NCBI GenBank assembly: GCA_947456245.1
Contig: CANGPS010000002.1
Coordinates: forward strand, 1-64,000
Direction: 5' to 3'
Length of the DNA stretch: 64,000 nucleotides
DNA from: Acidimicrobiaceae bacterium
GTDB taxonomy: Bacteria; Actinomycetota; Acidimicrobiia; Acidimicrobiales; RAAP-2
This document shows, piece after piece, positions 1 through 64,000 of the stretch (positions are counted from its first letter, which is position 1; each line of letters starts with the position of its first letter). The position numbers were made by a program, and so were the translations under genes. A model generated the notes under the pieces. That model was not told where the DNA came from. It was given only the letters and a program-made list of their open reading frames with translations, and made no database searches.

Positions 1-2
1 AG

Positions 3-653
3 CTCGAGGCCAAGGCCGGCCTCGACCGGCCGATCCTGCTCCACGCCATCTTGGAGACGGCGCGTGGCGTGGCCAACGTCGAGGAGATCTGCGCCGCCTC
101 GCCGCGCATGCAGGGCCTGTCCCTCGGGCCGGCCGACCTCGCCGCCAACCGACGGATGAAGACCACCCGCGTCGGCGGCGGCCACCCGGACTACCTCGTC
201 CGCCAGGACCCGACCGACGGCGACATCAACGGACCACGGGCCGTGTTCCAGCAGGACCTCTGGCACTACACGATCGCCCGCATGGTCGACGCCTGCCAGG
301 CCAACGGCATCTTCGCCTTCTACGGGCCGTTCGGCGACATCGCCGACACCGTGGCCTGCGAGGACCAGTTCCGCAACGCCTACCTGCTCGGCTGCGTGGG
401 CGCCTGGTCGCTCCACCCGGCCCAGATCGACATCGCCCGGCGCGTCTTCTCCCCCGCCGTCAATGACGTCCGTCACGCCCGTCGGGTCATCGCTGCCATG
501 GGTGACGGGACCGGTGCCGTCATGCTCGACGGAAAGATGGAGGATGATGCCTCGGTCAAGCAGTGCCGGGTGATGATCGAGCTCGCCGACGAGCTTGCCG
601 CCCGTGACCCCGAGCTCGCGGAGCTCTACTCGACGATCACCCTGGAGGACTGA
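3..653 (+). CDS. HpcH/HpaI-family CoA ester lyase, L-malyl-CoA/beta-methylmalyl-CoA lyase-like (5' truncated by window edge)
   Basis: Frame open to the window start; [60 protein letters not shown] match malyl-CoA lyase-like proteins. Confidence 0.85.
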
Positions 654-655
654 CG

Positions 656-1534
656 ATGACCGATGCGAACCTGCGCCCCCGTCGCAGCGTGCTCTACATG
701 CCCGCAGCCAACGAGCGTGCCCTCGAGAAGGCCAAGGACATCGCCGCCGACGCGCTGATCTTCGACCTCGAGGATGCCGTCGCCCCGGATGCCAAGGCCG
801 AGGCGCGCGAGCGTGCCTGCGCCATGTTCGCCGGTGGTGGCTACGGCAGCCGGGAGATCACCATCCGGGCCAACGGCATCGGGACCCCCTGGCACGACGA
901 CGACCTGGCCGCCATCTCGGCCGCCGGTCCAGACGGCGTGGTGGTCCCCAAGGTCAACTCTGTGGCCGACGTGGCTGCGATCGAGGCGGCGCTCGAGCGC
1001 CACGGCGCTCCCGACCGCACGAGGATCTGGGCGATGCTCGAGACGCCGATCGCCATGCTCCACGCCGAGGAGATCTGCGCCGCCTCCGAGCGGCTCTCCG
1101 TCCTCGTCATGGGCACCAACGACCTGGCCAAGGAGCTTCACGCCCAGCGGGTGCCGAGCCGGCAGCCCCTCATGGGAGGGCTCTATCTGAGCCTGCTCGC
1201 CGCCCGAGCCGCCGACAAGGTCATCCTCGACGGCGTCTTCAATGACATCAAGGACGAGGCGGGCTTCCTGGCCGAGTGCCAGGTGGGTCGCCAGATGGGC
1301 TTCGATGGCAAGACGCTGATCCACCCCAGCCAGGTCGAGCCCTGCAACGGGGCGTTCTCTCCCGAGCCCGCCGAGATCGAGCTGGCCGAGCGCATCATCG
1401 CCGCGTTCGAGGAGGCCGAGGCCGAGGGCCGGGGCGTGGTCACCGTCGATGGCAGGATGATCGAGAACCTGCACGTCGACGAGGCACGACGGGTGCTCGC
1501 CATCCGCGACGCCATCGCCGACGCCTCGAACTGA
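656..1534 (+). CDS. HpcH/HpaI aldolase/citrate lyase family CoA ester lyase (second paralog)
   Basis: RSVLYMPAANERALEKAKDIAADALIFDLEDAVAPDAK is the CitE-family N-terminus; starts 2 nt after the upstream stop. Confidence 0.9.
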   Translation: MTDANLRPRRSVLYMPAANERALEKAKDIAADALIFDLEDAVAPDAKAEARERACAMFAGGGYGSREITIRANGIGTPWHDDDLAAISAAGPDGVVVPKVNSVADVAAIEAALERHGAPDRTRIWAMLETPIAMLHAEEICAASERLSVLVMGTNDLAKELHAQRVPSRQPLMGGLYLSLLAARAADKVILDGVFNDIKDEAGFLAECQVGRQMGFDGKTLIHPSQVEPCNGAFSPEPAEIELAERIIAAFEEAEAEGRGVVTVDGRMIENLHVDEARRVLAIRDAIADASN

Positions 1535-1583
1535 CCCACGAGGCCCTCGGGCATCGGGTTGCCCCTAAGGCGAGGCGGCGAGG

Positions 1584-2510
1584 TCAGCTCGGCGAGCGGG
1601 CGAACTGGCACCCGGTGCCGACCGAGAAGCGGACCACCGATCCCGGCAGTGGGCCGGGGGCAGATGCCACGAGGGCCAAGGCGGCGGTCTCCGATCGAAG
1701 CTCGACGCGGACTCCGTCCTCGAGCGGGATGCGTCGGACCACGGTCGCCTCGAACTGACCATCATCAGACAGAGACACGTCCCCGACGCGAAGGCGGCGA
1801 ACGACGTCCCCTTCGACCAGTGATCCGGTGAAGCCGACGAAGTCGGCGACCCGCTCCGTGGCCGGCGACCTGAACACCTCCTCTGGCGATCCGACCTGCT
1901 CGAGCACCCCATCGAGGAGTACGGCGACCCGATCTGCCAGCGCCCATGCCTCGGCACGATCATGCACAACGATCACCGTGGCCCGGTCGGGCGACCGCAG
2001 GACGCTGGCCGCGTCATAGAGCAGGTCCGCTCGGGCTCCGGCATCGAGACCGGCGAAGGGCTCGTCGAGCAGGAGGATCTCCGGCTCCACCACCACACCT
2101 CGGGCGAGGTGCACCCGCCGTGCCTCTCCTCCCGAGAGCGTCGAGGCCGACCGACCAGCGAGGTGCTCGACACCAAGGCGCTCGAGTGCCGCATGCGCCC
2201 GGTCCCGCCGCTCGGATCTCGTCGTCCGTTGCCCCGACCACCGCAGGGCCAGCTCGACGTTCTCCTCGACCGTGCGGTTGGCGAGGGCGGGTGTCTGCAG
2301 GAGCGTCGCCACCCGACCCCGGGCATCAACATGCCCGCTCGCCGGCGTCAGGAGTCCAGCGCACGCTGCCAGCAGGGTGGACTTCCCCACCCCGTTCGGC
2401 CCGAGGATCGCGAGGACCTCGCCCGCCCGAACCGACAGGTCGATGTCACGAAGGAGTGGCGCTCCCCCCCGGTCGATTCGGAGGCGCTCGACCACGAGGC
2501 GATCGCTCAT
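1584..2510 (-). CDS. tupC: ABC transporter ATP-binding protein, tungstate/molybdate type
   Basis: Walker A GPNGVGKST, signature LSGGEARR, Walker B ILLLDEPFAGLD; operon with TupB/TupA-like genes; start moved from ORF 2747 to MSDRLVVERL at 2510. Confidence 0.85.
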   Translation of the reverse strand: MSDRLVVERLRIDRGGAPLLRDIDLSVRAGEVLAILGPNGVGKSTLLAACAGLLTPASGHVDARGRVATLLQTPALANRTVEENVELALRWSGQRTTRSERRDRAHAALERLGVEHLAGRSASTLSGGEARRVHLARGVVVEPEILLLDEPFAGLDAGARADLLYDAASVLRSPDRATVIVVHDRAEAWALADRVAVLLDGVLEQVGSPEEVFRSPATERVADFVGFTGSLVEGDVVRRLRVGDVSLSDDGQFEATVVRRIPLEDGVRVELRSETAALALVASAPGPLPGSVVRFSVGTGCQFARSPS

Positions 2511-3232
2511 ACGGCGATCCTTCGTACAGCCCGAGCGTCCGTGCGGCGGCCGTGCTGGACCAGCGTGGCAAACGCAGTGAGGACGAGGACGACACCGAGC
2601 AAGATGACCCCGAGCGCGATCGCCTCGGAGTAACGACCTTGGGCGACGGTCGTCAGGATCGCCCCGGCGATGGTCTGCGTCTGCAGGTTGATGTTTCCGC
2701 CGACGATCACGACCGCACCGACCTCGGAGAAGGAGGCGCCGATACACGCGACGGCCGCCACCATCACGCTGACCCGAGCCTCGGCCATAGCCAGGAGCAT
2801 GGACTGAGTGAAGGATGCGCCGAGAGCGCGGGACTGCTCGAGCAGGTTCGGGCTCACTGCCTGCGCCCCGGTCGCCACGATGGCCACGACGATCGGGAGG
2901 TTCAAGATCGTCTGAGCCACGACCATCCCCGGCACGGTGTAGACGAGGTCGAGGGCCCCGAGGGGACCCGAGCGGCTGATGAGCAGGAAGACGACCAGGC
3001 CCACCAGCACCGGTGGGAGCCCGAATCCCCCGTTGGCAGCGATGAGGGCGACCCGTCGACCTCGGAACCGACCGATCCCGAGTGCGAGCCCGAGCGGGAC
3101 CCCGAGCACCAGGGCAACCACGGTCGACCCGAAGGCGAGCTCGAGGGTGACGGTGACCACCGAGCGCAGTTGCGCGTCAGGATGGCAGATGAGGTGCCAG
3201 GCCTCCGCCAGGCCAGAGAGGATGAAGTGCAC
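2507..3232 (-). CDS. tupB: ABC transporter permease, tungstate type
   Basis: Multi-TM permease with GLPPVLVGLVVFLLISRSGPLG and ASFSEVGAVVIVGGNI typical of TupB; 4-nt overlap with tupC. Confidence 0.85.
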   Translation of the reverse strand: MHFILSGLAEAWHLICHPDAQLRSVVTVTLELAFGSTVVALVLGVPLGLALGIGRFRGRRVALIAANGGFGLPPVLVGLVVFLLISRSGPLGALDLVYTVPGMVVAQTILNLPIVVAIVATGAQAVSPNLLEQSRALGASFTQSMLLAMAEARVSVMVAAVACIGASFSEVGAVVIVGGNINLQTQTIAGAILTTVAQGRYSEAIALGVILLGVVLVLTAFATLVQHGRRTDARAVRRIAV

Positions 3233-3279
3233 CGCAGCTCGTCAGCACGCCGGCCCGACGAGGGCGTCAGCCGCCACCG

Positions 3280-4596
3280 TCATCCGCCGGGGGTGGAGAT
3301 GGTCCCGGCCGGCACGACGGCCGACTGACGGAACGAGGTGGGGGGGCTGCCCACCATCTGATCGGAGTACGACGGCGTGAAGACCACGTAGGCACCCGGC
3401 CGACGAAGGGTGAACGTCAGGCGGAACCGACCGTCTGACCCGACTGTGCCGCTGCCGACGTCGACGGTGGATCCCACGTGGCGGAGCATCACCGGTTCGC
3501 CGGTGAGGGGTGGATCAAGCGGGAAGCGCGGTCGCAGCGTCCCGGTCACGGTGAGCTTCGAGCCCAGTGCCGCCGTCTTCGGGACCGGGCGACTCACCTG
3601 GATCACCGGCCGGGCGTCAGGGACGAAGGCGGGATTGACCCGGGACGGATACGTCCCGATCTTGGCCTGGGTCTCCAGCGAGGTCAGGTAGTCAAGGAAT
3701 GCCAGTGCACCTCGGAGGTTGAGATGCAGGCTGGGGAACTTCTTCGGGTTGACCGCATACGCGTGATACGGGTTGGCCATGAGGTCGGCACCGCCGATGG
3801 CTCCCGCTCCCGTGTTGCCGCTCGCCACCACCACGAGCTGATCGACCACGCCGCGCGACGCCACGGCGTTGAAGGTGCCCCGGTCGGTCAGCGTGTAGCA
3901 CGCACCCGAGGCGAACGGGCACTGCTCGGTCACCTGGAGGTTCGCCGACTGCCCTGAGCCGGTCGTGTGGTACCACGCAGCATCAGTGGTTGTCCCCGGT
4001 GTCCCGGGCTCGCCCTTGGTGTTCAGCGGGATCCCAGTCTGCTTCCAGATCACCAGCTCCTTGACGTTGGTACCCGACTCGTCGCCCCTCGAGACGAAGT
4101 CGGCCTTGCCGGCATCGCCAGCCCGGGCGACCTCACGGAACGCCGCCGTCACGTCTCCCTTTGGTCCGTCGCCGACCTTGGCCGGGTCATCCCTTGCGCC
4201 GACGGTGACGAAGTCCGAGGTCATCACCAGGCGCCCTCCCGGCTCCTGCGAGAAGCCGGCCGCCACGAAGCTGGCCTCGGCGGTGGTGCTGTGCGTGAGC
4301 ACCGCGTCGGCCTGCCCGGCCTGGGCGTTGGTGATCGCCTGCCCCGTCCCAGCCGAGACGTACTTGAGCCGATATTGCGGATAGGCCCGCGCGAACCCGG
4401 GCTCGATCACCGCCTGGAGGAGGCCCGAGTCTGTCGGGGAGGTGCCGCCCTGGACCACCACCGTCGACACAGGCCGAGTCGTCGTGGTTCCCTTCGCCGT
4501 GGTCGATCGGGAACCCGTCCCGATGATGACGAGGGTGGCGATGAGCGCCACCACCACGACCATTCCGATCACCAGGGTGCGTGACCTCGAGCTCAT
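3280..4596 (-). CDS. tupA: Tungstate/molybdate substrate-binding protein with extra C-terminal Ig-like region
   Basis: TTTRPVSTVVVQGGTSPTDSGLLQAVIEPGF, SRGDESGTNVKELVIWK, MTSDFVTVGARDDPAK match TupA; about 100-aa C-terminal beta-rich extension; GGAGGG SD upstream. Confidence 0.85.
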   Translation of the reverse strand: MSSRSRTLVIGMVVVVALIATLVIIGTGSRSTTAKGTTTTRPVSTVVVQGGTSPTDSGLLQAVIEPGFARAYPQYRLKYVSAGTGQAITNAQAGQADAVLTHSTTAEASFVAAGFSQEPGGRLVMTSDFVTVGARDDPAKVGDGPKGDVTAAFREVARAGDAGKADFVSRGDESGTNVKELVIWKQTGIPLNTKGEPGTPGTTTDAAWYHTTGSGQSANLQVTEQCPFASGACYTLTDRGTFNAVASRGVVDQLVVVASGNTGAGAIGGADLMANPYHAYAVNPKKFPSLHLNLRGALAFLDYLTSLETQAKIGTYPSRVNPAFVPDARPVIQVSRPVPKTAALGSKLTVTGTLRPRFPLDPPLTGEPVMLRHVGSTVDVGSGTVGSDGRFRLTFTLRRPGAYVVFTPSYSDQMVGSPPTSFRQSAVVPAGTISTPGG

Positions 4597-4636
4597 CGTT
4601 CCCTCCTCGTCGTTTCGTGCACGATCGTCGGCGTCA

Positions 4637-5032
4637 TCACTGCGGCACCTCGATGACCACGTTCGTCGACTTCACCGACGCGGTGGCGAGGTCGCCGACC
4701 TTGAGGTCGAGCTCGTCGGCCGCCTCACGGGTGATGAGCGACACCAGTCGATGCGGCCCGGAGTGCACCTCGACGAGGGCGGTGATCTTGTCCCTCTCGA
4801 CCCGGGTGATGATCCCGGTGAACCGGTTTCGGGCGGTCTGGGGCGTGATCGACTCGGTCGCGAACGCCTTGGCTTGATCACGCAGGTGCTCGACGAGGTC
4901 GGCGCCCTCGATCGTGCGATGTCCACCGGCGGAGCGGGTCGAGGCAAGGCGACCGTCGTCGCACCACCGCCGCACCGTGTCGGCGCTGACCCCGAGGAGA
5001 TCGGCTGCCTGAGAAGAGCTGAAGCTGGTCAC
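4637..5032 (-). CDS. MerR-like helix-turn-helix regulator fused to molybdopterin-binding (TOBE/Mop) domain
   Basis: SSSQAADLLGVSADTVRRWCDDGRL (HTH) plus RNRFTGIITRVERDKITALVEV..VSLITREAADELDLKVGDLATASVKSTNVVIE (Mop/TOBE); GTG start at 5032 preferred over ORF start 5089. Confidence 0.85.
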   Translation of the reverse strand: MTSFSSSQAADLLGVSADTVRRWCDDGRLASTRSAGGHRTIEGADLVEHLRDQAKAFATESITPQTARNRFTGIITRVERDKITALVEVHSGPHRLVSLITREAADELDLKVGDLATASVKSTNVVIEVPQ

Positions 5033-5137
5033 CTCGCCACTGTGCCTGAGGTCGCCTTCGAGGACAAGCCAAAACCCCGGAAATACCATGAGATGAGCAT
5101 GAGAATGGTCTTAGAACTCAATGAAAGCATTGGCATA

Positions 5138-5153
5138 ACTTGTAGGTGCAAGT
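5138..5153. promoter_or_regulatory. Candidate operator: imperfect 16-bp palindrome ACTTGTAGGTGCAAGT in an AT-rich intergenic region
   Basis: Arms ACTTGTA/TGCAAGT with one mismatch; between regulator/tup genes and the thioesterase gene. Confidence 0.35.
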
Positions 5154-5253
5154 CCTCATGCGGCCACGACCTCACTCAGGGTCGGCGATAGAACGGGGTC
5201 CGCACGCGACCAGTGACAGCCAAATGACGACCAACGAGCACGAGCGAGGCACG

Positions 5254-5922
5254 ATGAGCAGCCACGACCAGACCCCTGAGCAGTACACGAGCCGCTCACG
5301 GCTTGCGGCCGCCGCCGCCCTTCGTCGGCTCGGGGACGCGATCGTCAGCCATCAGGTCGACGATGCGGACCTCGAGGAGCTCACCGAGGCGGTCTCCGGG
5401 TTCACCCAGATCGTCGAGCGAGGTCCGGCTCGCCTTCATGGGTTCTTCCAGCCGGGACGACCCGACCTCGCCGGCGAGCGACCCGAGCCGATCGAGGGTG
5501 CGCCGCTCGCGACGCTGCCCGATTGTGTGATCTCTGGGCTGGCCAACCCCATGGGCGTGGCGGCCACGTTCTTCGAGGAGGGGGAGGAGGCCATCTGTCG
5601 GGTCGAGCTCGGTCACGCCTTCGAAGGAGCACCCGACCGCGCCCACGGAGGCATCGTCTCAGCCATCTTCGACCACACCATGGGCTTGGCCACCGCCGCC
5701 ACGCCGGCGTTCACCGGGTGGATCACGATCACCTACCGGGCACCCACGCCGCTGCACACCCCGCTCGAGATCCGGGCAAGGATCACCGAGCGCGACGGCC
5801 GCAAGCTCACCGTCACCGCCGAGATGCTCGTCGACGGTGCGGTCATCGTCGAGGGAGAAGGGCTCTTCATCACCTTCGATCTGGCCAAGGTGATGGGCGC
5901 GGCCAGCGACGCGGGGCGCTAG
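5254..5922 (+). CDS. PaaI-like hotdog-fold thioesterase
   Basis: GHAFEGAPDRAHGGIVSAIFDHTMGLA motif; possible alternative start at 5224. Confidence 0.8.
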   Translation: MSSHDQTPEQYTSRSRLAAAAALRRLGDAIVSHQVDDADLEELTEAVSGFTQIVERGPARLHGFFQPGRPDLAGERPEPIEGAPLATLPDCVISGLANPMGVAATFFEEGEEAICRVELGHAFEGAPDRAHGGIVSAIFDHTMGLATAATPAFTGWITITYRAPTPLHTPLEIRARITERDGRKLTVTAEMLVDGAVIVEGEGLFITFDLAKVMGAASDAGR

Positions 5923-7187
5923 CGGCTGAAGCGGATCTCGACGGGAGTGGATCGCTCCTCGAAGACGAAGTCGGCGCCGGTGCTGAACTCGGTGAGCCGC
6001 ACGTCCTCGTGCTTCGTCCGCTCGTGATCCCCTCGAAGCACCTCGATCACCAGCTCGGCATCGGTGTCGTGGACCACCTCGCAGACGAGCCATGGGTCGA
6101 CCGCCAGGACGATGGCATCGAGCGCCTCGAGGTGTCCATCCTCGAGGAGCGTCGGCCAGGCCCCATCGATGAAGGCCGGTGCACACCGATCGAACCGGAT
6201 CGTGAGCCTCCCGTCGATCTCGATCGAGCAGCCGGTGTAGGCCGCAGGGAGCAGGCTCGGACTCCACGCCAGCACCTCCGCCACGTCCGCGAGGCTCTGT
6301 CCGAGGTGGAGGTGGGCGGCGATGCGAGCTGCCGCCACCCCCGCCACCCCCGTGAACTGGTGCCGCAGGAGCTCCCTGGCATCGCCAGGCGATGCGGTGC
6401 GGAGAGCGGTGGCCCTGAGGAACGAGAGCGCCAGCAGGTGGCCCTGCAGGCACACCTCCTCGGTCATCCGCCTCAGGGCCGAGGCGGACCACTCGCCGAA
6501 CTCGAGGTCGGAGAGGAGAGGACCGGCGTAGTCGCCTCGTCCGATGTCGTCGAGATCGACGTCCTCGAGGTCGAGCCGTGCCGCCTCCGTCCGGGCGATG
6601 TCCTTGGCCTCGTCAGGGACAGGGAGCTCCGGATGAGCGTCATCGATCGTCACCGTCCACGCGCAGTGTGGGCTTCGATTCGCCGGGACGCGCGGCGGGC
6701 GGTGGATCGGTCGGACCTGGGCTCGTGGATTCGAGGCGGTGGCCGTGGCGTCGAAGGTGGGATCCTCAATCTCGTGGCACATGGCGAAGACATAGTCATC
6801 ACCCATGGGCTCGACATCCATCAGGGCACCGCAATGGTCGAGCCAGAACTCGCCGTGATAGGCGTCGGTCATGGCGAAGCGGAAGTCGAGGAACTGCGGC
6901 GGCGCGCCGATGTCGAGCTGGATGTTCTTGAAGATGGTCTCGACCGTGTCGCCCTCGAAGCCGAGGGCGCGCTGCATCCGCTTGGAGTAGACGGGGCTGG
7001 CCCCCTTCCACTCATCGATGGCGATGTCGCGCATCGTGTCGGCCCCGAAGGTCGCGATCAGGTGCGGCATGCCCGCCCGGTCAATCAGGTGTCCGGCGAG
7101 CAGGAGCTCAGGCAGCATGGAGGCGAGCTCGTCCCGGCTGCGCTCTGAGAGCCGCGGTGGGACGCTCTGCACCTGGTCTTGCGTCAT
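5919..7187 (-). CDS. Conserved hypothetical protein with His/Cys-rich core
   Basis: Long ORF; FWLDHCGALMDVEP..VFAMCHEIEDPTFDATA..IHRPPRVPANRSPHCAWTVTID; ATG at 7187 preceded by GGAGGGG. Confidence 0.7.
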   Translation of the reverse strand: MTQDQVQSVPPRLSERSRDELASMLPELLLAGHLIDRAGMPHLIATFGADTMRDIAIDEWKGASPVYSKRMQRALGFEGDTVETIFKNIQLDIGAPPQFLDFRFAMTDAYHGEFWLDHCGALMDVEPMGDDYVFAMCHEIEDPTFDATATASNPRAQVRPIHRPPRVPANRSPHCAWTVTIDDAHPELPVPDEAKDIARTEAARLDLEDVDLDDIGRGDYAGPLLSDLEFGEWSASALRRMTEEVCLQGHLLALSFLRATALRTASPGDARELLRHQFTGVAGVAAARIAAHLHLGQSLADVAEVLAWSPSLLPAAYTGCSIEIDGRLTIRFDRCAPAFIDGAWPTLLEDGHLEALDAIVLAVDPWLVCEVVHDTDAELVIEVLRGDHERTKHEDVRLTEFSTGADFVFEERSTPVEIRFSR

Positions 7188-7419
7188 CACACCCCTCCGA
7201 TCAGGTTCGCCCGGGCTCGGCACCTCGACCCCCGGGCCCGGCCCGCCTCACGGTAGCCCCGGCTGGCAGACGATGGTCGGGAGACCATGCTGCCCATCGC
7301 CCGAGCACCCGAGTCCGGTAGGCTCAGGTTCCACGCTGAGTGGGGACCCCCCGTTGATCCCGATCCTCACGGATCGCGATCCTCCTGTCGCCTCCTCTGA
7401 GCTCGTCTCAAGGAGAACC

Positions 7420-8553
7420 ATGTCCCCTGCTTCCAAGCAGACCCCCCTCGCCTCGGCGTCACGCGCGCATCGGCCCACCGCAGTCGTCTACTGCGAAGCC
7501 AACTTCGGCCTCCCTGACGGGAAGACTGCCAATGGGCTGGTCCGCTCCTCGGAGCGCTATGACATCGTGTCGGTCATCGACAGCTACCTCGCCGGCCGGG
7601 ACGCAGGCGACATCCTCGACGGCACCCCGAATGGGATCCCGATCGTGGGCGACCTCGACCACGCCGTCGTCCTCCACGGGGAGACCCCAGACGTGATCAT
7701 CTTCGGCGTCGCCCCGTCGAGCGGCATGCTGTCGAATGCCGAGCGGAGCGTCCTGCTCGGCGCGATGGCGCGAGGCATGGGCGTGGTCAACGGCCTCCAC
7801 GAGTTCCTGAACGACGATCCCGAGTTCTCCAGCTCGGCCAAACGCCATGGCGTGACGATCGACGATGTCCGCAGACCGGCCGACAAGCGAGACCTCCGGA
7901 TGTTCACCGGTCGCATCGATGAGGTCTCGTGCCCGCGGATCGCCGTCCTCGGCACGGACGGGGCCGTGGGCAAGCGGACGACCGCCACCCTCGTGACCAC
8001 GGCGCTCAGAGCCCGGGGAATCGCTGCCGTCATGGTCAGCACAGGCCAGACCGGGATCATCCAGGGCGCCCGCTTCGGGGTCGCCCTCGATGCCATCCCC
8101 TGCCAGTTCTGTTCCGGTGAGGTCGAGGCGGCCGTCCTGGAGGCTTTCGAGACCGAGCACCCCGACGTCATCATCATCGAGGGCCAGGGAGCGCTGAGCC
8201 ATCCTGCCTACCTCAGCTCAACCTTCATCCTGCGGGGAGCCCGGCCTGATGCAGTCATCCTCCAGCACGCACCGGCACGCCGCTTCCTCGGTGACTTCCC
8301 AGACGTCCCAACACCAGACCCGCGCAGCGAGATCACCCTCATCGAGACCTTCGCTGACACTCGCGTCATCGGGCTCACCCTCAACCACGAGGGCATGAGT
8401 GACGCGGAGGTCACCGCGGCGATCACCCTCTACCAGCTCGAGCTCGGCATCCCTGTCACCGATGCCCTCACGCGCCCTGAGCACCTGCTCGTCGACATGG
8501 TGGTCGCCGCCTTCCCTCAGCTCGAGCCTCGCCCCCTCGTCGTCACGGCATGA
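7420..8553 (+). CDS. DUF1611 family P-loop protein (DgcN-like)
   Basis: TAVVYCEANFGLPDGKTANGLVR, GTDGAVGKRTTATLVTTALRARG, STGQTGIIQGARFGVALDAIP, IIIEGQGALSHPAY are DUF1611 hallmarks; SD AAGGAGA before ATG 7420. Confidence 0.9.
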   Translation: MSPASKQTPLASASRAHRPTAVVYCEANFGLPDGKTANGLVRSSERYDIVSVIDSYLAGRDAGDILDGTPNGIPIVGDLDHAVVLHGETPDVIIFGVAPSSGMLSNAERSVLLGAMARGMGVVNGLHEFLNDDPEFSSSAKRHGVTIDDVRRPADKRDLRMFTGRIDEVSCPRIAVLGTDGAVGKRTTATLVTTALRARGIAAVMVSTGQTGIIQGARFGVALDAIPCQFCSGEVEAAVLEAFETEHPDVIIIEGQGALSHPAYLSSTFILRGARPDAVILQHAPARRFLGDFPDVPTPDPRSEITLIETFADTRVIGLTLNHEGMSDAEVTAAITLYQLELGIPVTDALTRPEHLLVDMVVAAFPQLEPRPLVVTA

Positions 8554-9671
8554 GCACGCCGAGGTTGGAGGTTCGCCTCGACCTCATCGAGCACAATGCC
8601 CGGACCGTCGTCGAGCGGCTCCGACCGCTCGGGATCGCTGTGTCCGGCGTCACCAAGGCGTCGCTCGGCGATCCTCTGATCGCGTCGGCCATGCTCGCAG
8701 GAGGGGTGTCGTCCCTCAGCGATTCGCGCATCGAGAACATCGAGCGCCTGCGCGAGGGAGGGATCACCGGCGAGATCATGCTGATCCGCTCGCCCATGCT
8801 CAGCCAGACCGATCGGGTGGTGGACGCCGCCGACGTCTCGATGAACACCGAGATGCGCGTCCTCGAGGGCCTCTCTCGATCGGCCTGGCGACGCGGGAGG
8901 ACCCACGGCGTCATCGTGATGGTGGAGCTCGGCGATCTCCGGGAAGGGGTCATGCCCGACGAGGCCGAGGCGATGATCAGCCGGACGCAGGACCTTCGTT
9001 CCCTCGTCATCCGCGGCATCGGGGCCAACCTGGCGTGCCAGAGCGGTGTCATTCCCGATGCGGCCAACATGACCGTCCTCTCCGACCTCGCATGCTCGAT
9101 CGAACGGTCGCTCGGCCTGCACCTCGACATCGTCTCTGGCGGCAACTCCGCCAACCTCGGGTGGGCCATGGACGGGCGGCGGTTGGTCGGGCGCGTCAAC
9201 CACCTCCGGCTCGGAGAATCGATCCTCCTCGGTCGAGATCCCGTCGACCGGTCACCCATCGCCGGGCTGGATGCTGGGGCCTTCACCGTCGTCGGCGAGG
9301 TGATCGAGGCGAAGGCGAAGCCTCCGTCCCCATGGGGGAGCGTCGGGCAGACAGCCTTCGGCGAGCCCCTCGATCTCCAAGACCGGGCCGAGGGCAGGAG
9401 CCGCATCATCGTCGCACTGGGTCGCCAGGACCTCGACGTCGACGGAATCACGGCTCCTCCACCTCTTGAGGTCCTCGGAGCGAGCAGCGACCACCTGATC
9501 CTCGGCACCACCTTGCGGCCACCGCCCGTCGGCTCGGAGGTCCGAGTCGCCCCGGCCTATGGGACGCTTCTTCGAGCCATGACCTCGCCGTCTGTTTCAG
9601 TCGAGCACCTCGAGGATGCGAGCGGAGCACCCAGCCCCCTGCGACACCGAGTCCACCAGAGCGACTGGTAG
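8550..9671 (+). CDS. Fold-type III PLP-dependent amino-acid racemase, ornithine/alanine racemase-like (COG3457-like)
   Basis: VSGVTKASLGDPLIASAMLAGGVSSLSDSRIENIERLRE with PLP-lysine motif, LDIVSGGNSANLGW, LRLGESILLGRD; ATGA overlap with DUF1611 gene. Confidence 0.85.
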   Translation: MSTPRLEVRLDLIEHNARTVVERLRPLGIAVSGVTKASLGDPLIASAMLAGGVSSLSDSRIENIERLREGGITGEIMLIRSPMLSQTDRVVDAADVSMNTEMRVLEGLSRSAWRRGRTHGVIVMVELGDLREGVMPDEAEAMISRTQDLRSLVIRGIGANLACQSGVIPDAANMTVLSDLACSIERSLGLHLDIVSGGNSANLGWAMDGRRLVGRVNHLRLGESILLGRDPVDRSPIAGLDAGAFTVVGEVIEAKAKPPSPWGSVGQTAFGEPLDLQDRAEGRSRIIVALGRQDLDVDGITAPPPLEVLGASSDHLILGTTLRPPPVGSEVRVAPAYGTLLRAMTSPSVSVEHLEDASGAPSPLRHRVHQSDW

Positions 9672-9763
9672 GTCGGGTCACGGCGAGCGAGGACGACCTC
9701 CGGCGCGTCTCGGGGACAAGCTCGAGGGGCAGGCCATCGCGCTCGCTGTGCCACGCTTGGAGC

Positions 9764-10387
9764 ATGGCGACCCGGGGACGACCACCACTCCTGAGCAACG
9801 AGACCATCCTCGATGCTGCGCTCGCCGCGTTCGCCACCAATGGCTATGCCGCCACCTCGGTGCGAGCCCTCAACGCATCCCTCGGTCTCAGCCACGAGGC
9901 CATCACCCAGCGCTTCGGTGCCAAGCCGGATCTCTTTCGAGCGGCCGTTGCCCACGGTTTCGAGATGTTCATCGTCGAGTTCGATGAGGAGGTCTCGGCG
10001 CCCGATGCGTCCGACGACCTCGGGCAGCTTCGAGCAATCGTTCGGGCGTTCATCATCGCCACCTCCCACCACCCGACCTTGGGCGAGCTGCTCCACCGGG
10101 AGGAGTTCAGCTCAGAGGACCGAGAGGCCCTCGTGACGAGCGTCGGCATGATCGAGCGCATGGCTACCGTGGCTGCCCTGCTCGATCGCCTCCATTCCCA
10201 GGGCCTCATCGAGGAAACCCCGCTGCGCCAGCTGTGGTTCCTGGCGCAGAGTGGGGCCGCGCAACTGCACTTCCCCGGCGTCGCCGGGATGTTCGACCCG
10301 TTCGATGGTCCCGTCGACCGGGACCAGACGATCGAGTCGATGACGGACGCCATCATGCGAAGCATGGGCGTCACCGGTGGGCGCTGA
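9764..10387 (+). CDS. TetR/AcrR family transcriptional regulator
   Basis: LLSNETILDAALAAFATNGYAATSVRALNASLGLSHEAITQRFGAKPDLF is a TetR N-terminal HTH. Confidence 0.9.
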   Translation: MATRGRPPLLSNETILDAALAAFATNGYAATSVRALNASLGLSHEAITQRFGAKPDLFRAAVAHGFEMFIVEFDEEVSAPDASDDLGQLRAIVRAFIIATSHHPTLGELLHREEFSSEDREALVTSVGMIERMATVAALLDRLHSQGLIEETPLRQLWFLAQSGAAQLHFPGVAGMFDPFDGPVDRDQTIESMTDAIMRSMGVTGGR

Positions 10388-10451
10388 GGGACTCGAACCC
10401 CCGACCTGCTGAATGTAAGCCAGCTGCTCTAACCAACTGAGCTAAGCGCCC
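10379..10451 (-). tRNA. tRNA-Val (anticodon UAC)
   Basis: Revcomp GGGCGCTTAGCTCAGTTGGTTAGAGCAGCTGGCTTACATTCAGCAGGTCGGGGGTTCGAGTCCCTCAGCGCCC folds as a 73-nt cloverleaf: acceptor GGGCGCT/AGCGCCC, D-arm GCTC/GAGC, anticodon loop CTTACAT, T-loop TTCGAGT; CCA not encoded. Confidence 0.96.
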
Positions 10452-10475
10452 GGAGGGGCCAAGCGTAGATCGGCC

Positions 10476-11219
10476 TCAGATGCGGTGTGAGCGGACCTGA
10501 GCCACCAGCCGGTCAGCGAGGGCTTCGGTCCCGGCCACCAGGGGTCGCCGCGGGACGTCGGCGATCACGGTGAGCTCATCCCCGTCGATCGAGCGCACGT
10601 GTGCGCCCGCCTCCTGCGCGATGTGGAGGCCGGCGAGGTAGTCCCATGGGTGGATGGTGGCGCCTCCTGCTTGGAGGTAGGCGTCGAGGGCCCCCTCGGC
10701 CACCAAGCAAATCTCGAGCGCAGCCGCCCCCATCGTGCGCACCTGGGCCCAACCCTGATGGCCGGGAAGCACGCCGTTGACGCCCACGATGGCGAGCTCG
10801 GCATCCTCGGTCGTCGACGCTGTGATCGGCACTCCATCGCGAGTTGCGCCGCCTCCACGGGTCGCCTCGTAGGCGACCCCAGTGGTCAGGCTCCGGACCA
10901 GCGAGACCAGCGGGCCGTGCTCGTCGAGTGCGCACAGGCTGATGCAGCTGAAGGGGATACCCCGATCGGTGTTCGTCGAGCCGTCGACCGGATCGATCAC
11001 CACGGTGATCGCGCCATCTCCTCGGGCACCCGACTCCTCGGAGAAGACCGAGAGCCCACGGTCGAGCAGCACGCCACAGGCGGCGTCATCAGCGACCAGA
11101 TCGAGCTGATACTGGGTCTTGCGCTGCCCTGACAGACCACTGCCGTCGAAGGTCGACAGGGCTCCGACGACGGCGTCAGCGCTGGCTCGCAGGGCGTCGA
11201 GGATCTCATCCGTGGTCAC
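10476..11219 (-). CDS. Inositol monophosphatase family protein
   Basis: FSEESG, VVIDPVDGSTNTDRGIPF, IHPWDYLAG motifs; GTG start. Confidence 0.93.
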   Translation of the reverse strand: MTTDEILDALRASADAVVGALSTFDGSGLSGQRKTQYQLDLVADDAACGVLLDRGLSVFSEESGARGDGAITVVIDPVDGSTNTDRGIPFSCISLCALDEHGPLVSLVRSLTTGVAYEATRGGGATRDGVPITASTTEDAELAIVGVNGVLPGHQGWAQVRTMGAAALEICLVAEGALDAYLQAGGATIHPWDYLAGLHIAQEAGAHVRSIDGDELTVIADVPRRPLVAGTEALADRLVAQVRSHRI

Positions 11220-11225
11220 CTCGCC

Positions 11226-11231
11226 AACCTA
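11226..11231 (-). promoter_or_regulatory. -10-like TAGGTT, 6 nt before GTG start of the IMPase-family gene (leaderless candidate)
   Basis: TAGGTT-GGCGAG-GTG on minus strand. Confidence 0.5.
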
Positions 11232-11255
11232 GCGAGCACGACGCGGCTCCCCCGC

Positions 11256-11261
11256 TATCCT
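11256..11261 (+). promoter_or_regulatory. -10-like TATCCT, 7 nt before GTG start at 11269 (leaderless candidate)
   Basis: TATCCT-CGACCAC-GTG. Confidence 0.5.
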
Positions 11262-11268
11262 CGACCAC

Positions 11269-11826
11269 GTGGCAGCCATCGACGTCGCCGGGTACGTAGC
11301 CGAGCTCAAGGATCACTCCGTCGACCACGGGTTCCACGTCCACGACGAGCGGCACTTCGTCGAGACCTACTCCCTGCGCCAGGTCTGGGAGGTCGACCTC
11401 CACCCGGAAGAGGGGTGCGGAGGGCCGCTGGACCTGCACCTGGCCCTCGACGTCGACCCCCGAGTGCTGCTGTCCTTCGAGGATGCGGTCATCGGCCTCG
11501 GCGACGAGGAGGACCCTCCCGACGAGTTCCACTTTCCGCTGATGTTCACCTGGGCGCTGCCACCCCTGCCTCACGGCCCGGACCTGCTGCGCCTGGCCAT
11601 CGACCTCGCCGGCATCGGAGGGATCGACCTCCCACTCGAGGTGTCCGCCATCGACTCCTTCGCCTCCGCCACCGACGCCTCAGAGCGTCGTCTCACGATC
11701 GTCGCTCGCCGACCGATCTCCCTCGCCCGGATCCTCAAGGGCGAAGAGCTCCTCTGCGACGTCTTCGACCGGTGCGCCTCCGTCAGCGACTTCCTCCTCG
11801 AGAGCGCCGACGCATGGCTCGGCTGA
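11269..11826 (+). CDS. Hypothetical protein
   Basis: Coding-like composition; no family recognised (VAGYVAELKDHSVDHGFHVHDERHFVETYSLRQVWEVDL). Confidence 0.7.
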   Translation: MAAIDVAGYVAELKDHSVDHGFHVHDERHFVETYSLRQVWEVDLHPEEGCGGPLDLHLALDVDPRVLLSFEDAVIGLGDEEDPPDEFHFPLMFTWALPPLPHGPDLLRLAIDLAGIGGIDLPLEVSAIDSFASATDASERRLTIVARRPISLARILKGEELLCDVFDRCASVSDFLLESADAWLG

Positions 11827-12200
11827 CGACCCGGCGCTCCCGGCTCGCCATCCCGGCCGCACTCGTCGCGGCAGGCCTGGCACTCAGCGCCTGCGGGAGT
11901 GGTGGGGCGACCGCCAACGCGCGCACCGCGTGCAAGAAGGTCGATCGCTCCCTGGCCATCTACAAGCAGGCCACGACCGACCCTGTCCCGAGCAACAGCG
12001 ACGAGCTCCAGAACAAGTCACAGGCGCTCCTGCTCTCGGCGCTCGGGGACGCCGCTCGTGCCACGTCCGCCGACGGGAGCTTCAACGCACTGATGACGAC
12101 CTTGTCCGAGGCAACTCGGGTCCCCGAGGGGCTTCTGGTCGCGTCGCTCAGCCGTCAGTGCAAGGTCGTGCTCTCCGACACGCCCTACCTGGCCCAGTAG
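11814..12200 (+). CDS. Putative lipoprotein
   Basis: MARLTTRRSRLAIPAALVAAGLALSACGSGG carries lipobox LSAC; start overlaps upstream gene by 13 nt. Confidence 0.75.
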   Translation: MARLTTRRSRLAIPAALVAAGLALSACGSGGATANARTACKKVDRSLAIYKQATTDPVPSNSDELQNKSQALLLSALGDAARATSADGSFNALMTTLSEATRVPEGLLVASLSRQCKVVLSDTPYLAQ

Positions 12201-12209
12201 GGCCGGCGA

Positions 12210-13679
12210 TCACACCGTCGGGGTGTAACCAGCCGGAAGGTTGATCGACTTGGTCTCGAGGAAGCTGTCGAGGCCCTCAGGCCCGAACTCCCGGCCGATG
12301 CCCGACTGCTTGAAGCCGCCGAAGGGGCTGGCGAAGTCGATCGGGGTGTTGGAGTTGAGCATGTAGGTGCCAGTGCGGACCTGTCGCGCCACGCTGAGCC
12401 CGCGGTCGTTGTCGGCGGTGAACACCGAGCCGCACAGGCCGTAGTCGGAGTCGTTGGCGATCGCCACGGCATCGTCATCGCCGTCGTGCGGGATCACCAC
12501 GAGGACCGGTCCGAAGATCTCCTCCTGGGCGATGGTCATCTTGTTGTCGACGCCGGCGAAGATCGTCGGCTCGACGAACCAACCATGGGACTCACCAGAC
12601 GGGCGGCCGCCGCCGATGGCGACGCGCGCTCCCTCCTCGATCCCCTTGGCGATGTAGCCCTCGACGCGATCGCGCTGACGGGAGGCCACGAGCGGACCGA
12701 CCGCCGTGCCCATGTCCATGGGGTCGCCGGTCGGCCACGCCTCGGAGATCTGCTGGCAGATGGCATCGACGACCTCGTCGTAGCGGCCACGGGGGGCCAC
12801 GATGCGGGTCTGGGCGATGCAGGCCTGGCCGTTGTTCATCAGCGCGTTGGGCAGCAGCATCGGGAGGGTCGCGTCGAGGTCGACGTCGTCGAGCAGGATG
12901 GCGGCGGACTTGCCCCCGAGCTCGAGCGTGCAGCGCTTGAGCTGCTCGCCGCAGAGCGAGGCGATCTTCTTGCCGGCCACGGTCGAGCCGGTGAAGGAGA
13001 TCTTGTCCACGTCCGGGTGCGTCACCAGCGCCTCGGAGACCTCACGGCCGGCCGGGACGATCGAGAGCACGCCGTCAGGAAGGCCGCACTCGGCGAGGAT
13101 CTCAGCGAGCCGGAAGGCGTCGAGCGGGGTCTCCGGGGCGGGCTTGAACACGACCGTGCAGCCAGCGAGCAGGGCCGGGGCCAGCTTGGCGGCGGCCAGG
13201 AACAGCGGCACGTTCCACGGGGCGATGGCGCCCACGACGCCGACCGGCTCACGGGTGACGAGCACCTCCGGGCTGAGCACGCCGGAGCGGACCGAGTCGA
13301 GCGAGTAGGTCTTCGACAGCTCGGCGAAGTAGTTGAAGATCATCAGCGGGGCACCCACCTGGGCGAGCTGGCTGAACAGGATGGGCGTGCCCATCTCCGC
13401 CGTGATGAGCTCGGCGATCGAGGGAAGCTCCTCCCCGAGCCGAGCCGCCACCTTGGCGAGCACCTCGCCCCGCTCGGCGAGCGTCATGCGTGGCCAGGGA
13501 CCCCGGTCGAATGCCTCGCGGGCGGCAGCCACGGCTCGGTTGATGTCGGCGACGGTGCCGTCGGGGACGGTGGCGATCACCTGCTCGGTGAAGGGCGAAA
13601 TGACCTCGATCGTCCCTGTTCCCTCCGGGGCCACCCACTGGCCACCGATGTAGAGCTTGTCGTAGCTGGTCACCGACAT
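12210..13679 (-). CDS. Aldehyde dehydrogenase family protein
   Basis: VVGAIAPWNVPLFLAAAKLAPAL, SFTGSTVAGKKI, LELGGKSAAI, NNGQACIAQTR, EEIFGPVLVV. Confidence 0.95.
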   Translation of the reverse strand: MSVTSYDKLYIGGQWVAPEGTGTIEVISPFTEQVIATVPDGTVADINRAVAAAREAFDRGPWPRMTLAERGEVLAKVAARLGEELPSIAELITAEMGTPILFSQLAQVGAPLMIFNYFAELSKTYSLDSVRSGVLSPEVLVTREPVGVVGAIAPWNVPLFLAAAKLAPALLAGCTVVFKPAPETPLDAFRLAEILAECGLPDGVLSIVPAGREVSEALVTHPDVDKISFTGSTVAGKKIASLCGEQLKRCTLELGGKSAAILLDDVDLDATLPMLLPNALMNNGQACIAQTRIVAPRGRYDEVVDAICQQISEAWPTGDPMDMGTAVGPLVASRQRDRVEGYIAKGIEEGARVAIGGGRPSGESHGWFVEPTIFAGVDNKMTIAQEEIFGPVLVVIPHDGDDDAVAIANDSDYGLCGSVFTADNDRGLSVARQVRTGTYMLNSNTPIDFASPFGGFKQSGIGREFGPEGLDSFLETKSINLPAGYTPTV

Positions 13680-13804
13680 GTCATTCCCTCCCATGTGACG
13701 GGATCCCCGTCCTTGATCGAGATGGTAGCCACTCCGCCGCACACCGGTCGCCTCGGTCCCGGGGTCCCGAGCACGATGCTGCGACGGTGCGTAGTCTCTG
13801 GCCC

Positions 13805-14899
13805 ATGCCTGAGCTCACCGAGCGCGATCCTGCGCACCTCTCCGCCGTCTTCTCCTCCTGGCTCGCCACCCAGCTCGGCGAGGAGGCCGACCCGTCGATC
13901 GTCGAGGTCCACGCCCCGGGGGCTAACGGCTTCTCCAACGAGACCATCCTCATGACCGCGAGATGGACTGAGGACGGCGAGACGGCAGACCACCGACTCG
14001 TGGTGCGGGTCCACCCCACCAAGCACACCCTGTTCCTCGATGCGGACTTCTCGCTCCAGTACGAGGTCCTCAAGAACCTCCAGGGCCAGCCCACCGTGCC
14101 GGTGCCCGACCTGCGCTGGTACGAGGAGGACCCGTCGGTGCTCGGCGTGCCCTTCTTCGTGATGGACCACGTCGAGGGCCGCATCCCAGCGGACAACCTG
14201 CCGTACACGATGGAGGGCTGGCTCCTCGAGTCGACGCCCGAGGAGCAGGAGACCCTGTGGTGGTCGGGCATCGAGGCGCTGGCCGCCATCCACACCCTCG
14301 ACTGGCGAGCCCTCGGGTTCGAGTTCCTGGCTGACGCGACGCACGGCGAGCCCGGGCTCGACCGGAACATGGCCTACTACCGCCGCTTCCTCGACTGGGC
14401 GGCCGGCGACCGGCCCCAGCCCACCGCCGAGGCGGTGTGGGAGTGGCTGGTGGCCAACAAGCCCGAGGAGCACGGACCGGTGGTGCTCTCCTGGGGTGAC
14501 AGCCGCATCGGGAACATCATCTGGGACGACGACTACAAGGCCGCAGCGGTGATCGACTGGGAGATGGCCGCCCTCGGGCAGCCGGAGCTCGATCTCGGAT
14601 GGTGGCTGTACTTCGACCGCCAGTTCTCCGAGGGCCTCGGCGTCCCCCGTCCGATCGGGTTCCCCTCGCACGAGGAGACCATCGCTCGCTATGAGCAGCT
14701 GATCGGGCGCAAGGTGGGGGACCTGTTCTGGTACCAGATCTTCGCCGGATGGCGCTTCGCCGTCATCATGTGCCGCCTCAGCGACCTGCTGATGGGATCC
14801 GACCTCTTGCCGGCCGACTCCGACATGGGGACCAACAACCTCGCCACGCAGTTCATGGCGCAGCTGCTCGAGCTCCCGTCGCCAGCCGACGCCGGCTGA
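13805..14899 (+). CDS. Phosphotransferase family protein (APH-like, acyl-CoA dehydrogenase-associated type)
   Basis: VLSWGDSRIGNIIWDDDYKAAAVIDWEMAALGQPELDLGWWL; TAGTCT 7 nt before ATG 13805. Confidence 0.9.
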   Translation: MPELTERDPAHLSAVFSSWLATQLGEEADPSIVEVHAPGANGFSNETILMTARWTEDGETADHRLVVRVHPTKHTLFLDADFSLQYEVLKNLQGQPTVPVPDLRWYEEDPSVLGVPFFVMDHVEGRIPADNLPYTMEGWLLESTPEEQETLWWSGIEALAAIHTLDWRALGFEFLADATHGEPGLDRNMAYYRRFLDWAAGDRPQPTAEAVWEWLVANKPEEHGPVVLSWGDSRIGNIIWDDDYKAAAVIDWEMAALGQPELDLGWWLYFDRQFSEGLGVPRPIGFPSHEETIARYEQLIGRKVGDLFWYQIFAGWRFAVIMCRLSDLLMGSDLLPADSDMGTNNLATQFMAQLLELPSPADAG

Positions 14900-14917
14900 C
14901 CGCCCGGCGGTTCAGCC
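14894..14917. terminator. Candidate bidirectional hairpin between convergent genes
   Basis: GGCTGACCGCC/GGCGGTTCAGCC inverted repeat with one bulge, containing both stop codons. Confidence 0.5.
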
Positions 14918-15268
14918 GTCGAGCACGCCGGCGCCACGCAGGCGCCCGATGATCCACTCGACGCCGTCTGGGTCGACCATCGCCTCGGGCCAACCCACCA
15001 GGATCTCCTCCACGCGCTCGTGCGACGTCACGATGCCGAGCTTGCGCACGACGAGACCGTCGAGGTCCTCCGCATCGACGTAGATGTCACCGAAGGGGTC
15101 CTCGTAGGCCCCGGGGACGGGCTCACGCATGGTGTAGAGCTCTCCAGTGTCCTGCACCCAGCTCAGCTCGTAGCGGACGCCCTTGGCGTCGCGCCAGTCC
15201 CGTCCGAGCTCGATCTCCACCGAGGCACGACGGCGCTCGTCTTCCGCATAGAACTCTTCGATGTTCAC
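14912..15268 (-). CDS. Hypothetical protein
   Basis: VNIEEFYAEDERRRASVEIELGRDWRDAKGVRYELSWVQDTGELY; GTG start preceded by TACGCT-CAGGGA. Confidence 0.75.
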   Translation of the reverse strand: MNIEEFYAEDERRRASVEIELGRDWRDAKGVRYELSWVQDTGELYTMREPVPGAYEDPFGDIYVDAEDLDGLVVRKLGIVTSHERVEEILVGWPEAMVDPDGVEWIIGRLRGAGVLDG

Positions 15269-15356
15269 TCCCTGAGCGTACCGCGATCGCTCCCACCCCA
15301 AGGGCCGTCCACCGGTGGGAGCGATGGGGGGAGCGGGCCTCGTCACCCTGCGGGGC

Positions 15357-16082
15357 ATGACACCACCACAGAACCAGCAGCTCGACCACCTCCGCTCAGA
15401 ATGGGCCGGGATCTCGCGAACCCGAGCCTCCAGGACGGCCACCGCACTGCTTGCCGCGGCCCACCCCTCCATCATGCGGCTCTCCCCGAGAGACCTCGGG
15501 GAGGTCGTCACCCTGCTCGAGCCAGGCAGTCGCCTCAGCCAGGTCGAGCGGGCACACCTCGCCGCCTGCCTGCTCGTCTCCGCGCCGGAGCACCCGCTCG
15601 TCGCCCGAGCGCTGCTCCAGACCCTGCTCCCGGGACTGGTCGGCGTGGCCAGGCGGCTGCGCTGGGGAGCTGGGACCGGCGACGATCCGTCGACGTTCCT
15701 CGCCGACCTGATCACCGTGCTGTACGAGGTGATCGTGGAGTGGGGTGGCCAGGATCGTCCCTACGCCGCCCCCGACCTGCTCAATGCCGCTCGATGCCGG
15801 ATGCGGCGTCGGATGGAGGCGATCGACGACCGGACGGTGGTTGGGCTCTCTCGGCCTGACGGGAGCGAGATCGAGCCGACGCCGAGCTTCGATGGTGATC
15901 CGACCGAGGATCTCGAGGCTCAGATCGCCGTGCTGTGCGAGGGAGATCCCATCGCTGCCGCCGGGCTCCTCGGGCGAGCCGTGCTCGGCTTCTCCTACAA
16001 GGAGATCTCCGAGATCACCGGCCACTCCCCCCGACTCCTCGCCGAGCGCAGCAGGGCGGCGGCGCGACGGATTTCCCGGTGA
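15357..16082 (+). CDS. Sigma-70-like / region-4-like HTH protein
   Basis: C-terminal AGLLGRAVLGFSYKEISEITGHSPRLLAERSRAAARRISR resembles sigma-70 region 4; start uncertain (ORF from 15315). Confidence 0.55.
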   Translation: MTPPQNQQLDHLRSEWAGISRTRASRTATALLAAAHPSIMRLSPRDLGEVVTLLEPGSRLSQVERAHLAACLLVSAPEHPLVARALLQTLLPGLVGVARRLRWGAGTGDDPSTFLADLITVLYEVIVEWGGQDRPYAAPDLLNAARCRMRRRMEAIDDRTVVGLSRPDGSEIEPTPSFDGDPTEDLEAQIAVLCEGDPIAAAGLLGRAVLGFSYKEISEITGHSPRLLAERSRAAARRISR

Positions 16083-16101
16083 GCAGATCTATGGTGCGCC
16101 G

Positions 16102-16752
16102 ATGCGCGACGCTGCATCGACCTCCCGCCCGGTGCGTCAGGGGCGCTGGATCCTGATGGCGTGCACGCTCGGGCTCGTGGCGATCACGATCGCAGCCCAT
16201 CGCGCCGCGCCACCGGGGAGGGCGTCCGTCGGGCCGACCGGCCCGTCGACCACCGTCGCCCACCACTCGATCCCGGCACCACGAGACACCGTCCCCACCC
16301 CGGCGACGACCACCCCCGGCCGGACCGCAGGCGCAGCACGGCCCACCGCGGCGAGGCCGGGCTCTCCGCCGGCGACCTCGGCGATCGTCGCCACGGCGAC
16401 GAGCCCGACCACCATGCCCGTCGGCGACAGCGGGAACCAAGGGTTCGGGCCCGCTGCCGTCACCCCGGTGACCGCCGCCCCCGTGGCGCCCGTCGTCTTC
16501 CGCGGGTGGCTGTCCGGCCCCGACTCCGTCTCCGCCACCTATGCCTTCGACGCTGCCGCCGGACGTGACGTGGTGGCCACCTGGTCGGGCGCCCAGCGGC
16601 TCGATCTCGCCGTCACCTGCCAGGGCTCCCCCGCCACCGCCAGCGGGGGGAGTGGCCTCGTGCTTCGGGCGGTCGGCGGGAGCTGCACGGTGACGCTCAG
16701 CGGACCCGATGATGTCTCCACCAGCACCTTCGAGATCGCGGTGCGACCATGA
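16102..16752 (+). CDS. Membrane-anchored Thr/Pro/Ala-rich protein
   Basis: N-terminal TM GRWILMACTLGLVAITIAA, PTPATTTPG linker, C-terminal beta-rich domain; ATGA overlap with next gene. Confidence 0.65.
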   Translation: MRDAASTSRPVRQGRWILMACTLGLVAITIAAHRAAPPGRASVGPTGPSTTVAHHSIPAPRDTVPTPATTTPGRTAGAARPTAARPGSPPATSAIVATATSPTTMPVGDSGNQGFGPAAVTPVTAAPVAPVVFRGWLSGPDSVSATYAFDAAAGRDVVATWSGAQRLDLAVTCQGSPATASGGSGLVLRAVGGSCTVTLSGPDDVSTSTFEIAVRP

Positions 16753-19163
16753 GCGGCCGTCGCCTCGACGATGCGGCCACCGCCGGCCTCCTCGTCGGCG
16801 TCCCTGTCGTCCTGTCGTCTGTGGCCGGCGTCCCGACGGTCAACCTCTCCCTCACCGGGCCCAACCTTGTCGCGATGGCCGTCCTCGGCGCGTGGGCGGC
16901 ATGGGCCTGGTGCGTCATCGGGGTCGTCGTCGACACCGTCCGCATGGTCCGCGCCGCTGACGTGACCCTCGGGCGCCGCTCTGGGGCGCTCACCCGCCTC
17001 GCCGCCAGGATCGCCGGCCTGGTCATGGCGATCACCTCGATCTCGGCGACGCTTCCCGTCGCCGCCGCTCCCCCAGGCGCCGCGGAGACGCGCACCCACG
17101 TCGCCACAGCCACAGGCCCGAGCGCATCGGGGGCTCCGAGCACGCCCAGCGACCCCGCCGTCGTCGCTGCGCCATCGACCTGGACCGTCGCCCCCGGCGA
17201 CTGCCTCTGGACGATCGCCGAGCGGATCGAGGGCGATGGGGATGCCTGGACCGTGCTCGCCGACGCCAATCTCGGCCAGGTGATGGCTGACGGGAGGATC
17301 TTCACGGATCCGTCGCTCATCTACCCCGGATGGGTCCTGCAGGTTCCCTCAGCCATGGGCAGCGCAGCGGCCCCGTCGGCCGAGGCACCTGTGTGGGACC
17401 CTCCAACGGCCGCAGACCCCACACCGCCGGTGCCGGTCGGCACCAGCGAACCGCTGGCCGAGGTCCCCCTGTCCCCTCCTGAGACTGGGGCTCGTCATGC
17501 CTCGACAGCGGGCTCGGCATCCCCGTCCTTCGGCGATGCCGCGATCGTGGCCTCCAGCGTGCTCGGCGTGGGCGCTGTGACGCTCGGCCTGCTCCGCCGC
17601 CGTCGACGGCGGGTGGATCGCCACGCCCTCTCGGACGAGGACCTGCTGGACGCCGAGGTGCTCCTCGAGCAGTCGGCTGCCCTCCCCGGCCTGAGCCTGA
17701 CCGAGGCCGCACTGCTGCTCGCAGCCGATGACGGGGTGCTGACGGATCCAGGCCTCCTCTGCGTCGGGAGCGACGGCGCCCGCCTCTATCTCGGTGGGAT
17801 CCAGGTCTGGCATGCCGAGCCCTCGGATCTGCTCGGTGCGGCCGCCACCCTCGCCCCGCCGCCGGCGGCCCTCGCACCCCTCGGCGATCGCGAGGGGTCC
17901 TCGTGGTCGCTCGTGGTCCCGGCCGGTTCCACGGGAGCCATCGGCGGAAGCGCAGCGGCCGAGATGGTCGACCTCGCCCTCGACCTGCAAGGCGAGATGA
18001 CGTGGGGCCACCAGATCCACGCCGTCGCCTCGCAGGCCGACATCGAGGCGCTCGACCAGCTCCGCGACGGACTTCTGATCACTGATGATCCAGAGCTGGT
18101 CGGCGGTCGCCTCGCCGGGATCGTGGCCCAGGAGGATGGGTGCCTCGTGCGCGTCGACGATCACGGGGTGGACCTGCTCGAGGTGGGCCTGCGGATCGTC
18201 ACGCCGGGGCCGAGCCCGGTCGTGTCAGACCTCGTCGAGGACCCTGCACCGATCCAGCCTCGCCACGGCGATCGGCCAGCGACGCCGCCGACGTCCGACA
18301 ACCCACCCCGGCAGTCGGACGTCGGGCCGATGGTCCGCCTCCTGTCGACGACGCCCAGGATCGACGGCCTCGCCCAGCCCATCGAGCCGAAGCGTGCTCG
18401 GCGCGCCGTCGAGGTGGTCGCGTACATCGCGCTCCACGACCCTGACCCCGTCACCGGCGACCGGATCCGCACGCGCGTCCTCGGCTCGTCGAGCCAGGAT
18501 GCGGCCGCAAAGACGCTCTTCAACGTGACCAGTGCCGCCCGTCGCGGGCTCGGGCTGGCCGAGGACGGCGAACCGGTCCTGCCGATCGCCGACCGCTCCG
18601 GCTGCTACCGCCTCGGCAACGTGCTGACGAGCGACGTCGCCGAGCTCCACGCCCACCTCGCCTGCGCACGGCGAGGACGCGACGTGGACGCGCAGATGGC
18701 CCACCTGCGCGCCGCCCTCGAGCTGGTCGAGGGCGAGCCGCTTGCCGCCACCTTGTCCGGTTGGGACTGGTTCACCGTCGAGGGCCATCGAGCACGCCTC
18801 GAGACCGCCATCGAGGATGCAGCCGTCTGGCTCGTCGACCTGGCGCTCGACGCCGGCCTGGTCGACCTCGCCCAACTCGCCCTCGATCGGGCGAGACCTG
18901 CGGTGGCGCTCTCAGAGCCGCTCGCCTCGCGGGCGATGGAGCTCGCTGCGGCCCGGGGCAGCATGGTGGACCTCAAGCGGAGCTTCGCCGAGCTCGGAGC
19001 GGTCATCGATGAGCTCGACCCTGGGTGCTGGCCGGTGCTCGCCCACGAGGAGCGCTACCGCCAGCTCACCGAGCAACTTCGATCGACGCCCGCTCAGGCC
19101 AGCTTTGCGGCGATGGAGGCTGCTCCTCGCAGCACCAGCCCATCGGCTCCAGCCGCGCTGTAG
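16749..19163 (+). CDS. Membrane protein with LysM domain and C-terminal BTAD-like transcriptional activator domain
   Basis: Several TM segments; STWTVAPGDCLWTIAERIEGDGDAWTVLADANLG (LysM); C-terminal RRAVEVVAYIALHDPDPVTGDRIRTRVLGSSS..KTLFNVTSAARRGLG..LRAALELVEGEPL resembles OmpR-like plus BTAD. Confidence 0.8.
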   Translation: MSGRRLDDAATAGLLVGVPVVLSSVAGVPTVNLSLTGPNLVAMAVLGAWAAWAWCVIGVVVDTVRMVRAADVTLGRRSGALTRLAARIAGLVMAITSISATLPVAAAPPGAAETRTHVATATGPSASGAPSTPSDPAVVAAPSTWTVAPGDCLWTIAERIEGDGDAWTVLADANLGQVMADGRIFTDPSLIYPGWVLQVPSAMGSAAAPSAEAPVWDPPTAADPTPPVPVGTSEPLAEVPLSPPETGARHASTAGSASPSFGDAAIVASSVLGVGAVTLGLLRRRRRRVDRHALSDEDLLDAEVLLEQSAALPGLSLTEAALLLAADDGVLTDPGLLCVGSDGARLYLGGIQVWHAEPSDLLGAAATLAPPPAALAPLGDREGSSWSLVVPAGSTGAIGGSAAAEMVDLALDLQGEMTWGHQIHAVASQADIEALDQLRDGLLITDDPELVGGRLAGIVAQEDGCLVRVDDHGVDLLEVGLRIVTPGPSPVVSDLVEDPAPIQPRHGDRPATPPTSDNPPRQSDVGPMVRLLSTTPRIDGLAQPIEPKRARRAVEVVAYIALHDPDPVTGDRIRTRVLGSSSQDAAAKTLFNVTSAARRGLGLAEDGEPVLPIADRSGCYRLGNVLTSDVAELHAHLACARRGRDVDAQMAHLRAALELVEGEPLAATLSGWDWFTVEGHRARLETAIEDAAVWLVDLALDAGLVDLAQLALDRARPAVALSEPLASRAMELAAARGSMVDLKRSFAELGAVIDELDPGCWPVLAHEERYRQLTEQLRSTPAQASFAAMEAAPRSTSPSAPAAL

Positions 19164-20203
19164 CGGCGGGTCGGTCGGGCTGTCGCCTCGGCCAGCAGGT
19201 CATCGAGGAGGCGGCCGAAGGGAACCAACGGGTCGATGAACAGGTAGCGGGCCAGGGAGCCGGGGATCGTGTTGATCTCGTTGACGACGATCTCGTCCCC
19301 ATTGGCGAGGAAGTCGATGCGGGCGACGCCTCGCACCCCAACCGCCTCGGCAACCCGTTCGGCCAGGGAGAGGATGGTCGCCGACTGCTCCTCCGGGAGG
19401 TCGGCGGGCAGCTGGCGCGGCGCACTCGCCATGCCCGCTCCGCCGACGTACTTGTCGGTGTAGCCGAGGATCTCTCCGGTGGCACCCGAGCGCAGCGGAC
19501 GCTCGATGGCGGAGAGCTCGAGCGCCGGATAGGTCCGGACTGCGACCTGGAGATCGCTGAGATCAGCGCGGAACGGCTCGAGGACGGCTCCCTGCGCGAG
19601 GTGTGGGTTCGAACTCAGGCGCGCCTTGGCCGCCGTCAGGTCGGCCACGACGTCGATGCCGATGGACGACCCGCCGAAGCGGGGCTTGATGATGTACGGC
19701 CCTGGGAACCCCGGGTCCTCGAGCGACGCCGTCAGCGCCACGCGGTCGAGCGTCGGGATGCCCGATGCCACCATCACCGACCCGAAGGCGAGCTTGTCCA
19801 TCCCGAGGGCCGCCCCAGCGAGGCTGGGACCCGTGTACGGGATGCCGGCGAGGTCGAGCGAGGCCTGCAGCGTCCCGTCCTCGCCCGGTCCTCCGTGCGT
19901 GCAGAGGATCACCGCATCGAGCTCGAGCGGCTTGGCCGCCCGCAGACGCCCTCCCTCGGGCACGAAGCCCCCGCCGTCACCGACGGTCAGGGTCAGCGAC
20001 GAGGCGCCCTTGGGCGCACCCTCGAGGAATGCACCGGCCTCGAGCGACGGGTCGACCTCGACGAAGGCCCCGAGCTTCGTCCAGTAGATGGCCCTCGTCG
20101 AGCGACCAGAGGAGAGCAGCTCGTGGGCAGCCTGGAGACCCGTCAGGATGCTCACGTCGTGCTCTGGCGACGGTCCACCGAACAGGACGGCGATCTCTCC
20201 CAC
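19094..20203 (-). CDS. ddl: D-alanine--D-alanine ligase family protein
   Basis: GGPSPEHDVSILTG, PYIIKPRFGGSSIGID, ARIDFLANGDEIVVNEINTIPGSLARYLF; convergent 70-nt overlap with upstream LysM gene. Confidence 0.88.
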   Translation of the reverse strand: MGEIAVLFGGPSPEHDVSILTGLQAAHELLSSGRSTRAIYWTKLGAFVEVDPSLEAGAFLEGAPKGASSLTLTVGDGGGFVPEGGRLRAAKPLELDAVILCTHGGPGEDGTLQASLDLAGIPYTGPSLAGAALGMDKLAFGSVMVASGIPTLDRVALTASLEDPGFPGPYIIKPRFGGSSIGIDVVADLTAAKARLSSNPHLAQGAVLEPFRADLSDLQVAVRTYPALELSAIERPLRSGATGEILGYTDKYVGGAGMASAPRQLPADLPEEQSATILSLAERVAEAVGVRGVARIDFLANGDEIVVNEINTIPGSLARYLFIDPLVPFGRLLDDLLAEATARPTRRYSAAGADGLVLRGAASIAAKLA

Positions 20204-20246
20204 GCTGACTCCTCATCTCGTCTCTCGGCTCGTGGCTGAGCCCGAT

Positions 20247-21779
20247 CTAAGGGTAGTTGTCCGGGAGGTCGTTCTCGTAGAGGACGGCGTCGTCGACCCC
20301 GAGGTTGGCCCGGACCCAGGCGACCGCCTTCTCCCTCGTGGGAACAAGGATCCGCTTCGCCCTGCCGGCGCTGTCGATGCCCCGCAGCAGGCTCCGTCGG
20401 TTGGTCAGGCCCACCACCAGCACGACGTCGGCCACCTCGGCGGCCCGGCGACCGAACTGCTCGTTCTCCTGCGCCTGACGGGGTCCGAGCTCCACCATGC
20501 CAGGGGTCACCACGGCCCGCCGTCCGGCCACCGCCAGGCCGGAGAGGACCGAGAGCGCCGCGTCAGCACCGGCGGGGTTCGAGTTGAAGGTGTCGTCGAT
20601 CACCGTGACCCCGCTCGGCGCACGAGCGACACCCAGTCGGTTCTCGACCGTCGTGAGCGACGAGACGCGCCCGGCGACCTCAGCGGGGTCGAGACCGAGG
20701 GCGATGGCGGCGCCGATCGCACAGGCCACGTTCGTCGGCTGCAGGCCGGTCAGCACCGGGCTGGCACCAACCCTGGTGCCATCGATCTCGATGGCCCACG
20801 CCGTCTCGTCGGTGCTCACCACCACGTCGGCGTCCCGCCGGACCGAGGCCACCCGGATGACCCGCTTGCCGGCGATGGCGAGGCGGTCGGCGAGGCCGGA
20901 GAGGAGCTCGTCGTCGATGTTGATGACGACGACCTCGGCGCTCGGCGTGATCTCCGCCTTGGCGGCGAGGGTCACGTCGAGGCTCCCGAACCGCTCGAGG
21001 TGCACGGGACCGATGGCGGTCATCACGGCGATCGACGGCGGGCACCAGGCGCACATGTCGGCGATCTCCCCCGGCCCATAGGTCCCCATCTCGGCGACGA
21101 ACACGTCCGTCCCCTCGGCGAGGTGCTCGTTGATCGCCCGTGCGAGGCCGGCGCGGTTGTTGAACGAGCGCGGGGACGGGATGGTGGCGAGGTCGCCTGA
21201 GATGAGGCTGGCGAGATGGTTCTTGACCGACGTCTTGCCGTAGGACCCCGTGATACCCACGATCCGAGGTGCGACCCGCGCCAGTCGGCCGGTCGCCTGA
21301 TCCACGAACCGCCGTCCCGCCCGGTCCTCGAACGGCGCCAGGATCCCGGCCGCGACATCGATGGCCAGGGGGACGATCAGGACGCCGATGGCAACGGCGA
21401 GCATCGGACTAAGGAGGCTGAGAAGTGCCACCACGATGACCTCGACGAGCACGGCCACTCCGGCGAGGCTTCGGAGCCGACGCGTCCACGCCAGCTGCGA
21501 GGTGCGCCCCCGCACCGAGAGCCCGATCGGCCCGAAGGCCACGATCACCACCGGCGCTGCTGCGGCCAGACCGACGCCTACGGACGCCACGGTCCCGACG
21601 ACCGCGAGCGCGGCCCCAGCCACGTTCACCGGGGTCGCGGTCCACCATCGCAGCGCGAAGCGGCTCGTCGACCCCGGGAGGTAGTGCTCGCGCTGGGCGA
21701 CGCGGAGCCAGCGGAGCCCGGCGAGGCCGGCCGCACCGAGACCGAGGATGGCCACAAGGGTCGCCAAGACGGTCGTCAC
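20247..21779 (-). CDS. MurF-like Mur ligase with N-terminal transmembrane region
   Basis: GITGSYGKTSVKNHLASL, FNNRAGLARAINEHL, DDTFNSNPAGADAAL; about 150-aa hydrophobic N-terminus; GTG start 21779. Confidence 0.85.
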   Translation of the reverse strand: MTTVLATLVAILGLGAAGLAGLRWLRVAQREHYLPGSTSRFALRWWTATPVNVAGAALAVVGTVASVGVGLAAAAPVVIVAFGPIGLSVRGRTSQLAWTRRLRSLAGVAVLVEVIVVALLSLLSPMLAVAIGVLIVPLAIDVAAGILAPFEDRAGRRFVDQATGRLARVAPRIVGITGSYGKTSVKNHLASLISGDLATIPSPRSFNNRAGLARAINEHLAEGTDVFVAEMGTYGPGEIADMCAWCPPSIAVMTAIGPVHLERFGSLDVTLAAKAEITPSAEVVVINIDDELLSGLADRLAIAGKRVIRVASVRRDADVVVSTDETAWAIEIDGTRVGASPVLTGLQPTNVACAIGAAIALGLDPAEVAGRVSSLTTVENRLGVARAPSGVTVIDDTFNSNPAGADAALSVLSGLAVAGRRAVVTPGMVELGPRQAQENEQFGRRAAEVADVVLVVGLTNRRSLLRGIDSAGRAKRILVPTREKAVAWVRANLGVDDAVLYENDLPDNYP

Positions 21780-22546
21780 CGCTCCACCTCGACCAAGACC
21801 GCGTCGATCGCCGTCCTGACGGCCGCCGGAGCCTCGGTCATCGTCAGGTGCCCAGCTCCGGGGACGATGGTCACCGAGACCCACGGTGCGCCTCCGGCCT
21901 CGATCAGCGACGCTGCTCGCTCCGCCACATCCCTCGGCACGTCGGCGTCGTGCTCCCCCCAGACCAGCGCCACCGGCACCGCAAGGCGCCCGAGCTCGGC
22001 GTCGAACGACTCGTTGATGACCGTGACCAGGGTGTCGCGCATGACGCCGGTGGCGGCGTTGTAGTCCGCCGAACCCGAACGGCGCCGCACATCCTCGAAG
22101 CGCTGGTCGCTGAGGAGGTGGGCGCGGTGGAGCGCCCGGATTGCCCGGTAGCGCCAGGGGGGCTTCGTGGACGTGGTGCGTCTCAGGACCGGAGCTCCCA
22201 CCAGCACGAGGCCTGCGACCAGGTCGGGTCGACGGTCCGCCAGGGACACAGCCACCCGACCGCCGTGCGAGTGCCCCACCACCACCACCGGGCGGCCGAC
22301 CCCCTCGATGACGGGGATCAGGGCCTCGGCGTAGTCCGAGGACCCCCACGGGGTCGATGGGGCCGGAGACGCTCCGAACCCCGGGAGGTCGAACGAGATC
22401 CCAGGGAGGGATCCAGCCTCGGGGAGCGCCAGCACGCCCACCGCGTCTCGGTGGCTCCGCCCCCATCCGTGGAGGCACACGACCCGTGGGTCGCCGTCAC
22501 CCACGATCTCGCCGAAGATCGCGCCATCGGCGAACGCGCTCAGCAT
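21776..22546 (-). CDS. Alpha/beta-fold hydrolase
   Basis: VVCLHGWGRSHRDAVG, VVVGHSHGGRVAVSLA, VWGEHDADVP; 4-nt overlap with the MurF-like gene. Confidence 0.9.
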   Translation of the reverse strand: MLSAFADGAIFGEIVGDGDPRVVCLHGWGRSHRDAVGVLALPEAGSLPGISFDLPGFGASPAPSTPWGSSDYAEALIPVIEGVGRPVVVVGHSHGGRVAVSLADRRPDLVAGLVLVGAPVLRRTTSTKPPWRYRAIRALHRAHLLSDQRFEDVRRRSGSADYNAATGVMRDTLVTVINESFDAELGRLAVPVALVWGEHDADVPRDVAERAASLIEAGGAPWVSVTIVPGAGHLTMTEAPAAVRTAIDAVLVEVER

Positions 22547-22657
22547 GACCGGCTCGTCGTCTGGCGCGCGAGATCAGGGTCCATCGGACGCCAAGCCTAC
22601 AGAGCCGGTCTCTGACGACCGGCGACCCGGTCACGTGCTCTGGCTACGGTTGGCGCC

Positions 22658-24277
22658 ATGGACCTCGATCGTCGAGCAGACGACCAGCTCGCCCGGCTGA
22701 CCCCAGTCCAGCGCGAGGCCGTCACCGCCGGTGACCCCCGCCTCGCGGTCCTCGCCGGAGCCGGCGCGGGAAAGACCACGGTGCTGACGCTGCGCGTCCG
22801 GGAGATGGTGGCGTCCGGCATCGATCCTCACCACCTGCTCGTGGTCACCTTCTCCCGCCGTGCCGCCCAGGAGCTCCGCGACCGGCTGTGGCGGCTCGAC
22901 ATCGAGGGGGTCCGATCGGGGACCTTCCACGCCACCGCGCTCGAGCTGCTCGAGGTGCGACGCGCCGAGCAGGGCCTCGGGCCTCCCCGCATCCTCCCCG
23001 ATCGTCGTCGGAGCCTGGCGCGCATGCTCGAGTCCATCGGGCGCACGATGGCCCGATCCGCCCCGGCCACGCTCGACACCGAGATCTCCTGGGGAAAGGG
23101 GCACGGACTCGAGCCGAGGACCTACGAGGACGGGGCGCGCCGAGCGAGCCGGAGGACCTCGCTCCCATCCAAGGTCATCGCCGAGCTCTGGGGTCGCTAC
23201 GAGGAGGGGAAGGGCCGCTCGGGGATGCTCGACTTCGACGACCTAATCATCGACGCCGCCGAGGCACTGCGCGACCCGACCTTCGCCAAGGCCATCCACT
23301 GGCGGACCCGTCATGTGCTGGTCGACGAGTTCCAGGACGTCAGCCCGATGCAGTTCCTGCTGATCGAGCGCCTCATGACGCCAGACACCACCCTGTTCTG
23401 CGTCGGAGACCCGAACCAGTCCATCTACGGCTTCAACGGAGCCGACCCCACGTTGCTCGCCAACCTGCACGCATCGTTCCCCGGACTGCGCACCATCACC
23501 CTCGACGACAACCACCGCTCCACCCCCGAGATCGTCTCCGCCGCGGCGACCGTCCTGCCCTCCGGAGAGGTCCGGGCGATCGCGTCGACGCGGTCAGCCG
23601 GTCGCCCCCCGAAGATCGTCGCCTGCTCCGACGACGCGGCGGAGGCGGCCATGGTCGTCGACGCCGTCCTCAGCGGGCGGGGACCCGGGACCCCCTTCGC
23701 TGCGCACGCCGTGCTGGCGCGAACCAACGCCCAGCTGCAGGCCGTGGCGGCTGCCTGCGAGGCCGCCGGCGTGCCCCATCGGCTGCTGGCCCCCGACCTC
23801 TCCGAGGAGGAGGCCGACGGCTTCGACGGGTCGCCGAGGCGCCGAGGCTGGCGGGACGACGAGCAGGAGGCAGAGGATCCCGACGCCATCGTCCTGGCCA
23901 CCTTCCACCGATCCAAGGGCCTCGAGTGGCCTCGGGTCTTCGTGATCGGGGCCAGCGCGGGCCTGGTCCCCCATGCAGCCGCCACGACGCCAGCGGCGCT
24001 CGCCGAGGAGCAGCGCCTCCTGTACGTGGCGCTCACCCGGGCCGGGAGCGACCTCACCGTCTCCTGGGCTCGGCGGAGGGACGGCGAGGAGCGACGTGGA
24101 GCACCCGAGCGCACGATGTCGCCGCTGCTCGACGCCATGGCTCGGGAGCTAGCCCGACAGGAGGAGGCCGCACGGCCGGCCACCGCCGAGCGTGCGCACA
24201 GCCACCTCGCGGCGATGCGGCGGCAGGTGGCCGAGGCGCGCCGACAGCGCGAGGATGGCCGCGAGGAGGTCCCATGA
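22658..24277 (+). CDS. Compact UvrD/Rep-type SF1A helicase
   Basis: LAGAGAGKTTVLTLRV (Walker A), VLVDEFQDVSPMQ, VGDPNQSIYGFNGAD, LDDNHRSTPEI, ATFHRSKGLEWPRVFV, LYVALTRA. Confidence 0.92.
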   Translation: MDLDRRADDQLARLTPVQREAVTAGDPRLAVLAGAGAGKTTVLTLRVREMVASGIDPHHLLVVTFSRRAAQELRDRLWRLDIEGVRSGTFHATALELLEVRRAEQGLGPPRILPDRRRSLARMLESIGRTMARSAPATLDTEISWGKGHGLEPRTYEDGARRASRRTSLPSKVIAELWGRYEEGKGRSGMLDFDDLIIDAAEALRDPTFAKAIHWRTRHVLVDEFQDVSPMQFLLIERLMTPDTTLFCVGDPNQSIYGFNGADPTLLANLHASFPGLRTITLDDNHRSTPEIVSAAATVLPSGEVRAIASTRSAGRPPKIVACSDDAAEAAMVVDAVLSGRGPGTPFAAHAVLARTNAQLQAVAAACEAAGVPHRLLAPDLSEEEADGFDGSPRRRGWRDDEQEAEDPDAIVLATFHRSKGLEWPRVFVIGASAGLVPHAAATTPAALAEEQRLLYVALTRAGSDLTVSWARRRDGEERRGAPERTMSPLLDAMARELARQEEAARPATAERAHSHLAAMRRQVAEARRQREDGREEVP

Positions 24278-25665
24278 GCGACGACGAGCTGGTGGCGCTG
24301 CTGGTGGAGGCAATCGGGGCCGAGGCCGTGACATCGGGCGAGCACGTCAACCCAGACGATCTCCACGACGAGTCGCTCCACCCCTCGTTCGGCACCCCGG
24401 CGTGCGTGGCGAGGCCAAAGACGACAGCCGATGTCGTGGCCATCGTCGAGATCGGACGTCGCACCGCCACCCCCATGGTCGCCAGAGGGTCCGGGACCGG
24501 GCTCTCCGGCGCGGCCATCCCCACCGACGGGTGCATCGTGGTGGCCTTCGATCACATGGCGTCGATCCTCGAGATCGACCTCGCCAACCAGGTGGCCGTC
24601 GTCCAGCCGGGCGTGACCCTGGCCCAGCTCGACGACGCCCTCCTCGGCACCGGCTACCGCTACCCCGTCCAACCCGGCGAGCACTCCGGCTCGCTGGGCG
24701 GCAATGTCTCGACCAATGCCGGAGGGATGCGAGCGGTGCGCGACGGGGTGACGCGCAGCCACGTCCTCGGCCTCGAGGTCGTGCTGGCCGACGGCTCGGT
24801 GCTCCGCACTGGGGGCAAGATCGTCAAGAGCTCGTCGGGCTACGACCTCACCCAGCTGCTCGTGGGCTCAGAGGGGACGCTGGCCCTCGTGACCGAGGTC
24901 ACGGTGAAGCTCTCGGCGAGGCTCGATCACTCGACGACCCTCGTCGCCGCCTTCGCCGACCTCGACGGCGTCGCCGACGCGCTCCCCAACCTCGTCAGCG
25001 ACGGCCTCACCCCCGCGGTGCTCGAGTACATCGACGCCCTGACCATGGCGGCGATCACGGGATCGGCTGGCATCGAGCTGTCCATCCCGGCCGAGGTGGT
25101 GGCCGCCTCCGGCGCCTACCTCGTCGTCGTCCTCGAGGACTCCTCGGCCGATCGCCTCGAGGGCGACCTCGAGGCGACCGCCCTCGCCCTCGAGGCCCAC
25201 GGCTCCATCGACACCTACGTCCTCTCCGGCTCGCAGGGTCCCCGCCTCATCGAGGCGCGGGAGCGGGCCTTCTACGTGGCCAAGGCGAACGGTGCCACCG
25301 ACATCGTCGACATCGTGGTACCTCGGGCCGAGGTGGCCCCCTACCTGGCGGAGGTCGGACGGATCGCCCAGGCTCACGAGACCTTCCTCACGGGCTGCGG
25401 ACACGTCGGGGACGGCAACGTCCACATGTCGATCTTCGAGGGCGATCCCGAACGGCGGACCGCGCTGCTCGACGAGCTGTTCGCCGCCGGGCTCCGCCGC
25501 GGCGGCCAGATCTCCGGCGAGCACGGGATCGGATCCGCCAAGCGTGATGCCTACCTGCGGCTCAGCGACCCTGTCAGACTCGACCTCGAAGCTCGCATCA
25601 AGGAGGCCTTCGACCCCGATGGCCTCCTCAACCCCACCCGCGGGGGTGGAAGGAGTCCGAAGTGA
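24274..25665 (+). CDS. FAD-binding oxidoreductase, GlcD/D-lactate dehydrogenase-like
   Basis: GSGTGLSGAAIPTDG, SLGGNVSTNAGG, KSSSGYDLTQLLVGSEGTL, HVGDGNVHMSIF, GEHGIGSAKRDAYL. Confidence 0.92.
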   Translation: MSDDELVALLVEAIGAEAVTSGEHVNPDDLHDESLHPSFGTPACVARPKTTADVVAIVEIGRRTATPMVARGSGTGLSGAAIPTDGCIVVAFDHMASILEIDLANQVAVVQPGVTLAQLDDALLGTGYRYPVQPGEHSGSLGGNVSTNAGGMRAVRDGVTRSHVLGLEVVLADGSVLRTGGKIVKSSSGYDLTQLLVGSEGTLALVTEVTVKLSARLDHSTTLVAAFADLDGVADALPNLVSDGLTPAVLEYIDALTMAAITGSAGIELSIPAEVVAASGAYLVVVLEDSSADRLEGDLEATALALEAHGSIDTYVLSGSQGPRLIEARERAFYVAKANGATDIVDIVVPRAEVAPYLAEVGRIAQAHETFLTGCGHVGDGNVHMSIFEGDPERRTALLDELFAAGLRRGGQISGEHGIGSAKRDAYLRLSDPVRLDLEARIKEAFDPDGLLNPTRGGGRSPK

Positions 25666-27227
25666 CCAACGGTGCCCAGTCCCTCCTCTCGACCCTCGTC
25701 GCCTCTGGGGTCGACGTGTGCTTCGCCAACCCGGGAACGTCCGAGATGCACTTCGTCGCGGCCCTCGACGACGTCCCCGCCATGCGAGGCGTCCTCACCC
25801 TCTTCGAGGGCGTGGCCACCGGTGCCGCTGACGGGTACGGCCGCGTCACCGACCGGCCTGCCGCCGTGCTGCTGCACCTCGGACCCGGCCAGGGCAACGG
25901 GCTCGCCAACCTCCACAACGCTCGCCGGGCGCGCACGCCGCTGCTGAACATCATCGGCGACCACGCCCTGAGCCATGCCGACTTCGATGCGCCGCTGGCC
26001 AGCGACATCGCCGCCGTGTCTGCCACGGTGTCGACAGCGGTCATCACGTCGACGTCGCCCGACGAGGTCAGCACCGACGCGGTCGCCGCCATCGAGGCGG
26101 CCATGGGTCCGCCCTCGGGGGTCGCCACCCTCATCCTGCCGGCCGACGTGTCCTGGGGTGCCACCACCTCGGCACCCGCCGCCGCCCCCCTCCCCGTCGA
26201 GCGGACCCCGGCGAGCGACAGCGAGATCATGCTGACCGCCAGGGCGCTGCGCTCGGCGCAGCGCCCCATCCTCCTCGTCGGCGGGCGGGCGGCCCGATCC
26301 GGTGCGCTCGAGGACGCCGCCCGCGTCGCCGAGTGCACCGGCGCCACGCTCCTCGTCGAGACCTTCCCCTCGATCTCCACCCGAGGAGCAGGCACCCCGG
26401 TCGTCAACCGCCTGAGCTACCTGCCGGAGTTCGCTGCCAGCCAGCTCGAGGGGTGCGACCTCCTCGTCCTCGCCGATGCAGCGTCACCGGTGTCCTTCTT
26501 CGCCTACCCGGGCCTCGAGGGCGACCTCGTACCAGACGTCACCGAGGTGATCGTCCTCGCCGACGCCAGCCAGGACGCCCCCGGATCGCTCGCCGCGCTG
26601 GCCGCCGCGCTCGATGCTCCTGCGCAAGTCGCCAACCGCAACCCCGCCGGGCTGTCCGAGATCCCGACCGGTCCGCTCACGAGTGCCGCGCTCGCCGCCG
26701 CCGTGGCCGCCACCATCCCCGAGGGGACCGTGGTGGTCGACGAGTCGAACACCGGGGGGATCTACCTCGCCGGCGCCACCGCCGGCGCTCCCACCCACGA
26801 CTGGCTCGCCCTCACCGGCGGCGCCATCGGCTACGGCCTCCCGGCCGCGCTCGGTGCCGCCATCGGGCGACCGGAGGCGAAGGTCCTGTGCCTCGAGTCC
26901 GACGGCAGCGCGATGTACACCCTCCAGGCGCTCTGGACCATCGCGCGCGAGGGCCTGGACGTGACCACGGTGATCCTCTCGAACCGCTCCTATGCCATCT
27001 TGACGATGGAGCTCGCTCGGGTCGGGGCATCAGCGGAGGGGACGGCAGCGAGCTCGATGCTCGACCTGTCGAACCCGGAGATCGACTTCGTGTCGCTTGC
27101 CGGCGGCCTCGGCATCCCGGCCAGACGGGTGACGACGGCCGAGGACCTCGCCGCCGCGCTGGCCGCCTCCTTCGCCGGAGATGGGCCCACCCTCATCGAG
27201 GCCGTGCTGCCCGCCGGCCTGGGCTGA
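25662..27227 (+). CDS. TPP-dependent enzyme, acetolactate synthase/benzoylformate decarboxylase-like
   Basis: VCFANPGTSEMHFVAALDD, VLTLFEGVATGAADGYGR, GGAIGYGLPAALGAAIGRPEAKVLCLESDGSAMYTLQALWT; GTGA overlap with upstream gene. Confidence 0.9.
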   Translation: MTNGAQSLLSTLVASGVDVCFANPGTSEMHFVAALDDVPAMRGVLTLFEGVATGAADGYGRVTDRPAAVLLHLGPGQGNGLANLHNARRARTPLLNIIGDHALSHADFDAPLASDIAAVSATVSTAVITSTSPDEVSTDAVAAIEAAMGPPSGVATLILPADVSWGATTSAPAAAPLPVERTPASDSEIMLTARALRSAQRPILLVGGRAARSGALEDAARVAECTGATLLVETFPSISTRGAGTPVVNRLSYLPEFAASQLEGCDLLVLADAASPVSFFAYPGLEGDLVPDVTEVIVLADASQDAPGSLAALAAALDAPAQVANRNPAGLSEIPTGPLTSAALAAAVAATIPEGTVVVDESNTGGIYLAGATAGAPTHDWLALTGGAIGYGLPAALGAAIGRPEAKVLCLESDGSAMYTLQALWTIAREGLDVTTVILSNRSYAILTMELARVGASAEGTAASSMLDLSNPEIDFVSLAGGLGIPARRVTTAEDLAAALAASFAGDGPTLIEAVLPAGLG

Positions 27228-27268
27228 TCGACGGCGTCCGGCCCCTCAGGGGAGGTCGACGTCGATCA
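27225..27268. terminator. Candidate nested inverted repeat at convergent gene ends
   Basis: Outer TGATCGACG/CGTCGATCA (9 bp, perfect), inner CCCCTCAGGGG. Confidence 0.4.
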
Positions 27269-28016
27269 CGACCGGCGCATGGTCCGAGGGCTTGACCCCC
27301 TTGCGGGCGTCACGATCCACGAAGGCCCCGGTGACGAGCGGAGACAGCGCAGGCGACGTGAGCGCGAGGTCGATGCGCATCCCATGTCCCTTGTGGAAGG
27401 CGCCGTCGCGGTAGTCCCACCAGGAGTAGACCCCGCCCTCTGGGTGGAACCGGACGAACACGTCCTCATAGCCGAGGGCGAGGACGGCCTCGATGGCGGC
27501 TCGCTCCGGTCGGCTGACGTGGGTCATGCCCTCGAGTGCCGCCATGTCCCAGACGTCGGCGTCAGCCGGTGCCACGTTGAAGTCGCCGAGCGCCACCACC
27601 AGGGCATCGGGGGGCTGCTCGGCCAACCGAGAGCGCAGCCGATCCAGCCAGGCCAGCTTGCCAACGTAGTGCTCGGAGTCGAGCGTCCGACCATTGGGCA
27701 CGTAGCAGCTCATCACCCGGACGCCGGCGCAGGTGGCCGCGATCAGTCGGGCGCCCTGCTCGTCCTCGGGCGAACCGAGGCCGACCTCGACCTCCTCGAG
27801 GCCCACGCGGCTCACGATGGCCACCCCGTTCCACCGCCCCTCGCCATGGTGAACCGAGGTGTAGCCCGCCTCCTCGAGGTCAGCGAAGGGGAACTTCTCG
27901 TCAGCCTGCTTGGTCTCCTGGAGGCACAGCACGTCGGGCTGCATCGTCGACAGCCAGTCCAGGACCCGAGGGAGTCGGACGTTCATCGAGTTGACGTTCC
28001 AGGTGGCGATCCGCAT
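27246..28016 (-). CDS. xth: Exodeoxyribonuclease III
   Basis: RIATWNVNSMNVRLPRVLDWL, DVLCLQETKQAD, LGDFNVAPADADVWD, GMRIDLALTSPAL. Confidence 0.95.
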   Translation of the reverse strand: MRIATWNVNSMNVRLPRVLDWLSTMQPDVLCLQETKQADEKFPFADLEEAGYTSVHHGEGRWNGVAIVSRVGLEEVEVGLGSPEDEQGARLIAATCAGVRVMSCYVPNGRTLDSEHYVGKLAWLDRLRSRLAEQPPDALVVALGDFNVAPADADVWDMAALEGMTHVSRPERAAIEAVLALGYEDVFVRFHPEGGVYSWWDYRDGAFHKGHGMRIDLALTSPALSPLVTGAFVDRDARKGVKPSDHAPVVIDVDLP

Positions 28017-28441
28017 CAGCGGGGCTCACCGTCCACGATGACGAAGAGCAGCTGGGCCTCGCATGCGATCCCACCCCCCACGGTCGCCCGGCCGAGGCCC
28101 TTCCCGGCTCGGGCGCTGAGCTGGGTCACCGTCAGCTCGAGGTCGAGGCGCTCGCCCGGCACCACCTGGCGTCGGAATCGCGCGCGCTCGATGCCACCGA
28201 AGAGGGGCAGCTTCCCGGCGTAGCGCTCGTCGGAGAGCACGGCCGTGGCGCCCACCTGGGCCAACGCCTCGACCATGAGCACACCCGGCAGGGTCGGGCG
28301 ACCAGGGAAGTGCCCGGCGAAGAACCACTCGTCACCCGTCAGGTTCCAGTGCCCCCTGGCGCTCTCACCGGGGACGATCTCGTCGATCTCATCGACGAGC
28401 AGGAAGGGCGGACGGTGGGCGATCAACTCGGTCGGGTCCAC
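28016..28441 (-). CDS. fabZ: 3-hydroxyacyl-ACP dehydratase FabZ-like
   Basis: LIAHRPPFLLVDEI, GHFPGRPTLPGVLMVEALAQVGA; GTG start at 28441. Confidence 0.9.
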   Translation of the reverse strand: MDPTELIAHRPPFLLVDEIDEIVPGESARGHWNLTGDEWFFAGHFPGRPTLPGVLMVEALAQVGATAVLSDERYAGKLPLFGGIERARFRRQVVPGERLDLELTVTQLSARAGKGLGRATVGGGIACEAQLLFVIVDGEPR

Positions 28442-28448
28442 AGCGCCC

Positions 28449-29855
28449 CTAGGCCAGCTCGACCTCGGCCACCCGGCGGGCGGCGTCGACGGCCACGACG
28501 CGGAAGGATCGCTCATCACGACGCGACAAGACGTCCCGGGCCTTGGTCGGCGGCGGATCCCCCAGGCGCTCCGTCGGGGCGTAGCAGCGGAAGACCCGAC
28601 CCTCGTCGAGGGCCACGTCCACCATCGCCCCGTGGCTCGTGAACGCCGACACGGTGGCGCTGATCACCGCGCCCACCTCGTGGGTGGCGATGAACGAGAG
28701 GAAGTCGAGCGGCTCGTTGATCGGGGTTCCCTTGGCGGCCATCGCGTCCCCGCCACGACCCCCGCCGGCGGCCGTCTTCTTGGCAGGCGCCTTCGTGGCG
28801 GACGCGGCCTTCTTCCCAGCCTTCTTCGCCGGGGTGGCCGCGGGTGCGTCGTCCTCGGTGGCGTCGACCGGAGCTGACCCTGTGCCGCTTCCCCGACCTC
28901 GCCCACCGCGGCTCCGTCGGCGACGGGGACGAGCGTCCGGCTCGGGCTCGGGATCGGGCTCGGGCTCGGGCGTCGCTGCCGCCGTCCTGATGGCCTCCGC
29001 GTCCTCTCCGGAGAGCGACGACGAGTGGCTGGCCACGACGACGCCGATCCCCGCTGCGAGCGCCTTGATCGCTCCGTTGTCGAGCTCGAGCTCCTTGGCC
29101 AGGGCATAGGCCCTGACCTTGGGCAGCGGCACCGGCTCGGCGGCCTTCTGCCTGATGGCCTCGACCTGCTCGGCCGTCAGCGTGGAGGAGTGGCTCGGGA
29201 AGGTGATCTTGATGGATCCGGCGAGGTCCTTGAGCCCCTTGGTGTCAAGCCCGAGCTCCTTGGCCAGGGCATAGGCCCGCATCGGCTCGGCCGGGACGGG
29301 GACCAGCTCCTTCGGGGTGAGCACATCGCCCACCTTCGGCGTGGAGCCGTCGGGCCGGGTCACGGCGAGCTTGGCCGCGGGGACCGTCTTGGGAGCGTTG
29401 CGCCGGACGGCGGCGGTGGCGGCCCGGCTCTTCGGGCCCCGCACCGGGTTGCGCGGCGTGAAGATCCACCCCACGCCCGGCACCGGCTTGCCACCGACCA
29501 GGCGACCCTCCTCGAAGAGCCACGGGTGCTCGCCGTGGAACTCCTGGAACGAGTCGTTCGAGAGCACGATCCCACCGGTGCGCTTGGCGATCTTGAGCAC
29601 GAAGGCATCGCCACGCCCCACCGTCCCTGCGGGTGGGGAGACCACCTCCCCGTTGAGCTCGGCCTCCTTCAGTCGATCGCGGTCCTTCGCGTCGATGCGG
29701 TGCTCGAACGTCGCGTCCACCACCACGACGACGTCCGCGTCGGGATGCTCTTCGAGGTAGGCGGTGACGGCGTCCTCGAGCTGCGACAGGCTCGGGAGCG
29801 TTCGGCCCTCGGTGGCCAGGTTCGATCCGTCGACGACGACGTGGGTGCTTGCCAT
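28449..29855 (-). CDS. NYN/PIN-like (Zc3h12a-type) ribonuclease domain plus two IF2_N-like repeats plus RGG/Lys-Ala linker plus S1-like C-terminus
   Basis: MASTHVVVDGSNLATEG, VVVVVDATFEHRID, GRGDAFVLKIAKRTGGIVLSNDSFQEF (NYN); MRAYALAKELGLDTKGLKDLAGSIKITFPSHSSTL and KVRAYALAKELELDNGAIKALAAGIGVVVASHSSSL (IF2_N-like); RRRSRGGRGRGSG; EVGAVISATVSAFTSHGAMVDV. Confidence 0.85.
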   Translation of the reverse strand: MASTHVVVDGSNLATEGRTLPSLSQLEDAVTAYLEEHPDADVVVVVDATFEHRIDAKDRDRLKEAELNGEVVSPPAGTVGRGDAFVLKIAKRTGGIVLSNDSFQEFHGEHPWLFEEGRLVGGKPVPGVGWIFTPRNPVRGPKSRAATAAVRRNAPKTVPAAKLAVTRPDGSTPKVGDVLTPKELVPVPAEPMRAYALAKELGLDTKGLKDLAGSIKITFPSHSSTLTAEQVEAIRQKAAEPVPLPKVRAYALAKELELDNGAIKALAAGIGVVVASHSSSLSGEDAEAIRTAAATPEPEPDPEPEPDARPRRRRSRGGRGRGSGTGSAPVDATEDDAPAATPAKKAGKKAASATKAPAKKTAAGGGRGGDAMAAKGTPINEPLDFLSFIATHEVGAVISATVSAFTSHGAMVDVALDEGRVFRCYAPTERLGDPPPTKARDVLSRRDERSFRVVAVDAARRVAEVELA

Positions 29856-29913
29856 GGGCTCCTCAGTCAACCATCTGCGGGCCCCGCCATCGGCCACCCT
29901 GCCCCATGCGCCC

Positions 29914-32900
29914 TCACAGGTCGGCGAAGGCACGCCGGAGGAGGTCCTCCTGCTCGGCCCGGTGGACGAGGCCGCTCCCGGTGGCCGGGCTGGCGCTCTC
30001 GGCCCGTGCCACGTGCCGCAGGACCAACCGATCGCGCATCTCGCGGTGGAACTGGTGGTGGGCGAACGGCCACGCCCCCATGTTCTTGGGCTCCTCCTGC
30101 AGCCACACGAGCTCGGTCGCCTGCTGGTAGCGACCGATGACCTCCTCGATCTGCTCGTCGGGCCACGGGTAGAGCTGCTCGACCCGGACGATGGCCGTAG
30201 CGGCCGCCACCGGAATGCCGTCGGCCGCCAGCTCGGCGCGGCGGGCCATGGCCTCGTGCGCCACCTTGCCCGAGGCCATGATGATCCGCCGCACGGCCGC
30301 CGGATCGGCGTCGAGGTCGTCGAGCACCGGGAGGAAGGCGCCCCCGGCCAGCTCGTCGAGGCTCGAGCGCGACGCCTCGGCCCGGAGCATCGACTTCGGC
30401 GTCATGACGACGAGCGGGGTCAGGCGCTCGCGTCGGACCTGCGCACGGAGAAGGTGGAAATACTGCGCCGCCGTGGTGGGCACCACGACCCGGAGGTTGT
30501 TGCGGGCGCACAGCGTGAGGAACCGCTCGATGCGAGCACTCGAGTGCTCGGGCCCCTGTCCCTCGTACCCGTGGGGCAGGAGCATGACCAGGCTGGCGAT
30601 CTGCCCCCACTTGTCCTCAGCGGCCACCAGGAAGTTGTCGATGATGATCTCGGCGCCGTTGACGAAGTCCCCGAACTGGGCCTCCCACATCGTGAGCGAC
30701 TCGGGCGACTCGACCGAGTAGCCGTACTCGAAGCCGAGGACGGCGTACTCGCTCAGCAGCGTGTCGCGGATCGTGAAGCGGGCGGGGTCGGTGCCGAGGT
30801 TGGCGAGCGGAACCCACTCCTCGCCGTCGGCGTGGTCGACCAGCACCCCGTGGCGCTGGCTGAACGTCCCGCGCCGGGTGTCCTCACCCGTGAGCCGCAC
30901 ATTGGTCCCCTCGATGAGGAGCGACCCCATGGCGAGCGCCTCGGCCAGCGACCAGTCGACGCTGCCCTCGGCGACCATGGTCCGGCGCTGCTCGAACTGA
31001 CGGGCCAGCTTCGGGTGCAGGGTGAACCCGTCCGGCACCGAGACGGTGGCCTCGGCGATGCGCAACAGGACGGCCTCCGGGACGCCCGTCATCGGCGCCG
31101 GGGGGTCGGCGGGCACCTCATGGAGCGGCGGGGAGGTGAGCACCGGTGCCTCACGCTCTCGGACCTCGTCGAGCACCGCCTGGAGGCGAGCACCGAAGGC
31201 ATCGAGCGCTGCCTCGGCCTGCTCGATCGTCAGGTCGCCGCGACGCACGAGGGTCTCGGTGTAGAGCTTGCGCACGCTGCGCATCTCCTCGATCGTGCGG
31301 TACATCAGCGGCTGGGTGTAGCTCGGGTCGTCACCCTCGTTGTGGCCGTGCCGTCGATAGCAGACCAGGTCGATCACCACGTCCTTGTGGAAGCGCTCCC
31401 GGAAGGCGAACGCCAGGCGCGCCGCTCGCACGCAGGCTTCTGGGTCGTCGCCGTTCACGTGGAAGATCGGCGCCTGGACCATCTTGGCCACGTCAGTCGA
31501 GTAGTAGCTCGACCGCGCTGCCGAGGGGCTGGTCGTGAACCCGACCTGGTTGTTGATCACCACGTGGACGCTGCCGCCCGTTCGGTAGCCCGACAGCTCC
31601 GAGAGGTTCAGCGTCTCGGCCACGATCCCCTGCCCGGCGAACGCCGCATCCCCGTGGACCAGGATGGCCAGCACCGGGAAGTCGTCGACACGGGTGCGGA
31701 AGGCCTCCGGGGTGCCATCGGTGGGCGGAGCGAGCTGGTCCTGCCTCGCCCGGGCCATGCCCTCGACCACGGGGTTGACCGCCTCGAGGTGCGAGGGGTT
31801 CGAGGCCATCGTCACCGGCATGGGCAGCCCTGAGAGGCCCACCAGCGTGCCGCTGGCGCCCTTGTGGTACTTCACGTCGCCCGAGCCCTGGACGCTCTCG
31901 GGGTCGAGGTTCCCCTCGAACTCCGAGAAGATCTCGCCGTAGGACTTGCCGACGATGTTCGCCAAGAGGTTGAGGCGACCACGGTGCGCCGTGCCGAGGT
32001 AGACCGCCTTGGTCCCGGCGACCGCCGCCGCGTCGATGAGAGCGTCGAGCGCCACGACCGTGGACTCCGCCCCCTCGAGTCCGAACCGCTTCTGGCCCAC
32101 GTACCGGGTGTGCAGGAACCGCTCGAAGACCTCGGCCGCGTTCAGGCGGTCGAGGATGTGACGCTGCTCCTCGACGCTCATCGTGGCGTCTCCGCCCTCG
32201 ACCTGCGATTGGATCCAGGCCTTCTGCTCTGGGTCCTGGATGTGCATGTACTCGATGCCGAGCGTGCGGCAGTAGGCGTTGCGGAGGATCGAGAGGATCT
32301 CCTCGAGCGTCGCCGTCGGCGCCTCGGTGAGGCCGTCGGTCAGGAAGGTCCGCGGCAGGTCCCAGATCGTCAGGCCGTAGGTCAGGGGGTCGAGCTCTGG
32401 GTGCAGCTGCGGGGGTTCCGCCGAAAGCGGGTCGAGGTCGGCGTCGAGGTGCCCACGGACCCGGTACATGTTGATCAAGCTGTGGACCTTGAGCTGCTTG
32501 GTGATCTGCTCGAGGTCCCCTGATTCCGTCGACTCGGCGGAATTGGAGTCCTTGCGCCACTGCGAGGGCTCGTAGGGGATGCCGAGCGAGGAGAAGACCT
32601 CGTCGTAGAACCCGTGGCCACCCGTGAGCCGCTCGGCCACGTTCTTGAGGAACAGACCAGATTCGGCACCCTGGATGATCCTGTGGTCATAGGTCGAGGT
32701 GATGGTGAGGACCTTCCCGAGCCCGAGGTCCGCCAGCATCCTGGGGTCGGCGGCCTCGAAGCCCGCCGGCCAGCCGATGGAGCCCACGCCGATGATGGCG
32801 CCCTGTCCCGGCATCAGCCTCGGCACCGACTGCACGGTGCCGAGCGTCCCCGGATTGGTCAGCGAGATCGTCGAGCCGGCGAAGTCATCCGGTCCGACGG

Positions 32901-33567
32901 TCCCTGCGTGGACCTTGCGCACGAGATCCTCGTAGGCGAGCAGGAAGGTCCGGAAGTCCATGGTGTCGGCGGCTCTGATGCATGGGACCATCAGGTTGCG
33001 GGTGCCATCAGCCTTCTCGACGTCGACGGCCAGTCCGAGACCGACATGGTCCGGTCGCAGGACTCCGGGAGTGCCCCGGTCATCGACCGCCTCGACGAAG
33101 CTGGCGTTCATGGCCGGGATGTCTGAGAGCGCTCGGACGATGGCGAAACCGATCAGGTGGGTGAAGCTGACCTTCATGCCCGTCGTCCGCACGAGCTGGT
33201 CGTTCAGGGCGGCTCGGTTGACCTCGAGCAGGCGGGCGGGGACGGTTCGGACCGAGGTGGCGGTCGGCACGCCGAGGCTGGCCACCATGTTGGTCACGAT
33301 CCTGGCGGCGGCACCTCGCAGCGGCGTGGCATCCGGGACCGGCGTCGCCACCGGGGCGCTGGCCGGCGTCGATGGTGCCGGGGCGGGCGGCGGCTGGGAC
33401 TGCGGGCGGTAGTCGACGAAGAACTCACGCCAGCTCTCCGACACCGAGGCCGGGTCGGCCAGGAAGCATCGGTACATGTCATCGACCAGCCAGGCGTTTG
33501 GACCGAAGGACCCGCCAGCAGCCGTCCCCGAGCGGCGGCTGGGACCAGAACTTCCCTGCGGTGCCAT
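29914..33567 (-). CDS. kgd: Multifunctional 2-oxoglutarate metabolism enzyme (decarboxylase/dehydrogenase E1 plus E2 succinyltransferase domain)
   Basis: 1217 aa; acyltransferase catalytic domain (PGQGAIIGVGSIGWPAGFEA, LTITSTYDHRIIQGAESG) fused to 2-OGDH E1 (YLGTAHRGRLNLLANIVGK, RRHGHNEGDDPSYTQPLMY). Confidence 0.96.
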   Translation of the reverse strand: MAPQGSSGPSRRSGTAAGGSFGPNAWLVDDMYRCFLADPASVSESWREFFVDYRPQSQPPPAPAPSTPASAPVATPVPDATPLRGAAARIVTNMVASLGVPTATSVRTVPARLLEVNRAALNDQLVRTTGMKVSFTHLIGFAIVRALSDIPAMNASFVEAVDDRGTPGVLRPDHVGLGLAVDVEKADGTRNLMVPCIRAADTMDFRTFLLAYEDLVRKVHAGTVGPDDFAGSTISLTNPGTLGTVQSVPRLMPGQGAIIGVGSIGWPAGFEAADPRMLADLGLGKVLTITSTYDHRIIQGAESGLFLKNVAERLTGGHGFYDEVFSSLGIPYEPSQWRKDSNSAESTESGDLEQITKQLKVHSLINMYRVRGHLDADLDPLSAEPPQLHPELDPLTYGLTIWDLPRTFLTDGLTEAPTATLEEILSILRNAYCRTLGIEYMHIQDPEQKAWIQSQVEGGDATMSVEEQRHILDRLNAAEVFERFLHTRYVGQKRFGLEGAESTVVALDALIDAAAVAGTKAVYLGTAHRGRLNLLANIVGKSYGEIFSEFEGNLDPESVQGSGDVKYHKGASGTLVGLSGLPMPVTMASNPSHLEAVNPVVEGMARARQDQLAPPTDGTPEAFRTRVDDFPVLAILVHGDAAFAGQGIVAETLNLSELSGYRTGGSVHVVINNQVGFTTSPSAARSSYYSTDVAKMVQAPIFHVNGDDPEACVRAARLAFAFRERFHKDVVIDLVCYRRHGHNEGDDPSYTQPLMYRTIEEMRSVRKLYTETLVRRGDLTIEQAEAALDAFGARLQAVLDEVREREAPVLTSPPLHEVPADPPAPMTGVPEAVLLRIAEATVSVPDGFTLHPKLARQFEQRRTMVAEGSVDWSLAEALAMGSLLIEGTNVRLTGEDTRRGTFSQRHGVLVDHADGEEWVPLANLGTDPARFTIRDTLLSEYAVLGFEYGYSVESPESLTMWEAQFGDFVNGAEIIIDNFLVAAEDKWGQIASLVMLLPHGYEGQGPEHSSARIERFLTLCARNNLRVVVPTTAAQYFHLLRAQVRRERLTPLVVMTPKSMLRAEASRSSLDELAGGAFLPVLDDLDADPAAVRRIIMASGKVAHEAMARRAELAADGIPVAAATAIVRVEQLYPWPDEQIEEVIGRYQQATELVWLQEEPKNMGAWPFAHHQFHREMRDRLVLRHVARAESASPATGSGLVHRAEQEDLLRRAFADL

Positions 33568-33573
33568 GCCAGC

Positions 33574-33579
33574 AGCCTA
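33574..33579 (-). promoter_or_regulatory. -10-like TAGGCT, 6 nt before ATG of kgd (leaderless candidate)
   Basis: TAGGCT-GCTGGC-ATG on minus strand. Confidence 0.5.
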
Positions 33580-33620
33580 ACGGGGTGCTCTCGGCCGTCC
33601 TCCCGGAACCTCGACGCCGG

Positions 33621-33626
33621 TAGGTT
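33621..33626 (+). promoter_or_regulatory. -10-like TAGGTT, 6 nt before ATG 33633 (leaderless candidate)
   Basis: TAGGTT-GGCCCC-ATG. Confidence 0.5.
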
Positions 33627-33632
33627 GGCCCC

Positions 33633-34454
33633 ATGAGCACCACGCGCGCGGCGAGGCACGGCTTCGGCACGGAGACGGAGATCACCGGACGCGGGATCGA
33701 GCTGTTCATCCGACCTGCCCGCGACCCCGCAGGGGCCGTGGTCATGGTCCACGGGACGCTTGACCGTGGTGGCAGCTTCACCCGAATGGCCCGGCGGCTC
33801 GACGGGCTCGACTGCGTCGCCTTCGACCGACGGGGCTACCAGTCCTCCCGCTCGCTTGGCGGTGCAGCGACGCTCTCCGACCACATCGAGGACCTCCAGA
33901 GCGTCTTCGAGCAGATCAGCGACCGCGGCCCGATCACCCTCGTCGGGCACAGCTTCGGCGGCGTCATCGCCCTCGCCACGTCCCTGGCACTGCCGGGTGC
34001 CGTGGGGTCCGTCGTGGCGTACGAGCCCCCGATGCCATGGCTCTGGGAGGGTGGACACCCGCACCGTGGGGTCCCGGTCGACGGTGACCCCGCCATCGAG
34101 GTCGAGCAGTTCTTCCGACGCATGGTCTCCGATGTCGCCTGGGATCACCTGGGTGAGGAGGAGCGCGCCGAGCGCGTCGCCGATGGGGCCGGCCTCATCA
34201 GCGACATGCGCATCATCCGGGCCGAGACCCCCTTCACCCTCGAGGACATTGCCGGACTCGAGGTGCCGCTGACCATCGTCATCGGCGCCTCCGCCACCGG
34301 CCACCGCCTCGCCGCAGAGCGCGTCGTTGACGCCGCCAGCGACGGCAACTTGGTCACCATCGAGGGAGCACCTCATGGCGCCCACCTCTCCCACCCAGAC
34401 ACGCTTGCCGAGATCGTGTCCCGGCATGCCGCACGAAACGAGGGCCATCGATGA
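33633..34454 (+). CDS. Alpha/beta hydrolase
   Basis: VVMVHGTLDRGGSFTRMARRL, ITLVGHSFGGVIALATSLA. Confidence 0.9.
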   Translation: MSTTRAARHGFGTETEITGRGIELFIRPARDPAGAVVMVHGTLDRGGSFTRMARRLDGLDCVAFDRRGYQSSRSLGGAATLSDHIEDLQSVFEQISDRGPITLVGHSFGGVIALATSLALPGAVGSVVAYEPPMPWLWEGGHPHRGVPVDGDPAIEVEQFFRRMVSDVAWDHLGEEERAERVADGAGLISDMRIIRAETPFTLEDIAGLEVPLTIVIGASATGHRLAAERVVDAASDGNLVTIEGAPHGAHLSHPDTLAEIVSRHAARNEGHR

Positions 34455-35362
34455 AGGTCATGATCTCCGGAGCCACAGGGCTCATCGGCAGCGCGCTAAG
34501 CGCCGCACTGGTCGAACGAGGCGACGAGGTGGTCACGCTGGTCCGCCCCGACGGACGCGCCGCCACAGGGACGACGGTCTCGTGGAGCCCGTCGGAGCGC
34601 TCGATCAACATGGCAGCCCTCAACGACCTTGGGGCCATCGACGCGGTGGTCCACCTCGCCGGAGCCGGAATCGCCGACAAGCGCTGGACCGAGGAGCGGA
34701 AGGCCGAGATCCGCGACAGCCGGGTCGACGGGACTGCCACCCTCGCCACCGCGGCCGCAGAGATGACGACGAAGCCATCGGTCTTCGTGTGCGGGTCCGC
34801 CATCGGATGGTACGGCTCGCGAGGCGACGAGATCCTCGATGAGCGCTCCACCGCTGGGGACGGGTTCCTCGCCGAGGTCTGCGTAGCCTGGGAGGATGCC
34901 GCCCAGCCAGCGGTGGACGCAGGCATCCGGACCGTCATGGCGCGGACGGGCATCGTGCTCAGCGCCGACGGCGGGGCGCTGGCCAAGCAGCTCCCGCTCT
35001 TCCGAGCTGGGGTGGGTGGTCGCCTGGGACCGGGATCGCAGTGGACCAGCTGGATCTCACTCGTCGATGAGGTCCGTGCGCTGCTGGCTCTCATCGACGA
35101 CCCCGGGTTCTCTGGGCCCGTGAACCTCACCGCCCCCGAGCCGGTGCGCAACGTTGACTTCACGAAGGCCCTCGGTCGGGCGGTCCACCGACCCACCCTG
35201 CTCCCGGTCCCTCCGCTTGCCCTCAAAGTCGCCCTCGGCTCTGAGCTCGTCGACGAGGCACTGCTGGCATCCCAGCGGGTGCTTCCTGCCGAGCTGGAGG
35301 CCCGAGGCTTCGCCTTCTCCGACAGGACCGTCGACGAGGCGTTCGCAGCGATCCTCGGCTGA
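34451..35362 (+). CDS. TIGR01777-type NAD-dependent epimerase (SDR39U1-like)
   Basis: MKVMISGATGLIGSALSAAL, VVHLAGAGIADKRWTEERKAEIRDSRVDGT, SAIGWYGSRGDE. Confidence 0.92.
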   Translation: MKVMISGATGLIGSALSAALVERGDEVVTLVRPDGRAATGTTVSWSPSERSINMAALNDLGAIDAVVHLAGAGIADKRWTEERKAEIRDSRVDGTATLATAAAEMTTKPSVFVCGSAIGWYGSRGDEILDERSTAGDGFLAEVCVAWEDAAQPAVDAGIRTVMARTGIVLSADGGALAKQLPLFRAGVGGRLGPGSQWTSWISLVDEVRALLALIDDPGFSGPVNLTAPEPVRNVDFTKALGRAVHRPTLLPVPPLALKVALGSELVDEALLASQRVLPAELEARGFAFSDRTVDEAFAAILG

Positions 35363-35448
35363 ACCCTGTCGGTCAGCGGGGGTGGCGGCTACCATCTTGG
35401 TGACGTGACGGCCATTCTCGTGGCCGCCCGAGGAAAGGGATCACCGCC

Positions 35449-37329
35449 ATGAGAGCACCGTTCCGCCGACTGCTGGCCACAGGCCTCGCTGCAGCTGCCC
35501 TCAGCTCCAGCGCCGTCGTCGTCGCACCGACCCTCGCCGGGGCCGCTGCCAAGCCCACCCAGGCCACCTGGGCCGAGGCGCCGCAGACGCCGCCGAACTA
35601 CATCTTCCCCTTCATGCCGCTGCAGTACTTCAGCGTGTCGACCATCAATAACTTCCAGTTCCTGATGTTCCGGCCGCTCTACTGGTTCGGCCAGGGCAAG
35701 ACCCCGAACCTGAACCTTCAGCTCTCGCTGGCCAACGATCCGACCTACTCGAACGGCAACAAGACCGTCACGGTGAACCTGAAGAACTACCAGTGGTCCA
35801 ACGGGGAGAAGGTCACCGCCGATGACGTGATGTTCTGGATGAACATGCTCCACGCCGACAAGGAGCAGTGGGCCGACTACACGGCCGGCACCGGCATCCC
35901 TGACGATGTCAGCTCGATCACGGTGAACTCGCCGACCAAGATCACCTTCCAGCTCAAGGCGCCGGTGAACACCCACTGGTTCACCTACAACGAGCTCTCC
36001 CAGATCTCCCCCATGCCATTGGCCTGGGACAAGACCTCCGATGCGGCCGCCGCCGGATCCGGGGGCTGCGCCAAGGCGGCGTACGGCACGGCCGACGCCA
36101 AGTGCGATGCAGTGTTCACCTACCTGTCAAAGGCCTCTGGCTTCGACCCGGCGAACCCCAAGGGAGCGAACGACTCGCTCAGCACCTACGCCACCAACCC
36201 GTTGTGGCAGGTCGTCGACGGTCCGTGGAAGCTGTCGAAGTTCGACGCCTCCGGGAACATCGAGTTCGTCCCGAACACCAAGTACTCCGGGCCGATCAAG
36301 CCGACCCTGAAGAAGTTCATCGAGGTCCCCTTCACGACCGACACCGCGGAGTTCAACGCCCTCGTCGGCGGCAAGATCGATGTCGGCTACCTCCCCTCGG
36401 CCAACATCACCTCGCCGGCCAAGAGCCCGTTCAAGGCTGGGCCGAACAACTCGAGGCTCGGGAACTTCACCCTCGACCCGCTCTACTCGTGGTCGATCAA
36501 CTACTTCCCGTACAACTTCCAGTCCACGGGCGACGAGGGCAACGCCGGCAAGATCTTCAGCCAGCTGTACTTCCGCCAGGCGTTCCAGACCCTGGTGAAC
36601 CAGACGGCCTACATCTCCAAGATCTGGAAGAACTACGGCATCCCGACCTATGGTCCGGTCCCGACCTACCCGCCTAACTCGTTCGCCTCGAGCTACGAGA
36701 AGAACAACCCGTACCCCTACAGCGTCAGCAAGGCCAAGTCCCTGCTGACCAGCCACGGGTGGAAGGTCGTGCCGAACGGCACCAGCACCTGCGTGCGCCC
36801 CGGCTCGGGCAAGAACCAGTGCGGCAAGGGGATCCCGGCGGGCGCCAAGCTCGACTTCACCCTCGAGTACGCCACCGGTGGCACGGCGCTGGCCCAGCTG
36901 ATGAACGTCGAGAAGTCGTCGTGGGCCCAGGCGGGCATCAACGTCACGCTCCGTGGCGCCTCGTTCAACACGGTCCTCGGCCACGCGGTGCCCTGCACGG
37001 CCGGCGAGTCGTGCGACTGGCAGCTCGAGAACTGGGGCGGGGGCTGGGTCTTCGCCCCGGACTACTACCCCACCGGTGAGGCCATCTTCCAGACCGGTGC
37101 CGGCTCCAACTCGGGCAGCTACTCGAGCGCCACGGCTGACCGCCTGATCAAGGCCACGACCGACGGCAACGTCTCGCTGACGAACTACGAGAACTTCCTC
37201 GCCAAGGACCTTCCCGCCGTCTACCAGCCGAACCCGGTGACCTCGCTGACCGAGATCCGCAAGGGCCTCAAGGGCGTGACCCCGCAGAGCCCGCTCTTCT
37301 CGATCACCCCTGAGGCCTGGCGCTTCTAG
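35449..37329 (+). CDS. Peptide/solute ABC transporter substrate-binding protein (SBP family 5)
   Basis: Signal peptide; MFRPLYWFGQGKTPNLNLQLSLANDPTYSNGNKTVTVNLKNYQWSNGEKVTADDVMFWM. Confidence 0.93.
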   Translation: MRAPFRRLLATGLAAAALSSSAVVVAPTLAGAAAKPTQATWAEAPQTPPNYIFPFMPLQYFSVSTINNFQFLMFRPLYWFGQGKTPNLNLQLSLANDPTYSNGNKTVTVNLKNYQWSNGEKVTADDVMFWMNMLHADKEQWADYTAGTGIPDDVSSITVNSPTKITFQLKAPVNTHWFTYNELSQISPMPLAWDKTSDAAAAGSGGCAKAAYGTADAKCDAVFTYLSKASGFDPANPKGANDSLSTYATNPLWQVVDGPWKLSKFDASGNIEFVPNTKYSGPIKPTLKKFIEVPFTTDTAEFNALVGGKIDVGYLPSANITSPAKSPFKAGPNNSRLGNFTLDPLYSWSINYFPYNFQSTGDEGNAGKIFSQLYFRQAFQTLVNQTAYISKIWKNYGIPTYGPVPTYPPNSFASSYEKNNPYPYSVSKAKSLLTSHGWKVVPNGTSTCVRPGSGKNQCGKGIPAGAKLDFTLEYATGGTALAQLMNVEKSSWAQAGINVTLRGASFNTVLGHAVPCTAGESCDWQLENWGGGWVFAPDYYPTGEAIFQTGAGSNSGSYSSATADRLIKATTDGNVSLTNYENFLAKDLPAVYQPNPVTSLTEIRKGLKGVTPQSPLFSITPEAWRF

Positions 37330-37349
37330 CCCCGAGAGCCCCGAGCACT

Positions 37350-37385
37350 GACGAGATCCCCGCCCAACTGGGCGGGGATCTCGTC
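37350..37385 (+). terminator. Strong hairpin between SBP and permease genes
   Basis: GACGAGATCCCCGCCC-AACT-GGGCGGGGATCTCGTC: perfect 16-bp stem with 4-nt loop, 20 nt after the SBP stop. Confidence 0.8.
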
Positions 37386-37410
37386 GTCTCTGGCAGTAAG
37401 GTCAACCGAC

Positions 37411-38364
37411 ATGCTCGGCTACATCGTCCGACGAACGCTCCAGGCGATCGTCGTGATCCTCGGGGTGACGCTCATCGTCTTCCTCCTGAGCCAGCTCATC
37501 CCCGGCGGGCAGGCTCGCGCCGCTCTCGGCCCGAAGGCCACCCAGCTCCAGATCGCCCACTTCAACCACGTCAACGGCTACGACGAGCCGCTCTGGGTGC
37601 AGTACTGGCACTACATCCTCAACATGGTCCGCGGCGACTTCGGCTACTCGTACAAGAACAACCAGGGCGTCGCTCAGCTCATCATGCAGCGGCTGCCCAA
37701 GACCATCACCCTGGTCGGGGCCTCGACGCTGCTCGCCCTCGTCATCGCCATCCCGCTCGGCATGGCCCAGGCCGTGAGGCGGAACCGACCCTTCGACTAC
37801 GTCATGACCGCGGTCAGCTTCATCCTCTACGCCATGCCGGCCTTCCTGATCGGCGAGCTGCTGATCCTGCTCTTCAGCTTCACCTTGAACTGGTTCCCCT
37901 CGCAGCCCCCGTCAGACGCGTCCGCCTGGGCCGTGTTCACCAACCCGGTGGCCTTCGTGCTCCCCGTGGCCTCCCTCGCCGCCCTCACCATCGCCGCATT
38001 CAGCCGCTACATGCGCTCATCGGTCCTCGACACCGTCGCTGAGGACTACATCCGGACCGCCAGGGCCAAGGGGGCCAGCCCGCGTCAGATCCTCTGGGGC
38101 CATGCGATGCGCAATGCCATGCTCCCGATCATCACGCTGCTCGGCCTCAGCCTCCCCGCCATCGTCGGCGGGGCGCTGATCATCGAGGACGTCTTCAACT
38201 ACCCGGGCATGGGTCTGCTGACCGTGCAGGCGGCGAACAACGACGACATCCCGCTCATCCTCGGGACGACCCTCGTGGCCACCATCGCCACGGTCGTCGG
38301 GTCGCTCCTCGCCGATGTGCTCTACGCCGCCGCCGACCCCCGCATCCGACTTGGAGGTGACTAG
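37411..38364 (+). CDS. dppB: ABC transporter permease, DppB-like
   Basis: MLGYIVRRTLQAIVVILGVTLIVFLLSQLIPG, ARAKGASPRQILWGHAMRNAMLPIITLLG. Confidence 0.92.
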   Translation: MLGYIVRRTLQAIVVILGVTLIVFLLSQLIPGGQARAALGPKATQLQIAHFNHVNGYDEPLWVQYWHYILNMVRGDFGYSYKNNQGVAQLIMQRLPKTITLVGASTLLALVIAIPLGMAQAVRRNRPFDYVMTAVSFILYAMPAFLIGELLILLFSFTLNWFPSQPPSDASAWAVFTNPVAFVLPVASLAALTIAAFSRYMRSSVLDTVAEDYIRTARAKGASPRQILWGHAMRNAMLPIITLLGLSLPAIVGGALIIEDVFNYPGMGLLTVQAANNDDIPLILGTTLVATIATVVGSLLADVLYAAADPRIRLGGD

Positions 38365-39333
38365 GTGCGGATCGACCCCTTCGAGGCGCAGCCGCTCGCA
38401 GGCGACGACGGCCCTGACAGCGCCATCCTCCCCATGCACGACGACCAGCTGGCCGCTGAGGCCCTCAAGGGCCGCTCTGGGTTCCTGCGCTCGATGGTCC
38501 GGGTCTTCGCCGAGAACAAGCTCGCCGTGGCCAGCCTGATCACCCTCGTCTTCATCGTCGGGTTCTGCTTCCTCGGCCCGCTGATCTACGACACCAACCA
38601 GACCAATGCCAACGACGCGCTGCTCAACTCCGTGCAGAACGCACCGCCGAGCTGGAGCCATCCGCTCGGGACCGACGACAGTGGCTTCGACGTGATGGGG
38701 AGGATCATGTTCGGGGGCCAGATCGCCCTCATCGTCGGGTTCTTCTCGGCCATCGTGGCCACCATCATCGGCGTGGCCTATGGGGCGCTCTCGGGCTTCT
38801 TCGGAGGCTGGTTCGACGCGCTGGCCATGCGCTTCGTGGACATCGGGCTGTCGATCCCGGTGCTGTTCCTCCTGATCGCCCTCGTGGCCATCTACCGCCC
38901 CACCGCGCCGCTGCTGATCTTCGTGATCGCCGCCGTCTCCTGGCTCATCCCCGCCCGGCTGATCCGGGCCGAGACCCTGTCGCTCAGGACGCGCGAGTAC
39001 GTCCAGGCGGTCAGGACCTTCGGCGGGACGAGGCGACGCATCATCGGCCGCCACATCGTGCCGAACTCGGTGGGCACGATCGTCGTGTTCGCCACCTTCG
39101 ACGTGGCGGACTCGATCCTGCTGCTCGCCGCCCTGGGGTTCCTGGGCCTCGGCGTCCCGGCCCCGCAGACCGACTGGGGGACGATGCTCTCGAACGGCGT
39201 GAACTACGCCTCGAGCGGGTACTGGTGGGAGATCTACCCGGTCGGCATCGCCATCGTGCTCGTCGTGGTCTCGCTGAACTACATCGGCGACGCGCTGCGC
39301 GACGCCCTCGAGGTCCGGCTCCAGCGCAACTGA
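38365..39333 (+). CDS. dppC: ABC transporter permease, DppC-like
   Basis: HPLGTDDSGFDVMGRIMFGGQIALIVGF, RTFGGTRRRIIGRHIVPNSVGTIVVFATFDV; GTG start. Confidence 0.92.
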   Translation: MRIDPFEAQPLAGDDGPDSAILPMHDDQLAAEALKGRSGFLRSMVRVFAENKLAVASLITLVFIVGFCFLGPLIYDTNQTNANDALLNSVQNAPPSWSHPLGTDDSGFDVMGRIMFGGQIALIVGFFSAIVATIIGVAYGALSGFFGGWFDALAMRFVDIGLSIPVLFLLIALVAIYRPTAPLLIFVIAAVSWLIPARLIRAETLSLRTREYVQAVRTFGGTRRRIIGRHIVPNSVGTIVVFATFDVADSILLLAALGFLGLGVPAPQTDWGTMLSNGVNYASSGYWWEIYPVGIAIVLVVVSLNYIGDALRDALEVRLQRN

Positions 39334-39343
39334 AGTCCGCCGC

Positions 39344-41377
39344 TCAGCTCGAGGCGAGCGCGACCGGCGTGGCCAGCGGGTGATGGCAGGCCGCCATGCT
39401 CCCTGAGGTGAACTCGGTGAGCTCTGGCTCGAACTCGGCGCACTGCTCGTCCGCCCGTGGGCAGCGGGTCCGGAAGCGGCAGCCCGAAGGCGGGCGGACC
39501 GCCGAGGGGAGCTCCCCCGTGATCTGCCGCCCCCGACGTCGGCGTGCCTCGAGGGGGTCAGGAACCGGCACTGCATCGAGGAGGCCTTGGGTGTAGGGGT
39601 GGGCCGGCGTGCGCAGGAGGACCTCGGTGGGGCCGATCTCGACCATCTTGCCCAGGTACATCACCGCGATCCTCGTGGCCATGTAGCGCATGACCGCGAG
39701 GTCGTGACTGACCATCACCATCGTCAGCCCCTTGGCCGCCTGCAGATCCTTCATGAGGTTGAGCAGCTGCGCCTGGATCGACACATCGAGGGCCGACACG
39801 GGCTCGTCAGCGATGAGCAGTGCCGGGTCGAGTGCCAGGGCTCGGGCGAAGCCGATCCGTTGCCGCTGGCCGCCCGAGAACTCGTGTGGATAGCGCTCGG
39901 CGGCCACCGCCGGCAGCCCGACCTCCGCCAGAAGGTCGGCCACGCGTGCTCTGCGATCCGCCGAGGAGCCGATCTCCTGGATGTCGAGGGGCTCTCTGAT
40001 GATCGAGCCGACCGTCATCCGGGGGTCGAGCGATGCGTAAGGGTCCTGGAACATCAGGGCCAGCTGCCGCCGGGCCCGGCGCAGCTCGGCGCCACGCAGA
40101 GAGAACAGGTCGCGGCCCTCGAACTCCGCTCGACCGGCATCGGCGCTCTCGAGCTGCATGAGCAGCTTGGCGACGGTCGTCTTCCCACAGCCCGACTCCC
40201 CCACGATCCCGAAGATCTCCCCGGAGCGGACGGCGAAGGAAACGTCGCTGACGGCTTTGACCGAGCCGGTCGCACGTCTAAAGAGCCCGCCTGAGTAGAT
40301 GGGGAACTCCTTGACGAGGCCCGAGACCTCGAGCAGAACCGGCGCCTCGGCCTCGCCCGCCGACTCGACCGCCACGAGGCGGGACGTCGATCCGAGCTCA
40401 ACGGCGGCCGGACCGTCGACCGGGTGGAAGCAGGCCGCCGAGTGACCCTCGTCCACCATGGTCAGGGGCGGTTCCTCCGACCGGCATCGCTCGGTGGCGA
40501 ACGAGCAGCGCGGGGCGAACCGACAGCCGACGATCGGAGCAGAGAGATCCGGCGGCATGCCGGGGATGCTGGCGAGGCGATCCGTGGTGGACTCCACCGA
40601 GGGGACCGAGGCGAGCAGCGCAGCGGCATAGGGGTGGCGCATCGCGGTGAACAGCTCGGCGGTGGGCGCCTCCTCGACGACCTTGCCGGCGTACATCACC
40701 GCCACCCGGTCGGCCCGACCGGCGATCACCCCCATGTCGTGGGTGATCAGGATCACGGCCATCCCGAGGCGCTCGCGCAGGGAGTCGAGGAGGTCGAGGA
40801 TCTGCGCCTGGATCGTCACGTCGAGGGCCGTCGTGGGCTCGTCGGCGATCAGCAGCTTGGGTTCGCACACCAGCGCCATGGCGATCATCACTCGCTGCCG
40901 CAGGCCGCCGGAGAGCTCATGGGGATATTGGTCGAGGCGCTCCTCGGGCTGAGGCATCTCCACCATCTCGAGCACCTCGAGGGCTCGCTGGCGAGCCTCG
41001 GCCGCCGTCACTCCTCGGTGGAGGCGCATCCCCTCCGCGATCTGGCGGCCGATCTTCATGGTCGGGTTGAGCGAGGTCATTGGATCCTGTGGGATCAGCG
41101 CCACCTCGTTGCCACGGACGTGCTCCATCTCTCGCTCGCTGAGGGTCGCCAGATCGCGACCCGCCAGCTCGATCGAACCACTCACCACCGATCCGTTCGG
41201 TGGCAGCAGCCGCATGATGGAGAGTCCGGTGGTCGACTTGCCGCACCCCGACTCGCCGACGACGCCCAGGCACTCGCCGGGGCGGATCTCGAACGAGACG
41301 CCGTCGACGGCGGTCACCTCGCCATGGTGCAGCCTGAACTGGGTCACGACGTCGGTCAGTCGCAGCACCGGATCCAT
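39344..41377 (-). CDS. Fused dual ATP-binding ABC protein (DppD-DppF-like)
   Basis: Two full NBDs: GESGCGKSTTGLS..LIADEPTTALDVTIQAQ and GESGCGKTTVAKL..LIADEPVSALDVSIQAQ, each with oligopeptide C-terminal motifs. Confidence 0.95.
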   Translation of the reverse strand: MDPVLRLTDVVTQFRLHHGEVTAVDGVSFEIRPGECLGVVGESGCGKSTTGLSIMRLLPPNGSVVSGSIELAGRDLATLSEREMEHVRGNEVALIPQDPMTSLNPTMKIGRQIAEGMRLHRGVTAAEARQRALEVLEMVEMPQPEERLDQYPHELSGGLRQRVMIAMALVCEPKLLIADEPTTALDVTIQAQILDLLDSLRERLGMAVILITHDMGVIAGRADRVAVMYAGKVVEEAPTAELFTAMRHPYAAALLASVPSVESTTDRLASIPGMPPDLSAPIVGCRFAPRCSFATERCRSEEPPLTMVDEGHSAACFHPVDGPAAVELGSTSRLVAVESAGEAEAPVLLEVSGLVKEFPIYSGGLFRRATGSVKAVSDVSFAVRSGEIFGIVGESGCGKTTVAKLLMQLESADAGRAEFEGRDLFSLRGAELRRARRQLALMFQDPYASLDPRMTVGSIIREPLDIQEIGSSADRRARVADLLAEVGLPAVAAERYPHEFSGGQRQRIGFARALALDPALLIADEPVSALDVSIQAQLLNLMKDLQAAKGLTMVMVSHDLAVMRYMATRIAVMYLGKMVEIGPTEVLLRTPAHPYTQGLLDAVPVPDPLEARRRRGRQITGELPSAVRPPSGCRFRTRCPRADEQCAEFEPELTEFTSGSMAACHHPLATPVALASS

Positions 41378-41386
41378 CGGTCGATG

Positions 41387-42103
41387 CTAGCCCTGCGACC
41401 TCGGAGAATCCGCTACGGAACGCTCCCACGGGATCGTGTCGACGAACCTCCAGCTCCGCCGGTGCAGCGGAGTCAGCCCGTAGCCACGGAGCGCGGTCTG
41501 GTGCGCCGCCGACGGATAGCCCACATTGCGGTCGAGGTCGAAGGCCGGGAAGCTCTCCGCCAGCTCGGCCATCAGGCGATCTCGTGCGACCTTGGCCACC
41601 ACCGAGGCGGCCGCTACGGTCGCGCAGGTCTGGTCGGCCTTGACGATCGCCTCGACCACCCGAGGAGGGGTCGCCCTCCAGCGATGCGAAGCCACAGCCG
41701 CCGAGAGCGCCAGGCTGGACGGGAACAGCAGGTCGAGCGGGCCGTCGACGATCACCGCGTCTGGGACCTCGTCGAGGTCCTCGATGGCCCGACTGGCGGC
41801 GAGCGCGATGGCGCCGCGCATGCCGAGCCCATCGCACTCGGCCGCAGAGGCGTGGCCGACCGCGCGTCCGGCCGCCCAACCCACGATGGCTGGGATCAGC
41901 CGCTCTCGGGCAGCCGAGCTGAGGAGCTTCGAGTCGCGAAGCCCGACCGGGGCGGGCTCCGCCACATCGGTGATGACCACGACGCCCACCGACACCGGTC
42001 CCGCCCAGGCCCCTCGGCCCACCTCGTCGATCCCCGCCACCGAGCGCGCCCCTCCGGCGAACAGTCGCTCCTCGGCCGAAAGGTCCGGCACCGGTCGACT
42101 CAT
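41387..42103 (-). CDS. rnhB: Ribonuclease HII
   Basis: VAGIDEVGRGAWAGPVSVGVV, LRDSKLLSSAARERL, VVAKVARDRLM; start 42103. Confidence 0.92.
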   Translation of the reverse strand: MSRPVPDLSAEERLFAGGARSVAGIDEVGRGAWAGPVSVGVVVITDVAEPAPVGLRDSKLLSSAARERLIPAIVGWAAGRAVGHASAAECDGLGMRGAIALAASRAIEDLDEVPDAVIVDGPLDLLFPSSLALSAAVASHRWRATPPRVVEAIVKADQTCATVAAASVVAKVARDRLMAELAESFPAFDLDRNVGYPSAAHQTALRGYGLTPLHRRSWRFVDTIPWERSVADSPRSQG

Positions 42104-43530
42104 CGCAGCAGATGGCGCTGGAGCTTGCCCAGGGCGTTGCGCGGCAGGGTCGTGGCGGGGATGTAGCGACGGGGTCGCTTGTAGGCGCTCAGCACCTCCG
42201 CGCAGGCCTCCAGGGCGTCGTGATCGATCTGACCGTCGTCGGTGACCACGTGGGCGACCACCTCCTCGCCCCACTCTGGCGAGTGGACGCCGACCACGGC
42301 CACCTCCACGACGCCGGGTGCGCCACTGAGGACGTCCTCGACCTCTGCGGGGTAGACGTTGAACCCCCCGGTGATGATCAGCTCCTTGCTCCGTCCACAG
42401 ACCACCAGGTAGCCCGCCTCGTCGGTGCGGACGATGTCCCCCGTCTGCATCCACCCATCGGTGAGCACCTCGGACGTCGCACCGGGCTTGCGCCAGTAGC
42501 CGGGAAACACGGTGGGGCCCGAGACCCTGAGCTCGCGAGGAGGCTCGCCGGAGGCCGGGGCGTCGAGCACGACGCCGGGCAGCGCCCGGCCGACCGTCCC
42601 GGCCCGCCGGTCGCCATCGAGGGGGTTCGATACCGTGAGGAGCGTCTCGGTCATCCCGTAGCGCTCGAGGATGGGCGCCCCGAGCCGGGCGAAGGCCTCG
42701 AAGAGATCGACCGACAGCGGAGCCGATCCCGACACCAGCAGGCGAAGGCCAGCCACCGTCGCCACATCAGGATCCGAGGCGAGCCGATGGAGCATGGTCG
42801 GCACGCAGAAGGCCATCGTGACCACGTATTGTCGCATCGACGCGAGGAAGTCGCAGGCCTCGAAGGCCGGCTGGAGGACGACGCTCCCACCCGAGGCCAG
42901 CCCGGTCATCAGCGCCACCACCAGGCCATGGACGTGGAACAGCGGGAGCGCGGTCAGCAGACGATCGTCAGCGGTCCACCCCCACGCCTCGAGGAGCGCA
43001 TCAGCCTCTGCTGCGAGGTTCCCGTGCGTGATCATGGCCCCCTTGGGGTCCCCCGTCGTGCCGGACGTGTACACGATCAGCGCGAGGTCGTCCCTGCCGA
43101 CCACCGCCGGGTCGCTCGACCCCTCTGGCGTCGGGAGGTCGGCTGCGGTGCTCCACGTCCACCCCGGCACGATCCGCCCGGGTTCCTCCGAGCTCACCAC
43201 CAAGGCTGGCTCGACGTCATCGATCACCGTGCGGCGCTCGGTCGCGGACTGCCGGGTCGACACCGGCACCAGGACCAACCCGGCATGCAGCACGGCGAGC
43301 GCCGCCACGACGGACGACATCGATGCCTCCGCCTCCCACACCACGCGGTCTCCCGGGCGGCACCCGAGCGCCAGGAGGCCAGCGGCGACCGACGCCGTCC
43401 GTCGACCGAGGTCACCTCCGGTCAGCCATATTCCGGCGCCATCATCGACCAGCAACGTCTGCGCCTGGGGGGCCGTCGCCCATGCCCGGGCCCATCGCTC
43501 GGGCAGCGAGAGCACTCGGTCGGCAGCCAC
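42100..43530 (-). CDS. AMP-binding acyl-CoA synthetase
   Basis: LIVYTSGTTGDPKGAMITHGNLA, ERYGMTETLLT, GGFNVYPAEVEDVLSGAPGV, PRNALGKLQRHLL; GTG start. Confidence 0.93.
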   Translation of the reverse strand: MAADRVLSLPERWARAWATAPQAQTLLVDDGAGIWLTGGDLGRRTASVAAGLLALGCRPGDRVVWEAEASMSSVVAALAVLHAGLVLVPVSTRQSATERRTVIDDVEPALVVSSEEPGRIVPGWTWSTAADLPTPEGSSDPAVVGRDDLALIVYTSGTTGDPKGAMITHGNLAAEADALLEAWGWTADDRLLTALPLFHVHGLVVALMTGLASGGSVVLQPAFEACDFLASMRQYVVTMAFCVPTMLHRLASDPDVATVAGLRLLVSGSAPLSVDLFEAFARLGAPILERYGMTETLLTVSNPLDGDRRAGTVGRALPGVVLDAPASGEPPRELRVSGPTVFPGYWRKPGATSEVLTDGWMQTGDIVRTDEAGYLVVCGRSKELIITGGFNVYPAEVEDVLSGAPGVVEVAVVGVHSPEWGEEVVAHVVTDDGQIDHDALEACAEVLSAYKRPRRYIPATTLPRNALGKLQRHLLR

Positions 43531-43536
43531 CCGAGC

Positions 43537-43542
43537 ATCGTA
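43537..43542 (-). promoter_or_regulatory. -10-like TACGAT, 6 nt before GTG 43530 (leaderless candidate)
   Basis: TACGAT-GCTCGG-GTG. Confidence 0.5.
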
Positions 43543-43564
43543 GGACGACGACCAGGCCCGGATC

Positions 43565-43570
43565 TATCCT
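43565..43570 (+). promoter_or_regulatory. -10-like TATCCT, 6 nt before ATG 43577 (leaderless candidate)
   Basis: TATCCT-CTGCAA-ATG. Confidence 0.5.
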
Positions 43571-43576
43571 CTGCAA

Positions 43577-46231
43577 ATGACTTCACGACGCGTCGCCATC
43601 GTGCCCCACACCCACTGGGACCGTGAGTGGTACGAGCCCTACCAGTCCTTCCGCATGAAGCTCGTCGAGCTCCTCGACACGCTCATCCCGCTCATGGAGG
43701 AGGACCCCTCGTATGCACGATTCATGCTCGACGGGCAGATGGCCGTGGTCGACGACTACCTCGAGGTCCGACCGGAGAACGAAGCGCGCCTCCGGGCGCT
43801 GACCGAGGCCGGCCGCATCAGCGTCGGACCCTGGTACATCCTGATGGACGAGTTCCTGGTCTCCGGCGAGACCATCGTTCGCGACCTCGAGATGGGACTC
43901 GCACGAGGCGCCGACTTCGGTGGCGTGATGGAGGTGGGCTACCTGCCGGACATGTTCGGGCACGTGGCCCAGATGCCGCAGATCCTTCGCCTCGCCGGGT
44001 TTGGTGATGCCGTGCTGTGGCGTGGCGTCGGTTCCGCGGTGACGAAGAACGGCTTCCTCTGGGAGGGCCCCGACGGGTCGGTCGTCCGGACCGAGCTGCT
44101 CCCCGTCGGCTATGGGAACGGCGCCGCGCTACCCGCAGACCCTCAGGCACTCGTCCGTCGGGTCGGGGACCACATCGAGGAGGTCAAGCCCTACCTGTTC
44201 GACGAGCTGCTCTTGATGAACGGTTCGGACCACCTGCACCCCCAGCCGTTCCTCGGTGCCACCGTGGCTGCGGCCAACGCTGCGCAGGATGATCTCCACT
44301 TCGAGATCACCACGCTGCCCGACTACCTGTCTCGCGTTCCGCAGGACGGCCTCGAGCACTGGGCTGGCGAGCTGCGGTCAGGCTTCCGGGCCAACGTCCT
44401 CATGGGGGTCACCTCCAACCGCGTCGACGTGAAGCGGGCCAACTTCCTCGCCGAGCACGAGATCGAGCACCGGGCCGAGCCGCTCGCCGCCCTGTTCCTC
44501 CGCCGGGAGGACTATCCGACGCGCCTCTTCGAGCTCGCGTGGCGAGAGATGATCCGCAACAGCGCCCACGACTCGATCTGTGCCTGCTCGGTGGATGAGG
44601 TGGTCGATGCCGTCCTCCACCGCTACAGCGAGGCCGAGCAGATCGGCGCGGGGGTCTCACGTCGAGCGATCAAGGCGCTGGCGGCATCGCTCCCCACGAG
44701 TGGGCCGAACATCCTCAACCTCTCGCACCGTCGCCGTGGCGGGGTGATCGAACTTGTCGTGACAGGAGACGAGATCGACCTCTCCTCTGCACAGGTCCTG
44801 TCGGAGTCCACCGGGTTCCCCGGCGAGATGAAGCTCGACGCCGACACCGTCCGGACGGTGCTCGGCCTCCTGCAGGGACCCAAGATCGAGAACGACGCCT
44901 GGATCCAGGAGGTGACTGTCTCCGATGAGGCCGACGGGCTCCACCTGTCGCTGCTGATCGGCCCCGAGGAGGTGCCGGGCGTCCCCATCGCTGAGGCCAA
45001 GCAGGACGTCTACACCGCCCTCGGTGCGCGTCCGGAGGCCATGGTCTACATGAAGATGGTCCAGCCCAAGATCCGCCGGATCCTGGCTCGGTGCGGCGAC
45101 ATCCCCGGCTACGGGTGGGCACCGTTCGCCGCCGCCCCCCTCGCCAACCCGGCCACGGTCTCCGATGACGGCGCCGTGACCCTGAGCAACGGCCGGCTCA
45201 CCGTCGTCATCGACGCCGATGATGGGACCTTCGCGATCAATGGGATCCCGGGGTACGGGCGCCTCGTCGATGGCGGGGACTTCGGAGACAGCTACAACTA
45301 CTCCCCGCCCTCGGCCGACCGCATCGTCGATCGCCCCACCACGGTGTCGGTCGAGGTGTCGGAGCAGGGCCCCGTCCGGGCCAGCGCCGTGATCACCACG
45401 ACCTATGAGGTCCCCGCCGAAGTCGCCGAGGACACCAGCCAGCGCTCGGGGACCGTCTCACTCGAGGTCCGCACCGAGCTGAGCCTCCTCGCCGACGACG
45501 GCGCGCTCCGGGTGGCGACGACGTTCATGAACCTCGCCCGCGACCACCGCCTCCGGGTGCACCTCCCCATGCCAGCGCCCGCCGACCACTCCCTCGCCGA
45601 GTGCGCCTTCGGGACCGTGCGCCGAGGGCTGACGGCCGAGGGTCGTTTCGACGAGCTCGGGCTCCCGACCTTCCCCTCCCGGCGATTCGTCCAGGCCGGC
45701 GGCATGACCGTCGTCCACGAGGGCCTCAACGAGTACGAGCTCGTCGGCATCGCAGACGGCAAGGCCACCGAGGTTGCGCTGACGCTGGTGCGCTCCACCG
45801 GCATGCTCTCCAGGCTGGGCATGAAGTACCGCCCGCTCCCCGCAGGACCGCTCACCCCCGTGGAGGGCCTCCAGCTCGTCGGAACGACCATCGTGTCGCG
45901 CTACGCCATCTGCTTCGACGCTACCGACCCGTATGCCATCGCGGAGGACATCCTGCTCCCCCTCGAGTCAGTGGGCTCCCGGGGCGGCGGTGGCTTGCCG
46001 GCCACCGGCAGCGCACTCGAGATCGGCGGAGCGGAGATCTCGAGCCTGCGGCGTCACGAGGGTCACCTCGAGGTCCGGCTCTTCAACCCGTCGGCGGACC
46101 CGGCCTCGGTCACCCTTCCCGGCCGTTCGGGCACGATCGTCGACCTGCGCGGGAACCCCTTGCGCGATGTCGAGGGCTCCTTCACGCTGCGCGGCCACGA
46201 GATCGCCACCCTCGTGCTCGACGAGGACTGA
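43577..46231 (+). CDS. Glycoside hydrolase family 38 alpha-mannosidase
   Basis: VAIVPHTHWDREWYEPYQSFR, GYLPDMFGHVAQMPQILRLAGFGDAVLWRG, NSAHDSICACSVDEVV. Confidence 0.93.
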   Translation: MTSRRVAIVPHTHWDREWYEPYQSFRMKLVELLDTLIPLMEEDPSYARFMLDGQMAVVDDYLEVRPENEARLRALTEAGRISVGPWYILMDEFLVSGETIVRDLEMGLARGADFGGVMEVGYLPDMFGHVAQMPQILRLAGFGDAVLWRGVGSAVTKNGFLWEGPDGSVVRTELLPVGYGNGAALPADPQALVRRVGDHIEEVKPYLFDELLLMNGSDHLHPQPFLGATVAAANAAQDDLHFEITTLPDYLSRVPQDGLEHWAGELRSGFRANVLMGVTSNRVDVKRANFLAEHEIEHRAEPLAALFLRREDYPTRLFELAWREMIRNSAHDSICACSVDEVVDAVLHRYSEAEQIGAGVSRRAIKALAASLPTSGPNILNLSHRRRGGVIELVVTGDEIDLSSAQVLSESTGFPGEMKLDADTVRTVLGLLQGPKIENDAWIQEVTVSDEADGLHLSLLIGPEEVPGVPIAEAKQDVYTALGARPEAMVYMKMVQPKIRRILARCGDIPGYGWAPFAAAPLANPATVSDDGAVTLSNGRLTVVIDADDGTFAINGIPGYGRLVDGGDFGDSYNYSPPSADRIVDRPTTVSVEVSEQGPVRASAVITTTYEVPAEVAEDTSQRSGTVSLEVRTELSLLADDGALRVATTFMNLARDHRLRVHLPMPAPADHSLAECAFGTVRRGLTAEGRFDELGLPTFPSRRFVQAGGMTVVHEGLNEYELVGIADGKATEVALTLVRSTGMLSRLGMKYRPLPAGPLTPVEGLQLVGTTIVSRYAICFDATDPYAIAEDILLPLESVGSRGGGGLPATGSALEIGGAEISSLRRHEGHLEVRLFNPSADPASVTLPGRSGTIVDLRGNPLRDVEGSFTLRGHEIATLVLDED

Positions 46232-47263
46232 TCAGGCTTCGTCGTGGACGAGGCCCCGATAGAGGGTCTCGTCCCACTCGACTCGGGCCGGACGGTCCAT
46301 CAGGTTGAGTAGCGCACGTCGGGGGCTGGTCGTCCCCGCCACGATCTGGGCCACCTGCTCGCAGATTGGCATCTCGATCCCCTCGGCGGCGGCGAGCCTC
46401 ACCAGAGGCCCTGCCGTCTTCACCCCCTCCGCCACCATGTGCATCGAGTCGATGATCTCGACCAGGTCGCGACCCTGCCCGAGCGCGAAGCCGACCGATC
46501 GGTTCCTGCTCCTCTCGCTCGTACAGGTGGCGATCAGGTCACCGACGCCGGCGAGGCCACCGAAGGTGAGGGTCTGGCCACCCATGGTGATGCCCAGTCG
46601 ACCCATCTCCGCCAGGCCTCGGGTGATGAGCGCCGATCTGGTGTTGTCACCGAACCCGAACCCGGCAGCGATGCCGGCGGCGATGGCGAGGACGTTCTTC
46701 GTTGCGCCTGCGATCTCACATCCGATCACGTCGGTTGATGTGTAGACCCGCAGGGTCGACGAGTGGAGCATGGTCTGGACAAGGACAGCCGCCGACTCCT
46801 CCTCGCAGGCCACGATGCACGCGGCGGGCTCGCCCTGGGCGATCTCCGCCGCCAGGTTTGGCCCGGTGAGGACACCGGTCGTGGCCTGCGGCACCACCTC
46901 AGAGATGACCTGGGACATGCGGAGCATCGAGTCGGCCTCGATCCCCTTCGACAGGCTGAACACGGGGGTCCCCGGAGCGATCAGGGGTGCCGCCTGCTCG
47001 AGGACCGCCCTCGTCCCGTGCGAAGGGACGGCCATCAGGACCGCATCGGCGCCCTCGAGCGCGACCTCGAGGCTCGACGATGCTCCCAGCTGGTCGGACA
47101 GCGCGAGTCCAGGCAGGTAGCGCTCGTTGGTGTGCCGCAGCGAGATCTCGTCGGCCGTGGCCGCAGAGCGGGCCCAGATCACCGTGGTGCACTGCGGGGC
47201 AGCCAGCGAGGCGAGCGCCGTGCCCCATGAGCCTGCTCCGACGACGACCAGCTTCTTCCCCAT
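46232..47263 (-). CDS. gpsA: NAD(P)H-dependent glycerol-3-phosphate dehydrogenase
   Basis: VVVGAGSWGTALASLAA, LTGPNLAAEIAQGEP, GATKNVLAIAAGIAAGFGFGDNTRSALITRGLAEM. Confidence 0.95.
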   Translation of the reverse strand: MGKKLVVVGAGSWGTALASLAAPQCTTVIWARSAATADEISLRHTNERYLPGLALSDQLGASSSLEVALEGADAVLMAVPSHGTRAVLEQAAPLIAPGTPVFSLSKGIEADSMLRMSQVISEVVPQATTGVLTGPNLAAEIAQGEPAACIVACEEESAAVLVQTMLHSSTLRVYTSTDVIGCEIAGATKNVLAIAAGIAAGFGFGDNTRSALITRGLAEMGRLGITMGGQTLTFGGLAGVGDLIATCTSERSRNRSVGFALGQGRDLVEIIDSMHMVAEGVKTAGPLVRLAAAEGIEMPICEQVAQIVAGTTSPRRALLNLMDRPARVEWDETLYRGLVHDEA

Positions 47264-47374
47264 GCGCCAACCCTACGATCACGCGGCCCGAGAATCCATC
47301 GCGACCGCCAAGCAGGGGCGCCCTGCCACACCGGGTCCAGGTCTACGATGAGGCCCGACAGGGGGTGGGACGAG

Positions 47375-49003
47375 GTGGTGAGCAGAGACGAGTACGACGC
47401 CGACTACGCAGCCTCCCGACTGCGCAAGGATCGCTTCACCACGATGTCCGGCGTCGAGCTCGAGCCGGTCTACGGCCCTGCGGATGGCGAGTTCCCCGGC
47501 CAGTTCCCCTTCACGCGCGGGGCCTTCGCCTCCATGTACCGCTCGAAGGTGTGGACGATGCGCCAGTTCGCCGGCTTCGGGTCCGCTGCGGACACCAACC
47601 AGCGCTTCCGCCAGCTCCTCGCCGACGGCGGCACGGGGCTCTCCACCGCGTTCGACATGCCCACCCTGCTCGGCCTCGATTCCGATGACCCGCTGGCTCG
47701 AGGCGAGGTCGGCCGCGCTGGCGTGGCCGTCGACACGGTCGAGGACATGGGAAGTCTGTTCGCGCAGATCGACCTGTCGGCGGTGACCACGTCCATGACG
47801 ATCAACTCCGCAGCGGCCGTCCTCCTCGCCATGTACGTCGTGGTCGCGGAGGAGGGAGGGACCCCACGCTCGGCACTCGGAGGGACGCTCCAGAACGACA
47901 TCCTCAAGGAGTACCAGGCGCAGAAGGAGTACGTGTTCCCCCCGCGGCCCTCGGTGCGCCTCGTCACCGACGTGGTGGCCTTCACCGCGGCGCAGATGCC
48001 GCGATGGCATCCGATCTCGATCTCCGGCTACCACATCAGGGAGGCGGGATCGACGGCGGCCCAGGAGCTCGCCTTCACGCTCGCCAACGGGTTCGCCTAT
48101 GTCGAGGCGGCCCTCGAGGCCGGGCTTCCCATCGACGACTTCGCTCCTCGGCTCAGCTTCTTCTTCAACGCGCACATCGACTTCTTCGAGGAGATCGCCA
48201 AGTACCGCGCCGCTCGGAGGATCTGGGCGCGATGGCTCCGCGATCGCTACGGCGCCCAGGCCACCAAGTCGCTGACCCTCAAGTTCCACACCCAGACCGC
48301 CGGCGTGTCACTCACCGCCCAGCAGCCAGAGGTGAACCTCGCCCGCGTGGCCATCGAAGCGCTCGCTGGCGTGCTCGGCGGGACCCAGTCGCTGCACACC
48401 GACTCCTACGACGAGGCGCTCGCCCTGCCGACCGAGAAGGCGGCCCGGCTCGCCCTTCGCACCCAGCAGGTGATCGCCGAGGAGACCGGGGTGACCAACG
48501 TCGCCGATCCGCTCGGGGGCTCGTGGTTCGTCGAGTCGCTCACCGACGCGCTCGAGTCCCAGGCGGAGGAGATCTTCGCCGAGCTGCTCGGGCGTGGAGA
48601 CGGCTCGCTCCTCGAGGGCGTGCTCCACGCCATCGAGGAGGGCTGGTTCCAGAACGAGATCGCCGACGCCGCCTATCGGTTCCAACGGGACCTCGGGCGG
48701 GGCGACGCCGCGATCGTCGGCGTCAACATCCACACCGACGGCGATGATCGCGAGGTCCCGCTGCTGAGCATCGATCCGATCGTGGAGGCCGAGCAGCTCG
48801 CCCGCCTGGCACAGGTCAAGGCGCACCGAGACCCCAGGGCCGTCGCCGACGCCCTCGCCCGCATCAGCGCTGAGGCTGCCGACCCGTCGATCAACCTGAT
48901 GCCGGCACTCATCGACGCCAGCATCGCCCGGTGCACGGTCGGCGAGCAGATGTCCGCCATGCGATCCTGCTTCGGCACGTGGGTGGAGCCCCCGCTCTCG
49001 TGA
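47375..49003 (+). CDS. Cobalamin-dependent acyl-CoA mutase large subunit (methylmalonyl-/isobutyryl-CoA mutase family)
   Basis: WTMRQFAGFGSAADTNQRFRQLL, LSTAFDMPTLLGLDSDDP, ISGYHIREAGSTAAQELAFTLANG, KFHTQTAGVSLTAQQP; GTG start at 47375 proposed (ORF from 47348). Confidence 0.9.
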   Translation: MVSRDEYDADYAASRLRKDRFTTMSGVELEPVYGPADGEFPGQFPFTRGAFASMYRSKVWTMRQFAGFGSAADTNQRFRQLLADGGTGLSTAFDMPTLLGLDSDDPLARGEVGRAGVAVDTVEDMGSLFAQIDLSAVTTSMTINSAAAVLLAMYVVVAEEGGTPRSALGGTLQNDILKEYQAQKEYVFPPRPSVRLVTDVVAFTAAQMPRWHPISISGYHIREAGSTAAQELAFTLANGFAYVEAALEAGLPIDDFAPRLSFFFNAHIDFFEEIAKYRAARRIWARWLRDRYGAQATKSLTLKFHTQTAGVSLTAQQPEVNLARVAIEALAGVLGGTQSLHTDSYDEALALPTEKAARLALRTQQVIAEETGVTNVADPLGGSWFVESLTDALESQAEEIFAELLGRGDGSLLEGVLHAIEEGWFQNEIADAAYRFQRDLGRGDAAIVGVNIHTDGDDREVPLLSIDPIVEAEQLARLAQVKAHRDPRAVADALARISAEAADPSINLMPALIDASIARCTVGEQMSAMRSCFGTWVEPPLS

Positions 49004-49416
49004 CCGAGCAGCCCATCCGCGTCCTGCTGGCCAAGGTGGGCCTCGACGGTCACGATCGCGGGCTCAGGGTCATCGCTCGGATCCTGCGCGATGGAGGCTG
49101 CGAGGTGATCTACGGCGGCCTCCGCCAGACTCCCGCGATGATCGCAGCCGCCGTGCTTCAGGAGGACGTGGACGTGGTGGGGCTCTCCATGCACAACGGA
49201 GCGCACCTGACTCTCGCTCCCGACGTGATCGCTGCCCTCGGCGCCGTCGGCCTCGACACCCCCGTGATCGTCGGGGGGATCATCCCCGACCATGACCTCG
49301 AGGCCATGGGCGACGCCGGCGTCGCCGCCATCCTCGGACCCGGCGCGTCGAACGACGACGTGCTCGCCGCCGTCACGCGTGCGGCAGGCGACCGGGGCCA
49401 GGCGGGCGCCCGATGA
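49000..49416 (+). CDS. Cobalamin-binding small subunit of acyl-CoA mutase
   Basis: RVLLAKVGLDGHDRGLRVIARILRDGGCEVIYGGLRQTP (DxHxxG B12 motif); GTGA overlap with large subunit. Confidence 0.92.
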   Translation: MTEQPIRVLLAKVGLDGHDRGLRVIARILRDGGCEVIYGGLRQTPAMIAAAVLQEDVDVVGLSMHNGAHLTLAPDVIAALGAVGLDTPVIVGGIIPDHDLEAMGDAGVAAILGPGASNDDVLAAVTRAAGDRGQAGAR

Positions 49417-49446
49417 CCCCTCGCAGGCGGTCTGCCACGAGGGTCA

Positions 49447-49452
49447 TACACT
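49447..49452 (+). promoter_or_regulatory. -10-like TACACT, 7 nt before GTG 49460 (leaderless candidate)
   Basis: TACACT-TCGGGCA-GTG. Confidence 0.5.
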
Positions 49453-49459
49453 TCGGGCA

Positions 49460-50101
49460 GTGAACGAGCCCGATGACGCCGAGGCGATCCCGGCGAGCCT
49501 CGACGGCTGCGAGGTCATCCTCGTACCGGTGAAGGCCTTCACCGAAGCCAAGGTGCGCCTCACCGCTGCGCTCGGGTCAGAGGCTCGCGCCGCGCTGGCC
49601 CGTCGTCTCGCCGAGGGTGTGATCCGGGCTGCCGACCATGGGCCCGTCGCGGTGGTGTGCGACGACGACGAGGTCGCATCATGGGCGGCGCAGCTCGACA
49701 CCATCGTGATCTGGGCACCGGGGAAGGGTCTCAACCGAGCCGTGGCGTTCGGGGTCAGCGAGCTCGAGGCGCGGGGAGCCAGCCGGATCACCATCGTGCA
49801 CGGCGACATCCTCGACCCGTCCGGCCTCTCCGACCTCCCCAGGGTGGACGGCATCCTCCTCGTCCCCGACCTGCGAGAGGACGGGACCAACATCATCAGC
49901 CTGCCGTCAGGCGCCACCTTCGAGTTCGCCTACGGACCGGGATCGTTCCACCGTCATCGATCGGCGGCATTGGCTGCCGGACACGAGGTGACCGTCGTCC
50001 GAGACGTGCTGCTCGGCCATGATGTCGATCGGCCGAGCGACCTGCCCCACACCAAGCCCGGACGCGACGGTGGGGGCCCGAAGGCCCCCACCTCGCATTG
50101 A
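49460..50101 (+). CDS. cofC: 2-phospho-L-lactate guanylyltransferase-like (coenzyme F420 biosynthesis)
   Basis: VILVPVKAFTEAKVRLTAAL, VVCDDDEVASWA, GLNRAVAFGVSELEARGASRITIVHGDI, LVPDLREDGTNIISLP. Confidence 0.85.
   Translation: MNEPDDAEAIPASLDGCEVILVPVKAFTEAKVRLTAALGSEARAALARRLAEGVIRAADHGPVAVVCDDDEVASWAAQLDTIVIWAPGKGLNRAVAFGVSELEARGASRITIVHGDILDPSGLSDLPRVDGILLVPDLREDGTNIISLPSGATFEFAYGPGSFHRHRSAALAAGHEVTVVRDVLLGHDVDRPSDLPHTKPGRDGGGPKAPTSH
50069..50092 (-). terminator. Hairpin with UUCG tetraloop on minus-strand RNA, downstream of lysine-rich gene and inside the 3' end of cofC
   Basis: Minus strand GGTGGGGGCC-TTCG-GGCCCCCACC, 10-bp perfect stem. Confidence 0.7.
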
Positions 50102-50116
50102 GCTGACGCTCGGGAC

Positions 50117-50533
50117 CTAGCGGCGAGAAGCCGCCTTCTTGGCCGGAGCCTTCTTCGTCGCCTTCTTGGCGGCGACCTTCTTGGCCGGGGCCTTCTTGGT
50201 GACCTTCTTGGCAGCGGCCTTCTTGGCCGGAGCCTTCTTCGTCACCTTCTTGGCCGGGGCCTTCTTCGTCACCTTCTTGGCCGGGGCCTTCTTCGTCACC
50301 TTCTTGGCCGGGGCCTTCTTCGTCACCTTCTTGGCCGGGGCCTTCTTGGCCGGAGCCTTCTTGGTGACCTTCTTGGCCGGGGCCTTCTTCGTCACCTTCT
50401 TGGCGGCGACCTTCTTGGCCGGAGCCTTCTTGGTGACCTTCTTGGCAGCGGCCTTCTTGGCCGGGGCCTTCTTGGTGACCTTCTTGGCAGCGGCCTTCTT
50501 GGCCGGGGCCTTCTTCTTTGCGGCAGTAGCCAC
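50117..50533 (-). CDS. Lysine/alanine/proline-rich repeat protein (histone H1 tail-like)
   Basis: About 9-aa VTKKAPAKK and longer [14 protein letters not shown] repeats throughout; GTG start with strong SD AAGGAGGT (complement of 50541-50548). Confidence 0.8.
50139..50520 (-). repeat. In-frame tandem coding repeats (27-bp unit encoding VTKKAPAKK, with variants)
   Basis: Repeated accttcttggccggggccttcttcgtc units on the plus strand. Confidence 0.9.
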
Positions 50534-50553
50534 TTGGAGTACCTCCTTGGGTT

Positions 50554-50623
50554 TCCGTTGCTACGCAGCCGTCGCGAGACGAGGCGGAGCCGACTGGAGT
50601 CGGCTGCGTCGAAGTGCAACGGA
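50554..50623 (-). promoter_or_regulatory. Structured 5'-leader element of lysine-rich gene
   Basis: Nested arms TCCGTTGC/GCAACGGA (50554-50561/50616-50623) and CGCAGCCG/CGGCTGCG (50564-50571/50601-50608), just upstream of the SD. Confidence 0.55.
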
Positions 50624-50892
50624 GGTAGTTGAGTGGACCCACCCGCCGTGTTCGTCAGCCTCCCAGCTGTCGAACGTGGTCGAAGTGGCACACGACCTCC
50701 AGCAGGATTCTCCGCTGCCGTCGCGACGCACTGCGCCCTGCAGGCCGTCAACTGGCACGCGGCCACCTGACTCCATGCTCGGCGCACTGCTCGCAACGCA
50801 CATCGACATCACCTCATGCTGTTGGCTTTCCATAGTTGACTTCATCGCCGATGCCGGGTCAAGCATCGCGACCACGCGACCGTTGTCCCAGC

Positions 50893-52239
50893 ATGAGCTC
50901 GACCATGGTCGGACAGGTCGAAGGCGGTCCTGCACACGCCGGCATCCTCCTCGGACGCGATGCCCGGGGATGGGTCTGGTCCGGCCATCAGCGAAGCACC
51001 CTGGTGCTCGGGCCGACGAGATCGGGGAAGACCACCAGCATCATCATCCCCAACGTCCTGAGCGCCCCGGGCTCGGTCGTGCTCACCTCGACCAAGCTCG
51101 ACGTGATCGACGCGACCTGCGCGTCTCGCCAGGAGGTGGGCCACACGCTGCTCTTCGACCCACTTGGCGCAACCCCCGTCCCGAAGGGCATCACCTCTGT
51201 CGGCTGGTCACCGCTGAGCGCCGCGACGACGTGGGATGGCGCCATCGACATGTCGAGTGCGATGGTGACCGCGGCACAACGGCGCGCCCGAGGCGCACCG
51301 GCCGGTGACCACTGGTCGGAGCGAAGTGCCGCCCTCCTCTCGACCCTGCTCTTCGCCGGTCGAGCCGCCGACCTGCCGCTCTCCCGCCTCGTCGGCTGGG
51401 TGGATCGACACGCCGGCGAAGAGGCACTCGAGATCCTCGGGGACCGTGCCGGCTCCGACCACCCGGCAATGGCGCTCCTCACCGGCATCCTGGCCACCGA
51501 CAGCCGAGAGCAGTCAGGGATCTGGTCGACCACCTCAGGGGTCCTCGGCGCATACCGATCGCTCGGCGCCCTCGCTGCCACCGAGCGCGACGTCCTCGAT
51601 CCCGACGCATTCGCCGATGGCGCCCACACGCTCTACATCTGCGCCAGCGGCCGCAGCCAGGAGCTCGCAGCCCCGCTCGTGGTCGGGCTCCTGTCCGAGA
51701 TCCGGGCAGCCGCCTATCGTCGCAACGACGTGTCCCGGCCCGTCCTGTTCGCCCTCGACGAGCTGGCGAACATCGCCCCCCTGCCTGACCTCCCTCAGAT
51801 CGTGAGCGAAGGAGGGGGCCAGGGGCTGCTGACCATCGGCTGCCTCCAGGACCTCTCGCAGGCCCGAGTGCGATGGGGACCGGAGGCCGACGGGTTCCTC
51901 TCGCTCTTCTCGACCACCCTGCTCCTCGGTGGCGTCGCGGATCGGACAACGCTCCGAGCGTTCCACGATCTGGCCGGACGGGCGACGGTCGCTCGCGTCT
52001 CTCGATCGGCCGCTCGCTCCGGCCCGAGGCGGCGGAGCGTCACCGAGACCTGGAGCACGACCGAGGAGCCTGTGATCCCACTGGATCTCGTGGCGAGGGG
52101 GCGACCCGGTGCCGGGCTGCTCCTCGATGCCACCAACTCGGTCGGATGGGTGCCGCTCACCGTCGCCCACCGAGACGAGCCCTGGGCCTCGCTCACCGGA
52201 CGCACACGTCCGAGGCTGCTCACCGAACGCCATCGATGA
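50893..52239 (+). CDS. VirD4/TraD/TraG-like coupling ATPase without an obvious N-terminal TM region
   Basis: STLVLGPTRSGKTTSIIIPNVL (Walker A), VLTSTKLDVIDAT, RPVLFALDELANIAPLPDLPQIVSEGGGQGLLTIGCLQDLSQAR (Walker B); ORF opens at 50836, start uncertain. Confidence 0.85.
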   Translation: MSSTMVGQVEGGPAHAGILLGRDARGWVWSGHQRSTLVLGPTRSGKTTSIIIPNVLSAPGSVVLTSTKLDVIDATCASRQEVGHTLLFDPLGATPVPKGITSVGWSPLSAATTWDGAIDMSSAMVTAAQRRARGAPAGDHWSERSAALLSTLLFAGRAADLPLSRLVGWVDRHAGEEALEILGDRAGSDHPAMALLTGILATDSREQSGIWSTTSGVLGAYRSLGALAATERDVLDPDAFADGAHTLYICASGRSQELAAPLVVGLLSEIRAAAYRRNDVSRPVLFALDELANIAPLPDLPQIVSEGGGQGLLTIGCLQDLSQARVRWGPEADGFLSLFSTTLLLGGVADRTTLRAFHDLAGRATVARVSRSAARSGPRRRSVTETWSTTEEPVIPLDLVARGRPGAGLLLDATNSVGWVPLTVAHRDEPWASLTGRTRPRLLTERHR

Positions 52240-53410
52240 ACAGCTCGGCCCTGTCGGACCGGACCCGGGAGCGAGAGGCCTCGTCGAGCCACCATGCCAG
52301 CTCACGCCGATCCGTCGGCCGAGGTCCGAGCCGCGCCAAGGTCCGCCAGGTCGGGAGCACCGCCGGGCTCAGGACCACCTCCGCAGCGCCACGCCCCAGA
52401 GGATCCTCGATCCGGCCGAGGATCTCGCCCATCGCGGCGACTGTCATCCCCGACGTCGCCGCCGTTGCCACCGACTCGACGAGCGTCCTCGCGGTCAGCG
52501 GACGATCGTGCAGGACCCCAGCGGCTCGGTGCTCATCGAGGTGACCGACCGAGCGGGCGAAGCGCGGTGGGTCATCGAGCGTGACCACCCGGCTGCGGCG
52601 GATCGACCAGCGCTCGAGCGCCTCGGCCCTCGTCTGCGCCACCTTCGTCGGACGGTCGAGGACCCCTCGACGGACCTCCTCGGAGCGGCCGCTGAGGGCC
52701 AGGCACTCGCCGTCAGAGATCCCCTCGATGCGCGGTTCCCCATCAGCTCCCCTCAGGAAGGTGAGTCCAAGGCGCGCCGTGAGCTCTGACCGCAGAACGC
52801 TTCGATACACGGCATCAGCCGCCCTCGCGTGGGCGCGGAGCGCCACGACGTCGAGAGCGCCGAACCGCCCGTCGCCCGCCCTCGCCCTGTTGGCGAGCAG
52901 CACATGGCTGTGCAGATGAGGATCACCGGACCGGCTCGCACCGTGGGTGAACCCAGCCGCCACGACGCCCTCGGCGTGGAGCCAGGCCCGCTCTCCGCCG
53001 GGACGCTGTCTGATCACCCCGGCCGCCCGGTCCTCGAGGTAGCCGAGTGCCGCCCCGACGGCCTCCTCGTGGCCGAGCACGGCCGATCGGGCCACGCTCT
53101 CGTCAGGCGACGCCATGAGGAGGCTGGCCGGCTTGGGTGCGGCGAAGATCAGATCGACGGCTGCCCGTCGCTGACGCACGCTCGGGGTGATCGTGCCGCC
53201 CGGGCGCCGCCCCGAGAGGATCAGCTCGAGGACCTCGGGCTCGATCCGGCCCTCGAGGCCGATGGTCGACGCCGCCGTCCCGAGCCATCGCCCACGCATA
53301 GCTCCATCGAAGAGGTCAGCGACCTCTCGTGCGGGATCGTCGAGCAGGTAGCGCCCGGTGGCGTCCTTGAGCGACGTGATCCTCAGCACCCGTCGAGCCT
53401 CATGGCTCAC
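52220..53410 (-). CDS. TrwC/MobF-like relaxase domain protein lacking the helicase region
   Basis: HUH-type motif FTHGASRSGDPHLHSHVLL, DLIFAAPKPASLLMA, N-terminal ITSLKDATGRYLLDD; only 396 aa; GTG start in GTGA overlap with upstream gene. Confidence 0.85.
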   Translation of the reverse strand: MSHEARRVLRITSLKDATGRYLLDDPAREVADLFDGAMRGRWLGTAASTIGLEGRIEPEVLELILSGRRPGGTITPSVRQRRAAVDLIFAAPKPASLLMASPDESVARSAVLGHEEAVGAALGYLEDRAAGVIRQRPGGERAWLHAEGVVAAGFTHGASRSGDPHLHSHVLLANRARAGDGRFGALDVVALRAHARAADAVYRSVLRSELTARLGLTFLRGADGEPRIEGISDGECLALSGRSEEVRRGVLDRPTKVAQTRAEALERWSIRRSRVVTLDDPPRFARSVGHLDEHRAAGVLHDRPLTARTLVESVATAATSGMTVAAMGEILGRIEDPLGRGAAEVVLSPAVLPTWRTLARLGPRPTDRRELAWWLDEASRSRVRSDRAELFIDGVR

Positions 53411-55347
53411 ACGGTCGCGGCATACCTCCTCAGGACCCGCTCAGCCGTCGCCCGACCGCAGCCCACGAGGTCGACGGGGCCCAGCACGCTGGCGTCGGGT
53501 CCGGCCTGCAGGAGGAGTCGGCCGAACCACAGCGTGCTGAGGACCGACAGCGCGACCACGATGCGGCCGTCCTCCTCGACGTGCCGGCCCACGATCGGGA
53601 CCGAGTCGGCCACCCAGCGGGCGCCGGGGCCAAGGACCACCAGCGCGGTCTCGGCATCATCGGACTCGATGAGCTTGACGCCGTCGGCCGCACCGACGTC
53701 GATGCCTGGCCGGCGAGCGCCGACATCTCGCACCGACTTGAAGCGGTCGGCATGGAAGATCCTGAAGTCCTCACGGGCGGTGCACCACGCCCACACGTAC
53801 CACTGACCATCGTGCACCTCGCACTTCAGGGGGTCGATGACCCGCTCGGTCTCGACCTCGGTCGAGTCCGCCAGATAGACGACCTCGAGCTCGCGGGCCT
53901 CCTCGCATGCCTTGGTGAGCTCGGCGAGGAAGGGCGGCTGCGGGATCTCGATCACCACCGACTTCGCCGCCGCCAGCGCGGTCTCGAGCTTCGCCACCGC
54001 CGATGCGAGCGGCCCCTCGGCCCCTCCCCCGGAGACCTCGAGCAGCATCTTCGACGAGGTCACGAGCACCATGGCGTCAGGGGCCGAGAGCTGTCTGGTG
54101 CGCTTGAGGTCCGGAAGGCTCGCCGTGACCGTGTGGGCATCGACGATGATGTCCATCAGCTCGCCCGGAGAGTAGGGCGGGCGACCGAAGCAGGCTGCGA
54201 ACTCGAGTTCGGCGACGACCTCGGCGACCGTCATGCCGAACCTGGCGGCCACCTCGGAGGTGTCCACCGTGCCGACCTCGGCCAGCCACTCCAGCATGGC
54301 GAACAGGCGCTGGAGCCGGCGCTCCGTCGGCGTCATGCTGAGGCCCGTCGGCCCCGTCGGCTCCACCGAGGGGTCCAGCTCGCTGGCATCCGACACCGAG
54401 ACCGGCGCCGGGTCAGGCTGCTGCGCCACCGACTCGAGCCACTCGACCATGGACGCGCGCGCCGCCGCGGGAGACACGACGACGGCCGAGTCGAGCAGGC
54501 CGATCACCCAGGAGCGGGCCTGCTTCCAGGATCGGATGGGGATCGACAGGCGGGCCGAGCCGTCGCTGCGGCGCTCGGTGGCGTAGCCGCCGCCGAGCGC
54601 CTGCTCGAGCCGCCACGCTGCGCTGGCGTCGACGTCGAGGACGAGGGTCTCGGTCGCCTCCTCCTCGTCGACGGCGCTCGGCACGCTCAGGATGCGACCG
54701 CTGTCGGCCACCCCAGCCGGCACCACGCCGCTGCCGCGAGGTCCGATCGAGGGCTCAGACTCGATGCGGTCGACCCGGAAGTTCTTCGCCACCTTGTCCG
54801 CCGTGTCGTAGGCCTCGAGGTACCAGTGACCGAGGAGGAACCGCAGGGCAATGGGGTACACCTTGCGCTTCACGCCCGAGTAGTCGAACCGGGTCTCTGC
54901 CTCCATGAAGATCCCCTGGTAGAGCACGGGGCTGTAGGGGGACACGTCGACGTCCATCACCGGAGAGGCCGACGTCACGTTCCCCAGGCCGATCTTGGAC
55001 AGGCCGTCGACCTCGCTCACGCCGTTGACCGCCACCGCCGCCAGCGCGAGGTCGAGGGCTGCGATCTCCCGGTCCGTCAGATCGAGATCCGGCAGGTAGT
55101 AGGTGGCGGGATCGATCCGGTAGCGGTAATCGTTGGCCGAGCCGCTCTCGATCACCTCGACCTCGACGCCACGCTTGCGCAGCAGCACCTTGTCTCGCTC
55201 GAACTGCTGGCGCGACGCCGACGGCGAGGAGTTCGGATAGTTCGGGAGCTCGTTGACGATCTGGTCGAGGGTGAGGCCCTGCGGAGCGTTGAGCAAGGTC
55301 ATCGTGAGGTCCACGAGCCGCTCGATGGTGTTGTCGTTGGCTGCCAT
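53407..55347 (-). CDS. Fused PafB-PafC-like double WYL-domain transcriptional regulator
   Basis: Two HTH-WYL units in 646 aa: TLDQIVNELPNYPNSSPSASRQQFERDKVLLRKRGVEVE..GHWYLEAYDTADKVAKNFRVDRIE and VDTSEVAARFGMTVAEVVAELEFAACFG..DGQWYVWAWCTAREDFRIFHADRF. Confidence 0.88.
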   Translation of the reverse strand: MAANDNTIERLVDLTMTLLNAPQGLTLDQIVNELPNYPNSSPSASRQQFERDKVLLRKRGVEVEVIESGSANDYRYRIDPATYYLPDLDLTDREIAALDLALAAVAVNGVSEVDGLSKIGLGNVTSASPVMDVDVSPYSPVLYQGIFMEAETRFDYSGVKRKVYPIALRFLLGHWYLEAYDTADKVAKNFRVDRIESEPSIGPRGSGVVPAGVADSGRILSVPSAVDEEEATETLVLDVDASAAWRLEQALGGGYATERRSDGSARLSIPIRSWKQARSWVIGLLDSAVVVSPAAARASMVEWLESVAQQPDPAPVSVSDASELDPSVEPTGPTGLSMTPTERRLQRLFAMLEWLAEVGTVDTSEVAARFGMTVAEVVAELEFAACFGRPPYSPGELMDIIVDAHTVTASLPDLKRTRQLSAPDAMVLVTSSKMLLEVSGGGAEGPLASAVAKLETALAAAKSVVIEIPQPPFLAELTKACEEARELEVVYLADSTEVETERVIDPLKCEVHDGQWYVWAWCTAREDFRIFHADRFKSVRDVGARRPGIDVGAADGVKLIESDDAETALVVLGPGARWVADSVPIVGRHVEEDGRIVVALSVLSTLWFGRLLLQAGPDASVLGPVDLVGCGRATAERVLRRYAATV

Positions 55348-55353
55348 CTGCCG

Positions 55354-55359
55354 AGGATA
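55354..55359 (-). promoter_or_regulatory. -10-like TATCCT, 6 nt before ATG of the PafBC fusion (leaderless candidate)
   Basis: TATCCT-CGGCAG-ATG. Confidence 0.55.
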
Positions 55360-55399
55360 CGCCGGCGGCGGCGGTTTGGCTCCCGCGATCGATCGCTGC

Positions 55400-55789
55400 C
55401 TATGCAGGACCGCTCATCACGACATCGGTGATGGCCATCGCTCGATCCATGGCCTTGCACATGTCGTAGATCGTCAGCCCAGCGACGGTGCACGCCGTCA
55501 TGGCCTCCATCTGCGCCTGGCGCCCGAGGTCGACCACCCGAACCGAGACGTCGATCCACCCCTCGCCGACCTGGAACGTGACCTCGACCGCGCTCGGAGC
55601 AGTTCGGAACGATGCCGGCAGCAGGTCGGCCGTGCGCTTCGCCGACTGCACGGCGGCGATGCGGGCAGCGGCGAGGACGTCGCCCTTGGCGACGGCAGCG
55701 GCGGCGACGGCAGCGGAGGTCGCCGGATCCATCACCACCCGACAGCGAGCGGTCGAGTCGACCTCCTCGGTGGCCCCGGTCTCCAGCAC
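55400..55789 (-). CDS. moaC: Divergent MoaC (cyclic pyranopterin monophosphate synthase-like)
   Basis: GDVLAAARIAAVQSAKRTADLLP and QMEAMTACTVAGLTIYDMCKAMDRAMAITDVVM; start reassigned to GTG 55789. Confidence 0.8.
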   Translation of the reverse strand: MLETGATEEVDSTARCRVVMDPATSAAVAAAAVAKGDVLAAARIAAVQSAKRTADLLPASFRTAPSAVEVTFQVGEGWIDVSVRVVDLGRQAQMEAMTACTVAGLTIYDMCKAMDRAMAITDVVMSGPA

Positions 55790-55796
55790 GGGGTGA

Positions 55797-55802
55797 AGTG
55801 TA
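55797..55802 (-). promoter_or_regulatory. -10-like TACACT, 7 nt before GTG 55789 of moaC-like gene
   Basis: TACACT-TCACCCC-GTG. Confidence 0.5.
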
Positions 55803-55892
55803 CGACCGCGTCGCGGCCATGCTGCTCTCGGGAGGCTAGAATTGGCACTCTTACGAGCCGACTGCCAACGCACCCTGACCCGGAGGAGCGTC

Positions 55893-56237
55893 ATGCCCAC
55901 CTACGAGTACGCCTGCACCAAGTGCGGACACCAGTTCGAGGTCGTCCAGTCGTTCTCCGATGACGCCCTGACGAAGTGCCCCGAGTGCCGCGGGAAGCTG
56001 CGCAAGGTCTTCGGCTCCGTGGGCATCGTGTTCAAGGGCAGCGGGTTCTACAAGAACGACAGCCGGGGCGCCACGTCCTCGACCACCTCCGCTGGCAGCA
56101 CCGACACCGCCACCAGCACGTCGTCCGACTCGTCCAGCTCCGATGCCGCCTCGTCGACCACGAAGGCAACTGCCGAGACCCCTGCAGCCAAGCCAGCGAA
56201 GGCTCCTGCCAAGAAGTCGGCGGCGAAGTCCGACTGA
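55893..56237 (+). CDS. FmdB-family zinc-ribbon protein with Ser/Thr-rich then Lys/Ala-rich tail
   Basis: MPTYEYACTKCGHQFEVVQSFSDDALTKCPECRGKLRKVFGSVGIVFKGSGFYKND. Confidence 0.93.
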   Translation: MPTYEYACTKCGHQFEVVQSFSDDALTKCPECRGKLRKVFGSVGIVFKGSGFYKNDSRGATSSTTSAGSTDTATSTSSDSSSSDAASSTTKATAETPAAKPAKAPAKKSAAKSD

Positions 56238-57593
56238 TCAGGTCCCAGAGACCTGCATGTCTCCGATCGCCACGGTCTGGCCAGCGGCGACCCCCGGCAG
56301 CCAGGTCAGGTCGGCACCGATGCCCACGATGCTCATGAGCATCTTCTGGAACGTCGAGGCGACGGTGACCTCTCGGATGGGCTCCGCCAGCCTTCCATCT
56401 CGGATCATCAGGCCTTCGGCTCCGACGGAGAAGTCCCCGCTGACCGTGCTCACCCCGGAGTGCACACCGGTGATCGACTGCACGTAGAGGCCCTCGCCGA
56501 CGTCCGAGAGGAGCTCCTCGGCCGATCGGTCGCCCGGGGTCAGCACCAGCGCCCGACACCCGGCGCCCGGGCTGCCGGCCAGCCCCCCACGAGCGGCGGA
56601 GCCGGTCGACGAGACTCCCGCCCGTCGTGCCGAGACGGTGTCGTAGACGAACTGCCGCAGCAGCCCTCCGTCGATCAGGACGTTGCGGCGGCAGGCCAAG
56701 CCCTCTCCGTCGAGCGCCGAGGCGCCGTAGGCCCGCAGGTCGGTCGGGTCGTCGACGAGCGTGAACCCATCGACGGCGACCGCCTCGCCGAGGTGCCCCT
56801 CGAAGAAGGAGCGGCCGCGACCGACTGCGTCTCCGCTCAGCGCGCCGCTGAGCACGCCGAGGATCGTCGAGGTGACCCGGGGATCGAAGACCACGGTGGT
56901 CCTAATGCTCCGCCCCTTCGTCGCTCCGAGCATGCGCACCGAGCGCTCGACCGCGTCGCGCGCAGCCGCCTCGGGATCCAGCGCTCCCGGCCCGCGCCCG
57001 ATCGAGAACCCGGATCCCGTCTGGGTCTCGTCGGCGGATCCCGCCAGGGTGGCCACCGACAGGAAGGCGCTGGTCCGCTCGGCGGTGGCAGAGATCCCGG
57101 TGGTGGACACCAGCGCCATCTCCGAGCGGCTGTCGCCGTAGTCAGCGTTGTCGACGGAGCGGATCCTCGCGTCACCCGATCGGGCGGCCGACTCGACCGC
57201 CTTGACCAGGGCGATCTTCTCGTCGACCGTCACGAGGTGGGCAGCGGGGTCCACGAGGTCGACGGCTGCGGGGGTCACGCCATCCGGCGAGGCGAAGATC
57301 ACCATGGGATCCGGCGAAGCGAAGGTGGCGTTCTCTCTCGCCGAGGCCAGCGCGTGGGCGATCACATCCGGGTCAAGCGAACCGGCCGACGCCACCCCCA
57401 CCCGCGCCCCATCAGGGCCAGGCAGCAGGACCCGGATGCCGATGCCGGCTGAGGTCGCCGTCGACAGGCTCTCGATCTCCCCCTCGTAGACGCGGATCTC
57501 GGTGTCGGTGCCTCGGGCAGCGTACGCCTCGATCTCCTCGCCGCCCTGCGCCTGCGCCACCACCCTCGCCGCGATGTCGTGGAGCTCGCTCAT
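56238..57593 (-). CDS. pmbA: PmbA/TldE-type metalloprotease family protein
   Basis: YAARGTDTEIRVYEGEIESLSTATSAGIGIRVL, FSVGAEGLMIRDGRLAEPIREVTVAS; partner TldD adjacent. Confidence 0.9.
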   Translation of the reverse strand: MSELHDIAARVVAQAQGGEEIEAYAARGTDTEIRVYEGEIESLSTATSAGIGIRVLLPGPDGARVGVASAGSLDPDVIAHALASARENATFASPDPMVIFASPDGVTPAAVDLVDPAAHLVTVDEKIALVKAVESAARSGDARIRSVDNADYGDSRSEMALVSTTGISATAERTSAFLSVATLAGSADETQTGSGFSIGRGPGALDPEAAARDAVERSVRMLGATKGRSIRTTVVFDPRVTSTILGVLSGALSGDAVGRGRSFFEGHLGEAVAVDGFTLVDDPTDLRAYGASALDGEGLACRRNVLIDGGLLRQFVYDTVSARRAGVSSTGSAARGGLAGSPGAGCRALVLTPGDRSAEELLSDVGEGLYVQSITGVHSGVSTVSGDFSVGAEGLMIRDGRLAEPIREVTVASTFQKMLMSIVGIGADLTWLPGVAAGQTVAIGDMQVSGT

Positions 57594-58993
57594 GCCGCCG
57601 TCCCCCCGATGGTCACGCCCGTAATCCGCAGCGTGGGCTGGCCGCACCCGACGGGGACGCTCTGCCCATCCTTCCCGCACGTCCCCGGCATCATCGAGAA
57701 GTCGTTCCCGAGCGCATCGATGCGCCGGAGCACCTCAGGACCGTTGCCGATGAGGTTGGCGTCCCTGAGCGGCTCGGTGATCCGGCCGCCCTCGATGAGG
57801 TAGGCCTCGGTGGTGCCGAAGACGAAGTCGCCGGTGGCGGTGTTGACCTGACCTCCGCCGAGCTTGGCCACGTAGACGCCCTCCGGCGTCTGAGCGATGA
57901 TATCCTCCGGGTCCTCCTCCCCGCCGAGCAGGAAGGTGTTGGTCATCCTGACCATCGGGAGGTCCTTGTAGGTCTCTCGCCGTCCATTGCCGCTCGAGGG
58001 TCGCCCCTCCTTGCGAGCTCGGAGCCAATCCCACATGTAGTCCGTCAGGATCCCGTCCTCGATCAGGACGTTCCGCTGGGCCGGACGGCCCTCGTCATCG
58101 ATCGCCGAGGTCCCCCACTCGCCGGCCACCGTGCCATCGTCGACGAGCGTGACGAGCGGGCTCGCCACCTGCTGGCCGACCTGCCCGCAGTAGACCGACG
58201 AGTCCTTGACGATGTGATCCGCCTCGAGGCCGTGGCCACACGCCTCGTGGAACAGGACCCCACCGGAGCCCCCGGCCAGGACCAGCGGCACCTCGCCCGA
58301 TGGGGCCGGACGGGCCGCCAGCTTGGCCATCGCCCGTCGGGCGGCCACCCGGCCCATCTCCTCCACGTCTGCACCATCAAACAGCTCGAAGCCCTGGGTG
58401 CGGGCCAGCGACTCGAAGCCCGTCTGGAGGCCGGTGTCCCCGGTGGCGACGCACATCACGTTGAAGCGCGTGCGGACCTGATCATCGCTGGCGTAGACCC
58501 CATCGGTGGTCGCCACCAGGATCCGCCGTCGCCCCTCGCCGTAGGACGTGGTGACCTGCGAGATGCTCGCCCCCGCCGACCGAGCGGCGTCATCGGCCCG
58601 CTCCAGGAGCGCCAGCTTGTCAGCGGTCGGGACGTCGTCGAGGAGGTGGCGCACCGGTGCCTCATGGCGCCGCCGGCGCTCGAGCGGAGCGATCTTCGTG
58701 CCACCGCCGCCCTGCCGGGCGACCGCTGCGGCCGCTCGTGCTGCGCTCAGGAGGCCCTCCTCGCTGAGATCCGCGGTGTGCGCGAAACCAGTCGTGTCGC
58801 CAACCACCACCCGGATGCCGGCTCCCCGGGAGCTGCCGGTCGAGAGCTCCTCGATCCGGCCGTCGTCCCTCGAGGCGCTTCGGGAGGTCCGATCCTCGCA
58901 GAAGATCTCCGCCATGTCGCCGCCTCGCTCGACGGCGGCGGAGAGAACCCGCTCGATCAGGGCGGTCTCGATGAGGTCTGGGGATGCAGGCAC
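57590..58993 (-). CDS. tldD: TldD metalloprotease family protein
   Basis: GGSGGVLFHEACGHGLEADHI (HExxxH), FVFGTTEAYLIEGGRITEPLRDANLIGNG; start reassigned to GTG 58993. Confidence 0.93.
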   Translation of the reverse strand: MPASPDLIETALIERVLSAAVERGGDMAEIFCEDRTSRSASRDDGRIEELSTGSSRGAGIRVVVGDTTGFAHTADLSEEGLLSAARAAAAVARQGGGGTKIAPLERRRRHEAPVRHLLDDVPTADKLALLERADDAARSAGASISQVTTSYGEGRRRILVATTDGVYASDDQVRTRFNVMCVATGDTGLQTGFESLARTQGFELFDGADVEEMGRVAARRAMAKLAARPAPSGEVPLVLAGGSGGVLFHEACGHGLEADHIVKDSSVYCGQVGQQVASPLVTLVDDGTVAGEWGTSAIDDEGRPAQRNVLIEDGILTDYMWDWLRARKEGRPSSGNGRRETYKDLPMVRMTNTFLLGGEEDPEDIIAQTPEGVYVAKLGGGQVNTATGDFVFGTTEAYLIEGGRITEPLRDANLIGNGPEVLRRIDALGNDFSMMPGTCGKDGQSVPVGCGQPTLRITGVTIGGTAA

Positions 58994-58999
58994 CGCCTC

Positions 59000-59005
59000 A
59001 TCGTA
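59000..59005 (-). promoter_or_regulatory. -10-like TACGAT, 6 nt before GTG 58993 of tldD
   Basis: TACGAT-GAGGCG-GTG. Confidence 0.5.
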
Positions 59006-59085
59006 CCGGTCGCCTGTGGCACACGACCCGAGGACGACGTGGCCCACGGGCCGGGTTGGTAGCCTTGGATGGTGGTGAGACGAGC

Positions 59086-61008
59086 ATGATCCTTCCTCAG
59101 ATCGAGACGCCTGAGGACCTGCGCTCCCTGTCGATCGAGCAGCTCGAGGAGCTCGCTCAGGAGATCCGCTCGTTCATCGTCGAGACGGTGACCACCACCG
59201 GTGGCCACCTCGGCTCCAACCTCGGGGTCGTCGAGCTCACGCTCGCCCTCCACCGGGTCTTCGAGTCCCCCAAGGACCCGATCCTCTGGGACACCGGGCA
59301 CCAGGCCTATGTGCACAAGCTGCTCACCGGCCGTCGCTACGGGTTCAAGGACCTGCGCCAGCAGGGCGGGCTCTCCGGCTACCCCAATCGCGCCGAGTCC
59401 GAGCACGACTGGATCGAGAACTCGCACGCGTCGACCGTCCTGTCCTACGCCTACGGCGTGGCCACCGCCTACGAGCTCGAGGGCCAGCTGGCGGGCCACG
59501 GAGGAGAGCGACGCGTCGTCGCCGTCATCGGAGACGGTGCCCTGACCGGGGGCATGGCCTACGAGGCCCTCAACAACCTCGGGCACTCGGGCCGCCGGGT
59601 CGTGATCGTGCTCAACGACAATGGCCGCAGCTACGCCCCGACCATCTCGCAGCTCTCACAATCGCTGACCAGCCTGCGGCTCCACCCGACCTATGTCCAG
59701 GCACGCGAGCGGCTCCGCCACATCCTCCGAGAGATCCCCGCCGTGGGCGAGGCCGCCTACTCGGGCGTCCACGGCGTCACGAGCGCGCTGCGTGAGCTTG
59801 TGGCCCCGCACACCTTCTTCGAGGCCCTCGGCGTCCGCTACGCCGGTCCCATCGACGGCCACGACATCACCGCCGTCGAGCAGGCGCTGCGCAATGCCGC
59901 CGGCTGGGATGGTCCGATCGTCGTCCACGTGCTGACCCAGAAGGGTCGTGGCTATGCGCCGGCCGAGGAGGACGAGGTCCAGCGCCTCCACGACGTGAAG
60001 GTCGTCGCCACCGTGGCCGACGTCGACGATGGCGCCGACATCGCCCCGGCCACCTACACCGACGCGTTCTCGCGCTCCCTGCTCGCTGCGGCGGCCGCCG
60101 ACCCGAGCATCGTGGCGCTGACGGCAGCCATGCCCGGGCCCACCGGGCTGCTCCCCTTCGAGGCCGCCCATCCCGATCGCTTCGTCGATGTGGGCATCGC
60201 CGAGCAGCACGAGATGACGGCTGCCGCCGGCATGGCCATGGGAGGCCTGCGCCCCGTGGTCGCCGTGTACTCGACCTTCTTCACCCGCGCCGTGGATCAG
60301 GCCACCTACGACGTGGGCATGCACAACCTGCCGGTGACGATCGTGCTCGACCGTGCCGGGATCACCGGCGACGATGGGGCGAGCCACCATGGGGTCCTCG
60401 ACCTCGCCCTGTGCCTGACCATCCCGAACATGACGGTGTTCGCCCCCTCGTCCACCGCCGAGGTCGACGCCATGCTGACCACCGCGCTCAGCCTCGACGG
60501 CCCAGCCACCCTCCGCTTCCCCAAGACCCCGCCCGAGCCGCTCGACGGTGAGGTGGGCCAGGGCCTCGCCAGCCGGACGATCCGCGAGGGGGACGGCGCC
60601 CTCTGCCTGCTCGGCGTCGGCAAGATGACCGCCCGGTGCCTCGCTGCGGCCGCCATCCTCGAGCGCGACCATGGCATCGAGGCCACGGTCATCGACGTGC
60701 GCGTCGTCAGCCCGCTCGACCCCGAGATGCTCGCCCTCGCCGGTCGGCACCGCTGCGTGGTCACCGCTGAGGACGGGATCCGAGTGGGCGGAGCGGGGTC
60801 CCACATCGCCGCCGCACTCACCGAGTCAGCGGCAGCCCTCGGACGGACGGCTCCGCCCGTCACCATCCTCGGGACGCCCAAGGCCTTCTTGTCGCAGGCC
60901 AAGCCCGACGTGATCCTCGCCGAGCTCGGGCTCGACGCCGAGGGGATCGCCGCGTCGAGCCTCGGCGCCTGGTCACGCGCCGCTGCGTCGCCGCAGCCTC
61001 AGGCCTGA
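59086..61008 (+). CDS. dxs: 1-deoxy-D-xylulose-5-phosphate synthase
   Basis: TTGGHLGSNLGVVELTLALHRVF, WDTGHQAYVHKLLTGR, GDGALTGGMAYEALNN, YAGPIDGHDI, DRAGITGDDGASHHGVLD. Confidence 0.97.
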   Translation: MILPQIETPEDLRSLSIEQLEELAQEIRSFIVETVTTTGGHLGSNLGVVELTLALHRVFESPKDPILWDTGHQAYVHKLLTGRRYGFKDLRQQGGLSGYPNRAESEHDWIENSHASTVLSYAYGVATAYELEGQLAGHGGERRVVAVIGDGALTGGMAYEALNNLGHSGRRVVIVLNDNGRSYAPTISQLSQSLTSLRLHPTYVQARERLRHILREIPAVGEAAYSGVHGVTSALRELVAPHTFFEALGVRYAGPIDGHDITAVEQALRNAAGWDGPIVVHVLTQKGRGYAPAEEDEVQRLHDVKVVATVADVDDGADIAPATYTDAFSRSLLAAAAADPSIVALTAAMPGPTGLLPFEAAHPDRFVDVGIAEQHEMTAAAGMAMGGLRPVVAVYSTFFTRAVDQATYDVGMHNLPVTIVLDRAGITGDDGASHHGVLDLALCLTIPNMTVFAPSSTAEVDAMLTTALSLDGPATLRFPKTPPEPLDGEVGQGLASRTIREGDGALCLLGVGKMTARCLAAAAILERDHGIEATVIDVRVVSPLDPEMLALAGRHRCVVTAEDGIRVGGAGSHIAAALTESAAALGRTAPPVTILGTPKAFLSQAKPDVILAELGLDAEGIAASSLGAWSRAAASPQPQA

Positions 61009-61018
61009 CGAGCGCGGC

Positions 61019-61762
61019 TCAGGGCTTGTTGGCGCCGTTGCGCGCCACGAACTCCCCGACCTCCTGGTAGGCCGGGATCGACTCCCCCGCATCCCCCCAG
61101 AAGCCGGGCTGCACGTCGTACGCCACGTGGCCGGCACCGATGAAGTGGTTGTTCACGTCGGTGATCTCGAGCTCGCCTCGGGCCGAGGGCTCGAGGGTCT
61201 TGACCACGTCGAAGACCTCGGACGCGTAGCAATAGACGCCGGTGACGGCGAAGTGGCTCGGCGGGACCTCGGGCTTCTCGATGATCCGGACGATCCGGCC
61301 GTCCTCGTCCATCTCCGGGACGCCGAGGTGCGAGAGGTGCGTCGGGTCGTCCATCTTCGACAGGACCAGCCGGCAGCCCTGGGGGTTGGCCCGGAACGCC
61401 TCGATGGTGGGCCTGAACGTGTGCTCGAAGATGTTGTCCGCCAGCATCACCACGATGGGGCCGCCCTTGGCAAAGCGCTCGCCGAGGCCCAATGCCTCGG
61501 CGATGCCGCCGGCGTTCTCCTGGACGGCGTAGGAGAGTCCCTCGAGGCCGTAGGAGGAGCCGTCACCGAGCATGCGCATGAAGTCGCCCACGCGCTCGCC
61601 ACCGGTCACGATCAGGAGCTCGTCGATGCCGGCCGCCACCATGGCCTCGACCGACCACTCGACCATCGATCGGTCGTAGACCGGGAGCAGGTGCTTGTTG
61701 GTGATGCGGGTGAGTCGGTTCAGGCGAGAGCCCGTCCCACCAGCCAGGAGGATGCCGCGCAT
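61019..61762 (-). CDS. Sugar-1-phosphate nucleotidyltransferase (RmlA-like)
   Basis: MRGILLAGGTGSRLNRLTRITNKHLLPVYDRSMVEWSVEAMVAAGI, VMLADNIFE. Confidence 0.93.
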   Translation of the reverse strand: MRGILLAGGTGSRLNRLTRITNKHLLPVYDRSMVEWSVEAMVAAGIDELLIVTGGERVGDFMRMLGDGSSYGLEGLSYAVQENAGGIAEALGLGERFAKGGPIVVMLADNIFEHTFRPTIEAFRANPQGCRLVLSKMDDPTHLSHLGVPEMDEDGRIVRIIEKPEVPPSHFAVTGVYCYASEVFDVVKTLEPSARGELEITDVNNHFIGAGHVAYDVQPGFWGDAGESIPAYQEVGEFVARNGANKP

Positions 61763-61771
61763 GGTCGGAGC

Positions 61772-62887
61772 CTAGATCGAGGAGATTTCGAGGACGCCTC
61801 GGGCGACCTGTCCGGCGTGCATGGCCTCGACGATGTCCCGGAAGGCGTCGAGGGGTCGCGTCATGGTCACGAGCTCGTCGAGCTTGAGTCGCCCTGCCTT
61901 GTAGAGGTCGACCATGAGGCCGACATCGTGGTGCGGGCGGGAGGAGCCGTAGCGGCAGCCGAGGAGCCCCCGGTCGACATAGGCCAGCGAGTTGATGTCG
62001 ACGGCGACCTCGGTCCCCCGGGCCGGGATGCCCAGCGCCACCGCGTTGCCGCCCCAGTCGAGGACGTCGAGGGCGTTGCGGAGCACCGCCGGGTGACCGA
62101 CGCAGTCGAACGCCCAGGTCGCCCCACCCATCGGGTTGAGCGCACCGGCCGCCGACTCGCGGTTCGGCGGGAGCAGCTCGCGCACGGCCGCCACCGCATC
62201 GGTGGTCGAGGCGTCGATGAAGTCGGTGGCACCGAACTGGCGGGCGAGGCCCTCCTTGGACGCCAGCATGTCCACGCCGATGATCCTCGTCGCGCCTGCG
62301 ATCTCGAGCCCCTGGATCACGTTGAGGCCGATGCCGCCGACGCCGAACACGACCGCCGTCTCGCCGGGGCGGACCTGGGCGCGGTTGAGCACGGCGCCGA
62401 CGCCGGTGAGCACCCCACAGCCGATGAGGCACGCGGAGGTCAGGGGCACGTCCTTGGGAATGCGGACCGCCTGCACCTCAGAGACGATGGTCGACTCGAC
62501 GAACACGCTGGCGGCGGCGAAGTTCGACGCCTCCTCGCCCTTGTAGGTGAAGGGGTGCGAGACATTGCCCAACGAGGCTCGGCACCACGTGGGATGACCG
62601 GTCGAGCAGGCCCGACAGACACCGCAGCTGGCCAGCGTGGCGATGACCACGTGGTCGCCTGGCTTCACCGAGCGCACCTCGGAGCCGACGGCCTCGACCA
62701 CACCGGCACCCTCGTGGCCGAGCACGGCCGGAGGCTTCCACGGGATCGTCCCGTTGATCACCGAGAGGTCGGAGTGGCACACGCCAGCTGCCGCCACGGC
62801 CACACGGACCTCCTTCGGCCCGACGTCGCGCAGGCCGAGGTCCTCCGTGACCTCGACGCCATCACCGGTGTAGACGATTCCCCTCAT
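61772..62887 (-). CDS. Zinc-dependent alcohol dehydrogenase (class III/NDMA-type-like)
   Basis: AAAGVCHSDLSVINGTIPWKPPAVLGHEGAGVVEAVG, CGVCRACSTGHPTWC, GVGGIGLNVIQG. Confidence 0.93.
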   Translation of the reverse strand: MRGIVYTGDGVEVTEDLGLRDVGPKEVRVAVAAAGVCHSDLSVINGTIPWKPPAVLGHEGAGVVEAVGSEVRSVKPGDHVVIATLASCGVCRACSTGHPTWCRASLGNVSHPFTYKGEEASNFAAASVFVESTIVSEVQAVRIPKDVPLTSACLIGCGVLTGVGAVLNRAQVRPGETAVVFGVGGIGLNVIQGLEIAGATRIIGVDMLASKEGLARQFGATDFIDASTTDAVAAVRELLPPNRESAAGALNPMGGATWAFDCVGHPAVLRNALDVLDWGGNAVALGIPARGTEVAVDINSLAYVDRGLLGCRYGSSRPHHDVGLMVDLYKAGRLKLDELVTMTRPLDAFRDIVEAMHAGQVARGVLEISSI

Positions 62888-62942
62888 CGCTTCTCTCCCT
62901 CTTCTGGGCGCTCTCGCCCCATTGAACCCACGAACTCCATGA

Positions 62943-64000
62943 TCATGCCCCGAAACGCTCTCGCAGCTCACGCTTGAGGACCTTGCCGCTCGCGTTGGTG
63001 GGCAGCACATCGACGAACTCGACCCGGCGCGGCACCTTGTAGTTGGCCATGGCACCTCGAGCGAAGGCGATGACGTCGGCTGCGAAGGCCTCGTCGTCGC
63101 GCCCGTCGGCCTCCCGGACCACCACCGCGCAGCCGACCTCGCCGAGCCGCTCGTCAGGCAGGCCGACCACCGCCACCTGGGCGATGCCGGGACAGGCCCG
63201 CAGCATGGACTCGATCTCCGCCGGATAGGCGTTGAAGCCTCCGGTGACGTACATGTCCTTGAGGCGGTCGGTGATGATGACGTTCCCCTCGGCATCCATG
63301 GTCGCCACGTCACCGGTGTGCAGCCAGCCATCCGCATCGATCGCCTTGGCCGTCTCCTCGGGGTTCTCGAAGTAGCCCGGCATCACGGTGTAGCCACGGA
63401 CGACGATCTCGCCGGGCTGCCCGCGCTCGAGCTCGGTCCCATCAGGCCCGACCACGCGCACCTCGATCCCCGGGATGGCTCGTCCCGAGGTCGACGAGAT
63501 GGTCTCCGGGTCGTCGTCGGCCCGGCACATGGTCACCACCCCGGTCGACTCGGTCAGCCCATAGGCGGTCAGCACCGTCTCAAACCCGAGCTCCTCGCGC
63601 ATGGCGACCACGAGCTCGACCGGGACCACGGCCGCCCCGGTCACCCCGAGGCGGAGCGATCCGAGGTCGACGCTGCCTCGCCGAGGGTGGGCCAGGATCG
63701 ACTGGTAGAGCGTCGGCGGCCCTGGGAGCATCGAGATCGACTCGGCGCCGATCCGGTCGAGGACGGCGTCGACGTCGAAGACCGGCTCGGGGATCACCGC
63801 CGCCCCCGCCATCAAGGCTGCGAGGAGTCCGGCCTTGTAGCCGAAGGTGTGGAAGAAGGGGTTGACGACGAGGTAGCGGTCACCACGGCGAAGGCCGACG
63901 ATCGACGCCCAGGTGGCGAAGGTCCGCAGGGTCTGGCGGTGCGTCGTCATCGCTCCCTTGGGGCTCCCCGTCGTGCCCGACGTGAAGACCAGGTCGCAGA
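62943..64000 (-). CDS. AMP-binding fatty-acid-CoA ligase (5' end beyond window)
   Basis: LVFTSGTTGSPKGAMTTHRQTLRT continues to the window edge; TAYGLTESTGVVTMC, GGFNAYPAEIESMLRACPG, NASGKVLKREL. Confidence 0.93.
   Translation of the reverse strand, partial: CDLVFTSGTTGSPKGAMTTHRQTLRTFATWASIVGLRRGDRYLVVNPFFHTFGYKAGLLAALMAGAAVIPEPVFDVDAVLDRIGAESISMLPGPPTLYQSILAHPRRGSVDLGSLRLGVTGAAVVPVELVVAMREELGFETVLTAYGLTESTGVVTMCRADDDPETISSTSGRAIPGIEVRVVGPDGTELERGQPGEIVVRGYTVMPGYFENPEETAKAIDADGWLHTGDVATMDAEGNVIITDRLKDMYVTGGFNAYPAEIESMLRACPGIAQVAVVGLPDERLGEVGCAVVVREADGRDDEAFAADVIAFARGAMANYKVPRRVEFVDVLPTNASGKVLKRELRERFGA

Follow-up and report, generated by a model that had tools for sequence, protein, structure and literature searches.

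RESULTS

Gene content of the locus

The window analyzed here is a stretch of 64,000 nucleotides of contig CANGPS010000002.1 from an Acidimicrobiaceae bacterium (assembly GCA_947456245.1), in which a VirD4-like ATPase gene converges on a relaxase gene that is preceded, on its own strand, by a fused pafBC gene (Table 1). The ATPase and relaxase genes share 20 nt at their 3′ ends (52220-52239), and pafBC and the relaxase gene meet in a minus-strand GTGA junction (accGTGTGAgcc), where the WYL gene finishes with Val-TGA and the relaxase begins with GTG-AGC. The same layout recurs among relatives, with convergent ATPase and relaxase genes in 92 loci (61 with an overlap) and a codirectional pafC upstream of the relaxase in 98, some of these loci being one genome fetched twice. 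This arrangement is far from chance. The ORF list and the junction reading confirmed the coordinates, strands, and overlaps of the original prediction; domain matches agreed with its double-WYL PafBC-like fusion, TrwC-like relaxase, and VirD4/TraD-like ATPase, as did Pfam with the flanking genes it had named (cofC, moaC, an FmdB-type zinc ribbon gene, pmbA, and tldD).

Table 1. Features of the trio locus and its flanks (window positions)
Feature	Position	Strand	Length	Evidence and remarks
cofC	49448..50101	+		CofC 1.5e-15, F420_cofC; host flank marking the fixed locus
Histone H1-like, lysine/alanine-rich	50117..50533	-		Weak HC2 and histone H1-like matches
ATPase	50893..52239	+	448 aa	ORF list 50836/50893..52239
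MobF/TrwC relaxase	52220..53410	-	396 aa	
PafB-PafC fusion gene	53407..55347	-		Pfam WYL, HTH_PafC, WCX
moaC	55400..55820	-		MoaC 1.3e-27; host flank, upstream of pafBC
pmbA + tldD	56238..59047	-		ORFs 56238-57680 and 57590-59047; Pfam; host flank marking the fixed locus

The relaxase retains its active site and the ATPase is predicted to be soluble

The relaxase matched TrwC in Pfam (1.2e-46, 160 bits) and exceeded the NCBIfam cut-off for MobF. Its AF2 model (pLDDT 90, pTM 0.91) had as best Foldseek matches the TrwC-oriT structures 1osb/1zm5, with a TM of 0.76 by target length. Residues Y21, D86, H156, and H165/H167/H169 are retained (alignment A2), and a census of 110 relaxases found the catalytic tyrosine in 96 of 96 readable sequences, H156, H167, and H169 in all 110, H165 in 107, and D86 in 100, with Glu in eight others. 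The second tyrosine pair of TrwC (Y26) is not evident in alignment A2; many members carry an adjacent YY, and the window relaxase reads GRYLL. Pfam detected no helicase domain across its 396 aa, whereas relatives in the order include forms of 800-1070 aa, one of them with AAA_30. Some Acidimicrobiales members have further long relaxases. When the ATPase upstream regions of three groups were aligned, no oriT was identified and no shared hairpin was called, conserved blocks being confined to one group of near relatives.

The ATPase combines T4SS-DNA_transf (2.4e-22) and TraG-D_C (2.4e-20) domains and is a VirD4/TraG-like protein of the hexameric type, a RecA-like motor whose Walker A (GPxRSGKT) and Walker B (LDExAN) motifs are essentially invariant (alignment A1, 21 sequences). 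No N-terminal transmembrane segment was found in it, the maximum 19-residue hydropathy being 1.26, and it is predicted to be soluble, unlike the T4SS-linked VirD4 described below, which has a membrane segment by hydropathy. Directly 3′ of the ATPase gene, five loci carry imuA′-imuB-dnaE2, and this linkage is a second tie to damage genes.

The regulator is a fused PafBC

Pfam places two WYL domains, two WCX domains, and HTH_PafC in the regulator, that is, two HTH-WYL-WCX halves. It is the sole PafBC ortholog found in its own genome, and nearly all of the GTDB family has one PafBC per genome. No pafA lies beside pafBC in the window. In the module-negative genome G058 (locus L192), the gene upstream of pafB is one that we take, from its sequence, to be pafA-like. 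Mycobacterial PafBC is likewise a double HTH-WYL-WCX regulator, with natural fusions known in Arthrobacter (PMC6789036, PMC11804915), but it is encoded in the pup-proteasome locus, whereas the Acidimicrobiales gene adjoins the relaxase gene.

In Mycobacterium smegmatis, PafBC is activated through ssDNA binding and controls damage genes (PMC11804915), and mycobacterial PafBC is not itself damage-induced (PMC6789036). We searched for the mycobacterial promoter motif, tTGTCRgtg-N8-TannnT (PMC5656591), upstream of the ATPase, relaxase, pafB, T4SS, and control genes; it did not rise above shuffles, though this consensus is mycobacterial and may not hold in Acidimicrobiales, and there were isolated single hits, such as that at the T4SS of closed genome G067. 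The view that the relaxase and motor are under damage control thus drew no support from motif enrichment. As ssDNA is both the expected product of the relaxase and the activator of PafBC, it would connect the two more directly than damage control does.

The locus is fixed and the trio is vertically co-inherited

The order gpsA-cofC-VirD4, convergent with the relaxase and pafBC, followed by pmbA-tldD-dxs, is shared by almost all genomes of the GTDB family. Among 80 GTDB loci with sufficient flank, nearly all had this same position and gene order. We found cofC in 60 loci, nearly all of those with enough left flank, and pmbA/tldD in 37, where flank length allowed. The histone H1-like gene is divergent from the ATPase gene, and 71 of 121 loci have a Lys-rich ORF, which usually sits between cofC and VirD4. 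Synteny kept this long within a family could reflect inertia rather than function.

Within the family, the relaxase was present in 35 of 37 genomes and the module-type ATPase in 34 of 37; across the order, the ATPase was found in 58 of 198 genomes, spanning 19 families. Where VirD4 has moved, the relaxase is still beside pafBC (f28, f32, f33, f39, f43, f45, f50, and f61). The relaxase, ATPase, and T4SS occupy separate places on the closed chromosome G067, where the relaxase lies ~7 kb from pafB and is not adjacent to it. An apparent absence in G026 was not real: this genome has part of a relaxase gene at the edge of one contig and a DUF6112 gene on another small contig.

On the PafBC tree, module presence requires three changes, while shuffles averaged 15.5 and none of 500 was as low. 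The f16 case departs from this single-origin pattern: the ATPase is present, but PafBC falls among the module-negative sequences on the tree, and in G051 a relaxase adjoins a T4SS. This is possibly a separate acquisition. Distance matrices of the VirD4-like ATPase and the relaxase correlated at r=0.94, versus 0.75 with CofC (n=52), and the ATPase diverges more slowly (median distance 0.82) than CofC (1.04) and PafB (1.61).

No integrase was seen at the trio locus, and no mobile-element genes adjoin the trio or the T4SS operon. The fixed host flanks and the clustered phylogenetic distribution speak against a recent ICE insertion, and the single locus across the family, together with an ATPase found in 19 families, argues that the trio is not a stranded ICE. 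Among PADLOC models, neither the ATPase nor the relaxase had a match; only generic WYL matches appeared, plus weak mad8/DpdF matches for the T4SS ATPases.

An unlinked T4SS operon accompanies the trio

The original prediction saw no T4SS nearby, which is correct for the window but not for the genome. Beside a phoR-like kinase gene, the source genome carries an unlinked five-gene operon, DUF6112-SCO6881-SCO6880-VirB4-VirD4, split across contigs C69 and C70, and its position beside this kinase is fixed. The SCO6881 member scores 48 bits against an NCBIfam cut-off of 325 but sits where expected and has a membrane profile. Of 40 ATPase-positive genomes sampled, 39 have the VirB4 of this operon; among 20 ATPase-negative genomes, 6 have a VirB4, all copies being at most 47% identical. 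VirB4 distances also correlate with those within the trio (r=0.77 and 0.68, n=15). The description of the relaxase as an orphan is not supported, given a T4SS operon as conserved as the trio itself.

In G002, of the same genus, four T4SS genes have been lost and a truncated DUF6112 remains by the kinase, and the relaxase, ATPase, and PafBC are intact. This absence is real, as the kinase locus is intact on a 1.47 Mb contig, suggesting that the trio may work alone or that the loss is recent.

Overall, the original interpretation was partly supported. Comparison with related genomes turned up neither a recent ICE insertion nor a missing linkage, and retention of a relaxase and a motor on the chromosome is borne out by conserved, apparently active genes and by relaxase-PafBC linkage in many families.

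DISCUSSION

We propose, with a probability of about one half, that the trio and the T4SS form an anciently domesticated conjugation apparatus that moves chromosomal ssDNA and is tied to the PafBC response. An ancestor of many Acidimicrobiales families would have captured a conjugation machine long ago and turned it into a host function, the trio being its DNA-processing half. The relaxase would nick chromosomal DNA and remain attached to the 5′ end of the single strand, and the soluble VirD4-like ATPase may work on this strand, perhaps substituting for the lost helicase domain. The strand could then pass through the separate, vertically inherited T4SS, made of DUF6112/VirB2-like, SCO6881/VirB6-like, SCO6880, VirB4, and membrane VirD4 proteins, so that chromosomal ssDNA would be exchanged or released. 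We infer nicking, transfer, its direction, and its coupling to damage. Exchange might aid repair or recombination, as in archaeal Ced, and the linkage of the relaxase to an ssDNA-activated damage regulator suggests that ssDNA traffic is coupled to the damage response.

Archaeal Ced/Ted systems are a comparable case, as they comprise chromosomal conjugation-type VirB4, VirB6, and VirB2 homologues that have been called domesticated (PMC9905601). The Acidimicrobiales genes are, like Ced, chromosomal and vertically inherited conjugation genes; damage-response linkage and cellular DNA transfer are described for Ced/Ted (PMC9905601), and both are proposed for the Acidimicrobiales system. Ced/Ted has no relaxase, and Ced imports DNA, whereas the bacteria have retained a MobF relaxase together with an additional VirD4 that is soluble. 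The plasmid of Iamia sp. SCSIO 61187 (NZ_CP050950), also of the Acidimicrobiales, encodes DUF6112-(hypothetical)-SCO6881-like-SCO6880-VirB4-VirD4 and a MobF relaxase, but there a full-length 1124-aa relaxase lies near the T4SS on one replicon, whereas on the chromosome the genes occupy two loci, the set is reduced, and there is a link to pafBC. Streptomyces cmdABCDEF is chromosomal, with a VirB4-like ATPase, and cmdB/C/D resemble SCO6878/SCO6880/SCO6881, families of a type that occurs in the Acidimicrobiales operon; its reported phenotype is developmental (sporulation, chromosome segregation), and the passages describing it mention no relaxase (PMC2782261). The T4SS of Patescibacteria is likewise widespread, chromosomal, and of monoderm type, but mostly lacks a relaxase (PMC12102498), whereas the Acidimicrobiales relaxase is conserved with its T4SS.

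The trio could instead act inside the cell, independently of the T4SS, processing ssDNA where chromosomal DNA is broken or stalled by nicking, holding, moving, or rejoining strands and thereby modulating the ssDNA that activates PafBC (PMC11804915). An ATPase without the membrane segment of coupling proteins, the intact trio of G002 after T4SS deletion, and the imuA′-imuB-dnaE2 linkage are all consistent with such a role, but VirB4 accompanies nearly every sampled ATPase, and distances for the T4SS follow those for the trio genes. We also know of no MobF relaxase that acts in repair, which we count against this explanation, and overall we regard it as rather unlikely. Contact-independent secretion of chromosomal ssDNA, for biofilm or kin uptake, has a relaxase-dependent precedent in the gonococcal genetic island, where a relaxase and a T4SS move chromosomal ssDNA (PMC12857230), as we infer here, and fits a chromosomal relaxase and T4SS that mobile-element genes do not adjoin. 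The gonococcal system is F-like, lies on an island rather than in an order-wide core locus, and can do without pilin (PMC12857230), whereas the Acidimicrobiales operon retains a VirB2-like gene, and secretion of this kind seems quite improbable.

The homology to conjugative plasmid genes and the further long relaxases of some order members would suit a relaxase and T4SS that chiefly serve mobile elements in trans, or that are mobilised as a chromosomal island; the fixed position, the locus free of any integrase seen, and a long-term presence clustered on the PafBC tree make this very unlikely. Least credible is that these genes are what is left of an ancient ICE or plasmid, functionless and persisting through slow decay and synteny. 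Loss of the helicase domain in this GTDB family and of the T4SS in G002 would be expected of such a remnant, but catalytic residues are retained across the 110 relaxases, CofC and PafB both diverge faster than the ATPase, and the linkage survives amid different flanks.

Bacterial conjugation is usually viewed as a property of mobile elements, and here conjugation parts, including a relaxase, follow the inheritance pattern of core genes in many families within a single order. No earlier description of such a system was found in the open-access literature. Fixed chromosomal sites across many families, and a relaxase beside a predicted ssDNA sensor, suggest that conjugation machinery came to serve the host in connection with DNA damage. 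More tentatively, many Acidimicrobiales families may possess a bacterial counterpart of Ced with its own relaxase, coupled via PafBC to the damage response and exchanging chromosomal single strands between cells for repair and recombination. If transfer occurs, bacteria would have an equivalent of the damage-linked DNA exchange of archaea, and this could account for recombination in a largely uncultured group; even without transfer, a relaxase and a T4CP-like motor in a host role would represent a new use of these enzymes.

Results

The original prediction was right about the positions and strands of all three genes (table below), and its GTGA junction, in which the regulator stop overlaps the relaxase start, and its 20-nt overlap of the convergent ATPase and relaxase genes were both recovered. 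The regulator is most likely PafBC itself in a fused form, since a genome search found it to be the only PafBC ortholog. A Lys/Ala-rich histone H1-like gene (50117-50533, minus strand) lies between cofC and the ATPase gene, divergent from the latter, and a Lys-rich ORF occupies the matching place in most loci, distant families included.

Genes of the window locus and of the T4SS operon of the sister species
Gene	Location	Strand	Domains or properties
VirD4-like ATPase	50893-52239	+	Pfam T4SS-DNA_transf, TraG-D_C
Relaxase	52220-53410	-	Pfam TrwC alone
Regulator	53407-55347	-	Pfam two WYL, two WCX, PafC HTH
DUF6112	T4SS operon, sister species		115 aa, membrane
SCO6881 family	T4SS operon, sister species		seven hydrophobic segments
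SCO6880 family	T4SS operon, sister species
VirB4-like ATPase	T4SS operon, sister species
VirD4	T4SS operon, sister species		membrane-anchored

Among 37 genomes sampled from 21 genera of the GTDB family, the relaxase was found in 35 and the module ATPase and T4SS VirB4 in 34 each; nearly all genomes are MAGs, and apparent gene absences were examined only for G002 and G026. When one genome per species was scanned, 305 ATPase relatives came up, of which the best 80 (L109-L188) are nearly all labelled actinobacterial or Acidimicrobiales MAGs. ATPase and relaxase are convergent in 75 of these 80 loci and are followed by PafBC unless the contig ends earlier; two contigs (L110, L172) end short of the relaxase position, and in L155, L185 and L187 the relaxase is absent at the ATPase locus. 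The gpsA, cofC, pmbA, tldD and dxs flanks recur wherever the contig extends that far. Judged from this shared order and these flanks, the trio occupies a core-genome locus rather than an insertion. Genes were called by a simple codon score, and loci L109-L188 partly overlap those of the sampled genomes, so that locus counts are not species counts.

Directly after a module-type ATPase, five loci without the relaxase (L214, L236, L155, L185 and L187) carry imuA', imuB and dnaE2, assigned by recognising the sequences and matching them among loci rather than by a Pfam scan. Wherever enough flank can be read, they lie at gpsA-cofC. Elsewhere, imuA'-imuB-dnaE2 is a damage-inducible mutagenesis operon. 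A candidate small DnaQ/DEDD-type exonuclease-like gene, noticed by eye only, is convergent with pafC in L199, L229 and L250, and sometimes lies between pafC and the relaxase gene.

The catalytic Tyr is kept in all 96 readable relaxases (110 examined), three of the four HUH-region histidines in all 110, and the Asp in 100, with Glu instead in 8. AlphaFold predicts the relaxase structure with confidence (pLDDT 90, pTM 0.91), and the best structural matches of this model are TrwC with oriT DNA (TM 0.76 by target length). Relaxases of the window genome's family have no helicase domain; this short form is probably derived, because those of relatives reach 800-1070 aa and that of G057, at the same cofC locus, retains a helicase-type AAA_30 domain.

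With the ATPase as query, a genome-wide search turned up a further VirD4-like gene in almost all genomes of the family; in the sister species this gene sits in a five-gene operon. A contig break splits this operon in the window genome between C69 (kinase gene, DUF6112, SCO6881, SCO6880 and most of VirB4) and C70 (the remainder of VirB4, and VirD4). The predicted lack of a T4SS thus holds for the window but not for the genome, and the relaxase is no orphan, as the operon is present though unlinked. It adjoins a phoR/senX3-like kinase at a fixed place in many genera and another family, often with an amidase gene on its other side. In G002, of the same genus, the operon is lost (L278, 14.9-17 kb), leaving a truncated DUF6112 as remnant beside the intact phoR-like kinase, and the trio is intact despite this deletion. 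The best score of a PafBC-motif scan with the mycobacterial consensus was a near-consensus GTGTCAGTG-N9-TATGCT upstream of DUF6112 and the T4SS operon in L258, from the closed genome G067.

Across the order, sampled evenly (198 genomes, E <= 1e-55), the ATPase was found in 58 genomes from 19 families, most of them consistently positive. VirB4 accompanies it in 39 of the 40 positive genomes checked, and occurs in 6 of 20 module-negative genomes, never above 47% identity. On the closed 2.16 Mb chromosome of G067, VirB4 lies at ~210 kb, the relaxase at ~581 kb and the ATPase at ~610 kb. Where no relaxase adjoins the ATPase, one is found elsewhere in 23 of 24 such genomes, usually still beside pafBC where fetched (families f28, f33, f39, f43, f45, f50, f61 and f32); the two are ~4 kb apart in f49, and in G067 the distance is ~7 kb. 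Flanking genes vary among these families, and by this comparison of loci the relaxase-pafBC link has outlived rearrangement. In L209, L217, L225 and L239 (f32, f49), CaiB-like CoA-transferase genes, usually accompanied by a hydrolase and a methyltransferase, adjoin the module-type ATPase in place of the relaxase.

Discussion

On a PafB+PafC tree of 51 genomes, with many inner branches weakly supported, module presence takes 3 changes, against a mean of 15.5 for shuffled labels (0 of 500 shuffles as low), a count that does not distinguish a single gain from a single loss in the tree's other half. Departing from the pattern are f16, which has the ATPase and a PafBC placed with the negatives, and f12, a long-branch negative. 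Pairwise distances, which contain shared species history, agree with the tree count (ATPase-relaxase r=0.94, n=52; ATPase-CofC r=0.75; with T4SS VirB4 r=0.77 and 0.68, n=15). By this phylogenetic evidence, module presence probably traces to one old event.

An Iamia plasmid, from the same order, carries DUF6112, SCO6881-like, SCO6880, VirB4 and VirD4 genes in the order of the chromosomal operon, together with a full-length MobF relaxase. Compared with this plasmid module, the chromosomal system is split in two and reduced, and it looks like a derivative of such a module. Among plasmid genes, those closest to the soluble ATPase (~40%) come from small plasmids of Mycobacterium and Rhodococcus.

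Gene content, conserved catalytic residues, co-inheritance and PafBC linkage are established; beyond these, we propose that the relaxase and soluble motor would make and handle chromosomal ssDNA, which the T4SS could pass onward. The need for the T4SS is one of the two weakest steps, because G002 deleted it and keeps the trio. Damage control is the other, because a scan upstream of module and T4SS genes found no enrichment of the PafBC motif, whose consensus is mycobacterial. In mycobacteria, binding of ssDNA activates PafBC (PMC11804915), and the PafBC level is unchanged upon damage (PMC6789036). In archaea, a conjugation system has been domesticated as Ced, which serves damage repair via DNA import (PMC9905601). 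In these Acidimicrobiales, PafBC would couple the handling of ssDNA to the damage response.
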